From the IMG/VR virus record IMGVR_UViG_3300042355_000388, positions 1-37,763 of that record: 37,763 nucleotides of DNA; one strand, 5' to 3'. Origin of the DNA: a virus. The notes beneath the pieces were generated by a model. It was not told the origin of the DNA, ran no database searches, and saw nothing but the letters and a program-made list of their open reading frames with translations. The translations under genes and the position numbers were made by a program. This document shows, piece after piece, positions 1 through 37,763 of the stretch. Numbering within the stretch: the first letter of the stretch is position 1; each line of letters opens with the position of its first letter.

Positions 1-72
1 CGCAATGGCGGCGGGCCGCTTCCTGACGGCGTCGTGGCGCTGCTCAATCCCTATCGCGAGGTCATCGTATGA
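1..72 (+). CDS. Head-tail connector, 3' fragment repeated by the contig overlap
   Basis: The first 72 bases encode the last 23 residues and the TGA stop of the head-tail connector that is complete at 37115-37708. This is not a second gene but the same gene read again because the contig overlaps itself. The stop overlaps the start of the next gene (ATGA at 69-72). Confidence 0.93.
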   Translation, partial: RNGGGPLPDGVVALLNPYREVIV

Positions 73-127
73 GCGGCACGTTCAGCCTGGGCGATTTCTC
101 CATCGGCGCAGCCGCGACGCAAGTCGG
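1..127. repeat. Terminal direct repeat, left copy (circular contig overlap)
   Basis: These 127 bases are identical to 37637-37763. The repeat starts inside the 3' end of the head-tail connector gene and ends inside the next gene, and it has no border structure such as inverted repeats or a gene-free stretch. The exact length of 127, a usual maximum k-mer in short-read assemblers, points to an assembly overlap of a circular or circularly permuted genome rather than a true terminal redundancy. Confidence 0.95.
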
Positions 128-467
128 CGATGTTGTCGATGATCTCAGCGGCGCGCTTGCCGTCACGCTCTCTGCGCGCCTGGCCTACGGCTCGGGCGGC
201 ACATCCTGCTACGCGGTGGTCGAGACCTCGCTCGATCAGGGCGTGACCTGGGTGCAGATCGCGCGCTTTGATTTCACGACCTCGGGGCTTCAGAAGGTGA
301 TGACCGTTTCCGGCCTCACGCCGCGCATCGCCGCAGCGACCGCCGGAAGTCTCGCCGCCGACACGGCGCTCGACGGCACGCTGGGCGACCGGCTGCGCGC
401 GACGGTGGTCTCGACTGGCACCTACTCCGGATCGACGGTTGTCTCGGTCCGCGCCAACGTCCGATGA
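69..467 (+). CDS. Putative virion structural protein of the head/neck region
   Basis: A 132-residue protein of unknown function. It is rich in Ser, Thr, Gly, Val and Ala with regularly alternating hydrophobic residues, which suggests an all-beta fold. It has no signal peptide, membrane segment or cysteine pattern. It lies between the gp6-like connector and the probable head-closure gene and is coupled to both by ATGA overlaps (69-72 and 464-467). Its position and composition suggest a small head-decoration, neck or connector-associated protein, which is inference from context. I do not recognise a named family. Its first 55 bases, from the overlapping start codon on, are repeated at the end of the window. 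Confidence 0.8.
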   Translation: MSGTFSLGDFSIGAAATQVGDVVDDLSGALAVTLSARLAYGSGGTSCYAVVETSLDQGVTWVQIARFDFTTSGLQKVMTVSGLTPRIAAATAGSLAADTALDGTLGDRLRATVVSTGTYSGSTVVSVRANVR

Positions 468-796
468 ACACACGCGGCGCGATTGACCGGCTCGGCCAGG
501 TCGCGCAGCTGCGGCGGCTGACCGGCGTCGGCGCGAACCAGGTCTGGCACGAAGTCACGCTGCGCGTTTTCGCGCGCCAGTTCCGCGCGCAAGAGATCGT
601 GCCGGGGTCAGCGCTCCAGCAGGGCGACCGGCAAATCATCGCGCACCACGCCGAGATCGACGCCGCGCAATGGCCGGCACCGCCGCGCCGCGATGACAAG
701 CTGCTCCTGGAGGGGCGCTTGCTCAACGTGCAGTCGGTCGAGACCGTGCGCGTGGGCGAGGCGGTCGAGCGTTACAACATGGTTTGCCGGGGATGA
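464..796 (+). CDS. Probable head-closure / head-tail adaptor protein
   Basis: A 110-residue protein in the place where HK97-type siphoviruses encode the head-closure (stopper) protein that seals the connector after packaging. The body carries short beta-like strands and a C-terminal segment (about 80-110) with 'LLLEGRLLNVQSVE' followed by a strand, as in the SPP1 gp16 / phage head-tail joining family, where this end of the barrel contacts the connector. The start ATG overlaps the previous stop by four bases and its stop overlaps the next start in the same way (793-796). The assignment rests on length, order and a faint sequence resemblance. Confidence 0.65.
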   Translation: MNTRGAIDRLGQVAQLRRLTGVGANQVWHEVTLRVFARQFRAQEIVPGSALQQGDRQIIAHHAEIDAAQWPAPPRRDDKLLLEGRLLNVQSVETVRVGEAVERYNMVCRG

Positions 797-1455
797 GAGC
801 GTACCGCTCGCCGCGCATCTTCGCGCGCGAGATCACGGTGGCGTCGAAGAACCTGTTCCCGGCTCAGGTCGAGGCGCTTCTCGAGGACGCTGCGCGCCGC
901 GAGAAGGCGCGCGTGCTGGCCGAGCAGACGCAACGCGCGGGCATCGCGCCGACAACCGAGACCATAGTGGACGGACGGCGCGGCGCGCCTATCGACGCGG
1001 CGACGGACAAGTCCACCATCATCATCGAATACGAATACCTCCGCGAGATCGCCGCGTGGCTCCTCGACACGCTGGAGCGCGGCGCGGTGCGCGGTCCGAC
1101 AGGCGTATACGCGCGATCATTCATCCTGCTGGTCGATGGTGCCGAAGCTCAGGTCTCGGCGATCACTCACGACACGCAGTCCTTCGTCGTCGCGAACACG
1201 AAGCCCTACGCGCGGCGGCTGGAGGTCGGCAAGACCAAATCCGGCTCGCCGTTCATCGTGGACGACAGCCGCTATCGGTATGTGGATAGCGTCGCCAAGA
1301 CCGCCAAAGCGCGCTTCGGTAACGTGGCGCTGGTCCGGCATACCTTCGTCACCCTGTCGGGTGCATATCGTCTACGACGCGCGCAAGGCAAGCGCCGCGA
1401 CCGTCAGGCCGGATCGGAGATCTCCTATCCCGGCGTCCGTGTTTCCAAGCTCTAG
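793..1455 (+). CDS. Putative neck / tail-completion protein (HK97 gp10-like)
   Basis: A 220-residue protein. I place the start at the ATG at 793, which overlaps the previous stop as ATGA, although a TTG at 784 is in frame. The N-terminal third is helical and charged (about 15-45). The middle contains 'YARRLEVGKTKSG' (about 135-150), a segment reminiscent of the 'YPRYLEFGT' turn of HK97-gp10-type neck and minor structural proteins. It lies after the adaptor and before the appendage-like genes, so a role in joining head and tail is likely. The family link is tentative and the protein is longer than typical gp10 (about 120-150 residues). Confidence 0.6.
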   Translation: MRAYRSPRIFAREITVASKNLFPAQVEALLEDAARREKARVLAEQTQRAGIAPTTETIVDGRRGAPIDAATDKSTIIIEYEYLREIAAWLLDTLERGAVRGPTGVYARSFILLVDGAEAQVSAITHDTQSFVVANTKPYARRLEVGKTKSGSPFIVDDSRYRYVDSVAKTAKARFGNVALVRHTFVTLSGAYRLRRAQGKRRDRQAGSEISYPGVRVSKL

Positions 1456-1466
1456 GAGCCTCTCAG

Positions 1467-1898
1467 ATGGCAGTCACGATCAGCCTGTACAACCACACGG
1501 CCAAGCTCTTCGCCGAGGGCTCCAACATCCCCGGCGACACCTACAAGGTCAAGCTGTTCACCGCCGCGACGTTCAGCGCGACGCACACGACGCTCGCGGG
1601 TGTCGGCGGCACCGAGGCCACGACGGGAACCGGGTACAACGCTGGCGGTCCTTCGCTCGCGAATGTCGCGGTAACGACCGTTACGACGAACGACGCGCGC
1701 TTCGACGCCGACGACGTGACGCTGACGGCGAGCGGCGGCTCGATCACGGCGAGCTACGGCGTGATCTACAACGACACCGACGCGAACGATCCGCCGCTCG
1801 CCTTCATCGATTTTGACGGGTCGCAGAGCGCTGGCGCTGGAACTGATTTCAAGATCATCTGGGACGCCAACGGCATCTTCAGCTTCACGGTGGCCTGA
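1467..1898 (+). CDS. Conserved phage structural protein, probable fibre/appendage component
   Basis: A 143-residue protein starting 'MAVTISLYNHTAKLFAEG'. This opening and the segments 'DTYKVKLFTAATF' and 'ASYGVIYNDTDANDPPLAFIDF' belong to a conserved protein that recurs in the structural regions of many siphoviruses, where its function is not defined. It is beta-rich, Thr/Ala/Gly rich and has no membrane segment. An AGGAG sequence lies eight bases before the ATG. It opens a run of six or seven fibre-like genes placed between neck and tail-terminator genes. A head- or collar-attached appendage is an inference from that position. Confidence 0.75.
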   Translation: MAVTISLYNHTAKLFAEGSNIPGDTYKVKLFTAATFSATHTTLAGVGGTEATTGTGYNAGGPSLANVAVTTVTTNDARFDADDVTLTASGGSITASYGVIYNDTDANDPPLAFIDFDGSQSAGAGTDFKIIWDANGIFSFTVA

Positions 1899-1900
1899 TA

Positions 1901-2338
1901 ATGGCCGACAATGTCGCCATCACCCCAGGCTCGGGCGCGATAGCCGCCGCCGACGACATCGGCGGCGTGCTATACCAGCGCGTCAAGGTCTCGCACGGCG
2001 CAGACGGCAGCGCGACGGATACGAGCGTTTCCGATCCGCTTCCCATCGCGGCCTACGGCGAGCTCGTCGAGGCGATCGAGGCGATGCGGATGGCGGTACA
2101 GGCGTTGACCCGCACCATAGGCCTTGTGACGGTCGATCCGGCAACGGGGCGTCTGCGCGCCGAAGTGGTCCAGGCGACGGCAGCGAACCTTTTGGCTACC
2201 GTCAGCCTCGCGGCGTCGCAGACGCTGGGGACGCTGAGTAACCAGACGCAGATGGGCGGCTTCAACGCGCAGGATCAAATACCGGCGCTGATGCGGCTTT
2301 CGGCCGACAATCTCCGACGCAACATTTCGGTGTCCTGA
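1901..2338 (+). CDS. Conserved phage structural protein with central coiled coil
   Basis: A 145-residue protein. The N-terminal part (1-50) carries 'VAITPGSGAIAAADDIGG' and 'YQRVKVSHGADG', a motif pair often found at the start of phage virion proteins of unknown role. Residues 55-78 look like a short amphipathic helix or coiled coil. The C-terminal part is Ala/Ser/Gln rich and beta-like. It begins two bases after the previous stop and is followed by the 479-residue propeller-like protein, so these are probably assembly partners. The function is unknown. Confidence 0.75.
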   Translation: MADNVAITPGSGAIAAADDIGGVLYQRVKVSHGADGSATDTSVSDPLPIAAYGELVEAIEAMRMAVQALTRTIGLVTVDPATGRLRAEVVQATAANLLATVSLAASQTLGTLSNQTQMGGFNAQDQIPALMRLSADNLRRNISVS

Positions 2339-2339
2339 C

Positions 2340-3779
2340 ATGACGACCACGAACGGCAATCGCAAAATCCTCGACCTCAAGCGATGGGAGATGCTGACTG
2401 CTGCGCCTCAGAACACGGCGGCGGCTCACTTCATCGTCTCGTCGCGGCATTACCGGCAGCAGCAGATGCTGGTGTCGACCAACACCGTCGCGCATCTCTA
2501 CAATCCGAGCGAGGACGGATGGGTGCAGATTCCGTCGCCCGCTCTCGCGGGCACGTTCGGCGCGGGCGCATGCGGTGTCGGTGGCAGCTTCTCGACCGGC
2601 GCGACCGCTGGCGCATCGTCGCTGACGGCGACAGCGGGTAGCACGACAACGATCACGACCAACCAGACGCTCGCGCGTGATCTGCGCGGGTACTCGGTCT
2701 ATTTCGTCGGCGGCACGAACGTCGGGAAACTGAAAACGATCGCCAGCAACACGATCGGCGCGAACGCTGTCATTACGTTTGAGGGCGCTGCCGAGGCGAC
2801 CGCTTTCGACAACACCTCGCAGTATCGACTGATGACGCCGGTCTTCTTCGTTCTGGGCGCGGGCACGCTCGCGAGCGGCTCGTTCAAGCGATACGACTAC
2901 GCGACAAACACCTGGGTGACGTTGGTCAACACCGGCCTCCCGGCGTCATGGGGCACGGACGGTCGGCTCGTTTCCACGCCAGCGTGGCTTGATCTCGGAT
3001 TCAAAAGCTTCGCCACCGGCACGGCGACGGCTGGCGCATCCACGACGCTGACGAACTCGGCCAAGTCGTGGACAACGAACCAATGGACGAATTACCAGAT
3101 TCGCATCACCGCCGGCACAGGCGCGGGACAGATCCGCACGGTTGCGTCGAACACCGGAACGGTCATCACCGTTTCAAGTGCCTGGACGACGACGCCGGAT
3201 GCTACCTCGCAGTACAGCCTTGAGGGCAACGACGATTTCATCTACGCGCTCGGGAATGGCGCGATAGCGATGTACCGCTACTCGATAAGCGCCAACACCT
3301 GGTCCACGCTCTCTCCCAGCGTGGCGCGTGGCGGCGCACCGAACATCGCGATGTCCGGGCACTGGATTCACAGCGTGTCGGCATCGGACTGGAGCAACGA
3401 GAACGCGATCCTCAACGGTCGCTACATCTACTCGTTCCGTGGCAACGCGGGCGTGCTGCTCGACCGCTACGACATTGCGGCGAATAGCTGGGCGGCGCTG
3501 ACGTATTCGCCAGCCGTCGAGACGTTCACGACGGGAACGAAGTGGATCTACTCGAAAGACGCGATCTACGCCCAGAAAGACGCGACGGGTCGCTGGTTCC
3601 GTTATGGCATCGCACAGGCGAACATGGACGGCTGGACGACGATGCTCTATCCGAACGGCGCGGCGGTGCTTGGTGATACCGCATTCGATGTGACCTACCG
3701 CGATGGCGCGACCGAGATCGACTACATGCACATCGTGCTGAACACGTCTGCGGTCCACATGCGGCAGATGGTGATCTGA
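2340..3779 (+). CDS. Large structural protein with kelch/propeller-like and repeated beta domains
   Basis: A 479-residue protein. Two similar beta-rich inserts occur near 90-165 and 220-300. Each reads roughly 'GTATAGASTTLTNSAKSW' then 'GAGQIRTVASN' then a short 'TSQY' strand, so the protein contains an internal duplication. Around them are blades such as 'FKRYDYATNTWVTL', 'AMYRYSISANTWSTL' and 'LDRYDIAANSWAAL', the Y-D/S-x-x-x-N-x-W spacing seen in kelch-type propellers. Such proteins occur as virion surface proteins in diverse phages. No enzymatic motif is visible. It is probably an exposed appendage or receptor-facing protein; its position before the tail genes hints at the head or neck. 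Confidence 0.75.
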   Translation: MTTTNGNRKILDLKRWEMLTAAPQNTAAAHFIVSSRHYRQQQMLVSTNTVAHLYNPSEDGWVQIPSPALAGTFGAGACGVGGSFSTGATAGASSLTATAGSTTTITTNQTLARDLRGYSVYFVGGTNVGKLKTIASNTIGANAVITFEGAAEATAFDNTSQYRLMTPVFFVLGAGTLASGSFKRYDYATNTWVTLVNTGLPASWGTDGRLVSTPAWLDLGFKSFATGTATAGASTTLTNSAKSWTTNQWTNYQIRITAGTGAGQIRTVASNTGTVITVSSAWTTTPDATSQYSLEGNDDFIYALGNGAIAMYRYSISANTWSTLSPSVARGGAPNIAMSGHWIHSVSASDWSNENAILNGRYIYSFRGNAGVLLDRYDIAANSWAALTYSPAVETFTTGTKWIYSKDAIYAQKDATGRWFRYGIAQANMDGWTTMLYPNGAAVLGDTAFDVTYRDGATEIDYMHIVLNTSAVHMRQMVI

Positions 3780-3940
3780 TGACCATCTCAGACCTGATCA
3801 CGCTCGCGCTCGCACGGCTGGCAAACCTGACGGCGCAACGCACATCGGCGGTAACGCTTGGGGATGCCGTCCGCATCGCCCAACTGGACACCGAGATCGC
3901 AGAGACCGAGGCCACGCTGGCGGCGCTGCGGGGGATCTGA
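3779..3940 (+). CDS. Small coiled-coil protein (53 aa), unknown function
   Basis: The start ATG shares one base with the previous stop (TGATG at 3777-3781) and translation runs to the TGA at 3938-3940. The product begins MTISDLITLALARLANLT and ends in a heptad-like helix (about 28-51) with Leu, Ile and Ala at the hydrophobic positions. The next start follows one base after its stop. The tight fit between neighbours and the high G+C third positions support a real gene. Small coiled-coil proteins next to fibre genes may act as chaperones or adaptors, which is inference only. Confidence 0.7.
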   Translation: MTISDLITLALARLANLTAQRTSAVTLGDAVRIAQLDTEIAETEATLAALRGI

Positions 3941-3941
3941 G

Positions 3942-4382
3942 ATGGAAACGCTCGCGGAACGCCTCGCCCGTCCAGATGTGGCCTCACTGCCCGACTGGGC
4001 GGCAGCGGCGGCGCTGAACCAGCCCGACGCGACGCTCCCTGCGGTGGTCGAGTGGAAACAGACGCAGATCGGTATCGGCTCAATCCTCGATGCGCTTGGG
4101 CCAGAAGCCGGGGCGGCGCTGCTGGACGTGCTGACGACGCTGGCGATCTCGCAGCCGGTCATCCGGTGGGGTCTGCGGCTGATCGAAGACGGGCGCTTTG
4201 ACTTGTCCCGCCCCTCTGCGCGCGACCAACTCGCGCGGCTCGTCGTGGTGGGTGTGGTGCAACAGGACGAGGCGGATGCCCTTCTGGCGCTGTCTCGCGT
4301 CGAGCGGCGTCCATCGTGGGCCGAGGCGCACGGCGTCGCTGTTGATGCGCGGGCGGTCGGCCTGGCGCGCGGAGGTCGGTGA
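3942..4382 (+). CDS. Hypothetical helical protein in the appendage block
   Basis: A 146-residue mainly helical protein starting METLAERLARPDV. I chose the ATG at 3942, one base after the small upstream gene ends, rather than an in-frame ATG at 3858, which would extend deep into that gene. Hydrophobic stretches near 45-75 are amphipathic rather than membrane-like. The stop shares one base with the next start. Similar helical proteins (whose common pattern includes 'LARPDVAALPDW') sit among structural genes of related phages; I do not know their role. Confidence 0.72.
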   Translation: METLAERLARPDVASLPDWAAAAALNQPDATLPAVVEWKQTQIGIGSILDALGPEAGAALLDVLTTLAISQPVIRWGLRLIEDGRFDLSRPSARDQLARLVVVGVVQQDEADALLALSRVERRPSWAEAHGVAVDARAVGLARGGR

Positions 4383-4792
4383 TGGCAGTCGCAAAATGGT
4401 CTACGCCATCGACGCGGTCGAGCAACATCCTCTCGACGGTCGCGAACTCGCTGGCGAACGGATCGGAAAGCTCCACCGTCACCTATGACAACAGCAGCAA
4501 CAAAGACCTGTACGCGCTGCTGACGCTCAAGCTCGGCTCGATCACGCCATCGACCGGCGGCTCGGTCTCAATCCGCATGACGATCAACGACGGCACCGAC
4601 ACAAGCGACAAGGTCGGCGGCGATGTCTACGTCCTGCCGCTGACGAGCGGCGCGTCTGCCAAGGTCAATGTCGTGCAGGTCAGGCTGCCGCCGTTCTCGC
4701 TTCGCTTGTCGGTGGTCAACAACGCGGGCGTGACGCTGGCGTCGAGCAGCAATGAACTCTACGTCCGCCCCTGGAACGAAGAAGTGGTCTAA
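4382..4792 (+). CDS. Conserved beta-rich structural protein
   Basis: A 136-residue protein starting MAVAKWSTPSTRSSNILST. Its segments 'VTYDNSSNKDLYALLTLKLGSITP', 'GGSVSIRMTINDGTD' and 'FSLRLSVVNNAGVTLASSSNELYVRPWNEE' give strand after strand, as in jelly-roll or immunoglobulin-like virion proteins. I recognise it as a type that recurs in the structural region of many phages without a named function. It shares a single base with the genes on both sides and precedes the LamG-like protein. A support for, or part of, a surface appendage is the best guess. Confidence 0.75.
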   Translation: MAVAKWSTPSTRSSNILSTVANSLANGSESSTVTYDNSSNKDLYALLTLKLGSITPSTGGSVSIRMTINDGTDTSDKVGGDVYVLPLTSGASAKVNVVQVRLPPFSLRLSVVNNAGVTLASSSNELYVRPWNEEVV

Positions 4793-5586
4793 TGCCGCGC
4801 GGGCTCTCGGACTACGATAGCGCGCGGATACAGGGGCGGCTGTGGACGCCTGATGCGCTGCGGCCGGCCGCGTGGTGGGACACCAGCGATCTGTCCACAA
4901 TGGCATTTGATGCCGTCGGCTGCACAACGCTGCGCGACAAGTCGCATCAGACAATAGACCTTTCTGTTTGGGATCTCGGAACCGGAAAGCCGACTTTGGC
5001 AATCCACGGGGCGAGCGGCAAGAATTGCTTGCAGTTTACAAACCAGAGAATGAGGAACCAGACCAAATCAGTTACGTCTGGGACATACGCCGGAAATCTG
5101 AACGCTTTTTGGGTGTTTGCTGACAACGGCAACGACGGAATAATTTTCCACGAACGTGGTTCGTGGGGGATTTTGCCCGCCGACTTGACCGGCTCTGGTG
5201 GTGGATACGTAATCACCGATACAACGGGAGTATCCAGGTCTCAAATATCCCTTGCTTCATACCAAAAAATAACAGCAGCGGCGGGGTCCGTAAATTCTGT
5301 TTTGCATGTACCAAGTTCGGTCCCGAGACTATGGATAAACGGATCGGAGCAAACCGGAATAACCGTATCAGAGGCAAACATAACGGGATCAAATACTGTA
5401 AACATATGCAGCCAATCAAACGGCAACTTCCCTGCGTATGGCCAGCTGTGCGAAATATTTCTCACTACGACTGACTTCAATGATTACGACAGGTGGCGCG
5501 CTGAAGGCTATTTGGCCTGGAAGTGGAATTATCCCCTCGCCGCTGACCATCCCTTCGCCAATCGCCCGCCGCTGATCGGGGACTGA
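4792..5586 (+). CDS. LamG/concanavalin-like domain protein, putative receptor-binding appendage
   Basis: A 264-residue protein. The first 45 residues resemble the lead-in of phage LamG-type proteins ('LWTPDALRPAAWWDTSD') and the end has the typical 'RAEGYLAWKWNYPLAADHPF' closing segment. Between them is a beta-sandwich-like region with 'LWINGSEQTGITVS' and 'FLTTTDFNDYDRWR'. Such domains bind carbohydrates, and in phages they are found on fibres and decoration proteins. The middle (about 4960-5480) is much richer in A+T than its surroundings: three 60-base lines counted by hand gave 46% G+C. This suggests a domain recently acquired by recombination while the two conserved ends were kept. Confidence 0.8.
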   Translation: MPRGLSDYDSARIQGRLWTPDALRPAAWWDTSDLSTMAFDAVGCTTLRDKSHQTIDLSVWDLGTGKPTLAIHGASGKNCLQFTNQRMRNQTKSVTSGTYAGNLNAFWVFADNGNDGIIFHERGSWGILPADLTGSGGGYVITDTTGVSRSQISLASYQKITAAAGSVNSVLHVPSSVPRLWINGSEQTGITVSEANITGSNTVNICSQSNGNFPAYGQLCEIFLTTTDFNDYDRWRAEGYLAWKWNYPLAADHPFANRPPLIGD

Positions 5587-5587
5587 C

Positions 5588-7135
5588 ATGCTGCGGGTAA
5601 GGGTTCCCGGCTCTGGTCTGTTTTCTGAGCTCCCGACGCAAGTATCTGTTCCAGCCGCCACAATCAGCCTTGCGGCTAGCTCACCCACAATTGTGGCGGG
5701 CAAGAGCGTCATCGCTCCCGCTGTCGCCATCACGCTTTCAACGAACGCCCCGAGCATCTCGGCGGGTAAGAGCATCGCCGCCCCCGCCGCTACGATCTCC
5801 ATCGCCGCGACTGCTCCGGCAATTGGCGCGGGGAAATCGGTATTTATCCCCGCTGTAACGATCCAGGTCGCAGCGTCTGCGCCAGAAGTTCAAACTAGCA
5901 CCGGCATTCAGGGGCTGCTGTTCCTCTTCGCCAATCTCTACGGCACGGCGGCGGTCAACATCCTCGCGCCCGCAGCGACCATCACTATCGCTGCCAACGC
6001 GCCAACCATCCAGACCTCGACTGGCGCAACGGTTACCGTTCCCGCCGCGACGATCAGCCTCGCAGCCAATGCGCCGACGATCAGCGCGGGCAAGGCCATT
6101 TCCGTCCCCACCGCCGCCCTGCTCATGGGCGGCGAGGTTCCGGCGATCCGGACCGGCAAGAGCGTCGCCATCCCGGCCGCGACGATCAGCCTCGCGGGCA
6201 GCGCTCCGGCGATCAGCGCGGGCAAGCGTGTCGCGGTTCCGGCGGCGACCATCGCGCTGTCGGCAAGCGCTCCGGCCGTCTCTGTCGGCGACGCCATCAC
6301 CGTTCCCGCCGCCACGATCACGCTGGCGGCGATTTCCCCGTCCGTGGCGAGCGGAAAGAGCGTCGCCGCACCTTCTGCCACCATCACGCTCTCTGCCGCG
6401 CCACCGACCATCCAGGCGGCTTCCGGCATCAGCGTGGATGTTCCCGCCGCCAACATCCTCCTCGGCGGCGAAGCGCCGTCGATCTCGGCGGGCAAGAGCA
6501 TCGCCGTCCCGATCGCATCTGCCCAGGTTCTCGCGGCGCTTGCGCCGCAGCTGGCGGCGGGCAAGTCCATCGCGGTCCCTGCCGCCACCATCACGCTCAC
6601 CGCCGCGTCTCCGACGCTCGCAGCGGGCAAGGCCATCGAGGTCGCCGCTGCGGCCATCGCCATCGGCGGCATCCCGCCGCGCATCCAGCTTATCGCGCCT
6701 CCCGGCACGCTGCGGACGATCAGGGATGCCATCAGGACCGCCTGGGATGCCCGCTGGCCGCATGGAACGACCTACCGGGTACTCTGGCAGCAGAACGACA
6801 ACGAGAGCGTCCCAGAGCCCGGCGAGGCGCGCGCGTGGGTGCATGTCGTGGTGGACTTCGACGGCGAGGACATTCGCGCCTATGCCGGCGGTCGCGAGGC
6901 GTCGGATCGCGAGTGGCGCGGAACGGTCGAGATCCGCGTCATCGCTGAGACGGGCTACGGCGACGACGCCGCGCTCGACCTTCTCGATGACGCGGTCGGC
7001 GTCTACCGCTCGCGCCGCGAAGCGGGGCTGTCGTTCATCGAGGGCTCCACCGAGATCTTCGACAGCGCGACCGAGGACGGCGCGTGGTTCATCCGTGGCA
7101 CAATGATGCCCTGGACGTATGAGTACCGGGCATGA
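5588..7135 (+). CDS. Repeat protein fused to a second tail-terminator domain
   Basis: A 515-residue fusion. Residues 20-368 hold about fifteen tandem repeats of roughly 22 residues with the pattern V/I-x-VPAATIxLxASAPxISAGKS. The fourth is interrupted by an extra segment (about 100-120). Residues 375-515 are clearly homologous to the whole of the next protein (7132-7566): both share 'WDARWPHG-TYRV-W' and matching ends, and this shape fits phage tail-terminator (DUF4128-like) proteins. The gene therefore looks like a duplicated tail terminator that gained a beta-repeat arm. The repeats have no charge clusters or membrane segments and may form a fibre or beta-solenoid on the virion. The stop overlaps the next start (ATGA). 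Confidence 0.75.
   Translation: MLRVRVPGSGLFSELPTQVSVPAATISLAASSPTIVAGKSVIAPAVAITLSTNAPSISAGKSIAAPAATISIAATAPAIGAGKSVFIPAVTIQVAASAPEVQTSTGIQGLLFLFANLYGTAAVNILAPAATITIAANAPTIQTSTGATVTVPAATISLAANAPTISAGKAISVPTAALLMGGEVPAIRTGKSVAIPAATISLAGSAPAISAGKRVAVPAATIALSASAPAVSVGDAITVPAATITLAAISPSVASGKSVAAPSATITLSAAPPTIQAASGISVDVPAANILLGGEAPSISAGKSIAVPIASAQVLAALAPQLAAGKSIAVPAATITLTAASPTLAAGKAIEVAAAAIAIGGIPPRIQLIAPPGTLRTIRDAIRTAWDARWPHGTTYRVLWQQNDNESVPEPGEARAWVHVVVDFDGEDIRAYAGGREASDREWRGTVEIRVIAETGYGDDAALDLLDDAVGVYRSRREAGLSFIEGSTEIFDSATEDGAWFIRGTMMPWTYEYRA
5645..6691 (+). repeat. Array of about fifteen degenerate 66-bp coding repeats
   Basis: The array encodes repeats of about 22 residues, each built from a VPAATI-type strand, a short Leu/Ser/Ala strand, a SAP turn and a SAGKS-type end. 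Unit length varies from 21 to 25 residues apart from one longer unit. DNA identity between units is partial but includes recurring blocks such as ATCTCGGCGGGCAAGAGC and similar. The array could change length by slippage or recombination. Confidence 0.85.
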
Positions 7136-7566
7136 GCCTCAGGACAACCATCCGAACCGAGATCAAGGCTGTCTGGGACGCGCGCTGGCCGCACGGCGAG
7201 ACCTATCGCGTGATCTGGCACGAGAACGCACACCCCGATACGCCGACCCCGGGCGAGGTGCAGCACTGGCTGCACCTGCATGCCGAGTTCTCGCGTGAGG
7301 AGATGCGCGCGTTCGGCGGCGGCTCGCTCGCCAATGAGCGGCTCTGGTTCGGCGCGGTCGCGGTGCGCGTGTTCTCTGAGGTCGGCATCGGTGAAGACGT
7401 CACCCTCGATCTCCTCGATGCCGCCGTCGTGGCGCTCCGCGCGCGGCGCGCGGGCAATCTGACCTTCGTCGGACCTATCGTCGGCATCGCCGACACGACA
7501 CGCTCGAACGGCGCGTGGTATAGTCGCGGCGCGTCGATCCCGTTTCAATATCGCTTCCAGGGCTAA
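7132..7566 (+). CDS. Tail terminator protein
   Basis: A 144-residue protein that opens with a short helix and 'WDARWPHGETYRVIWHEN', followed by strands and the paired helix segment 'DVTLDLLDAAVVALRARR' (about 90-107). This layout (helix, four or so strands, helix) and the position just before the tube gene match the tail terminators of long-tailed phages, which cap the tail tube and join it to the head. It is paralogous to the last 141 residues of the preceding gene. The start overlaps the upstream stop by four bases. Confidence 0.7.
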   Translation: MSLRTTIRTEIKAVWDARWPHGETYRVIWHENAHPDTPTPGEVQHWLHLHAEFSREEMRAFGGGSLANERLWFGAVAVRVFSEVGIGEDVTLDLLDAAVVALRARRAGNLTFVGPIVGIADTTRSNGAWYSRGASIPFQYRFQG

Positions 7567-7578
7567 GGAGACCCGATC

Positions 7579-8835
7579 ATGCCGATCAGTGAAGGCGTGC
7601 AGTCACGCATCGTCTACAAGGCTTACAGCAGCGGGTCGATCACGGCCAACAGCGAGCCGAACACCGCGACCGACCCCGGCACGTCCGGCGGTCAGGTGCT
7701 GCGGCGGGTCTCGTCGTCGCTGAACTTGGTCAAGGATAGCTATCAGTCCGAGGAGATCCGCACCGACCGGCAGATCGCGGACTTCCGCCACGGGCTGCGA
7801 CGCGTCGAGGGCTCGATCTCGGGAGAGCTGTCGCCCGGAACGCAGTTTGAGCTTCTCGTCGCCGCGCACCGCGACTCAGCGGTGTCGTCGCTGTCGCTGT
7901 CGAATACGCAATTCACCAGCGTCACCAGCGACAACTCGACCTCGGCCTTCGTCTTCACTGCTGGCGACCCGGTGACGAGCGGTCTGCGCGTCGGCGATAT
8001 CATCCGCTTCGGCACGCTCGCCGAGACGGCGAACAACGACCGCAACTTCGTCATCCGTAGCTTCGGCGGCACCAGCAATCGCACCGTCACCGTCAGCCCT
8101 GCGCCGACCACCGACGCGGTGGCCGACACCACCTTCACGGTGACGCGCCCCGGCAAGACCACTATCGTCCCGGCCAGCAGCTTCACGGCGCGCAAGTTCG
8201 GCATCGAGGAGTACCGCGAGGATCTTGACCTCTCGCGTCTCTTCACGGAATGCCGCGTTTCCGGCTATTCGATGAGCCTTCCGGCCACCGGCCTCTCGAC
8301 TGTGGAGATCCCGTTCATGGGGCGCAACGCGGTCTCGCTCTCGGCGGGCAGCGCGCCCTATTTCACGGCTCCCACCGCCGCGACGACGACCTCGGCTTGC
8401 GCCTCGGCCAACGGCCTGATCCTGTCGCCGGATGCGGGCTCGTCGCCGCTCGGCATCGTCACCGGCATCGACATCGCTCTCGATCTTGAGGCCGAGATGC
8501 AAGCGGTCATCAACCAAAACATCGCGCCCGAGATCTTCCTCGGCCGCGCGAACGTCACCGGCACGGTGTCGGCGTTCGTGGAAGATTTTGCGTTGTTCAA
8601 CGCCTTCCTCAATGAGAGCGAGCTTCAGCTGATCGTGCGCGTGGACAGTGGCTCGGCGGCGAATGCCGACGCCATCTGCATCTACCTCCCGCGCGTCAAG
8701 CTCGGCGGAGCGGACATGCCGCTGTCCGGCGCGAACGGCCAGACGATCTCGCTGCCGTTCCAAGCGCTGCGCTACACCGGCAGCGCCGCCGGCAGAGACA
8801 CGACCACGATCCGCATTCACGACACGGCGGCTTGA
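7579..8835 (+). CDS. Major tail tube protein
   Basis: A 418-residue protein with the features of the phage tail-tube family (Phage_tube_2 type). It has an N-terminal part 'SLNLVKDSYQSEEIRTDRQIADFRHGLRRVEGSISGEL' that describes the conserved 'S.EI..DR...D.R.G...V.G.i..EL' pattern, then a beta-rich insert near 105-205. The closing part has 'LPFQALRYTGSAAGRDTTTIRIH', typical of the C-terminal strands. Hexamers of this protein form the tail tube. It has its own strong Shine-Dalgarno (AAGGAG about nine bases before ATG), in keeping with high expression, and is followed by the gpG/gpT chaperone pair, as expected. Confidence 0.9.
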   Translation: MPISEGVQSRIVYKAYSSGSITANSEPNTATDPGTSGGQVLRRVSSSLNLVKDSYQSEEIRTDRQIADFRHGLRRVEGSISGELSPGTQFELLVAAHRDSAVSSLSLSNTQFTSVTSDNSTSAFVFTAGDPVTSGLRVGDIIRFGTLAETANNDRNFVIRSFGGTSNRTVTVSPAPTTDAVADTTFTVTRPGKTTIVPASSFTARKFGIEEYREDLDLSRLFTECRVSGYSMSLPATGLSTVEIPFMGRNAVSLSAGSAPYFTAPTAATTTSACASANGLILSPDAGSSPLGIVTGIDIALDLEAEMQAVINQNIAPEIFLGRANVTGTVSAFVEDFALFNAFLNESELQLIVRVDSGSAANADAICIYLPRVKLGGADMPLSGANGQTISLPFQALRYTGSAAGRDTTTIRIHDTAA

Positions 8836-8837
8836 GC

Positions 8838-9257
8838 ATGTCGCGTTTCTCTGGTCTCGGCGCGTCGGTGGACAAGCCGACGCGCTGCTATCTCTCGATC
8901 CCCGTCGCCGGTCGTCCGCCGCTGTTGTCGCGCGACGGCGATCCCGCCTACATCGACTGCCTGTCGCTCGACAGCCGCGAGGCTGGCGCGCAGCGTCGCG
9001 CATCCGCCATCGCGCGCCTCGACCGTCGCGCGGCGAAGCTGACTGCCGATGACATCGAGGCCGAACAGGTCGGGATGCTGGTGGCGCTCATCACCGGCTG
9101 GCGGCTGTACTCGCTGGCCGGCGATCCGCTCGACGTCGAGTGCGACGAAGCGGCGAAGCGCGAACTGATGAGCGATCCGACCTTCGCGTGGGTCCGTCGC
9201 CAGGTCGAGGAGCATATAGGCGATCTGGGAAACTGGTTGAGCGCGACGGCGAACTGA
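8838..9257 (+). CDS. Tail assembly chaperone, short form (lambda gpG-like)
   Basis: A 139-residue helical protein between the tube and tape-measure genes, where lambda encodes gpG (140 residues). The ATG at 8838 lies two bases after the tube stop. Its last codons contain the heptamer GGGAAAC read as G GGA AAC at 9227-9233, and the zero-frame stop (9255-9257) sits in the loop of a strong hairpin. Most ribosomes should finish here and a few should shift to make the longer product. The protein probably coats or recruits the tape measure during tail assembly, as known for gpG/gpGT. Confidence 0.85.
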   Translation: MSRFSGLGASVDKPTRCYLSIPVAGRPPLLSRDGDPAYIDCLSLDSREAGAQRRASAIARLDRRAAKLTADDIEAEQVGMLVALITGWRLYSLAGDPLDVECDEAAKRELMSDPTFAWVRRQVEEHIGDLGNWLSATAN

Positions 9258-9595
9258 TCGCCTTCGCGCATCACCGTTTCGACCTGGACTTGCCGCGCAA
9301 GGGCGGTCGCAAACGCGACCACCTGGAGAGTGTCGCGCGGCAGCTAGGACGCCGCCCTGCGGGCCTCGACGGGCCACCGTTGCCCGCCTGGGGCGAGCAT
9401 ATCTGGTCGGCGTGGCTGGATCTCCACCAGGGTCGCCGCGTCGGCTTCAACGGTTGCGAGCCGCTGTCCTGGGCCGATCTCGACGCATGGTCGAGGCTGA
9501 CCGGCGCGGAGATGCGGCCTGACGAGGTGGCGCTTCTGATGCGGATAGATCGCGAGTTCTTCGCCGTGCGCGGCGAGATTGAGGGACGGAAATGA
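8838..9595 (+). CDS. Tail assembly chaperone, long form by -1 frameshift (gpGT-like)
   Basis: Reading 132 codons of the short form and then slipping back one base at 9227-9233 gives a 252-residue protein. The shifted part begins 'LVERDGELIAFAHHR' and ends '...GEIEGRK' at 9595. The shifted frame has good codon usage over its whole length. It has no convincing start of its own: the in-frame ATG at 9140 gives an unnatural Arg/Gly-rich lead-in that lies inside the short-form gene. The C-terminal part is Trp- and charge-rich, as in the T domains that bind tube and tape-measure proteins. The long-form stop overlaps the tape-measure start (ATGA). Confidence 0.82.
9227..9269 (+). promoter_or_regulatory. 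Programmed -1 ribosomal frameshift signal
   Basis: The slippery heptamer GGGAAAC (9227-9233) is in the required X XXY YYZ phase. After a 7-base spacer comes a hairpin: 9241-9246 pairs perfectly with 9264-9269, and, after a one-base mismatch on each side, 9248-9252 pairs with 9258-9262, leaving a 5-base loop. Lambda uses GGGAAAG at the same gene boundary. Spacer, phase and direction of shift all agree with the open frame downstream. Confidence 0.88.
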
Positions 9596-11376
9596 TCAAC
9601 GCGCCGAAAGAATCGGTCCTCCGCGCTGGCCTCGACGCGAGCGAATACACGCGCGGCGCACAGGAGATCGACAGGGCAAACACCGAGATCTCCGCGAGCA
9701 GCGGCCGGGTCGAGCAGTCTCAGGAGAAGATGACCCGCTCGCTGGTCTCGTCTTCGTCCAGCATGGATCGCCTCCAGGCATCGCTGGACAAGGGCTTCGC
9801 CTCGCAGCTGCGTTACGAGCAGATCGTGGATCGCGTCAACTCCGCGATGGAACGCGGGCGCATCTCGCAGGAGCGTGGCGCGCAGATCATCAGCCTCGCA
9901 CAGCAGCGCTACATGTCGGCCGCGACGGCGACTGCGGCGATGGGAGCGGCGACTGCGGCGGCGGCGACATCGAGTAGACAATTCGGCTTCATCGCGCAGC
10001 AGTCCGGCTATCAGGTTGGCGACTTCGCCGTTCAAGTCGCAAGCGGTCAGTCCGCGATGGTCGCGTTTATCCAGCAAGGTTCACAGTTCCTCGGGATCTT
10101 CGGGGCATTCGGCGCAGTCGCTGGTGCCGCGCTCGCCATCGGCGGCGGCATCTACATGATGTTCGACAAGATGGCCGAGAACGCGAAAGCGGCGACAGAC
10201 GAGGTCTCTTCCTTGACGGAAGAGATCAAGCGCATGAGCGAGGAGAGCGCGAAACGCGGCGCGGGGCAGACGGGCATTCGTGCGAATGTCATGCTTGAAG
10301 ACCGGATGGCAGAGCGTCGCCGTCTTGTCGGAATGCTGCCGACTGGTGGCGGCGGTGCAATGGCGTCGAGCGAGATGTCAGGCATAGTCGAGGCGCAAGC
10401 AGCATCCGAGGTCGCGCGCATTCAGTCGCAGATCGATGCCATCGACAAGCTCATTCGCGAGTACGACCGGCTCGTCATCGAGCAAGAGCGCGCCGATGAA
10501 AGCACCGCGAACCTCAAGCGACGCGGCGAGGAGTTCGAGGAGCAGAAGAAGCGCGAGGCCGAGGCCGTCCGCGACGCCGCTCGCGCGCAGGAAGAGGCCG
10601 AGCGCGCGCGCCAGCGCTTCCTCTCCGATGTCATGTCCCTAGAAAACACCCTCGATCCGCTGACCGCCGCGACACGACGCTGGGCCGATCAACAGGCGCT
10701 GCTGGCCCAGGCGCTCGACGCCGCGATCATCAGCCAGGAGCGGTACAACGAACTGGTCGCGATGTCGGACGAGGCGTTCCGCAAGGCGACCGAGAAACAG
10801 ACCGAATACCTGACCGGCATCGAGAAGCAGTCGCGGCAGAACGAGAACCTCGCACGCGATCTCGGGCTATCCTTCCAGTCTGCTTTCGAGGACGCGATCT
10901 TGCGCGGCGAGAAGCTGCGCGGTGTGCTGGCCGGGATCGCGCAGGACATCGCGCGCATCATCCTGCGCCAGACGGTCACGACGCCGCTCGCCGGTCTCGT
11001 CATGGGCGGGCTTTCCAGCGCACTCGGCGGCCTATTCGGCGGCGGGCCAGGCGACATTCGCGGGCCGGGCGGCTCGACCAGCATCCCGTTCGGCGGGCCT
11101 CGCGCTCTCGGCGGTCCGGTCGAGGCGGGCAGCGCCTATCTGGTCGGCGAGCAGGGGCCGGAACTGTTCATGCCCGGTCAGTCGGGCCGCATCATCCCGA
11201 ACGGACAGACCGGCGGCACCGTGGTCTATCAGACCATCAACATTTCGACCGGCGTCGCCCAGACCGTGCGCGCCGAGATCGCCGCGCTTATGCCGGCGAT
11301 CAAGCGCCAGACCGTCGATGCGGTGGCGGACGCCAGGATGCGCGGCGGATCGTTCGCAGCTGCGATGGGGACCTGA
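9592..11376 (+). CDS. Tail tape measure protein
   Basis: A 594-residue protein, the one long helical protein after the chaperones. The N-terminal part (1-130) is charged and heptad-like. A hydrophobic Gly/Ala stretch at about 150-195 ('FLGIFGAFGAVAGAALAIGGG') looks like the membrane-inserting part used at DNA entry. Long coiled coils follow (about 265-345, rich in Glu, Arg and Ala), then a Gly-rich C-terminal region with 'GYLVGEQGPELFMP'-type sequence ('SAYLVGEQGPELFMPGQSG'), a common end of tape measures. At roughly 1.5 angstrom per residue the tail should be about 90 nm, which is on the short side for a siphovirus. Confidence 0.92.
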   Translation: MINAPKESVLRAGLDASEYTRGAQEIDRANTEISASSGRVEQSQEKMTRSLVSSSSSMDRLQASLDKGFASQLRYEQIVDRVNSAMERGRISQERGAQIISLAQQRYMSAATATAAMGAATAAAATSSRQFGFIAQQSGYQVGDFAVQVASGQSAMVAFIQQGSQFLGIFGAFGAVAGAALAIGGGIYMMFDKMAENAKAATDEVSSLTEEIKRMSEESAKRGAGQTGIRANVMLEDRMAERRRLVGMLPTGGGGAMASSEMSGIVEAQAASEVARIQSQIDAIDKLIREYDRLVIEQERADESTANLKRRGEEFEEQKKREAEAVRDAARAQEEAERARQRFLSDVMSLENTLDPLTAATRRWADQQALLAQALDAAIISQERYNELVAMSDEAFRKATEKQTEYLTGIEKQSRQNENLARDLGLSFQSAFEDAILRGEKLRGVLAGIAQDIARIILRQTVTTPLAGLVMGGLSSALGGLFGGGPGDIRGPGGSTSIPFGGPRALGGPVEAGSAYLVGEQGPELFMPGQSGRIIPNGQTGGTVVYQTINISTGVAQTVRAEIAALMPAIKRQTVDAVADARMRGGSFAAAMGT

Positions 11377-11379
11377 GGC

Positions 11380-11982
11380 ATGACGATTTCCTACCCCATC
11401 ACCCTCCCGACATCCGGCGGCTATGCGCGCGTCGAGTTCAGAATGGGCAACGTGGTCGGCGTCTCAACGTCGCCGTTCACCCTCCAGCAGCAGCTGGTCC
11501 GACACCAGGGCGCGCGCTGGGAAGCCGACATCACCGTCGCCGAGATGGAGCGTCCCGCCGCCGAGGAATGGATCGCCGCGCTAGCCTCGCTGCGCGGGGC
11601 CTGGGGCACGTTCCGTTTGGCAGATCCCGGTGGCGCAACGCCGCGTGGCACATGGGCGGGCACGCCGCTCGTCAAGGGGGCGTCGCAGACCGGCGAGACG
11701 CTGCTGGTCGATGGGTTCAGCGCCGGCGCGACGGTCAAAGCGGGCGACTATTTCCAGATCGGTGATCGGCTCTACAAGGTGCTGCTGGACGCCACCGAGA
11801 GCAGCGGCGAGATCACGCTCGATATCTGGCCGCGTCTGCGCGAGAGCCCGGCGGACAACGCCGTCGTGACGACTAGCGCCGCCAAGGGCTTGTTCCGCCT
11901 CGCGTCGAACACGCAGGGCTGGGCGCTACAGGGCTCGGGGCTGCGCTACACGCTCGCCTTCGGCGCGGTCGAGGCGATCTGA
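11380..11982 (+). CDS. Distal tail / minor tail protein
   Basis: A 200-residue protein starting three bases after the tape measure. It begins 'MTISYPITLPTSGGYARVEF' and carries 'RWEADITVAEMERPAAEEWIAALASLRGAWGTFRLADP', a pattern found in minor tail proteins that follow the tape measure in many phages of this type. The middle (100-150) is a beta domain with 'FSAGATVKAGDYFQIGDRLYKVL'. Its place matches the distal tail protein that forms the ring to which the hub attaches. It ends at a TGATG overlap with the next gene. The family name is inferred from order and composition. Confidence 0.75.
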   Translation: MTISYPITLPTSGGYARVEFRMGNVVGVSTSPFTLQQQLVRHQGARWEADITVAEMERPAAEEWIAALASLRGAWGTFRLADPGGATPRGTWAGTPLVKGASQTGETLLVDGFSAGATVKAGDYFQIGDRLYKVLLDATESSGEITLDIWPRLRESPADNAVVTTSAAKGLFRLASNTQGWALQGSGLRYTLAFGAVEAI

Positions 11983-12536
11983 TGTCTCGAGACTTCACCG
12001 CCAGCGTCATCACGCAGCTGCAGGCCGCGTCGGTCGAAGTCGGCATTTTGTTCGAGGGCGAGTTCGCGAGCGGCTGGGTGCGGCTGTGGTCCGGCATCGG
12101 GAACCTGTCCTGGGACAGCAAGACATGGTCCGGTGTCGGCACGCTGCTCGGCATCTCCGCTATCGATGAGACGAACGAGATCCGTGCCTCGGGCCTGACC
12201 GTGTCACTGTCCGGCGTGCCGTCCGATCTGCTCGCCGCTGCGCTTGGTGACGCGCGCTCGGGCAAGACCGGCCGCGTCTATCTCGCCTTCTTCTCCGGCG
12301 GCTCGGTCGTGGCTGACCCGGTGCTACAGTTCGAGGGCCGCCTCGATGTCCCAGCCATCGAGGATGGCGAAGACACCGCCACCATCGCCATCAGCTACGA
12401 GAGCGAACTGATCGACCTGGAGCGCGCCCGCGAACGCCGCTACACGCCCGAGGATCAGGCGATAGATTACCCCGGCGACCTCGGTTTCGCGTATGTTGCG
12501 GCATTGCAGGACGCGCAAATCACATGGGGCCGCTGA
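11982..12536 (+). CDS. Tail hub-associated minor tail protein
   Basis: A 184-residue protein whose beta-rich sequence ('VEVGILFEGEFASGWVRLWSG', 'FEGRLDVPAIEDGEDTATIAISYES') resembles the first half of the hub proteins of gene transfer agents and related phages (DUF2163-like). The last part, 'RARERRYTPEDQAIDYPGDLGFAYVAALQDAQITWG', is a segment seen repeatedly at the end of such proteins. It sits between the distal tail protein and the peptidase-like protein, the order known for alphaproteobacterial gene transfer agents (gp12-gp13-gp14-gp15). The stop shares one base with the next start. Confidence 0.72.
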   Translation: MSRDFTASVITQLQAASVEVGILFEGEFASGWVRLWSGIGNLSWDSKTWSGVGTLLGISAIDETNEIRASGLTVSLSGVPSDLLAAALGDARSGKTGRVYLAFFSGGSVVADPVLQFEGRLDVPAIEDGEDTATIAISYESELIDLERARERRYTPEDQAIDYPGDLGFAYVAALQDAQITWGR

Positions 12537-12955
12537 TGATAGCACGCCGCGAAGATTGGCCGTCGAGGCTCGCCGCCGCGCTGGAAGATGCACGCGATAA
12601 GCCGTTCCAGTGGGGCCAGCACGATTGCGGTCTCTTCGCTGGCGACTGCGTGCTGGCGATGACCGACACCGACCCGGTGGCGCTCTATCGCGGCCAGTAC
12701 ACCGACGAGGAGGGCGCGCGCGCCACGATGCTCGCGCTGTCCGGCGGCGGGCTGCGCGCGGTGTGGACTAAGGCGTTGGGCCCGGCGATGAACAACGTCC
12801 TCATGGCGAAGCGCGGCGACGTCGCGCTGGTCACCACCGACTACGGCGAGACCGAGGCCACCGGGGTCGTCGCAGGAGCGCGTGTGGCGTGCCTGTCGCA
12901 GTCGGGGCTACTGATGGTGCCCGCGCGCTGTATCGTCGCTGCCTGGGGCGTCTGA
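12536..12955 (+). CDS. DUF6950-type tail protein with NlpC/P60-like cysteine motif
   Basis: A 139-residue protein with 'PFQWGQHDCGLFAGDCVLAMT' at about 21-41, the motif of the phage tail peptidase-like proteins (DUF6950/NlpC-P60-like), in which the Cys of the HDC triplet would be the nucleophile. A short strand 'RGDVALV' later in the protein is the usual partner of this fold. I start at the ATG at 12536, which overlaps the previous stop as TGATG, rather than an in-frame ATG at 12524. Such proteins sit at the tail tip and may cut peptidoglycan stems during DNA entry. The catalytic His is not certain, so activity is inferred. Confidence 0.78.
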   Translation: MIARREDWPSRLAAALEDARDKPFQWGQHDCGLFAGDCVLAMTDTDPVALYRGQYTDEEGARATMLALSGGGLRAVWTKALGPAMNNVLMAKRGDVALVTTDYGETEATGVVAGARVACLSQSGLLMVPARCIVAAWGV

Positions 12956-15750
12956 TGGGCTTTATCGTCGCCCCTATCGTCGCTCTGGTCGGCGGCGCTT
13001 CTGTCGGCGCAGCGCTGGTGACGGCAGCGGTTGGCCTCGTTGCTTCGATCACGCTATCGGCCATCGCCGGATCGATCTTCCGCCCGAAGCTTCCGAAACT
13101 CTCCGACCCCTTTGCCGGCGCTCAACGCACGCAGACCGTGCGCGAGCCGATCACGCCGTGGCGCGTGGTCTACGGCCAGGTGCGGACCGGCGGTGCGATC
13201 ACCTTCCTGCACACCACCGACAGCAATTCCAAGCTGCACCTGATCATCACGCTCGCCGGTCATGAGTGCGAGGAGATCGGTGACATATACTTCGATGACG
13301 AGATCGTCCCGCTCGATGGCTCGGGCAACGCGACCGGCAAATACGCCGGATATGTGCGCGTCCAGAAGACGCTCGGCACCGATGGGCAAACAGCCTTCGC
13401 GGACCTGATCACCGAGGCAAGCGACAAATGGACCGCTGACCACCGGCAGCGTGGCCGCGCGTGCATCTACGTCCGGCTGACGCACAATTCCGACCTGTTT
13501 GCGAGCGGCATCCCGAATATCACGGCGGTGCTGAAGGGGAAGAAGGTCTACGACCCGCGCACGTCCACGACCGCCTGGAGCGCCAACGCGGCGCTCTGCC
13601 TGGCCGACTACCTGACCGATCCGATACGCGGTCTCGGTGTGGATTATGCCACGCGCATCGATGAAGCCGACCTGATCGCCGCCGCGAACATCTGCGACGA
13701 GAACGTCACGCTCGCGGCTGGAGGCACCGAAGACCGCTACACCATGAACGGTACGTTCGACACGTCTCAGAGGCCCAGAGACATCATCGCCTCGATGACC
13801 GGCGCGATGGCGGGCCGCGCGTCGCTGGTCGGCGGGACATGGTCGATTTTCGCGGGCGCATACACCGCGCCGACGATCACGCTGACCGAAGCCGATCTGC
13901 GCGGGCCGATCCGCGTGTCGTCGCGCTTGAGCCGCCGCGATCTCGCCAACGGGGTCAAGGGGACGTTCGTGAGCCCCGACAACAAGTGGCAAGCCTCGGA
14001 TTTCCCACCGGTCGCGAATGCCACCTACGTCTCCGACGACGGCGGCGAGAAGCTCTGGCGCGACATCGATCTCCCCTTCACCACCTCAGCGGCGACCGCG
14101 CAGCGCATCGCGCGCATCGAGCTACGCAAAGCGCGGCAGCAGATCAGCGTGCAGCTGGCGGCGAAGCTGACGGCGTATCGCCTCGTTCCTGGCGATGTGG
14201 TCGGCCTGACGAACACGCGCATGGGCTGGACGGCGAAGCCTTTCGAGGTCACGGGCTTGCGCTTCGTGGCCGATGGCGACGGCAGTCTCGGCGTCGATCT
14301 CGATCTGCGCGAGACTGCCTCGACCATCTACGACTGGACGGCGGGCACCGACGAGGAGGAGGTCGATCCCGCGCCGGACACCGATCTTCCCAATCCGTTC
14401 AGCGTCTCTGCGCCGACATCGCTTGTCCTGGCGAGCGGCGACGCCGAGATCCTCCAGCTGGCCGAGGGCTCGGTGATCAGCCGCATCAAGGCCACATGGA
14501 CCGCGCCGAGCGATGCGCGCGTGGCGAACTACGAACTCGCGTGGAAGAAGAGCGCCGAGGCCGACTGGGATAGCGTGCTTTCATCGGCGTCGGTCACCGT
14601 CGGCTACGTCGCGCCGGTCGAGGACAGCACCGCTTACGATGTGCGGGTCCGCTCGATCTCGGGCCTCGGCGTGGTGTCGGGCTGGGTGACGGTGACGGGC
14701 CATGTCGTCGAAGGCAAGAGCGCGCCGCCGCCGCGTCCCGACACGTTTCAAGTCGCCAGGATTGCGGACGGAACGCGGCGCTTCACCTGGAGCCTCGCGA
14801 GCCTTCCGGCGGATGTGCGGTCAGGCGGCGGCTATCGGATCAGATACAAGACCAGCAGCACGACCGACTGGTCCTCGATGACGGCCCTGCATGAAGGGCT
14901 GCTGATATCGTCGCCGTACGAGACGGCGGACTTGGCCTCGGGGACGTACTGGTTCGCGATCAAGACCGTGGACAGCAGCGGGAACGAAAGCACCGACGCG
15001 CGCTTCATCGCGTCTGCGGTGCTCGGCGATCCGCCATTGCGCGATGTGCTGCTACAGCGGATCGAGCAGTCGCTGGCATGGCCTGGAACAAAGACGTCGT
15101 GCTTCCTCGACCGCGATAACGCGCTCCACGCGACGTCCTCGCAGAACTGGTCGAACCTCCCGAGCGCTTGGTCGAGCCTCGCCGCGACCTGGGATAACAT
15201 CCTCAACAATAACAGCCCGATCCGATACGAGACGCCGGTCCTCGATCTCGGGGCGGATGTCAATTTCACGCCGCTCGTCACTGCTGTCGCCAACGGCACG
15301 GTGACGCTGGAGATGAAAACGGGCACTCAAGCCGATGGCACCGTCACCGGCTCCTGGGTCGCGCTCGCGCTGGTCGAGGGCAAGCGCTACGTGCAGATCC
15401 GCGCCTCGGTGTCTGACACGACGCCGGTCCTGTCTGGCCTGACGACCATCATCTCTTCTTCGTCGTATACGGACACCTACGAGGATGTGAACACGGCGAC
15501 CGAGACGGCGTCGTGGTTCTCTTCGGTCGCGGCGGGGCATTTCAAGATCGGTGCGAGGGGCCAGCTGGCGGCGATCAGCACCGCCCGTATCCTGGCCTTG
15601 CAGAACGTCGGCGCGGGCTGGTCGTGGGAGTTGATAAGCAAAACGCAGATCGTCAACTCTGAGCCAGCGGCCGAGTTCAAAGTATATAATTCCTCTGGTA
15701 CACTCGCCAATGCTACAATCGATGTAGAACTACGAGGCCCGCAAGCATGA
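12955..15750 (+). CDS. Tail tip attachment protein (lambda gpJ-like)
   Basis: A 931-residue protein. The N-terminus has a hydrophobic Gly/Ala stretch (about 3-40) typical of this family, followed by 'PWRVVYGQVRTGGAITFL' and a conserved hub region with 'GDIYFDDEIVPLDG' and 'NPAALCLADYLTD'-like sequence ('NAALCLADYLTDPIRGLG', about 205-222). Fibronectin type III-like domains follow (about 520-590 with 'YELAWKKSAEADW' and about 605-690 with 'YRIRYKTSSTTDW'). The C-terminal 250 residues are beta-rich and probably form the host-binding tip. I use the ATG at 12955, which overlaps the previous stop. It is shorter than lambda gpJ (1132 residues) but in the family range. Confidence 0.88.
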   Translation: MGFIVAPIVALVGGASVGAALVTAAVGLVASITLSAIAGSIFRPKLPKLSDPFAGAQRTQTVREPITPWRVVYGQVRTGGAITFLHTTDSNSKLHLIITLAGHECEEIGDIYFDDEIVPLDGSGNATGKYAGYVRVQKTLGTDGQTAFADLITEASDKWTADHRQRGRACIYVRLTHNSDLFASGIPNITAVLKGKKVYDPRTSTTAWSANAALCLADYLTDPIRGLGVDYATRIDEADLIAAANICDENVTLAAGGTEDRYTMNGTFDTSQRPRDIIASMTGAMAGRASLVGGTWSIFAGAYTAPTITLTEADLRGPIRVSSRLSRRDLANGVKGTFVSPDNKWQASDFPPVANATYVSDDGGEKLWRDIDLPFTTSAATAQRIARIELRKARQQISVQLAAKLTAYRLVPGDVVGLTNTRMGWTAKPFEVTGLRFVADGDGSLGVDLDLRETASTIYDWTAGTDEEEVDPAPDTDLPNPFSVSAPTSLVLASGDAEILQLAEGSVISRIKATWTAPSDARVANYELAWKKSAEADWDSVLSSASVTVGYVAPVEDSTAYDVRVRSISGLGVVSGWVTVTGHVVEGKSAPPPRPDTFQVARIADGTRRFTWSLASLPADVRSGGGYRIRYKTSSTTDWSSMTALHEGLLISSPYETADLASGTYWFAIKTVDSSGNESTDARFIASAVLGDPPLRDVLLQRIEQSLAWPGTKTSCFLDRDNALHATSSQNWSNLPSAWSSLAATWDNILNNNSPIRYETPVLDLGADVNFTPLVTAVANGTVTLEMKTGTQADGTVTGSWVALALVEGKRYVQIRASVSDTTPVLSGLTTIISSSSYTDTYEDVNTATETASWFSSVAAGHFKIGARGQLAAISTARILALQNVGAGWSWELISKTQIVNSEPAAEFKVYNSSGTLANATIDVELRGPQA

Positions 15751-16640
15751 CGCTCCCCACGAACGCCAGCAAGGCCAACCTCGACAGCGCGACGGACGAC
15801 CCGAAACTGGCGCGTCCCGATCTCGCAGACCTGGTGGACAAGTTCAACGACTTGCTCACCCACCTCAACCTCTCGACCATCACCAGCGGGCCAGCGTCGA
15901 TCCCGTTGTCGGTCGCCAACGGCGGCACCGGCGCAGCGACCGCCGCAGCGGCACGCACCAACCTCGGCGTCGAGGATGCCACCGAAAGCGCCGCCGGTCG
16001 CATCGAGATCGCGACGCAGACAGAGAGCAACAACGGCACCGACGACACGCGCGCGCTGACGCCCGCGAAGCTGACGAACATCAGCCCGGCGTCGGTGACC
16101 TACTCGACAAGCGATCAGATCCTCATCCTTGACGCGAGCGATTCAAACAAGCTCAAGCGCGCGACGGTGACGACGGGCAAACTGCTACAGCAGGTCATCG
16201 CGACATCCTCGGCCTACTCGACCGGGACGACGACCATTCCATTCGATGACACGATCCCGCAGAACACCGAGGGGACCGAGTTCATGACGGCGACGATCAC
16301 GCCGAATAACTCAAGCAACCATTTGATGATAGAAGTTCAAGCGACAGTTTCAACGAATAATGCCGTCCGCGTGATCGCCGCTTTGTTCCAGGACAGCACC
16401 GCAAATGCTCTCTCAACAGCAGTCTGGAGCGAAACTTCTCCAACTAACAGCACACGAACCGGGACGATTATTTTGCGGTACAGGATGACGGCAGGAACGA
16501 CGTCAGCCACAACATTCAAGGTGCGAATTGGGGGCGATGCAAGCTGCACGATCTATTTCAACGGCGACAACAACACATCTGCGCGGATATTTGGCGGCGC
16601 GTCCGTCTCCTCGATCACCATCACCGAGATCGCAGCATGA
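15747..16640 (+). CDS. Tail fibre protein
   Basis: A 297-residue protein just after the tip protein. Residues 1-45 have a helical, charged start that may bind the tip. Residues 50-75 include 'SVANGGTGAATAAAARTNLG', a signature of phage tail fibres, and 'GRIEIATQTESNNGTDDTRALTP' (about 85-107) is a second such signature. The last 150 residues are beta-rich and Asn/Ser/Thr rich and are encoded by DNA with noticeably lower G+C than the surrounding genes (for example 47% in one counted 60-base line at 16321). A recently exchanged receptor-binding head is the likely reason. ATGA overlaps join it to both neighbours. Confidence 0.85.
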   Translation: MTLPTNASKANLDSATDDPKLARPDLADLVDKFNDLLTHLNLSTITSGPASIPLSVANGGTGAATAAAARTNLGVEDATESAAGRIEIATQTESNNGTDDTRALTPAKLTNISPASVTYSTSDQILILDASDSNKLKRATVTTGKLLQQVIATSSAYSTGTTTIPFDDTIPQNTEGTEFMTATITPNNSSNHLMIEVQATVSTNNAVRVIAALFQDSTANALSTAVWSETSPTNSTRTGTIILRYRMTAGTTSATTFKVRIGGDASCTIYFNGDNNTSARIFGGASVSSITITEIAA

Positions 16641-16855
16641 GCGATCACATCGACCCGCGCGATTTCGGACGCCTCGAGGCCGAGGTCGCCGCGCTCAACA
16701 AATCTGTCGAGGCGATGGCCGCGGACCTCAAGGCCGTGCGAAGCGCGCTCGACGCAGCGGGCGGCGGCTGGCGGGTGCTGATCGCTGTCGGCGCGGCATC
16801 CGGCGCAGTGACGGCGCTCCTGGTCAAGCTCCTGCCATTCCTGCCGATGCGCTGA
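16637..16855 (+). CDS. Small coiled-coil plus single-TM protein, possible holin/antiholin
   Basis: A 72-residue protein with an N-terminal heptad-like helix (about 8-42, 'FGRLEAEVAALNKSVEAMAADLKAVRSAL') and one hydrophobic segment (about 46-68) ending in a short positive tail. This layout is common for small membrane proteins at the start of phage lysis regions. It may be a holin, an antiholin or a partner for the 3-TM holin further on. The start overlaps the tail-fibre stop and the stop overlaps the metallophosphoesterase start. No family can be fixed by eye. Confidence 0.7.
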   Translation: MSDHIDPRDFGRLEAEVAALNKSVEAMAADLKAVRSALDAAGGGWRVLIAVGAASGAVTALLVKLLPFLPMR

Positions 16856-18066
16856 TGCCGACGCCGCCGATCTCGCGGGCCGAGGCCCACCGCCGCATCG
16901 ACGCTATCGAGCAAGCGCTGCGCGAGGGCGGAACCCCAATGGGCGTTATGTCGAGGCCAGGGACTCGGTCCGCCGCGCGTGTCGCGTGGGACCGGCTAGG
17001 GCTGCGGCAGAGCGTGGACAGGGCGTCGATAGAAAAGATTGAGGCCGCAGCAGGTCGGCAGATCGACTGGTCTCTGTCGCCCGACGCCCGGATCGCCAGC
17101 GATGCGCCGCCGAAGCCGCGCTTTGATCCGCCGCAAATACCGGCAGACGATGTGCCGGTCGAGCAGCTGATCGAGCAACTGAGCGAGCGTTTTGAGCGCC
17201 GCGCCGAGAACGCAGAGGCGAAGCGGTGGATGCGGTTCGCGTTGCGCGACGAGGGACCGTATCTGCTGGCCTTTGTGGGCGACCCGCACTTGGACGATAA
17301 CGGCTGCAACTGGCCGCTGCTGCGGCGCGATGTGGCGCTTATGAGCACGCCGCATGTGCATGGCGTGATGCTCGGCGATGTCACGAACAACTGGTCGGGC
17401 AAGCTCCAGCGTCTCTACGCGCATCAGGATGTGACGCGCGACCGGGCCTGGAAACTGGCCGAGTGGTATTTCCGCGCCGTGCCGTGGCTGATGTTGCTGA
17501 AAGGTAACCACGACATCTGGTCGCAGTCTCACGGCCAGGGCGACCCGCTCGATTGGATGGCACGCGGCTCGGCGGCGCTGGAGGACTGGTCCGCGAAATT
17601 CGAGGTCGCGGCGGGCGAGCATGTCGTGCGGATCTGGGCGGCGCATGATTTCAAGGGCACCTCGATCTACAACCCGCTGCACGGGCCGATGCGCGCGCAC
17701 CGTTTCTCGGCGGGCGAAGCCGATATCCTGGCGGCGGGCCATCAGCATCATTGGGAAATCTTCAGCGGCGAGGACGCCGACAAGAGCCACCGTCCGCACT
17801 GGTTAATCCGCGCGCGGGGATACAAATATCTCGACCCGCACGCTGACCGGCATCAGTACGCCTCGCAGCAGCATGGCGCGGTGATCGCCGTCGTGGTCGA
17901 TCCGTCGCGCGACGGACCGGCGGCGATCCAGTGCTATGCCGATCTCGAGGAGGCGGTCGAGATCCTGAAGTTCAAGCGCGCGCGGTGGGAGGCTTCATGC
18001 CACGACGCAAAGCCGGATACGACGACCCCGACTGGCAGGAAGCCGCGGCGCACACGGGAGAGATGA
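16855..18066 (+). CDS. Calcineurin-like metallophosphoesterase
   Basis: A 403-residue protein from the ATG at 16855 (TGATG overlap); an in-frame ATG far upstream would run through the tail fibre and TM genes. The metal-binding motifs are in order: GDPHLD (142-147), GDVTNN (174-179, in place of the usual GDxxD), GNHD (217-220), AAHD (262-265) and GHQHH (295-299). The first 120 residues are an extra N-terminal domain that includes a helix-turn-helix-like stretch near 40-70, possibly for binding a substrate or partner. Phage enzymes of this type are found in structural or lysis regions, but their substrate is not known. The 3' end overlaps the next gene by 70 bases. Confidence 0.88.
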   Translation: MPTPPISRAEAHRRIDAIEQALREGGTPMGVMSRPGTRSAARVAWDRLGLRQSVDRASIEKIEAAAGRQIDWSLSPDARIASDAPPKPRFDPPQIPADDVPVEQLIEQLSERFERRAENAEAKRWMRFALRDEGPYLLAFVGDPHLDDNGCNWPLLRRDVALMSTPHVHGVMLGDVTNNWSGKLQRLYAHQDVTRDRAWKLAEWYFRAVPWLMLLKGNHDIWSQSHGQGDPLDWMARGSAALEDWSAKFEVAAGEHVVRIWAAHDFKGTSIYNPLHGPMRAHRFSAGEADILAAGHQHHWEIFSGEDADKSHRPHWLIRARGYKYLDPHADRHQYASQQHGAVIAVVVDPSRDGPAAIQCYADLEEAVEILKFKRARWEASCHDAKPDTTTPTGRKPRRTRER

Positions 18067-18221
18067 TGCAGGGCTCCATCCATGAGCTACGATCCTCCGA
18101 TCCGCCAGGAAAGCCGTTTGAGCCGCAGCGCGGGCCGCTCGGCTTCTGCATCGACCCGGCGGCGTATCGCGCCGGCGGTCGCCGTCGTCGCGTGGCTTCG
18201 CGTCGGCGAGCCGATACCTGA
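17997..18221 (+). CDS. Small protein of unknown function, possibly first part of a frameshifted gene
   Basis: A 74-residue protein starting MPRRKAGYDDPDWQEAAAH, preceded by GGGAGG five bases before the ATG. It lies partly inside the 3' end of the metallophosphoesterase gene. The codons up to about 18180 have strongly G/C third positions and give sensible protein ('GPLGFCIDPAAYRAGG'), after which the frame turns into an Arg-rich run. The overlapping frame at 18082-18297 shows the opposite trend. The two may be genuine overlapping genes, or a single gene of about 100 residues broken by a one-base shift near 18180-18195. Confidence 0.55.
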   Translation: MPRRKAGYDDPDWQEAAAHTGEMMQGSIHELRSSDPPGKPFEPQRGPLGFCIDPAAYRAGGRRRRVASRRRADT

Positions 18222-18297
18222 TGGATGGCGCGTCGCGGCGCAGCGTGCGACGCATCATCATCGACATGCAATCCTCATCGAACAGGTGACACCATGA
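18082..18297 (+). CDS. Small protein of unknown function, possibly second part of a frameshifted gene
   Basis: A 71-residue frame. Its first half reads as Arg/Ser-rich shadow of the other frame. Its second half, 'VAWLRVGEPIPDGW' followed by a His-rich stretch and 'HAILIEQ', resembles the end of small proteins found near lysis genes of related phages. The stop overlaps the start of the holin gene as ATGA (18294-18297), which argues that this end is translated. It could be reached by its own ATG at 18082 or by a +1 shift from the frame at 17997. Confidence 0.5.
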   Translation: MSYDPPIRQESRLSRSAGRSASASTRRRIAPAVAVVAWLRVGEPIPDGWRVAAQRATHHHRHAILIEQVTP

Positions 18298-18683
18298 TCG
18301 CAGCCCTCCTTCCCGCTCTCGTCCCGATCCTCGGCAAAGCCCTCGGCAACCTCATCCCCGACGCATCCGCCCGCGCCCAGGCCGAAGCCGAGGTCGCGAA
18401 GCAGCTGCTTGCGTCCAGCGCCGAACTCGAGCGCGCGGCGGGCGAGATCGTGCTGGCCGAAGCACGCAGCGAGCATTTCCTGGCCGGGTGCTGGCGTCCG
18501 ATCCTCATGCTGACATTCGGCGCGTTGATCGTGGCGCGGTGGCTCGGCTACAGCGCGCCGAACATCAGCGAGGCCGAAGTGCTGATGCTCTGGGAGATCG
18601 TGAAGATCGGTCTCAGCGGTTACGTCGTCGGGCGCAGCGTTGAGAAAGTGGCCCCGCAGATCGTCGCGGCGCTGAAGAAATGA
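18294..18683 (+). CDS. Holin, three-TM gene-transfer-agent family
   Basis: A 129-residue protein. The N-terminal 15 residues are hydrophobic and are followed by a charged helix (about 23-60). Then comes 'CWRPILMLTFGALIVARWLG' (about 65-84), the conserved segment of the GTA_holin_3TM family, and another hydrophobic stretch (about 96-115). Holins open the inner membrane so that the endolysin can reach the wall. The gene directly precedes the endolysin with an ATGA overlap (18680-18683), the usual pairing. I chose the ATG at 18294 because an upstream in-frame start at 18225 has a His-rich, unlikely lead-in. Confidence 0.85.
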   Translation: MIAALLPALVPILGKALGNLIPDASARAQAEAEVAKQLLASSAELERAAGEIVLAEARSEHFLAGCWRPILMLTFGALIVARWLGYSAPNISEAEVLMLWEIVKIGLSGYVVGRSVEKVAPQIVAALKK

Positions 18684-19060
18684 GCCTGACGCCGCGCGAC
18701 CGGAAGCGCCTAGAGGGCGTTCACCCTGACCTCGTCCGCGTGGTCGAGCGCGCGTCGATCGGCAAGGTGCGCTTCATCGTCACCGAGGGTCTTAGGACGA
18801 TGGAACGCCAGGCGCAGCTAGCGCGCGAGGGCAGATCGCAGACCATGCGCTCTCGCCATCTAACGGGCCACGCGGTCGATCTCGCGGTGCTGGACGAGGC
18901 GAGCCAAGCGCGCTGGGATGCGCCGGCATACCGCACGCTCGCCGCCGAAATGAAGGCGGCGGCGGCGGTCGAGGGCGTGCAGATCGAGTGGGGCGGGGAC
19001 TGGCGGTCGTTCTTTGACGGGCCGCATTTTCAGCTGCCGTGGGCGAGCTATCCGGCCTAG
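18680..19060 (+). CDS. Endolysin, M15-type L-alanyl-D-glutamate peptidase
   Basis: A 126-residue single-domain enzyme. It has SRHLTGHAVDL at 58-68, the zinc-binding SxHxxGxAxD motif with ligands H60 and D67, and the third ligand H116 in 'FDGPHFQLP'. 'GLRTMERQAQL' (37-47) is the conserved substrate-side loop. This is the fold of the T5 and Listeria phage endolysins and of VanY-type peptidases, which cut stem peptides in peptidoglycan. It has no signal peptide, so it depends on the holin upstream. The TAG stop at 19058-19060 overlaps the end of the leftward block. Confidence 0.92.
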   Translation: MSLTPRDRKRLEGVHPDLVRVVERASIGKVRFIVTEGLRTMERQAQLAREGRSQTMRSRHLTGHAVDLAVLDEASQARWDAPAYRTLAAEMKAAAAVEGVQIEWGGDWRSFFDGPHFQLPWASYPA

Positions 19061-19324
19061 CTGTATCCCGACTTGTCGCGCGCCTCGACCTCCATCGGAT
19101 GCCGCCAATATCCGTAACGCGCCAGCCACCAGAGATACCGCGCCGCGAACCCCCACGCTCCGTATCGCTCGATCTGCGCGAGGTGGATTTTCTTCATGCG
19201 CGACGAGCCCGTGGTCCGGTGGCCACGTCGCGTAATACGCGATGCGCCAGGGCATCGTGATCGCCTCGTAGCCGGTGGCGCGCAGCCACCAGCGGATGAC
19301 GAGCGGGGCGGGGCGGTGTGTCAT
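19057..19324 (-). pseudogene. HExxH metallopeptidase-like gene split by a one-base shift
   Basis: On the minus strand the frame from the ATG at 19324 encodes 'MTHRPAPLVIRWWLRATGYEAI...' up to 'GLVAHEE' and then loses sense. The frame just after it encodes 'IHLAQIERYGAWGFAARYLWWLARYGYW...EVEARDKSGYS' and stops at 19057-19059. Dropping one base from the run of four A's (T's at 19188-19191 on the plus strand) joins them into an 88-residue protein with HEEIH, a HExxH zinc motif, and a later Glu in EVEAR, the layout of a small metallopeptidase-like family found in phages. An ATG at 19197 could start the second part alone (46 residues). It may be a decayed gene, a +1 frameshifting gene or a sequence error. 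Confidence 0.6.
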
Positions 19325-19587
19325 GGCTTGGCCTCCAGCGCGGCGCGCACAGTCGCCTCAATTTTCCGCGCCATGCCCATCGGGTCGGACGTATTAATTT
19401 CCATTTTGGGCGCGAGCGTGGTCAAGACACCGAAAGCTTCCCACAGCGCTTCGTTGCGGGCGCGCAGCCGCTCGATCTCGGCGTCGTGCTGCGCCGCCAG
19501 GACGAAGCGCGTGGCGGCATACGCTTGCTCGGTCCAGATCATTTCCGCGATCTCGCGCGGCGTTACGCGTGCGATTTTGTCGCTCAT
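19321..19587 (-). CDS. Hypothetical early protein, coiled coil
   Basis: An 88-residue protein starting MSDKIARVTPREIAEMIWTEQ. A heptad-like helix runs through about 30-50 ('AEIERLRARNEALWEAFGV'). It is coupled by ATGA overlaps to the genes on both sides of the leftward operon. It has no cysteine pattern or membrane segment. The 'EIERLRARN' type of coiled coil recurs in the next upstream gene too. Such short coiled-coil proteins are frequent in early regions of alphaproteobacterial phages; their function is not known. Confidence 0.75.
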   Translation of the reverse strand: MSDKIARVTPREIAEMIWTEQAYAATRFVLAAQHDAEIERLRARNEALWEAFGVLTTLAPKMEINTSDPMGMARKIEATVRAALEAKP

Positions 19588-19841
19588 GGCTTGACCTCCT
19601 TGTTCAGAACTTTGTCGATACGAGCCATCATTTTCGCTCGCTCCACGGCTCCGCGCTCTGTCATTGGTGACCAGTAAATGAGACCGTTACAACGAGCGTC
19701 GATCAACGCATCCGTCAAATCCCCGACGCGGGCGCGCAGCCGCTCTATCTCTTCGGCGGCTTCGCCGAACAAACCGGCGCGTCCAAAGTCCGTCATGAGA
19801 TCTGGCGGGACGCGCAGTCTCTTTACGATATCTTCGCTCAT
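19584..19841 (-). CDS. Hypothetical early protein, coiled coil
   Basis: An 85-residue protein starting MSEDIVKRLRVPPDLMTDF and containing 'AAEEIERLRARVGDLTDALIDA' (about 25-46), a clear coiled-coil helix like that of its downstream neighbour. I start at the ATG at 19841, which overlaps the stop of the upstream gene (ATGA) and follows a strong AGGAGG about ten bases away. A further upstream in-frame start would run into that gene. The opening 'M-x-x-D-I-V-K-R-L-R' is common among small phage proteins of unknown function. Confidence 0.78.
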   Translation of the reverse strand: MSEDIVKRLRVPPDLMTDFGRAGLFGEAAEEIERLRARVGDLTDALIDARCNGLIYWSPMTERGAVERAKMMARIDKVLNKEVKP

Positions 19842-20077
19842 GGATTGGCCTCCTCCTTTCTGAAATCGCAACGCGATTCTGTCTTGAGCGTTTCGGGATG
19901 CTCGCGATTGATCCAGCCGCCGATTGGTTTTGGAGTTGCGATCCAAAAGAACGACTGAGGCAATCTGGCATCCAGCGTCCATGTGCATTTCCCGCTCTTG
20001 CGTTTATCCAGACGACCCGATGGGTAGCGATCCCATTTCGCGTGAGCGCAGCCGACGCATATTGATTTCCGCTTCAT
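19838..20077 (-). CDS. Hypothetical early protein with four-cysteine pattern
   Basis: A 79-residue protein starting MKRKSICVGCAHAKWDRY. It has a CxxC at 7-10, a third Cys in 'GKCTW' and a fourth in 'RCDFRK', so it may bind zinc. The rest is basic with several Trp and Lys, which could suit nucleic-acid or protein binding. The start overlaps the stop of the upstream gene by ATGA (20074-20077). The cysteine layout resembles small zinc-ribbon-like phage proteins, but no family is recognised. Confidence 0.75.
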   Translation of the reverse strand: MKRKSICVGCAHAKWDRYPSGRLDKRKSGKCTWTLDARLPQSFFWIATPKPIGGWINREHPETLKTESRCDFRKEEANP

Positions 20078-20508
20078 CGCCCGGTCTCCGAGATGACGAT
20101 GCCGACGCGCCGCATCTGCGCCAGCCTCGCGCGCCAGATCTCGCGCTGTTTTTCCTCGCGCCCCTCTTGTTGAGGGAACGATATGCCCGCCCGCTTTGCC
20201 AGAGGGTCGTTCAAGATCAAGTCGATCAGGCGCTGATCGAGCGCAGGGTCTGATTGGCAGTCCTCGTAAAGAGCGACGGGAAAGATCGCGACCACCTCGC
20301 CCTCGTCGGAGGCGTAGACGATTTCGTAATCGCCGCGCGCTAATCCCTGTAGCAGCTTGCGATAATTGCGCGTGCGCCTCTCCAGCTCGGCGCGCAACTC
20401 CCCGGCCTCCTCGCACATGCGGGCACGGATCATAACCTCCGAGACCATGCCGGTCTGGTGGTCGGGATGTTCCATGCACCGCTGGTGCCACGTTTTGATT
20501 CCGCTCAT
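20074..20508 (-). CDS. Hypothetical early protein
   Basis: A 144-residue protein starting MSGIKTWHQRCMEHPDHQ; the ATG at 20508 overlaps the previous stop (ATGA). 'TGMVSEVMIRARMCEEAGELRAELERR' (about 19-46) forms a helix that recurs in small phage proteins of similar opening ('M..KTW..RC..HPDH'). After it come a short beta part and another charged helix. It has no known catalytic motif. A longer reading from further upstream is possible but would be Gly-rich shadow of the next gene's repeats. Confidence 0.78.
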   Translation of the reverse strand: MSGIKTWHQRCMEHPDHQTGMVSEVMIRARMCEEAGELRAELERRTRNYRKLLQGLARGDYEIVYASDEGEVVAIFPVALYEDCQSDPALDQRLIDLILNDPLAKRAGISFPQQEGREEKQREIWRARLAQMRRVGIVISETGR

Positions 20509-21065
20509 CGTCCACTCTCCCTCATCTCGCGGCAGATGCGCCGCAGTTCCTCGGCCTGCGCGGCGCGCTCGGTGTCGCTGGTCGCCGCCCCCGCATACGC
20601 CGCCGCCGCCGCCCACGCCTCCTGAGCCGCCACATGCGCCGCAGACTCCGCCGCCGCCCACGCCTCCTGAGCCGCCACATACGCCGCCGCCCACGCCTCC
20701 TGAGCCGCCACATACGCCGCAGACTCTGCCGCCGCCGCCAGCCCGCGTGCCGCCGCCAACTCCTCGGCGCTCGCCTCGTTGCGAGCATATCGCTCGGCGA
20801 CATCAAGAGCGGCGACACTGCGCGCGTCGACCATCAGATGCTGGACCCTGCGCGCACACCAGACCGCGTACAGTCTGATCTCGCGGTCGCACCCATCGAC
20901 GGCGCGCAGACACCAGAGCGCGTCATCGAGGCCGTTGTGGTCGAGGATCTGATCGATCCAGATGACCTCGTCGTCCGCTGCGGTCTTGCCCAGGCCGCTC
21001 AGCAGTCTGGACCAGCCGTCGTGGCAGGGGCTGTGCGAGCGGATCTTGTTGAGGGTCGTCTTCAT
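20505..21065 (-). CDS. Ala-rich repeat protein, Imm-5-like domain
   Basis: A 186-residue protein starting MKTTLNKIRSHSPCHDGWSRLL. The first 100 residues hold the phrase 'GLDDALWCLRAVDG' and 'REIRLYAVWCARRVQHLM', followed by 'VAERYARNEASAEELAAAR', which match a family often annotated as putative immunity (Imm-5-like) and common in phages. Residues about 120-165 are Ala-rich repeats built on 'YVAAQEAWAAA', likely a long helix. The ATG at 21065 overlaps the upstream stop (ATGA). The real function in phages is unknown; an interaction with a host protein is only a guess. Confidence 0.75.
   Translation of the reverse strand: MKTTLNKIRSHSPCHDGWSRLLSGLGKTAADDEVIWIDQILDHNGLDDALWCLRAVDGCDREIRLYAVWCARRVQHLMVDARSVAALDVAERYARNEASAEELAAARGLAAAAESAAYVAAQEAWAAAYVAAQEAWAAAESAAHVAAQEAWAAAAAYAGAATSDTERAAQAEELRRICREMRESGR
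20611..20722 (-). repeat. Three coding repeats within the Ala-rich gene
   Basis: Three near-identical blocks with the core CACGCCTCCTGAGCCGCCAC (plus strand) begin at 20611, 20656 and 20689. They are spaced by 45 and 33 bases, so units differ by whole codons and the frame is kept. They encode the 'VAAQEAWAAA' repeats and are a likely place for copy-number change. Confidence 0.85.
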
Positions 21066-21241
21066 CGCCCATCCTCCGCTTCCACGACCGCCAGCCCCGC
21101 GCGCCGCACGGTCTCGAGGCTGTCCTTCCAGCGCTCGATGGCGTGGTGACGGAAATGCTCCGTCACCCTGCCCCAGAACTCCTCGCCCACATCCGCCCGC
21201 GCGAGGCGGGTGGCGAGGGTGGTGGTGTCGGTGGCGCTCAT
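21062..21241 (-). CDS. Small hypothetical early protein (59 aa)
   Basis: The minus-strand frame from the ATG at 21241 gives MSATDTTTLATRLARADVGE, then 'EFWGRVTEHFRHHAIERW' and an acidic C-terminus, ending at a TGA (21062-21064) that overlaps the next start as ATGA. The start shares one base with the stop of the upstream gene. Third positions are strongly G/C. It is mainly helical, with His and Trp clustered in the middle. No family is recognised. Confidence 0.75.
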   Translation of the reverse strand: MSATDTTTLATRLARADVGEEFWGRVTEHFRHHAIERWKDSLETVRRAGLAVVEAEDGR

Positions 21242-21393
21242 CAGAACCCTCCCACCAGGACCACGGTCGCCACGACGCCCGCGAGCAGCATGGCGATAGC
21301 AGCCCAGTACCGCCGCGCGCCGCTGCGCGGGCGGGTCTCCTCCAGCCAGCCGAAGGCAAGGCCGGAACGGGCGATGTCGTCGTTGTCCTTCAT
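21241..21393 (-). CDS. Small single-TM early protein (50 aa)
   Basis: A 50-residue protein starting MKDNDDIARSGLAFGW with one hydrophobic segment at about 29-48 ('YWAAIAMLLAGVVATVVLVGG'). The negatively charged front and 'RPRSGARR' just before the segment predict an inner-membrane protein with a cytoplasmic N-terminus. GGGGGAAG precedes the ATG and the ATG overlaps the upstream stop. Small membrane proteins made early by phages often act on host membrane targets or exclude other phages; here that is speculation. Confidence 0.72.
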   Translation of the reverse strand: MKDNDDIARSGLAFGWLEETRPRSGARRYWAAIAMLLAGVVATVVLVGGF

Positions 21394-21602
21394 CGTGCTT
21401 CCCCCTTCTGTTGCACCGCGCGCCGCGCGGCCTGTTGACGCTCGGACTGGCATTCCTGCCAGATCAAGCGAATGTGAGCCGGCAGCATCTGCCGGATAGT
21501 GGCCGCGTGCTGGAGGCACTCTGCCCTGGTCTGAGCGGGTATCTCGACGCCGCCGCAGTGGCGGTCGACGTCGTGCTGGCCGGTGCAGATGACACCGAGC
21601 AT
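21390..21602 (-). CDS. Small hypothetical early protein, cysteine-containing
   Basis: From the ATG at 21602 the product has 70 residues (MLGVICTGQHDVDRHCGGV...), with Cys at about 6, 16, 28 and 50. A GTG at 21641 is also in frame and would add 13 residues ('...ADLTPWV') but would overlap the upstream gene by 28 bases. The second half is a basic helix rich in Gln, Arg and Glu. The stop overlaps the next start by ATGA. The start choice is uncertain and the function unknown. Confidence 0.65.
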   Translation of the reverse strand: MLGVICTGQHDVDRHCGGVEIPAQTRAECLQHAATIRQMLPAHIRLIWQECQSERQQAARRAVQQKGEAR

Positions 21603-21613
21603 CACCCACGGGG

Positions 21614-21694
21614 TCAGGTCAGCCACAGCAGACCCACCCACATCGCCGTCCAGATGCCCACCGTGGCGGCGGCGAACTCAATCACGCGAGCCAT
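21614..21694 (-). CDS. Tiny single-TM early protein (26 aa)
   Basis: The minus-strand frame MARVIEFAAATVGIWTAMWV ending GLLWLT encodes one hydrophobic helix covering nearly the whole peptide. Its ATG shares one base with the TAA of the upstream gene (TAATG at 21692-21696), which favours coupled translation. It is small enough to be missed by most gene callers. A role in the membrane is likely; nothing more can be said. Confidence 0.6.
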   Translation of the reverse strand: MARVIEFAAATVGIWTAMWVGLLWLT

Positions 21695-21921
21695 TAGAGC
21701 ACCCCATCGATGCGGGCCAGCTGCGCGCCGACCTCCTCTGTGATAATCTCCGAGACGTCCGACATGATGCGTCGCATCAACGTCTCGGCGTCGATCAGCG
21801 GCGCGCCAGGCGTCTCGTCCGCCAAACGCACGATCCGGCGGCAGAGCTTCAGCACCGCGACGCCGCATTCGGTGATCGCTTGGGCCTCGCTAAGCTTGAT
21901 GTCGAACTCCTCAACGGACAT
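21694..21921 (-). CDS. Small hypothetical early protein
   Basis: A 75-residue, mostly helical protein starting MSVEEFDIKLSEAQAITECG. The ATG at 21921 lies within the last codons of the upstream gene (11-base overlap). Two cysteines occur near 19 and 26. The pattern of two amphipathic helices with 'LMRRIMSDVSEIITEEV' in the second half suits a small dimeric protein. The function is unknown. Confidence 0.73.
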   Translation of the reverse strand: MSVEEFDIKLSEAQAITECGVAVLKLCRRIVRLADETPGAPLIDAETLMRRIMSDVSEIITEEVGAQLARIDGVL

Positions 21922-22165
21922 TGATCGCCTCCCGCGCGCGGGCGAGATCGGCGCGGCGTTTCGCCACCTCGGCATTGATCAGCGCCGCCAGGCGCTCGGC
22001 ATCCGGGGCGTCGAGATGCAGACTGACCTGCGTCTCGGTGCAGCGGATGATCATGGCTGTCGCGAGGTATTCCCGCGCGCCGGCCTCGACCGCCTCGTCG
22101 GCGCGCCAGATCCAGCGGACGCTGAGCGTCTCGCCTCGGTTGAGATGTATCCCGGTTCCGGGCAT
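21911..22165 (-). CDS. Small hypothetical early protein
   Basis: An 84-residue protein starting MPGTGIHLNRGETLSVRWIW with an excellent AGGAGG five bases before the ATG at 22165, so it probably starts independently after the short gap upstream. The first half is beta-like ('ATAMIIRCTETQVSLHLDAP') and the second half a basic helix ending 'AREAINVR'. No catalytic motif is visible and the function is unknown. Confidence 0.76.
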   Translation of the reverse strand: MPGTGIHLNRGETLSVRWIWRADEAVEAGAREYLATAMIIRCTETQVSLHLDAPDAERLAALINAEVAKRRADLARAREAINVR

Positions 22166-22240
22166 GTCGTCCTCCTGTTGATCGGCGCGCCACCCTGGCG
22201 CTCCCTGCTGCCGCCCGCGAACGAGCGGTAGCCGGGAGGG

Positions 22241-22510
22241 TCAGGCGTGCATCGAGATTTCGCACGCCCACGGGTTTGCCCAGCCCTCGCACGCGGCGGC
22301 TTCGGCGGCGTCGCGCGCCCTGACCCACACCTTCGCAAGCCCGGTCATGCCGCTCTCGTCGTCGCCCTCGGCGAACTGCCATTGATACTCGGTCTCCGCC
22401 TGACGCGGAGTGCAGCCCGCCCGCCGGAACACCGCGAGCGCGGCCTCCTCGGCGCGATAGCGGTCGTCGGTGGTGTCGATGGCGCTGCCGTGGATTTGGA
22501 TCGAGATCAT
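22241..22510 (-). CDS. First gene of the leftward early operon, hypothetical
   Basis: An 89-residue protein starting MISIQIHGSAIDTTDDRYRA, preceded by GGAGG about eight bases away. I take the ATG at 22510 over an in-frame ATG at 22612, which would begin upstream of the predicted promoter. The protein has a beta start, a helix (about 20-32), 'YQWQFAEGDDESG' and a C-terminal Trp/Cys-rich part. It is the first gene behind the leftward promoter at 22559-22586 and so probably among the earliest made. No family is recognised. A 75-base gap to the next gene shows no clear signal. Confidence 0.78.
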   Translation of the reverse strand: MISIQIHGSAIDTTDDRYRAEEAALAVFRRAGCTPRQAETEYQWQFAEGDDESGMTGLAKVWVRARDAAEAAACEGWANPWACEISMHA

Positions 22511-22558
22511 CTGCTGGTCCTCCGTTGTCGGCCGGGTCGGCCGGTTGCGATGGAGCCA

Positions 22559-22586
22559 AATATAAACCTGCCGTTTCACCGCGCAA
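22559..22586 (-). promoter_or_regulatory. Predicted leftward early promoter
   Basis: Read on the minus strand: -35 TTGCGC (22586-22581), a 16-base spacer, and -10 TATATT (22564-22559). The spacer contains AAACGGCAGGT at the same place as in the facing rightward promoter. The transcript would start near 22552 and give a leader of about 40 bases with GGAGG ahead of the gene at 22510. Confidence 0.65.
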
Positions 22587-22652
22587 CACAATCTGCCATG
22601 CAATCCTCGCATGGCGCTATGCGTTTGGCGCTTGACGGGCTAAACGGCAGGT
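22566..22652. promoter_or_regulatory. Paired operator sites in inverted orientation
   Basis: ACCTGCCGTTT at 22566-22576 and AAACGGCAGGT at 22642-22652 are a perfect 11-bp inverted repeat. Each lies in the spacer of one of the two divergent promoters. The left one extends to a dyad AAAC-N5-GTTT, and the right one has AAAC-N5-GTGT. They are good candidates for binding sites of the Cro-like protein encoded at 22666. Confidence 0.65.
22595..22615. repeat. Central palindrome of the control region
   Basis: GCCATGC (22595-22601) and GCATGGC (22609-22615) form a perfect 7-bp inverted repeat around a 7-base centre. It lies about midway between the two promoter -35 boxes, where a third regulator site or a binding site for another protein is plausible. 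Confidence 0.6.
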
Positions 22653-22659
22653 GTATCCT
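22632..22659 (+). promoter_or_regulatory. Predicted rightward early promoter, likely leaderless transcript
   Basis: -35 TTGACG (22632-22637), 16-base spacer, -10 TATCCT (22654-22659). The expected start point falls six or seven bases later, at or next to the A of the ATG at 22666. There is no Shine-Dalgarno between promoter and ATG, so the first gene is probably translated from a leaderless mRNA. Confidence 0.65.
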
Positions 22660-22665
22660 CGCCGC

Positions 22666-22851
22666 ATGACAGTCGCTCAACTCGTTTTCCATCTCGGCGG
22701 CAACACCGCGCTCGCGCGCACGCTCGGCATCTCGCCACAAGCGGTGTCGAACTGGTCCAGGCGCGGTGCGATCCCCGCGCGCCGCCACTACCAGGTCGCG
22801 CGCCTCGCACGGGCGCTTGGCCTCCACATCGATCCCGAGGCGCTGCGATGA
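22666..22851 (+). CDS. Cro/YdaS-like helix-turn-helix regulator
   Basis: A 61-residue protein, mostly one HTH domain: 'LARTLGISPQAVSNWSRRGAIPARR' (about 16-40) gives the two helices and turn of the Cro/YdaS type, with 'QAVSNW' as recognition helix. It probably binds the paired sites in the adjacent promoters, shutting down or balancing both early transcripts. I start at the ATG at 22666 because the predicted transcript begins there; an in-frame ATG at 22651 lies upstream of the predicted start point. The stop overlaps the next start (ATGA). No integrase or CI-like partner was seen. Confidence 0.88.
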   Translation: MTVAQLVFHLGGNTALARTLGISPQAVSNWSRRGAIPARRHYQVARLARALGLHIDPEALR

Positions 22852-23471
22852 GCCTGTCGAGACACATCGCGGACATGGTCCGCAAGCACGGTCAGATGAC
22901 GGTCCGCGAGATCCTCGTGGCGTTTCGCCATGAGGACGAACAGCGCCTGGCCTACGCCGTGTCGAACGCCGCCTGCAACGGTTGGATCATCGGGCCGAAA
23001 TCGCGCGCACTGCTCCCGCATGTCGCCTATCTCGCCGCCCCCGCTCCACGCGCGTCGCTCCGCAGCCTAGACCGGGCAGATGAGGTGGCGATCAACTACG
23101 AGAAGCAGGACGAACGGTGGCGCTCTCAAGCGGGCGAGATCGAGTACGAGGACCACCCGCGCAGTCTCGCCGCTCCGCGCATCCTCTGGCGAGCAGCCCC
23201 GCCTCCTGCGCGGTCTCCGTGCGGGTCGAGTGCGGCGTTGATGGCGGCGGCGTCGCCGGGCATCTACAACGAATCCCCAGCGAAATCCTCTAAGCCCGTC
23301 GACGACGCCGAGGTTCGGCGTCGGACAATGGGCGGGCAGAGCCAGGAAAAGATCGCCGCCGCTCTCGGCATCAGCCGCTCGGCAGTCTGTTCGTCTCGAC
23401 GCAGGACGAGGCGAGAGCGCGGCACGACTTTTGCGGTCAATCGTGGCGGCGGCAAGAGCAATTATGAGTGA
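22848..23471 (+). CDS. Two-HTH DNA-binding protein, putative regulator
   Basis: A 207-residue protein. Residues 1-50 form a winged-helix-like domain ('MTVREILVAFRHEDEQRLAYAVSNAACNGWI'). The middle (60-145) is low-complexity, Ala/Pro/Arg-rich. Residues about 152-185 hold a second HTH: 'RRRTMGGQSQEKIAAALGISRSAVCSSRRR'. It might be a replication initiator or an early regulator; such two-domain proteins sit beside Cro-like genes in several alphaproteobacterial phages. The start overlaps the Cro-like stop by four bases. The function remains open. Confidence 0.75.
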   Translation: MSLSRHIADMVRKHGQMTVREILVAFRHEDEQRLAYAVSNAACNGWIIGPKSRALLPHVAYLAAPAPRASLRSLDRADEVAINYEKQDERWRSQAGEIEYEDHPRSLAAPRILWRAAPPPARSPCGSSAALMAAASPGIYNESPAKSSKPVDDAEVRRRTMGGQSQEKIAAALGISRSAVCSSRRRTRRERGTTFAVNRGGGKSNYE

Positions 23472-23637
23472 TGAGGAACGCGACGAGCCTGGACGAAAGT
23501 GGTTCGGCCGCGAGCGCATCGAGCCGCCGTCGCTTCAATCCTCGCTCGATCTCGACGCCATCGCCGTTTCGTCGTTCCGCCGCGTCGCTCTAGGATGGGG
23601 CGGCTATCAAGTCCAGCCACTGAGGAGAGCCGAATGA
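23464..23637 (+). CDS. Small hypothetical protein (57 aa)
   Basis: The ATG at 23464 overlaps the previous gene by eight bases and the TGA at 23635-23637 overlaps the next start (ATGA). The product, MSDEERDEPGRKWFGRERIE followed by a serine-rich middle and 'ALGWGGYQVQPLRRAE', is polar and without a recognised domain. An in-frame ATG at 23431 would add eleven residues lying fully inside the previous gene. The coupled ends support expression. Confidence 0.65.
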   Translation: MSDEERDEPGRKWFGRERIEPPSLQSSLDLDAIAVSSFRRVALGWGGYQVQPLRRAE

Positions 23638-23921
23638 AAGCCATGAGCATCCTACGCGAGGCCGAGGAGATCATCTCGGCGGACCGCGAGCGCACGCATG
23701 GCAAGGCCGAGGAGAACCTCGCGAACATCGCGACGATGTGGGATGCGTGGTGCCGCGTCTCGCGCGACGCGCAGATGACGCCGCATGACGTCGCGATCAT
23801 GATGGCGCTTCTGAAGATCGCTCGCACGCAGACCGGCACATACAATCGCGACGACTACGTCGATGCCGCTGGGTATATCGCGCTGGCACACCGTCTCGCG
23901 GCGGCGGGCAACGAGGAATGA
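23634..23921 (+). CDS. DUF6378 family protein
   Basis: A 95-residue helical protein containing 'AEEIISADRERTHGKAEENLANIATMW' (about 10-36) and 'MTPHDVAIMMALLKIARTQTGTYNRDDYVDAAGYIALA' (about 48-85), the two hallmarks of the DUF6378 family, widespread in phages of many hosts. The family's helical layout with conserved Asp, Glu and His suggests relation to MazG-like nucleotide enzymes, but this is not established. I start at the ATG at 23634 (ATGA overlap). Confidence 0.88.
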   Translation: MKAMSILREAEEIISADRERTHGKAEENLANIATMWDAWCRVSRDAQMTPHDVAIMMALLKIARTQTGTYNRDDYVDAAGYIALAHRLAAAGNEE

Positions 23922-24283
23922 TGCGGTCGGTGCGACTGATCCTGCAAGGCGAGCCGGCGAGCAAAGCGAACTCGCGGCGGCTTGTCACGATCCGTGGTCG
24001 GGCGCGGCTGATCAAGAGCCAGAAAGCACTCGACTACGTCGCCGTCGTGAAGGCGACGCATCCGCCGCTGGTGCCGCTGCTTGAGGGCGATCTGCGGATG
24101 ACCGCCGATGTCTACTACGCATCGCGGCGTCCTGATCTCGACGTCTCGCTGATACTGGACGCCCTCCAGGATATCGTCTACCGTAACGACAGACAGGTCC
24201 GCGAAATGCACCTGTATCACCACTTGGACCGCGAGAACCCTCGCGCCGAGATAACCCTTGAGGAGATGCACGATGACCAATGA
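23918..24283 (+). CDS. RusA-like Holliday junction resolvase
   Basis: A 121-residue protein of the RusA family. It begins with the typical strand 'VRLILQGEPASKANSRR', continues with a second strand, and has the conserved metal-binding region 'RRPDLDVSLILDALQDIVYRNDRQV' at about 70-94 with Asp at 73, 75, 81 and 91. RusA dimers cut four-way junctions, so here it would resolve or trim branched replication or packaging DNA. The start can be at 23918 or at 23921, since both ATGs are in frame at the stop of the previous gene. Confidence 0.88.
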   Translation: MMRSVRLILQGEPASKANSRRLVTIRGRARLIKSQKALDYVAVVKATHPPLVPLLEGDLRMTADVYYASRRPDLDVSLILDALQDIVYRNDRQVREMHLYHHLDRENPRAEITLEEMHDDQ

Positions 24284-24521
24284 CGATCTGTCCCGTTTCG
24301 CCGACCGGATCGAAATGGCGATCCAGGGCATTGAGGATACGCGCGAAAACCTCGCGGCGATCAAGGCCGAAGCGACGGCGGCGGGCTACGACGGCGGCGC
24401 TCTGGTGCGCGTGGTTGAGATGCGCCACAGCGAGAAGCGCCGGCAGAAAGAGGAAGCGCGCCTCGCGCTGGTCCGGCTCTACGCCGACCGGCTGGGCGTG
24501 CAGCTGCGCCTCGACATCTGA
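24273..24521 (+). CDS. GapR-like (DUF2312) DNA-binding protein
   Basis: An 82-residue, wholly helical protein: 'DRIEMAIQGIEDTRENLAAIKAEATAAGYD' (about 11-40) and 'ALVRVVEMRHSEKRRQKEEARL' (about 42-63) follow the GapR/DUF2312 pattern. In Caulobacter, GapR binds overtwisted AT-rich DNA ahead of forks and helps topoisomerases. A phage copy might aid its own replication or displace the host protein. The start is the ATG at 24273, overlapping the resolvase gene by 11 bases; the in-frame ATG at 24258 would add five residues. It is the clearest hint at an alphaproteobacterial host. Confidence 0.85.
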   Translation: MTNDDLSRFADRIEMAIQGIEDTRENLAAIKAEATAAGYDGGALVRVVEMRHSEKRRQKEEARLALVRLYADRLGVQLRLDI

Positions 24522-24547
24522 CAAGACGGGCCGAGGCTCCTCCCTGC

Positions 24548-24567
24548 GCGCGGCCGGCGGGCCGCGC
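24548..24567 (+). terminator. GC-rich hairpin in the gap after the GapR-like gene
   Basis: GCGCGGCC (24548-24555), a 4-base loop and GGCCGCGC (24560-24567) form a perfect 8-bp stem. No T-run follows, so it may be a weak or factor-assisted terminator, an RNA processing or stabilising hairpin, or chance in GC-rich DNA. The rest of the 160-base gap (24522-24681) shows no gene; a GAGG lies shortly before the ATG at 24682. Confidence 0.4.
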
Positions 24568-24681
24568 CTCCCAAGCGGTCCAGCGTGCTTCGGCGCGTCA
24601 ACGCCTCCCTCGGCTCACCATGCAAGGGCGATGGTCGCTCCCGCCAACCATCAAGCAACACTTAACAGTTGAGGACACATC

Positions 24682-25425
24682 ATGTCAGGCTTGCTTCTCC
24701 ACCGTATCCCGCACGTCAGTGCGTCGTCCCTGAACCTGTTCGCCGCCGAGCCGGCGCTCTGGGTCATGGAGCGGCTCTGCGGGAAGAAAGGCCGCGTCGG
24801 TCCTGCGGCGCATCTCGGCACCGCCGTCGAGGCGGGCGTCGAGGCGGCGTTGCTCGGGAGGGCGAACAATATCGAGGCCGCATCGGCACTCGCAGCGGCG
24901 CGCTACGACGAACTCTGCGACGACCCCGACGCGCGCGCGAAGATCGACCCCATGCTGCGCCAGGCATGGGGCGCGCTTGCGCCCTACGGACAGCCGGATG
25001 TCCCCGAGGACGGGCGCCAGCACCGCGTCGAGGTGGCGCTGGATGGTGTGCCGGTGCCGTGCATCGGATACACCGATTTCGTGTTTCACCAGCACGGCTG
25101 CATCATCGACTTGAAGACCTCCAGCACGCTGCCCTCGTCGATCAAGGTCGCGCACGCGCGCCAAGGCGCGGTGTACGCGCGAGCGTTCTCCAACTACTCG
25201 ATGCGCTTCGCCTACTGCACCCCGAAGAAATCCGCCGTCTACGTCCTCGAGAACCCGGCAGACCATCTCGCGGCATTGGCGAACATCGCGCGGCGGCTCG
25301 ACAGGTTCCTCTCGCTGTCGGCAGACCCGCATGAGCTCGCCGCAATCGTCTGCCCCGATTACGACAGCTTCTACTGGAGCGATCCCCAGACCCGTGCGAA
25401 TGGGCTGGCCCTATTCGGCTTCTGA
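24682..25425 (+). CDS. PD-(D/E)XK exonuclease (RecB/Cas4-like)
   Basis: A 247-residue nuclease. Its motifs are in order: HLGTAVE around 44-50 (motif I His and Glu), 'IGYTDF' with D132, 'IIDLKTS' with D143 and K145 (the D-x-K pair), and 'QGAVYARAF' with Q161 and Y165 (the QxxxY motif of RecB/AddB/Cas4-type nucleases). It probably degrades one DNA strand to start recombination, working with the probable single-strand binding protein downstream. Short hydrophobic patches are not membrane segments. It is preceded by GAGG and a gap without a gene, so it may head its own translation unit. Confidence 0.88.
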   Translation: MSGLLLHRIPHVSASSLNLFAAEPALWVMERLCGKKGRVGPAAHLGTAVEAGVEAALLGRANNIEAASALAAARYDELCDDPDARAKIDPMLRQAWGALAPYGQPDVPEDGRQHRVEVALDGVPVPCIGYTDFVFHQHGCIIDLKTSSTLPSSIKVAHARQGAVYARAFSNYSMRFAYCTPKKSAVYVLENPADHLAALANIARRLDRFLSLSADPHELAAIVCPDYDSFYWSDPQTRANGLALFGF

Positions 25426-25435
25426 GCCGATCCGC

Positions 25436-25453
25436 GACTGGCGGTCTCCAGTC
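25436..25453 (+). other. Short hairpin after the exonuclease gene
   Basis: GACTGG (25436-25441) and CCAGTC (25448-25453) can pair around a 6-base loop. No T-run follows. It lies 11 bases after the exonuclease stop and may protect or separate the messages of the two neighbouring genes. Confidence 0.4.
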
Positions 25454-25487
25454 AGGTGAAACGCAACACGCAAAAGGAAAACGGAAA

Positions 25488-26153
25488 ATGGCTCTCGGTA
25501 TTCCCACCAATGCGAACCGCACACCCATCGTCAAATACGACGCGAGGGCCGGTCGCTGGTTCCGCGTCGATGGCAAAGACAGCGTCGTGGACATCAGCAA
25601 CGGCTTCGCCGCCGTCTTCGACCTCGCGCAGATCGACATCGGCTGGGCGCTGTTTGCGGCTGGTGCGCCGCCCTCCATATCGTTCGCGCGCGTCCCCGCG
25701 CCGATGCCGGAGCGACCGACGCCGGACCACAAGCGCAGCGTCCGGCTGATGCTGAAGCTCGCGAAGAGTGCGGGCGGCGATGTCCGCGAGGTACTGACCC
25801 AGGCGGGCATCGTCCAGGCGGCGATTGACGCTCTCCACGACGCCTACATGGCCGCGCCCGAGGCGCGCGAAGGCAAGCTGCCGGTGGTGGCGTGCCCGAG
25901 CACCGAGGCCGTCGTCCAGGCGATGGGCAACGGCGGGAAGAGCACGAATTACAAGCCGGTCCTCCAGATCGTGAATTGGGTCGCGCGTCCCGCCGATCTG
26001 CCGCTGACCTCGGGGCCGACGCCGGTCGCCGTGGCTGCTCCCGCGCCGGTCGTTGCGCCGCCGTCCACCGGCTCGATGATCGCCGCGCCTCCGCAGCCGA
26101 AGGCGGCTCCTGCGCCGCTGCCTCCCGCCATCGGTGACGACACCGAGTTCTGA
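25488..26153 (+). CDS. Probable single-stranded DNA-binding protein
   Basis: A 221-residue protein. The first 65 residues are beta-like with 'KYDARAGRWFRVDGK', and residues 75-160 form the second half of the folded part. From about 165 on it is a Pro/Ala-rich linker ending in the acidic tail 'GDDTEF'. A disordered linker closing with Asp/Glu and Phe is the classic tail of ssDNA-binding proteins, by which they hold partners. Its place between the nuclease and the primase-helicase fits. The sequence does not look like bacterial SSB, so the assignment rests on layout. AAGGAAAACGGAAA precedes the ATG. Confidence 0.68.
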   Translation: MALGIPTNANRTPIVKYDARAGRWFRVDGKDSVVDISNGFAAVFDLAQIDIGWALFAAGAPPSISFARVPAPMPERPTPDHKRSVRLMLKLAKSAGGDVREVLTQAGIVQAAIDALHDAYMAAPEAREGKLPVVACPSTEAVVQAMGNGGKSTNYKPVLQIVNWVARPADLPLTSGPTPVAVAAPAPVVAPPSTGSMIAAPPQPKAAPAPLPPAIGDDTEF

Positions 26154-26184
26154 ACGAGATCGGCGCGGTCCTCCCCGCGTTGGT

Positions 26185-26241
26185 GCCGGTGTCGCCTACC
26201 GGCGGGCAAAGTGGCGAGCGAGCCGGGGCGACATCCCCGGC
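26185..26241 (+). other. Two hairpins ahead of the primase-helicase gene
   Basis: GCCGGT (26185-26190) pairs with ACCGGC (26198-26203), and GCCGGGG (26222-26228) pairs with CCCCGGC (26235-26241). No T-run follows either. They take up most of the 119-base gap (26154-26272) and could shape the leader of the downstream gene, whose AGGAGG follows at about 26262. Confidence 0.4.
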
Positions 26242-26272
26242 ATCGGTCTGCCCGGACCGGACAGGAGGCAAG

Positions 26273-28426
26273 ATGACATCAACACCGCAGACGCCGCTTG
26301 AAGCGGCGCTCGACTATTACGACCGGGGGCTGATGCCGATCCCGGTTCACCGCGTGATCGCGCATCGCGAAGGCAAGCCGATCTGCTCCTGCGGCGCGCG
26401 CGATGGCTGCGCGTCACCGGGCAAGCATCCGACGATGACCTGGAGCCAATTTCAGAAGCGCCGACCGTCGCGCGAGGAGGTGGCCGACTGGTGGTCGGGC
26501 GACCGGGCGCGATACGGCGTCGGCATTCTGACGGGCTCGGCCAGCGGCAACAGCTTCGTCCTCGACGTCGATGTCGGCCCAGGCAAAGACGGCGACGATA
26601 GCCTTCGCGCGCTCCAGATGACCCACGGCGATCTGCCCGAGACCGCCGAGGTCCGTACCGGCGGCGGCGGGCTCCATCTGTATTTCCGAGCGCCGCCTGG
26701 CGTCGCCGTGGTGCGGAACTCGGCCAGCAAGCTCGGACCCGGTCTCGACATCCGAGGCGAGGGCGGGTTCGTGGTCGCGCCGCCGTCGATGCACGCGAGC
26801 GGTCAGCCCTATGTCTGGTCCTGGACCAACACGCTGGCCGAAGGCATCGCGGATGCGCCGGCATGGCTGCTCGATCTGGTCCGCGCCGAGTCGGCGATCG
26901 GGGCGACGCCGCGAGATCGGGTTGCGTCGTCGCCGCCGCCCGCTTCGCCGGTCGGTGCGGGAAGCCTCGGGGTGCTGCCACCCGCTATCGAGGACGGACG
27001 CGAGGAGTACATGCGCGACACCGTCTTCGCGGTCGCGCTTGAATTGACCGGCGAGAACGGCGCGTGGCCTACCGCCGATGAGGTCTACGAGGTCGCCTGG
27101 CCGCAGTTCCTGCGGCGCGTCGATCTCTCGCGGCCGGGGCGGATCACCCGCGACAACGCCGAGCAGGAGATGCGGGCGAAGTGCCACCAGATCGCCGTCA
27201 AGGCCGAAAGCGGCGGGCTGGGGCGGCTGGAGGATGTCGTCGCGGCCTATCAGGCCAAGCGGCGGGAACAGCCGCGCCAGGGGCCGGGAAATCGGCAGGA
27301 AGAGGCGGCGGGGGAGGCTCGGCAGGAACAGGCCCAGACGCCGCGACCGCCGACGCACTTCCCGCTCGTCTACTCCGACGAGATCCACGCGGGCGACGCC
27401 GCGCTCGACTTCGTCGAGGGGCTGTTGGTCGAGGGCGGGATGTCGGTCTGGTACGGCGACAGCAATGTGGGCAAGACATTCGCCCTCCTCGACGTCGCCA
27501 TCCATGTCGCGCTGGGGCGTCCCTGGCGCGGGCGGGAGGTTGATCAGGGCGCGGTGGTCTATTGCGCGCTGGAGGGCATCGCGGGCATCAGGAACCGCAT
27601 CGCCGCCTGGCTGAAGCACTACGGGATCACGCCGGATCGCCGCGCTCTGCCTCTGGTGGTCATCCCCTCGGCCATCAACATGCTCGATCCCCAGGCCGAT
27701 GTGCCGGGGCTGATCCAGTCTGTCCAGGCCGCCGAGGCCGAACTCGGGCGATCGGTGAAGATGCTCTGCCTCGACACCCTAAGCCGCGCGCTGGCCGGCG
27801 GGAACGAGAACTCGCCCGAGGATATGGGCGCGCTCGTCCGGTCATCGGACCTCGTCCGGCAGACCACCGGATCGCACCTAGCCTATGTCCACCATTCGGG
27901 AAAAGACACTGCCAAGGGCGCGCGCGGGCATTCGCTGCTCCGCGCCGCCACCGACACCGAGATCGAGATCAGCCGCGCCGAAGGATCGGAGGTGTCGGTA
28001 ATGCGGGTGACAAAGCAGCGCGAGCTTGAGAGCGGCGATGACGTGGCCTTCCGGCTGGAGGTCGTCACCCTCGGGGTCAACCGCCGGGGCAAGCCGCTGA
28101 CCAGCTGCGTCGCGGTGGAGCCGCCGGCGGACGCGGTCGATGCCGCCATGCACAGGACCGCGCGCCCGAAGGGAAAATATCAGCCTGGGATGATGCGGGT
28201 GCTCCAGCAGATGCTGGCCGGTGATGCTGCGGTCGCCGCCGTGCCGAAGACTGGAATGCCCACCGTGCGGTGTGTTCGCGTCCGACTGTGGCAGGAGCAG
28301 TGCTTTATCGATGGCGTCCTAGATCGCGGGCACGCGGCTTCTCGCAACGGATGGTCGGACGGCAAGCGGGCACTCCGCGACGCCGGTCTGATCGGCTTAA
28401 CGGAGGAATACGCATGGCTTCTGTGA
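26273..28426 (+). CDS. Bifunctional primase-polymerase / RepA-type helicase
   Basis: A 717-residue replication protein. Residues about 5-240 are the AEP primase-polymerase domain: 'DRGLMPIPV' start, Cys/His-rich 'CSCGARDGC' at about 39-47, the D-x-D pair D98/D100 in 'VLDVDVG', 'GGGGLHLYF' (130-138) and 'GLDIRGEGGFVVAPPS' (157-172). A helical part and a Gln/Pro-rich linker (to about 365) lead to a RecA-like motor with Walker A GDSNVGKT (395-402), Walker B 'LCLDTLSR' (498-505) and 'HHSGKD' (540-545). It likely unwinds the origin and makes primers. The start is set by AGGAGG before the ATG at 26273. Iterons follow the stop at once. Confidence 0.9.
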   Translation: MTSTPQTPLEAALDYYDRGLMPIPVHRVIAHREGKPICSCGARDGCASPGKHPTMTWSQFQKRRPSREEVADWWSGDRARYGVGILTGSASGNSFVLDVDVGPGKDGDDSLRALQMTHGDLPETAEVRTGGGGLHLYFRAPPGVAVVRNSASKLGPGLDIRGEGGFVVAPPSMHASGQPYVWSWTNTLAEGIADAPAWLLDLVRAESAIGATPRDRVASSPPPASPVGAGSLGVLPPAIEDGREEYMRDTVFAVALELTGENGAWPTADEVYEVAWPQFLRRVDLSRPGRITRDNAEQEMRAKCHQIAVKAESGGLGRLEDVVAAYQAKRREQPRQGPGNRQEEAAGEARQEQAQTPRPPTHFPLVYSDEIHAGDAALDFVEGLLVEGGMSVWYGDSNVGKTFALLDVAIHVALGRPWRGREVDQGAVVYCALEGIAGIRNRIAAWLKHYGITPDRRALPLVVIPSAINMLDPQADVPGLIQSVQAAEAELGRSVKMLCLDTLSRALAGGNENSPEDMGALVRSSDLVRQTTGSHLAYVHHSGKDTAKGARGHSLLRAATDTEIEISRAEGSEVSVMRVTKQRELESGDDVAFRLEVVTLGVNRRGKPLTSCVAVEPPADAVDAAMHRTARPKGKYQPGMMRVLQQMLAGDAAVAAVPKTGMPTVRCVRVRLWQEQCFIDGVLDRGHAASRNGWSDGKRALRDAGLIGLTEEYAWLL

Positions 28427-28554
28427 TTGTCGGAAATGTCGGAAATGTCGGAAACCGACACTTCCGACACTCCCGACGTTTGTCGGAAATGTCGGAGATC
28501 CCTTTAGGGATCCGACATCTCCGACAGGGTGTCTCCGACAGGAGTGACAGATGA
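28414..28554 (+). CDS. Doubtful small ORF across the iteron cluster (46 aa)
   Basis: A GGAGGAA lies about seven bases before the ATG at 28414 and the TGA at 28552-28554 overlaps the next start (ATGA). The product starts MASVIVGNVGNVGN and is then Arg/Ser/His-rich because the DNA is a run of TGTCGGA-type repeats in both orientations. The signals favour translation, perhaps as a leader that couples the helicase gene to the next, but the amino-acid sequence looks like a by-product of the repeats. Confidence 0.3.
   Translation: MASVIVGNVGNVGNRHFRHSRRLSEMSEIPLGIRHLRQGVSDRSDR
28428..28540. repeat. Iteron-like cluster, candidate replication origin
   Basis: TGTCGGA occurs at 28428, 28437, 28446, 28481 and 28490, the first three and the last two spaced by exactly nine bases. 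The reverse complement TCCGACA occurs at 28463, 28511, 28520 and 28534, with degenerate copies near 28454 and 28472. In the middle, GATCCCT and AGGGATC (28497-28512) with flanking iterons make a hairpin. The cluster fills the gap right after the primase-helicase gene, where a self-encoded origin would be expected. Confidence 0.75.
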
Positions 28555-29081
28555 ACCAATCCGACTACTCTCTGGCTAAGGCCATCCTCGACGGTGTCGA
28601 TGAGACCATCGCCGCCTCCGAGCGCCGGTGGGGCGTGGACCGCCTCCGGCTCCTGGTCGCCGACGACCTACGATCACGGTGGGACCGCCAGTGGCAGTCC
28701 TGGTGTCGGGCGGTCAAGGCCAACGACCTCGCCGACATCCAGAAGCACGGCGCGGCGGTCCGGCGGGCGGTGGCCGCGCTGGAGGCGGCAGCGGCCGCTG
28801 CGGGGGCCGAGCCGATCTCTCCGGTGGTCTGGGAGACGACCTACGAGGGCCGGGTGATCGCGGTGGTCAGGACCAGCGCCGAGGCGTATGCCGTCGCGAC
28901 GCAGGGGCGAGGCGTCGAAGTCTGGACGCTGGACGAGCTTGTGCGCGTCGCCCTGCCGAGGACTAAGTTGGTCGCGGCGGCGAAGGAGGTGTTCCCTGGG
29001 GCCGAGGTCGTCCGGTACCAATCGCCGCCGGCCGACTGGGCGAGCGGTGGCGATCCGCTGCCCGATTTCCTGACCGCCTGA
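28551..29081 (+). CDS. Hypothetical protein next to the candidate origin
   Basis: A 176-residue protein starting MNQSDYSLAKAILDGVDETI. Residues 1-90 are helical with Trp and Arg ('RWDRQWQSWCRAVKANDLADIQKHG'). The second part has a small beta region ('ISPVVWETTYEGRVIAVVRTSAEAYAV') and a last helix ending in an acidic, Pro-rich tail ('GDPLPDFLTA'). Proteins with this make-up lie between replication and packaging genes in related phages. The acidic tail is reminiscent of proteins that bind DNA-handling partners, but nothing firm can be said. Confidence 0.72.
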   Translation: MNQSDYSLAKAILDGVDETIAASERRWGVDRLRLLVADDLRSRWDRQWQSWCRAVKANDLADIQKHGAAVRRAVAALEAAAAAAGAEPISPVVWETTYEGRVIAVVRTSAEAYAVATQGRGVEVWTLDELVRVALPRTKLVAAAKEVFPGAEVVRYQSPPADWASGGDPLPDFLTA

Positions 29082-29095
29082 CGCATGGAGCCAAA

Positions 29096-29683
29096 ATGAT
29101 GCCGAGCAAGGATGCCTCTCAGCGCACACCCCGCCCCAGCGGCCGGAAAACCCGCCCTGGCGTCGATCATCCTGCCGAGCCGGTCATCCCGCCGACCATC
29201 GAGCGTGCAAGACACGCAGAGCACGGGATCGAGGTGGCCGAGCCCGAGAGGACCGAGCGGGGCGGTGGTCGGGCGTATACCGACGCGCACGGGCGGGCCT
29301 CGAGGCCGTGGCGGGTCGTGGATACGCTGGCGGCGATGGAGCGGGCAGGGACCATCGACGGCGAGCAGAGGGCGGCGGGTGAGAGGTATCGCGCGCTGTT
29401 TGAGATCTCGGGGCGAGCCGGGGCCAGTGCGACCAGGATCGAGCCTCGGTCCGGCGGCGGCGATCAGGCGTCGGCCATTGAGCGACGGGTGGCGGCGGGA
29501 CGGGCGCTGGCCGAGGCGGCGCAGCTGCTCGGCGGGCCGGGGCCGCTGCACGGGATCGTCGTGGAGATCGTCGGGCTGGGCATGTCCTGCTCGGCCTGGG
29601 ATCGCGCGCACAGATGCCGGGAGGGTCGAGCATCGGCCATGCTGACCGAGGCTCTCGGTATCCTGGCGAGCGAGTGGCGATGA
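29096..29683 (+). CDS. DUF6456-like protein, possible late-gene regulator
   Basis: A 195-residue protein. Residues 1-60 are polar and Pro/Arg-rich, probably unfolded. The rest shows the outline of DUF6456-like domains: 'RPWRVVDTLAAMERAGTIDGEQRAAGERYRALFE' (about 69-102), a Gly/Ser-rich break, then three helices ending 'SAMLTEALGILASEW'. It directly precedes the HNH and terminase genes. By position it could act like phage antiterminators or RinA-type activators that switch on late genes, which is inference. GGAG lies before the double ATG (29096/29099). Confidence 0.65.
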   Translation: MMPSKDASQRTPRPSGRKTRPGVDHPAEPVIPPTIERARHAEHGIEVAEPERTERGGGRAYTDAHGRASRPWRVVDTLAAMERAGTIDGEQRAAGERYRALFEISGRAGASATRIEPRSGGGDQASAIERRVAAGRALAEAAQLLGGPGPLHGIVVEIVGLGMSCSAWDRAHRCREGRASAMLTEALGILASEWR

Positions 29684-29757
29684 CCAAGACGGCACGCTTG
29701 ACCTGGCGGCGGCGACACCCTACCCTATCCGGTATGATGCGCGAGGCGCGCCGATGA
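29680..29757 (+). CDS. Tiny coupled ORF (25 aa)
   Basis: The ATG at 29680 overlaps the previous stop and the TGA at 29755-29757 overlaps the HNH start, both as ATGA. The product MTKTARLTWRRRHPTLSGMM then EARR is very basic. It may simply carry ribosomes from one gene to the next, since a possible promoter lies within it. As a protein it is doubtful. Confidence 0.4.
   Translation: MTKTARLTWRRRHPTLSGMMREARR
29698..29726 (+). promoter_or_regulatory. Possible sigma70-type promoter before HNH and terminase genes
   Basis: TTGACC (29698-29703), a 17-base spacer and TACCCT (29721-29726). The start point would be near 29733, about 20 bases before the HNH gene. It is the best match I see ahead of the late genes, but the -10 box is imperfect. 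Confidence 0.4.
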
Positions 29758-30089
29758 AGACCATCGGTCAGCCCCTGCGGGGGCAAGCGCGCCGGACCCT
29801 GACGACGGTGGTCGAGGGTCGAGATACCTACTACGACAGCGCCGAGCACCGGGCCTGGAGCCGCGAGGTACTGCGCCGCGCGGCCGGGATGTGCGCCAGC
29901 TGCGGCGCGCTAGATCGGCGACTGGTCGCGGACCACCGCGTCGAGATCCGCGATGGCGGCTCGAGGACGGACCCGGCGAACGGGCAAGCTTTGTGCTCGC
30001 CATGCCACGGTCGTAAGACGGCGGCGACGAGAACAAAGCGGCACTCAAGCGTTAACATCGGTGGAAAGCGACCCGAAACAGGCGTTTAA
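29754..30089 (+). CDS. HNH endonuclease
   Basis: A 111-residue protein with a full HNH zinc finger: CASC (47-50), 'VADHRVEIRDGG' with the catalytic His, an Asn in 'DPANGQALC', and CSPCH, giving the CxxC...CxxC zinc site. HNH proteins of this size beside the terminase genes of HK97-type cos phages are needed for cos cutting together with the large terminase. The last 39 bases (30051-30089) are one copy of a direct repeat that recurs in the gap before the small terminase gene, which supports a link to DNA packaging. Confidence 0.9.
   Translation: MKTIGQPLRGQARRTLTTVVEGRDTYYDSAEHRAWSREVLRRAAGMCASCGALDRRLVADHRVEIRDGGSRTDPANGQALCSPCHGRKTAATRTKRHSSVNIGGKRPETGV
30051..30089 (+). repeat. 39-bp imperfect direct repeat, copy A
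   Basis: It shares with 30192-30230 the blocks GTTAAC, AAAGC, AAACA and CGTTTAA at identical spacing, 28 of 39 bases in all. Copy A lies in the last codons of the HNH gene. Confidence 0.8.
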
Positions 30090-30252
30090 CTGGCCCTTCC
30101 TGCCTATGGGGTAGGGGGTGTTAATGTTTGGGGCCTGGGGACGCGCAATGCACAGGGGGCCACCGGGAGACTTTTCCGCCCCCTCTGAATAGTTAACTTC
30201 TGGCCAAAGCAGGCCAAAACACCCGTTTAAACGCCATTTTGGAGCAGAAAAC
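30090..30252. other. Non-coding gap, candidate cos / packaging site
   Basis: This 163-base gap between HNH and small terminase has no convincing gene on either strand. It contains a GGGGTAGGGGG run, the stretch ACAGGGGGCCACCGGGAG followed by ACTTTTCCGCCCCCTC, and copy B of the 39-bp repeat. In HK97-type phages the cos site lies exactly here, and a similar G-run / CCGCCCC sequence is usual. The cut position cannot be told from sequence alone. Confidence 0.55.
30192..30230 (+). repeat. 39-bp imperfect direct repeat, copy B
   Basis: This is the partner of 30051-30089, starting 141 bases further on. It lies wholly in the non-coding gap, 22 bases before the small terminase gene. Its blocks and spacing make it a candidate terminase-binding site. 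Confidence 0.8.
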
Positions 30253-30543
30253 ATGCCGAAGGGCGGTCCCCGTCCTGGCGCTGGCCGGCCTCGCAAGGTC
30301 GACGCGATCCCGGCGAAGCTCGTTTTGACCGAGGCCATGCTCATCGGCATGTCTCCGCTCGAATACATGCTCGGCGTCATGCGCGACCAGTCCGCCGACG
30401 CGGCGCGTCGGGACCGGATGGCGCAGTGCGCCGCCCCTTACGTCCACGCGAGGGCCGAGGTGGCGGGCAAGAAGCAACAGGCCGACGAGATCGCGGCGAC
30501 CGCCGAACGCGGCACCGACTGGGAGCAGCTGCTGGCGAACTGA
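30253..30543 (+). CDS. Terminase small subunit
   Basis: A 96-residue protein starting 'MPKGGPRPGAGRPRK', a common DNA-binding opening of small terminases, followed by helices with 'SPLEYMLGVMRDQSADAARRDRMAQCAAPYVHAR' (about 34-67), which is characteristic of the small subunit in HK97-type phages. It recognises the packaging site and hands the DNA to the large subunit. GGAGC precedes the ATG. The stop shares one base with the large-subunit start. Confidence 0.88.
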   Translation: MPKGGPRPGAGRPRKVDAIPAKLVLTEAMLIGMSPLEYMLGVMRDQSADAARRDRMAQCAAPYVHARAEVAGKKQQADEIAATAERGTDWEQLLAN

Positions 30544-32192
30544 TGGCCTGGGATACCTCCTGCCGCGACTGGGCTGATCGGCTCCGGTCGGGGCGATCCC
30601 TGGTCCCCGACCTTCCGCTCGATCAGGACGCCGCGCGCAAGGCGGCGGGCATATTCGATGCCCTGCGTCTGCCGGACGTCCCCGGCCAGCCGCGCATGAA
30701 GGAAGCGGCGGGCGACTGGCAGCGCGACATAGTCAAGGCGCTGTTCGGCTCGGTCGTCAATGGCCAGCGGCAGATCAGGGAATGCTTTGTCCTGGTGCCG
30801 AAGAAGAACAGCAAGACCACGGCCGGCGCGGCGATCATGCTCACGGCGCTGCTCGTCAACCAGCGACCGCGCGCCGAGTTCTTGTTGATCGCGCCGACGC
30901 AAGAGATTGCGGATCTCGCCTTCGGCCAGGCCGTCGGCATGATCGAGGCGGACCCGGTGCTGGCGTCAAAATTTCACGTGCAAGGACACCTCAAGAGAAT
31001 TTCATACCGGCAGACCAAGGCGTTCCTGAAGGTCAAGAGCTTCGATCCGAAGGTCGTCACCGGAACGAAGCCCGCCGGCATCCTGCTCGATGAGACGCAC
31101 GTCATCGCCGAGGCACCGGACGCGGATCGCGTGATCGGCCAGCTTCGCGGTGGTCTGATCTCGCAGCCCGAGGGCTTCTTGATTCAGATCACGACCCAGT
31201 CCGAGCGACCTCCGGCTGGTGTGTTCGCGGCGGAACTGGCGAAGGCGCGCAAGGTGCGCGATGGCATGCTGAGCGCGCCGCTGCTTCCGGTTCTCTACGA
31301 GTTCCCCGAGGGCGTGGACTGGCAAGAGCCGAGCAACTGGCACCTCGTCACGCCCAACAACGGCCGGTCGATCACGGTCGAGCGACTGATCCCCGACTAC
31401 GAGGCGGCGCGCGAAGCGAGCGAGGCCGAACTACGACGCTGGGCATCGCAGCATCTCAACGTCCAGATCGGCGTCGCGCTGCGGTCCGATGGCTGGGCCG
31501 GGGCGCAGTTCTGGTCGCGCGGCAACGGCGGGCCGCGCTCGCTGGACGAGCTACTCGACCGCGCGGAAGTCGCGACGATTGGAATTGACGGCGGCGGACT
31601 GGACGATCTGTTCGGATTCGCGGTGATCGCGAGGGAGCGAGACACGCGCCGCTGGTTGCTCTGGGCTCATGCGTTGATCAGCCCCGAGGGGCTGGACCGC
31701 CGCAAGGCGAATGCGGCGCTGTATCAAGACTTCGCGCGCGACGGCGATCTGACGGTGGTCGATGGCCTTCCTGGCGACCTTGAATGGATCAAGGCGCATG
31801 TCGGCTTGGTTCTCGACGCCGGATGCCTGGCGATGGTCGGCGCAGACCCGGCGGGCATCGGCGGCGCGGTGGACGCGCTGGCCGAGATCGGCGTCTCGGA
31901 AGAGACCAAGCTCCTGGTCGGCGTGCCGCAGGGCATCCGGCTGATGAACGCCGCGAAGACCGTCGAGCGAAAGCTGGTGGACGGCTCGCTGAAGCACTCA
32001 GGCTCGCGCCTTCTGGCGTGGTGCGCGGGCAACGCGAAGGTCCGCGCGACATCGACGGCGATGATGATCGAGCGCGCCGCTAGCGGATACGGAAAGATCG
32101 ACCCTTTGATGGCATCCTTCAACGCGGCTCACCTCATGACGCTCAATCCGACCGTCGCCGGACCGGCGGCGGCGTGGGCGATGCCGTGCTGA
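30543..32192 (+). CDS. terL: Terminase large subunit
   Basis: A 549-residue packaging motor. The ATPase half has the Walker A-like 'VPKKNSKTT' (about 82-90) and Walker B 'GILLDETH' (about 179-186), and the nuclease half has 'IGIDGGGLDD' (about 348-357) and a later Asp in 'VGADPAGIGG'. The length and motif spelling match the HK97/Terminase_1 group, which usually packages cos genomes. I start at the ATG at 30543 (TGATG overlap); an in-frame ATG at 30426 would lie inside the small-subunit gene. The 3' end overlaps the portal gene by 19 bases. Confidence 0.95.
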   Translation: MAWDTSCRDWADRLRSGRSLVPDLPLDQDAARKAAGIFDALRLPDVPGQPRMKEAAGDWQRDIVKALFGSVVNGQRQIRECFVLVPKKNSKTTAGAAIMLTALLVNQRPRAEFLLIAPTQEIADLAFGQAVGMIEADPVLASKFHVQGHLKRISYRQTKAFLKVKSFDPKVVTGTKPAGILLDETHVIAEAPDADRVIGQLRGGLISQPEGFLIQITTQSERPPAGVFAAELAKARKVRDGMLSAPLLPVLYEFPEGVDWQEPSNWHLVTPNNGRSITVERLIPDYEAAREASEAELRRWASQHLNVQIGVALRSDGWAGAQFWSRGNGGPRSLDELLDRAEVATIGIDGGGLDDLFGFAVIARERDTRRWLLWAHALISPEGLDRRKANAALYQDFARDGDLTVVDGLPGDLEWIKAHVGLVLDAGCLAMVGADPAGIGGAVDALAEIGVSEETKLLVGVPQGIRLMNAAKTVERKLVDGSLKHSGSRLLAWCAGNAKVRATSTAMMIERAASGYGKIDPLMASFNAAHLMTLNPTVAGPAAAWAMPC

Positions 32193-33769
32193 AATGGCTT
32201 GAGCGGCTGTCTGGCCGCGACGAGAAGAAAGCGGTCGAGTTCACCGAGGGCTGGCTGGACGCCGCATTTGGCTATTCGCAGTCCTGGACCGGCGAGCCGG
32301 TCACCGTCTCGACGGCGCTACAGGTTCCCGCGTTCTACCGCGCTGTCATGGTCATTGCGGACGGCCTCGCGCAGCTGCCCATCGTGCTGATGCGGCCGAC
32401 CGATGGCGGGATGGAACCGGCGACGGATCATCCGTTGTTTGACCTTTTCGCGCGCTCTCCGAATGCGTGGCAGGACGCGAGCGAATGGGTTCGCACGACG
32501 ATGATGCACAAGGCATCGACCGGGTGCGCGGTAAGCTGGCGGAACGTGGTCAACGGCCAGATCCGCGAGTTGATCCCGATCAAGCCAGACAATGTCCAGA
32601 TCGTCGTCCGACAGGATCTGGAACTGGAGTACACGATCAGTTTCGAGAACAACCGCACGCTGACGCTCTCGCGTGGCGAGGTGTTCCATCTCAGGTCGCC
32701 GTCGTGGGACAGCGCGCGTGGTCTCGACCCGGTGCTGCTCGGTCGCCAGGCGCTCGGGCTCGCGCAAGCGAGCGAGCGAAGCCAGGCGGCGCTGCACAAG
32801 AACGGCGTCCGCACGACCGGCCTCTTCACCCTCGACGGCAATCCGTCGCAGGAACAACGCGACCGGGTGCGCGAGGCAATCGCCTCGATGTACGGCTCGG
32901 CGTCGAACACTGGAAAGCCGGTGCTGGCGAGCGGCGCGTTGAAATTTACTCCGACGCAGATGACGGGCGTCGATGCCCAGCATCTCGAGACCCGCAAGCA
33001 TCAGATCGAAGAGATCGCTCGGCTGATGGGCGTCTTCAGCATCATGCTCGGTCACGCGGGCAACAACTCGCCTACGTTCGCATCCGCCGAGGCGTTCTTC
33101 GCGGCGCATGTCAGATACACGCTCCAGCCCGAGATCAAGGCGATGACCAGCGCGCTCAACGCGCAGCTGCTCACCGATGAGGAGTGGTCGAACGGCTACC
33201 GCTTCACGATGGACACAAGCGAGCTTCTGCGCGGGTCGTTGAAGGACCGCGCCGAATATTACGACCGCGCAATTCGCGGCGGCTGGATGACCCGCAACGA
33301 AGCGCGCGAGGACGACGGCTGGAACCCGATAGATGGTCTCGACAAGCCGCTGTTCCCGCTCAACATGGGCGAGGTGGTCGGCCAGGGCTCTGACGCGGAT
33401 GTCGCGCAGCCTGTCGATGTCGAGGACGACGACAACGGCGCGAAGAACCCGTGGAAGCCGACCGATGAGATGGCGGCGAACGCGCGGAGAGCGCTGGCGT
33501 GGCGCGACGAGTTCGGGCGCGGCGGCACCGCTGTCGGCATCGCTCGCGGGCGCGACATCAGCAACGGTCGCCGTCTACCGCGCGACACCATCATGCGGAT
33601 GGTTTCGTTCTTCGCGCGGCACGAAGTGGACAAAGAGGCCGAAGGCTTTCGCCAGGGCGAACCGGGCTTCCCGTCGAACGGGCGCATCGCATGGGATCTC
33701 TGGGGCGGCGACGCTGGCCGCGCATGGGCAAATCGCATCGCTGATCGGATCGAGGAACTCGGAGAATGA
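32174..33769 (+). CDS. Portal protein, HK97 family, with extra C-terminal domain
   Basis: A 531-residue protein. Residues 1-420 follow the HK97 portal: 'VTVSTALQVPAFYRAVMVIADGLAQLPI', 'DHPLFDLFARSPNAWQDASEW', 'LTLSRGEVFHLRSPSWDSARGLDPV' and 'GNNSPTFASAEAFFAAHVRYTLQP'. HK97 portal ends at about 424, but here 107 more residues follow, starting 'NPWKPTDEMAANARRALAWR' and ending with 'WDLWGGDAGRAWANRIADR'. This is a separate helical module that I have seen attached to other phage head proteins. No ATG suits the start: the GTG at 32174 (or the one at 32186) must be used. Confidence 0.93.
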   Translation: MGDAVLKWLERLSGRDEKKAVEFTEGWLDAAFGYSQSWTGEPVTVSTALQVPAFYRAVMVIADGLAQLPIVLMRPTDGGMEPATDHPLFDLFARSPNAWQDASEWVRTTMMHKASTGCAVSWRNVVNGQIRELIPIKPDNVQIVVRQDLELEYTISFENNRTLTLSRGEVFHLRSPSWDSARGLDPVLLGRQALGLAQASERSQAALHKNGVRTTGLFTLDGNPSQEQRDRVREAIASMYGSASNTGKPVLASGALKFTPTQMTGVDAQHLETRKHQIEEIARLMGVFSIMLGHAGNNSPTFASAEAFFAAHVRYTLQPEIKAMTSALNAQLLTDEEWSNGYRFTMDTSELLRGSLKDRAEYYDRAIRGGWMTRNEAREDDGWNPIDGLDKPLFPLNMGEVVGQGSDADVAQPVDVEDDDNGAKNPWKPTDEMAANARRALAWRDEFGRGGTAVGIARGRDISNGRRLPRDTIMRMVSFFARHEVDKEAEGFRQGEPGFPSNGRIAWDLWGGDAGRAWANRIADRIEELGE

Positions 33770-34476
33770 GCAACGGCGTCGCGAGCATCGCACTTGAGGT
33801 CAAGTTCGCCGCAGACAAGCCGATGGGCTCGTTCTCGGGCTACGGCGCGGTCTACGGCAACATCGACGAAGGCGGCGACATGATCACGCCAGGCGCGATG
33901 GCGCGTAGCCTCGCGTCGTGGTCGAGCAAGGGCATGTTGCCCGCCATGTACTACAACCACGACCGCTCCAAGGGCGCTGTCGGCGTCTGGGAAAAAATGA
34001 GCGAGGACCAGAACGGTCTGCATGTTGAGGGCCGGATCATCGGCCTCGACACCGACGAAGGAAAGATGACCTACGCGCGGCTGCGCGAGGGTGCCATCAA
34101 GGGCATGTCGATCGGCTATCGCGTTCCTGCCGGCGGGTCGAAGATGGGCACAGGCCGCACCGGAGAACCGAGGCGGTGGCTCAAGGCAATCGATCTGCGC
34201 GAGGTGTCGGTCGTTGACGACCCGATGAACCCGCTCGCGAAGCTCGCCTACCTCAAGAGCGCACCCGCGCTCATTCTCGACGCGCGCGGCCTGGAGGCTG
34301 CTCTGCGCGACGAGCAAAAGATGTCCATCGCCGAGGCCAAGAGCCTCGTCGCAATGGTCCGTCGTCATCTGCGCGATGCAGCTGACGAACACGCCGACGC
34401 CTCTCGTGATGACGAGGTCGAGGCTTTGGTCGCGTCGCTGAAGCGCGCGGCTTCCATCCTCTCCACGAAAGGTTAG
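33766..34476 (+). CDS. Prohead protease, HK97 family
   Basis: A 236-residue serine protease of the HK97 gp4 (U35) type. It has 'GYGAVYGNIDEGGDMITPGAM' (about 25-45), the catalytic His in 'YYNHD' (H65) and the catalytic Ser in 'IKGMSIGYR' (S115), then 'LREVSVVDDPMNPLA', all in the usual order. It removes the N-terminal delta domain of the capsid protein and then itself. The last 60 residues are a charged helix typical of a scaffold-binding tail. The start overlaps the portal stop by ATGA. Confidence 0.93.
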   Translation: MSNGVASIALEVKFAADKPMGSFSGYGAVYGNIDEGGDMITPGAMARSLASWSSKGMLPAMYYNHDRSKGAVGVWEKMSEDQNGLHVEGRIIGLDTDEGKMTYARLREGAIKGMSIGYRVPAGGSKMGTGRTGEPRRWLKAIDLREVSVVDDPMNPLAKLAYLKSAPALILDARGLEAALRDEQKMSIAEAKSLVAMVRRHLRDAADEHADASRDDEVEALVASLKRAASILSTKG

Positions 34477-34480
34477 TCCA

Positions 34481-35746
34481 ATGGAACTCAACGAACTGAA
34501 GGGCGCGGTCGATGCTGTCGGCGCCGCTTTCGAGGCATTCAAGTCCACCAACGACGCGCGCCTGGCCGAGATCGAGAAGAAGGGCTCTGCCGACGTCGTG
34601 ACGCGCGACAAGCTCGACCGGATCGAGACGAGCCTGTCGAAGTACGAGAGCCTGAACCAGAAGCTGGTCCAGGCCGAACTCGCGGCGAAGAACGCCTCCG
34701 AGAGCGCCGCCGATCTGGCCGCGAAGCTCAATCGCATGGGCTCGAGCAAGTCCGCGCCCGAGGCCGACGAGGTCAAGGCGCGTGCGAACGACTGGATGCG
34801 CGCTGTCGTGCGCTCCATCGCGCGCGGTGACGGCGCTCTGTCCGAGAGCGAGCGCAAGAGCCTCGACGGCGTCGCCGCCGAGATGAAGTCGCTCTCGCTG
34901 TCGCCCGACACGCTCGGCGGCTATCTCGCGCCGACCGAGTATGTCCGCGAGATCGTCAAGGGCGTCGTCGAGGTCACGCCGTTCCGCGCTGTCGCGCGGA
35001 CCCGGCAGACCACGCAGAAGGCGATCCAGCTGCCGCGCCGCACCGGCACCTTCTCGGCGCAGTGGGTCCAGGAGCAGGGCACGCGCTCCGAGACCACCGG
35101 GCTGACCTACGGGATGGATGAGATCCCGACGCATGAGATGTATGCGCTCGTGGACATCACCAACCAGATGCTCGAGGACGCCGCCTTCAACATGGAGGCC
35201 GAGGTTCGCGCCGAGGCCACCGAGCAGTTCGCAAAGGCCGAAGGCGCGGCGTTCCTGAGCGGCTCGGGTGTCGGTCGTCCGTTCGGCTTCTTGAACAACG
35301 CCTCCATCGCGACCGTGAACAGCGGCGCGGCGGCAGCGCTGACGGCTGACGGTCTGCTGTCGGTCTACTACGGCATCAAGACCGACTACGCACGCGCGGC
35401 GGTGTGGATGCTGAACCGCAGCACCATTGGTCAGATCCGCCGCCTCAAGGACGGCGACGGCGAGTATCTCTGGGCTCCTGGCCTGGCCGGCGGCGTGCCG
35501 AACACCATCAACGGCGCGCCCTACGTCGAAGCTGCCGACATGCCGGATGTGGGCGCGTCCGCCAAGCCCGTCGCGTTCGGTGACTTCCGCCGTGGCTATG
35601 TGATCGTCGATCGCATCGCGATGGAGATGCTGCGCGATCCCTACACCCAGGCGACGAGCGGCGCGGTCCGCATGATCTTCCGCCGTCGCGTCGGCGGCCA
35701 GGTCGTGCTGCCCGAGGCCATCGTGTTGCAGAACGTCGCCCTCTGA
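34481..35746 (+). CDS. Major capsid protein, HK97 fold
   Basis: A 421-residue protein. Residues 1-105 or so are a coiled-coil delta domain ('LKGAVDAVGAAFEAFKSTNDARLAEIEKKG...') that acts as inner scaffold and is cut away by the protease. The mature part includes 'LGGYLAPTEYVREIVKGVVEVTPFRAVARTRQTT', 'QWVQEQGTRSETTGLTYG' (the E-loop region) and 'EQFAKAEGAAFLSGSGVGRPFGFLNN', the spine and P-domain pattern of HK97 capsids. It ends 'GGQVVLPEAIVLQNV', also typical. The gene follows the protease by four bases. Confidence 0.95.
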   Translation: MELNELKGAVDAVGAAFEAFKSTNDARLAEIEKKGSADVVTRDKLDRIETSLSKYESLNQKLVQAELAAKNASESAADLAAKLNRMGSSKSAPEADEVKARANDWMRAVVRSIARGDGALSESERKSLDGVAAEMKSLSLSPDTLGGYLAPTEYVREIVKGVVEVTPFRAVARTRQTTQKAIQLPRRTGTFSAQWVQEQGTRSETTGLTYGMDEIPTHEMYALVDITNQMLEDAAFNMEAEVRAEATEQFAKAEGAAFLSGSGVGRPFGFLNNASIATVNSGAAAALTADGLLSVYYGIKTDYARAAVWMLNRSTIGQIRRLKDGDGEYLWAPGLAGGVPNTINGAPYVEAADMPDVGASAKPVAFGDFRRGYVIVDRIAMEMLRDPYTQATSGAVRMIFRRRVGGQVVLPEAIVLQNVAL

Positions 35747-35770
35747 TCTGACTGAGAAAGGACCATCCCA

Positions 35771-36199
35771 ATGGCCTCCAAAGACCTCCACAACAACATC
35801 GACATCAAGCGGGCGATCTCGCCCGTGTCGGTGTCCGACAACACCGCGCAAGTGTCGCAGATCCTCGACACGCGCGGCTACGAGAGCATCGAGCTGGTCA
35901 TCGCGACCGGCTCGATTGCCGACGCCGATGCCACGTTCACCGTCCTGTTCGAAGACGGCGACAGCCCGACGCTGGCCGACAACGCGGCGGTGTCCGACAC
36001 GTTCCTCCTCGGCACCGAAGCCCTCGCGGGCTTCCAGTTTGACGACGACAACGAGTGCCGGAAGATCGGCTATGTCGGCGGGAAGCGCTACGTCCGCGCG
36101 ACCATCACGCCGGCCAGCAACGCCAGCGCGGCGTTGTTCTCGGCGGTGTGGGTGCTCGGTCACGCGCGCACCGCGCCGTCGTCGAACCCGCCGGCCTGA
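35771..36199 (+). CDS. Putative capsid decoration / head-stabilising protein
   Basis: A 142-residue beta-rich protein starting MASKDLHNNIDIKRAISPVS. Segments such as 'SQILDTRGYESIELVIATGSIADADATFTVLFEDGDS' and 'RYVRATITPASN' are shared with small structural proteins that directly follow the capsid gene in many siphoviruses. By position it should be a decoration protein made in large amounts. AAAGGA precedes the ATG, and a strong terminator follows the stop, so it seems to end the high-level capsid transcript. Confidence 0.8.
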   Translation: MASKDLHNNIDIKRAISPVSVSDNTAQVSQILDTRGYESIELVIATGSIADADATFTVLFEDGDSPTLADNAAVSDTFLLGTEALAGFQFDDDNECRKIGYVGGKRYVRATITPASNASAALFSAVWVLGHARTAPSSNPPA

Positions 36200-36206
36200 T
36201 CTGACT

Positions 36207-36240
36207 GGGCGGCGGGCTTCGGCTCGCCGCCCTCTCTTCC
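36207..36240 (+). terminator. Intrinsic terminator with C(UUCG)G tetraloop
   Basis: Bases 36207-36217 pair with 36222-36232 along eleven positions (one G-U pair) around the loop TTCG, closed by C-G. TCTCTTCC follows. This is a classic rho-independent stem, though the T-run is mixed. It lies in the middle of the structural genes and probably lowers transcription of the connector and tail genes relative to capsid genes. Confidence 0.85.
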
Positions 36241-36255
36241 GAACGAGGTGCTCTC

Positions 36256-36726
36256 ATGAGCTATTCCACGCAGAACTACGACGCGCAGGGCGGCGCGCTC
36301 TCCGTCATCGGGGGCGAGCTTCGCATCTCGGGCGGCTACATCAGCGGCGGCGCGATCCTCAACAAGCGCCAGCGCTTCACCGTCGCTGAGATCAACGCCG
36401 GCGCGTCGCTCCTTCCCGCGATCCCGGGCAAGAGCTACCGGATGATCGGATGTAAGGCGATTTCGGTTGGCGGTGCTGCGGGTGCGGTGACGACGGTTGA
36501 CGTCACCGGTACGGTCTCGACCTCGCGCAAGCTTGTGGCTTACGCCCAGGCCAATCTGACGCAGTCCACCGTCCTGGTGGATGGCGGAACGGGCGCGGCG
36601 GTTCTCGCTGACGGCGCATCGTACACCGCGAACGACGCCGGAACGGCGATCCTGGTCAGCAAGACGGGATCGAACGTGACGACGGCGACGCATATCGATG
36701 TGATCTTCGACTACATCGTCGAGTGA
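36256..36726 (+). CDS. Hypothetical structural protein after the capsid terminator
   Basis: A 156-residue protein starting MSYSTQNYDAQGGALSVIGG. It is Gly/Ala/Val/Thr-rich with many short strands ('GGELRISGGYISGGAIL', 'VDVTGTVSTSRKLVAYAQ') and one Cys. GAGGTG precedes the ATG. Proteins of this make-up are found next to capsid genes of related phages and are probably parts of the virion surface. The family has no defined function that I know of. Confidence 0.78.
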   Translation: MSYSTQNYDAQGGALSVIGGELRISGGYISGGAILNKRQRFTVAEINAGASLLPAIPGKSYRMIGCKAISVGGAAGAVTTVDVTGTVSTSRKLVAYAQANLTQSTVLVDGGTGAAVLADGASYTANDAGTAILVSKTGSNVTTATHIDVIFDYIVE

Positions 36727-36731
36727 CGCTG

Positions 36732-37115
36732 ATGAAGGTCGAGCGCTTCAGCGTTTCGGTGACGACGGCGGCGGACGGGTCGGCAACGGCCTATTCGCCG
36801 ACCATCACCGGCGCGATTTCGTCCATCGCGTATGTCGCGGACGGAACCAATCCCTACGACGCGACGGTCGATTTCTTGATCACCGTCGAGGCCACAGGCC
36901 AGGGGCTCTGGACGCAGTCAAATATCAGCGCCAGCGGCACACGCGCGCCGCGTCAGCCGACGCATGCGCAGGACGGGACGGATCGTTTCTTCACGGGCAC
37001 CGGCAGCAACCACGCGGTGCCTGATCTGATCTGTCTTGCGAACGACCGCGTCCAGATCGTTCTGGCGCAGGGCGGCAACGCCAAGGTCGGCCAGTTCGTC
37101 ATCACGGTGATCTGA
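36732..37115 (+). CDS. Conserved structural protein near the connector
   Basis: A 127-residue protein starting MKVERFSVSVTTAADGSATAYSPTITG. The opening and the close ('RVQIVLAQGGNAKVGQFVITV') match a conserved protein type found between capsid and connector genes in many phages. It is beta-rich throughout, with 'GLWTQSNISASGT' in the middle. A GTG at 36723 is also in frame and overlaps the previous stop (GTGA), so translation may begin there with three extra residues. It is probably a virion protein; the exact role is unknown. Confidence 0.8.
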   Translation: MKVERFSVSVTTAADGSATAYSPTITGAISSIAYVADGTNPYDATVDFLITVEATGQGLWTQSNISASGTRAPRQPTHAQDGTDRFFTGTGSNHAVPDLICLANDRVQIVLAQGGNAKVGQFVITVI

Positions 37116-37708
37116 TGCTTTCAGTCCTCGTTCCCGCGACATCCTCGCGCCTGACCTCGCTCGATGCGGTCAAGCGCGAACTGTCGATCTCGGGGACGAG
37201 CGACGACGCGCGGCTGCTGGCCTACATCGATCAGGCCAGCGCCGTCATCGCTGACTACCTCGGGCGTCCGCTCGGCCGCGAGACCGTCGCGGAGACGCTG
37301 CGGCTGTCAGCGGCGTCCGAGACCATCATGCTGTCGCGCTGGCCGGTGGTCAGCGTGACGAGCGTGGTCGAGGACGGCGTGACGCTCGCCGCCACCGACT
37401 ACGAGATCGACAGAAGCTTCGCGTACCGGCTGTTCGATGACGAACGCGCACGCTGGCCGGCGGTCAAGGTCATCCTGACCTACGTCGCGGGCTACGATCT
37501 GCCGGACGGCGTCGCGCCCGCAATCGAACGCGCGGCAACGCAGCTGGTCGTCGCCATGAATGCCTCGCGTGGCCGCGATCCTTCGCTTCGTTCCGAGAGC
37601 GTCGAGGGCGTCGGCGCGCAATCCTGGCTCGACCCGCGCAATGGCGGCGGGCCGCTTCCTGACGGCGTCGTGGCGCTGCTCAATCCCTATCGCGAGGTCA
37701 TCGTATGA
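37115..37708 (+). CDS. Head-tail connector protein (HK97 gp6-like)
   Basis: A 197-residue protein. It opens with 'LTSLDAVKRELSISGTSDDARLLAYIDQASAVIADYLGRPL' (about 14-54), the helical bundle of gp6-type connectors that forms a ring below the portal. A beta part ('LSRWPVVSVTSVVEDGVTLAATDYEID') and a helix with 'VAPAIERAATQLVVA' follow, also as in the family. The last residues, 'LPDGVVALLNPYREVIV', are the usual end. The ATG shares one base with the upstream stop. The final 72 bases are repeated at the start of the window. Confidence 0.92.
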   Translation: MLSVLVPATSSRLTSLDAVKRELSISGTSDDARLLAYIDQASAVIADYLGRPLGRETVAETLRLSAASETIMLSRWPVVSVTSVVEDGVTLAATDYEIDRSFAYRLFDDERARWPAVKVILTYVAGYDLPDGVAPAIERAATQLVVAMNASRGRDPSLRSESVEGVGAQSWLDPRNGGGPLPDGVVALLNPYREVIV

Positions 37709-37763
37709 GCGGCACGTTCAGCCTGGGCGATTTCTCCATCGGCGCAGCCGCGACGCAAGTCGG
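37637..37763. repeat. Terminal direct repeat, right copy
   Basis: This is the exact copy of bases 1-127. Removing it gives a 37,636-bp circle in which the connector gene at 37115-37708 is intact and the gene at 69-467 follows it with an ATGA overlap. Confidence 0.95.
37705..37763 (+). CDS. 5' fragment of the gene at 69-467, repeated by the contig overlap
   Basis: The first 59 bases of the small structural gene that is complete at 69-467, cut by the end of the window. It shows that the genome continues without a break from the right end to the left end. Confidence 0.93.
   Translation, partial: MSGTFSLGDFSIGAAATQV

Follow-up and report, generated by a model that had tools for sequence, protein, structure and literature searches.

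Overlapping G and T frames in a phage tail module

The window, by which we mean the whole 37.8-kb virus record that was analysed, derives from a siphophage with a tail-gene module, in which the genes for the tail terminator, tail tube, G, T, tape measure, distal tail protein and central fibre follow one another in this order. The tail terminator (7132..7566, + strand) was recognized by a match to phrog_179 (E = 4.7e-7), the tail tube protein (7579..8835, + strand) by matches to Pfam Phage_tube_2 (E = 1.6e-24) and phrog_290, and the tail tape measure protein (9592..11376, + strand) by a match to phrog_1538 (E = 4.7e-33). The terminator gene adjoins a second gene (5588-7135) with which it has a tail-terminator domain in common (45% identity over 138 residues, E = 2e-42); the product of this second gene carries an N-terminal extension of ~370 residues built of repeats like VPAATISLAANAPTISAGKS, and a terminator duplication of this kind, with repeats added to one copy, appears unusual.

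Between the tail tube and tape measure genes lie two overlapping open reading frames, the second in the -1 frame relative to the first. The upstream frame, G (8838..9257, + strand; 139 aa), is assigned as the zero-frame tail assembly chaperone by its position and by weak family matches: it resembles the phrog_313 tail assembly chaperone weakly (E = 0.022), and its profile matches the G proteins of Bradleyvirinae-type phages moderately (E = 5e-5, probability 67%). Its start is taken as the ATG at 8838, with the TTG at 8832 as a possible alternative. The downstream frame, T (9233..9595, + strand; 120 aa plus stop), matches Pfam Phage_TAC_18 (PF23812; E = 6.5e-17, 61.9 bits compared with a curated cut-off of 27), shows codon periodicity in its own frame, and is predicted to be translated as the C-terminal part of a GT fusion. 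As a preliminary description of this DNA had stated, the shifted frame runs for 120 codons up to the tape measure gene, its end (9595) overlapping the tape-measure ATG at 9592.

A slippery heptamer followed by a hairpin

Near the 3’ end of G we found the slippery heptamer GGGAAAC (9227-9233, + strand) in the phase G_GGA_AAC, position 9228 being in the codon phase of the ORF at 8838-9257, such that the zero-frame codons at the site are GGA and AAC. GGA is the rarest glycine codon (6%), and no close relative swaps it for another codon. A spacer of 7 nt (TGGTTGA, 9234-9240, + strand) separates the heptamer from a probable stimulatory hairpin (9241-9269, + strand), whose arms, GCGCGACGGCGA (9241-9252) and TCGCCTTCGCGC (9258-9269), form a stem of 12 positions, 11 of them paired and one a C-U mismatch, closed by a 5-nt loop (9253-9257). 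The zero-frame stop of G, a TGA (9255-9257, + strand; TAA in some relatives), is situated inside this loop. The phase of the heptamer, the spacer, the hairpin and the stop in its loop had all been described previously, with coordinates that our analysis reproduced exactly. The 42 nt 3’ of the heptamer (9234-9275) fold with a minimum free energy of -23.4 kcal/mol (z = -4.7 compared with dinucleotide shuffles), and a stable structure is thus present within the range of 5-9 nt past the heptamer, the 7-nt gap matching that of known frameshift signals.

GGGAAAC is the sole in-phase XXXYYYZ heptamer within the G ORF, and a scan of 3063 codon positions in nine tail genes detected no second one in which Y is A or T. 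Among 20,000 codon-shuffled versions of the G ORF, such a heptamer occurred anywhere in the overlap in 1.6% and in the final 60 nt in 0.4%; in 0.06% it preceded a fold at least as stable as -20 kcal/mol. In a stricter control that preserved both encoded proteins the mean fold was -18.8 (sd 2.6), and 2.8% of the sequences were at least as stable as the observed one, so that the stability of the hairpin is partly a by-product of coding and G+C bias.

Conservation of the signal among close relatives

T and G, used separately as queries, each matched 56 viral loci. We compared 26 distinct sequences spanning both genes, among them one contig of a metagenome-assembled genome (MAG) and one clade at only 76% G and 87% T identity. 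A scan of genomes yielded a single close match, a contig of the unclassified MAG Proteobacteria bacterium UBA964. In the 56 metagenomic contigs matched by T, which correspond to the 26 distinct sequences, both frames stand in the identical -1 relation. The notion that the heptamer and hairpin arose together by chance, or that a sequencing frameshift has split a single long ORF, is refuted by this shared arrangement; together with the chance of about 0.06% given above for a heptamer and a strong fold, it leaves that notion practically negligible.

The heptamer is invariant and all 11 stem pairs are intact in each of the 26 sequences, whereas 3 of the 7 spacer sites vary. Only 1 of 24 stem sites is variable (a G-C to G-U change that keeps the pairing), compared with 6 of 12 in the spacer and loop (p = 0.003, Fisher), a difference to which amino-acid constraint on the stem sites also contributes. 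This single pair-preserving change is the only one of its kind, and no two-sided compensatory change was found in the stem among the close relatives.

The pattern of substitutions changes frame at the same place. Up to the heptamer, 89 of the 129 variable sites fall at third positions of the G frame, while past the hairpin 77 of 108 fall at third positions of the T frame; the preference changes over cleanly from window 9200-9244 to window 9245-9289. This switch locates the frame change at the heptamer without reference to the sequence of the heptamer.

T could alternatively be a separate gene, translated from an internal start or by ribosomes reinitiating downstream of the G stop, in which case the heptamer would be incidental. 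Consistent with this, a T-frame GTG at 9140, upstream of the heptamer, is invariant in the 26 sequences; however, it lacks a Shine-Dalgarno sequence, and upstream of the heptamer substitutions track the G frame only, so that initiation at 9140 would translate a stretch without selection in the T frame. The stretch from the heptamer to the T domain contains no start codon that is conserved in the close relatives, and none with a clear Shine-Dalgarno sequence: position 9290 of the T frame begins a CTG in most close sequences, and the first ATG occurs at 9512.

Turnover of the slippery sequence in distant relatives

At the DNA level, GenBank phages matched the window only over short segments of the genes for tail tube and tape measure, and G alone, used as a protein query, had no match in these phages; more distant relatives were therefore sought through T. 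A tblastn search with T returned 100 phage records from GenBank (E ≤ 0.01), and we sampled 25 GenBank phages with a T homologue, some of them from a wider list than those 100 records. In 21 of the 25, G and T stand in the -1 relation with a strict in-phase XXXYYYZ sequence near the junction, mostly TTTTTTC; the junction carries GGGAAAC in Pm86 and RcXuper and GGGAAAG in 1152AP2. Nearly all metagenomic relatives at 41-53% identity likewise combine the -1 arrangement with a strict slippery heptamer at the junction, in their case GGGAAAC, GGGTTTT, AAATTTC or TTTTTTG. The -1 arrangement and its position are thus conserved among the relatives of T while the slippery sequence turns over.

A strict junction heptamer was absent in CRP-6, L212, L218, Tlacuache and P26059A. 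Roseobacter phage CRP-6 (locus L112, 1980-1986) and L212 (about 1478) have GGATTTT at the junction, G and T being still in the -1 relation, and AAATTTT is also among the slippery sequences found across the T-domain relatives (loci L112, L113, L114-L136 and L185-L216). Pseudomonas phage PaMx28 (L122, about 880) was considered as a +1 case and rejected; its T-run is one T shorter than those of its relatives, which possibly reflects a sequence error.

In many GenBank relatives the T domain is annotated as a separate downstream hypothetical protein, as would be expected if T were an independent gene. The recurrence of a slippery sequence at the G/T junction of distant relatives argues against such a gene, as does the lack of a conserved start described above, and we regard independent expression of T as very improbable.

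The hairpin has a narrower distribution than the frame arrangement. No significant hairpin follows GGGAAAC in the distant loci L185, L194 and L127 (z from -0.7 to +0.5), which include relatives at about 52% T identity, and the structure is thus restricted to the near clade rather than shared across the family. The comparison of relatives proposed in the preliminary description therefore bore out both heptamer and hairpin in close relatives, whereas in the wider family the hairpin was missing and the slippery sequence varied.

These loci, with GGGAAAC at the equivalent place, also accord with a reading in which the frameshift is real but owes nothing to the hairpin, its rate being set by the heptamer, either by itself or together with another element; so does the partial origin of the hairpin's stability in coding. 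Against it stand the low variability of the near-clade stem relative to spacer and loop, tempered by the amino-acid constraint noted above, and the spacing typical of known signals. We consider this reading rather unlikely, and it touches only one part of the frameshift explanation, being compatible with the rest.

A predicted lambda-type G/GT frameshift

Taken together, the locus very probably encodes a programmed -1 ribosomal frameshift of the lambda G/GT type, as judged from sequence comparison. The G/GT frameshift of lambda is itself well established and widely conserved. As in lambda, the genes run tail tube, G, T, tape measure, a -1 shift lies near the 3’ end of G at an XXXYYYZ heptamer, and the overlapping T frame has no start of its own. 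The proteins themselves match Phage_TAC_18 and, weakly, phrog_313, and are likened to those of lambda by their arrangement. Unlike in lambda, a strong hairpin is present here with the G stop in its loop, and the heptamer ends in C, whereas that of lambda (G_GGA_AAG) ends in G. The G/GT assignment made earlier is upheld by gene order, protein families, the periodicity switch, close conservation, the distant -1 arrangement and the annotation of Acinetobacter phage DMU1 (MT992243), in which gpG/gpGT is recorded as a joined frameshift product. DMU1 and Bradleyvirinae-type phages have a homologous T (33-37% identity), a weakly similar G and the shift at the same place, with TTTTTTC instead of GGGAAAC.

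The earlier characterization of the heptamer as slightly different from that of lambda holds for its last base, but the sequence is not new for this gene pair: G_GGA_AAC was already reported for the g-t frameshift of the haloarchaeal virus HCTV-1 (PMC5009743), which has the identical heptamer and gene pair in an archaeal host, a likeness drawn from the published heptamer. Pasteurella phage Pm86 and Rhodobacter phage RcXuper have T homologues with GGGAAAC in phase at the junction, and lack a hairpin like the present one (RcXuper, fold z = +0.45; Pm86, a different fold, z = -2.0). The lambda-type mechanism is likewise well known.

From the observed signal, frames and conservation we infer the following course for the slip, its efficiency and the roles of the products. 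Most ribosomes would translate G (8838-9257) to its end and be released at the TGA of the loop. In a smaller fraction, the hairpin would slow the ribosome while GGA occupies the P site and AAC the A site; these ribosomes would slip back by one base onto GGG and AAA and continue in the T frame, producing a GT fusion of ~252 aa with the junction ...DLGN-LVERDGEL.... By analogy with lambda, G and GT would serve as tail-assembly chaperones, the G part binding the tape measure and the T part recruiting the tail tube protein.

For E. coli, A_AAA_AAC is reported to shift less readily than A_AAA_AAG (PMC5009743), and by this analogy a heptamer ending in AAC may be a weak slippery site, although the host here may differ. 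One speculative idea, which we think improbable, is that this lineage-specific hairpin, whose loop contains the G stop, adjusts the G:GT ratio in connection with termination and so compensates for a weak AAC slippery codon; for example, terminating ribosomes might alter how often the hairpin closes for the ribosomes that follow.

For an uncultivated phage group represented by many metagenomic contigs, in which automatic annotation would miss the GT fusion, the gene pair can be annotated correctly as G and GT. A fixed site with a changing slippery sequence, moreover, provides a useful set for studying how slippery codon, RNA structure and host tRNA trade off against one another.
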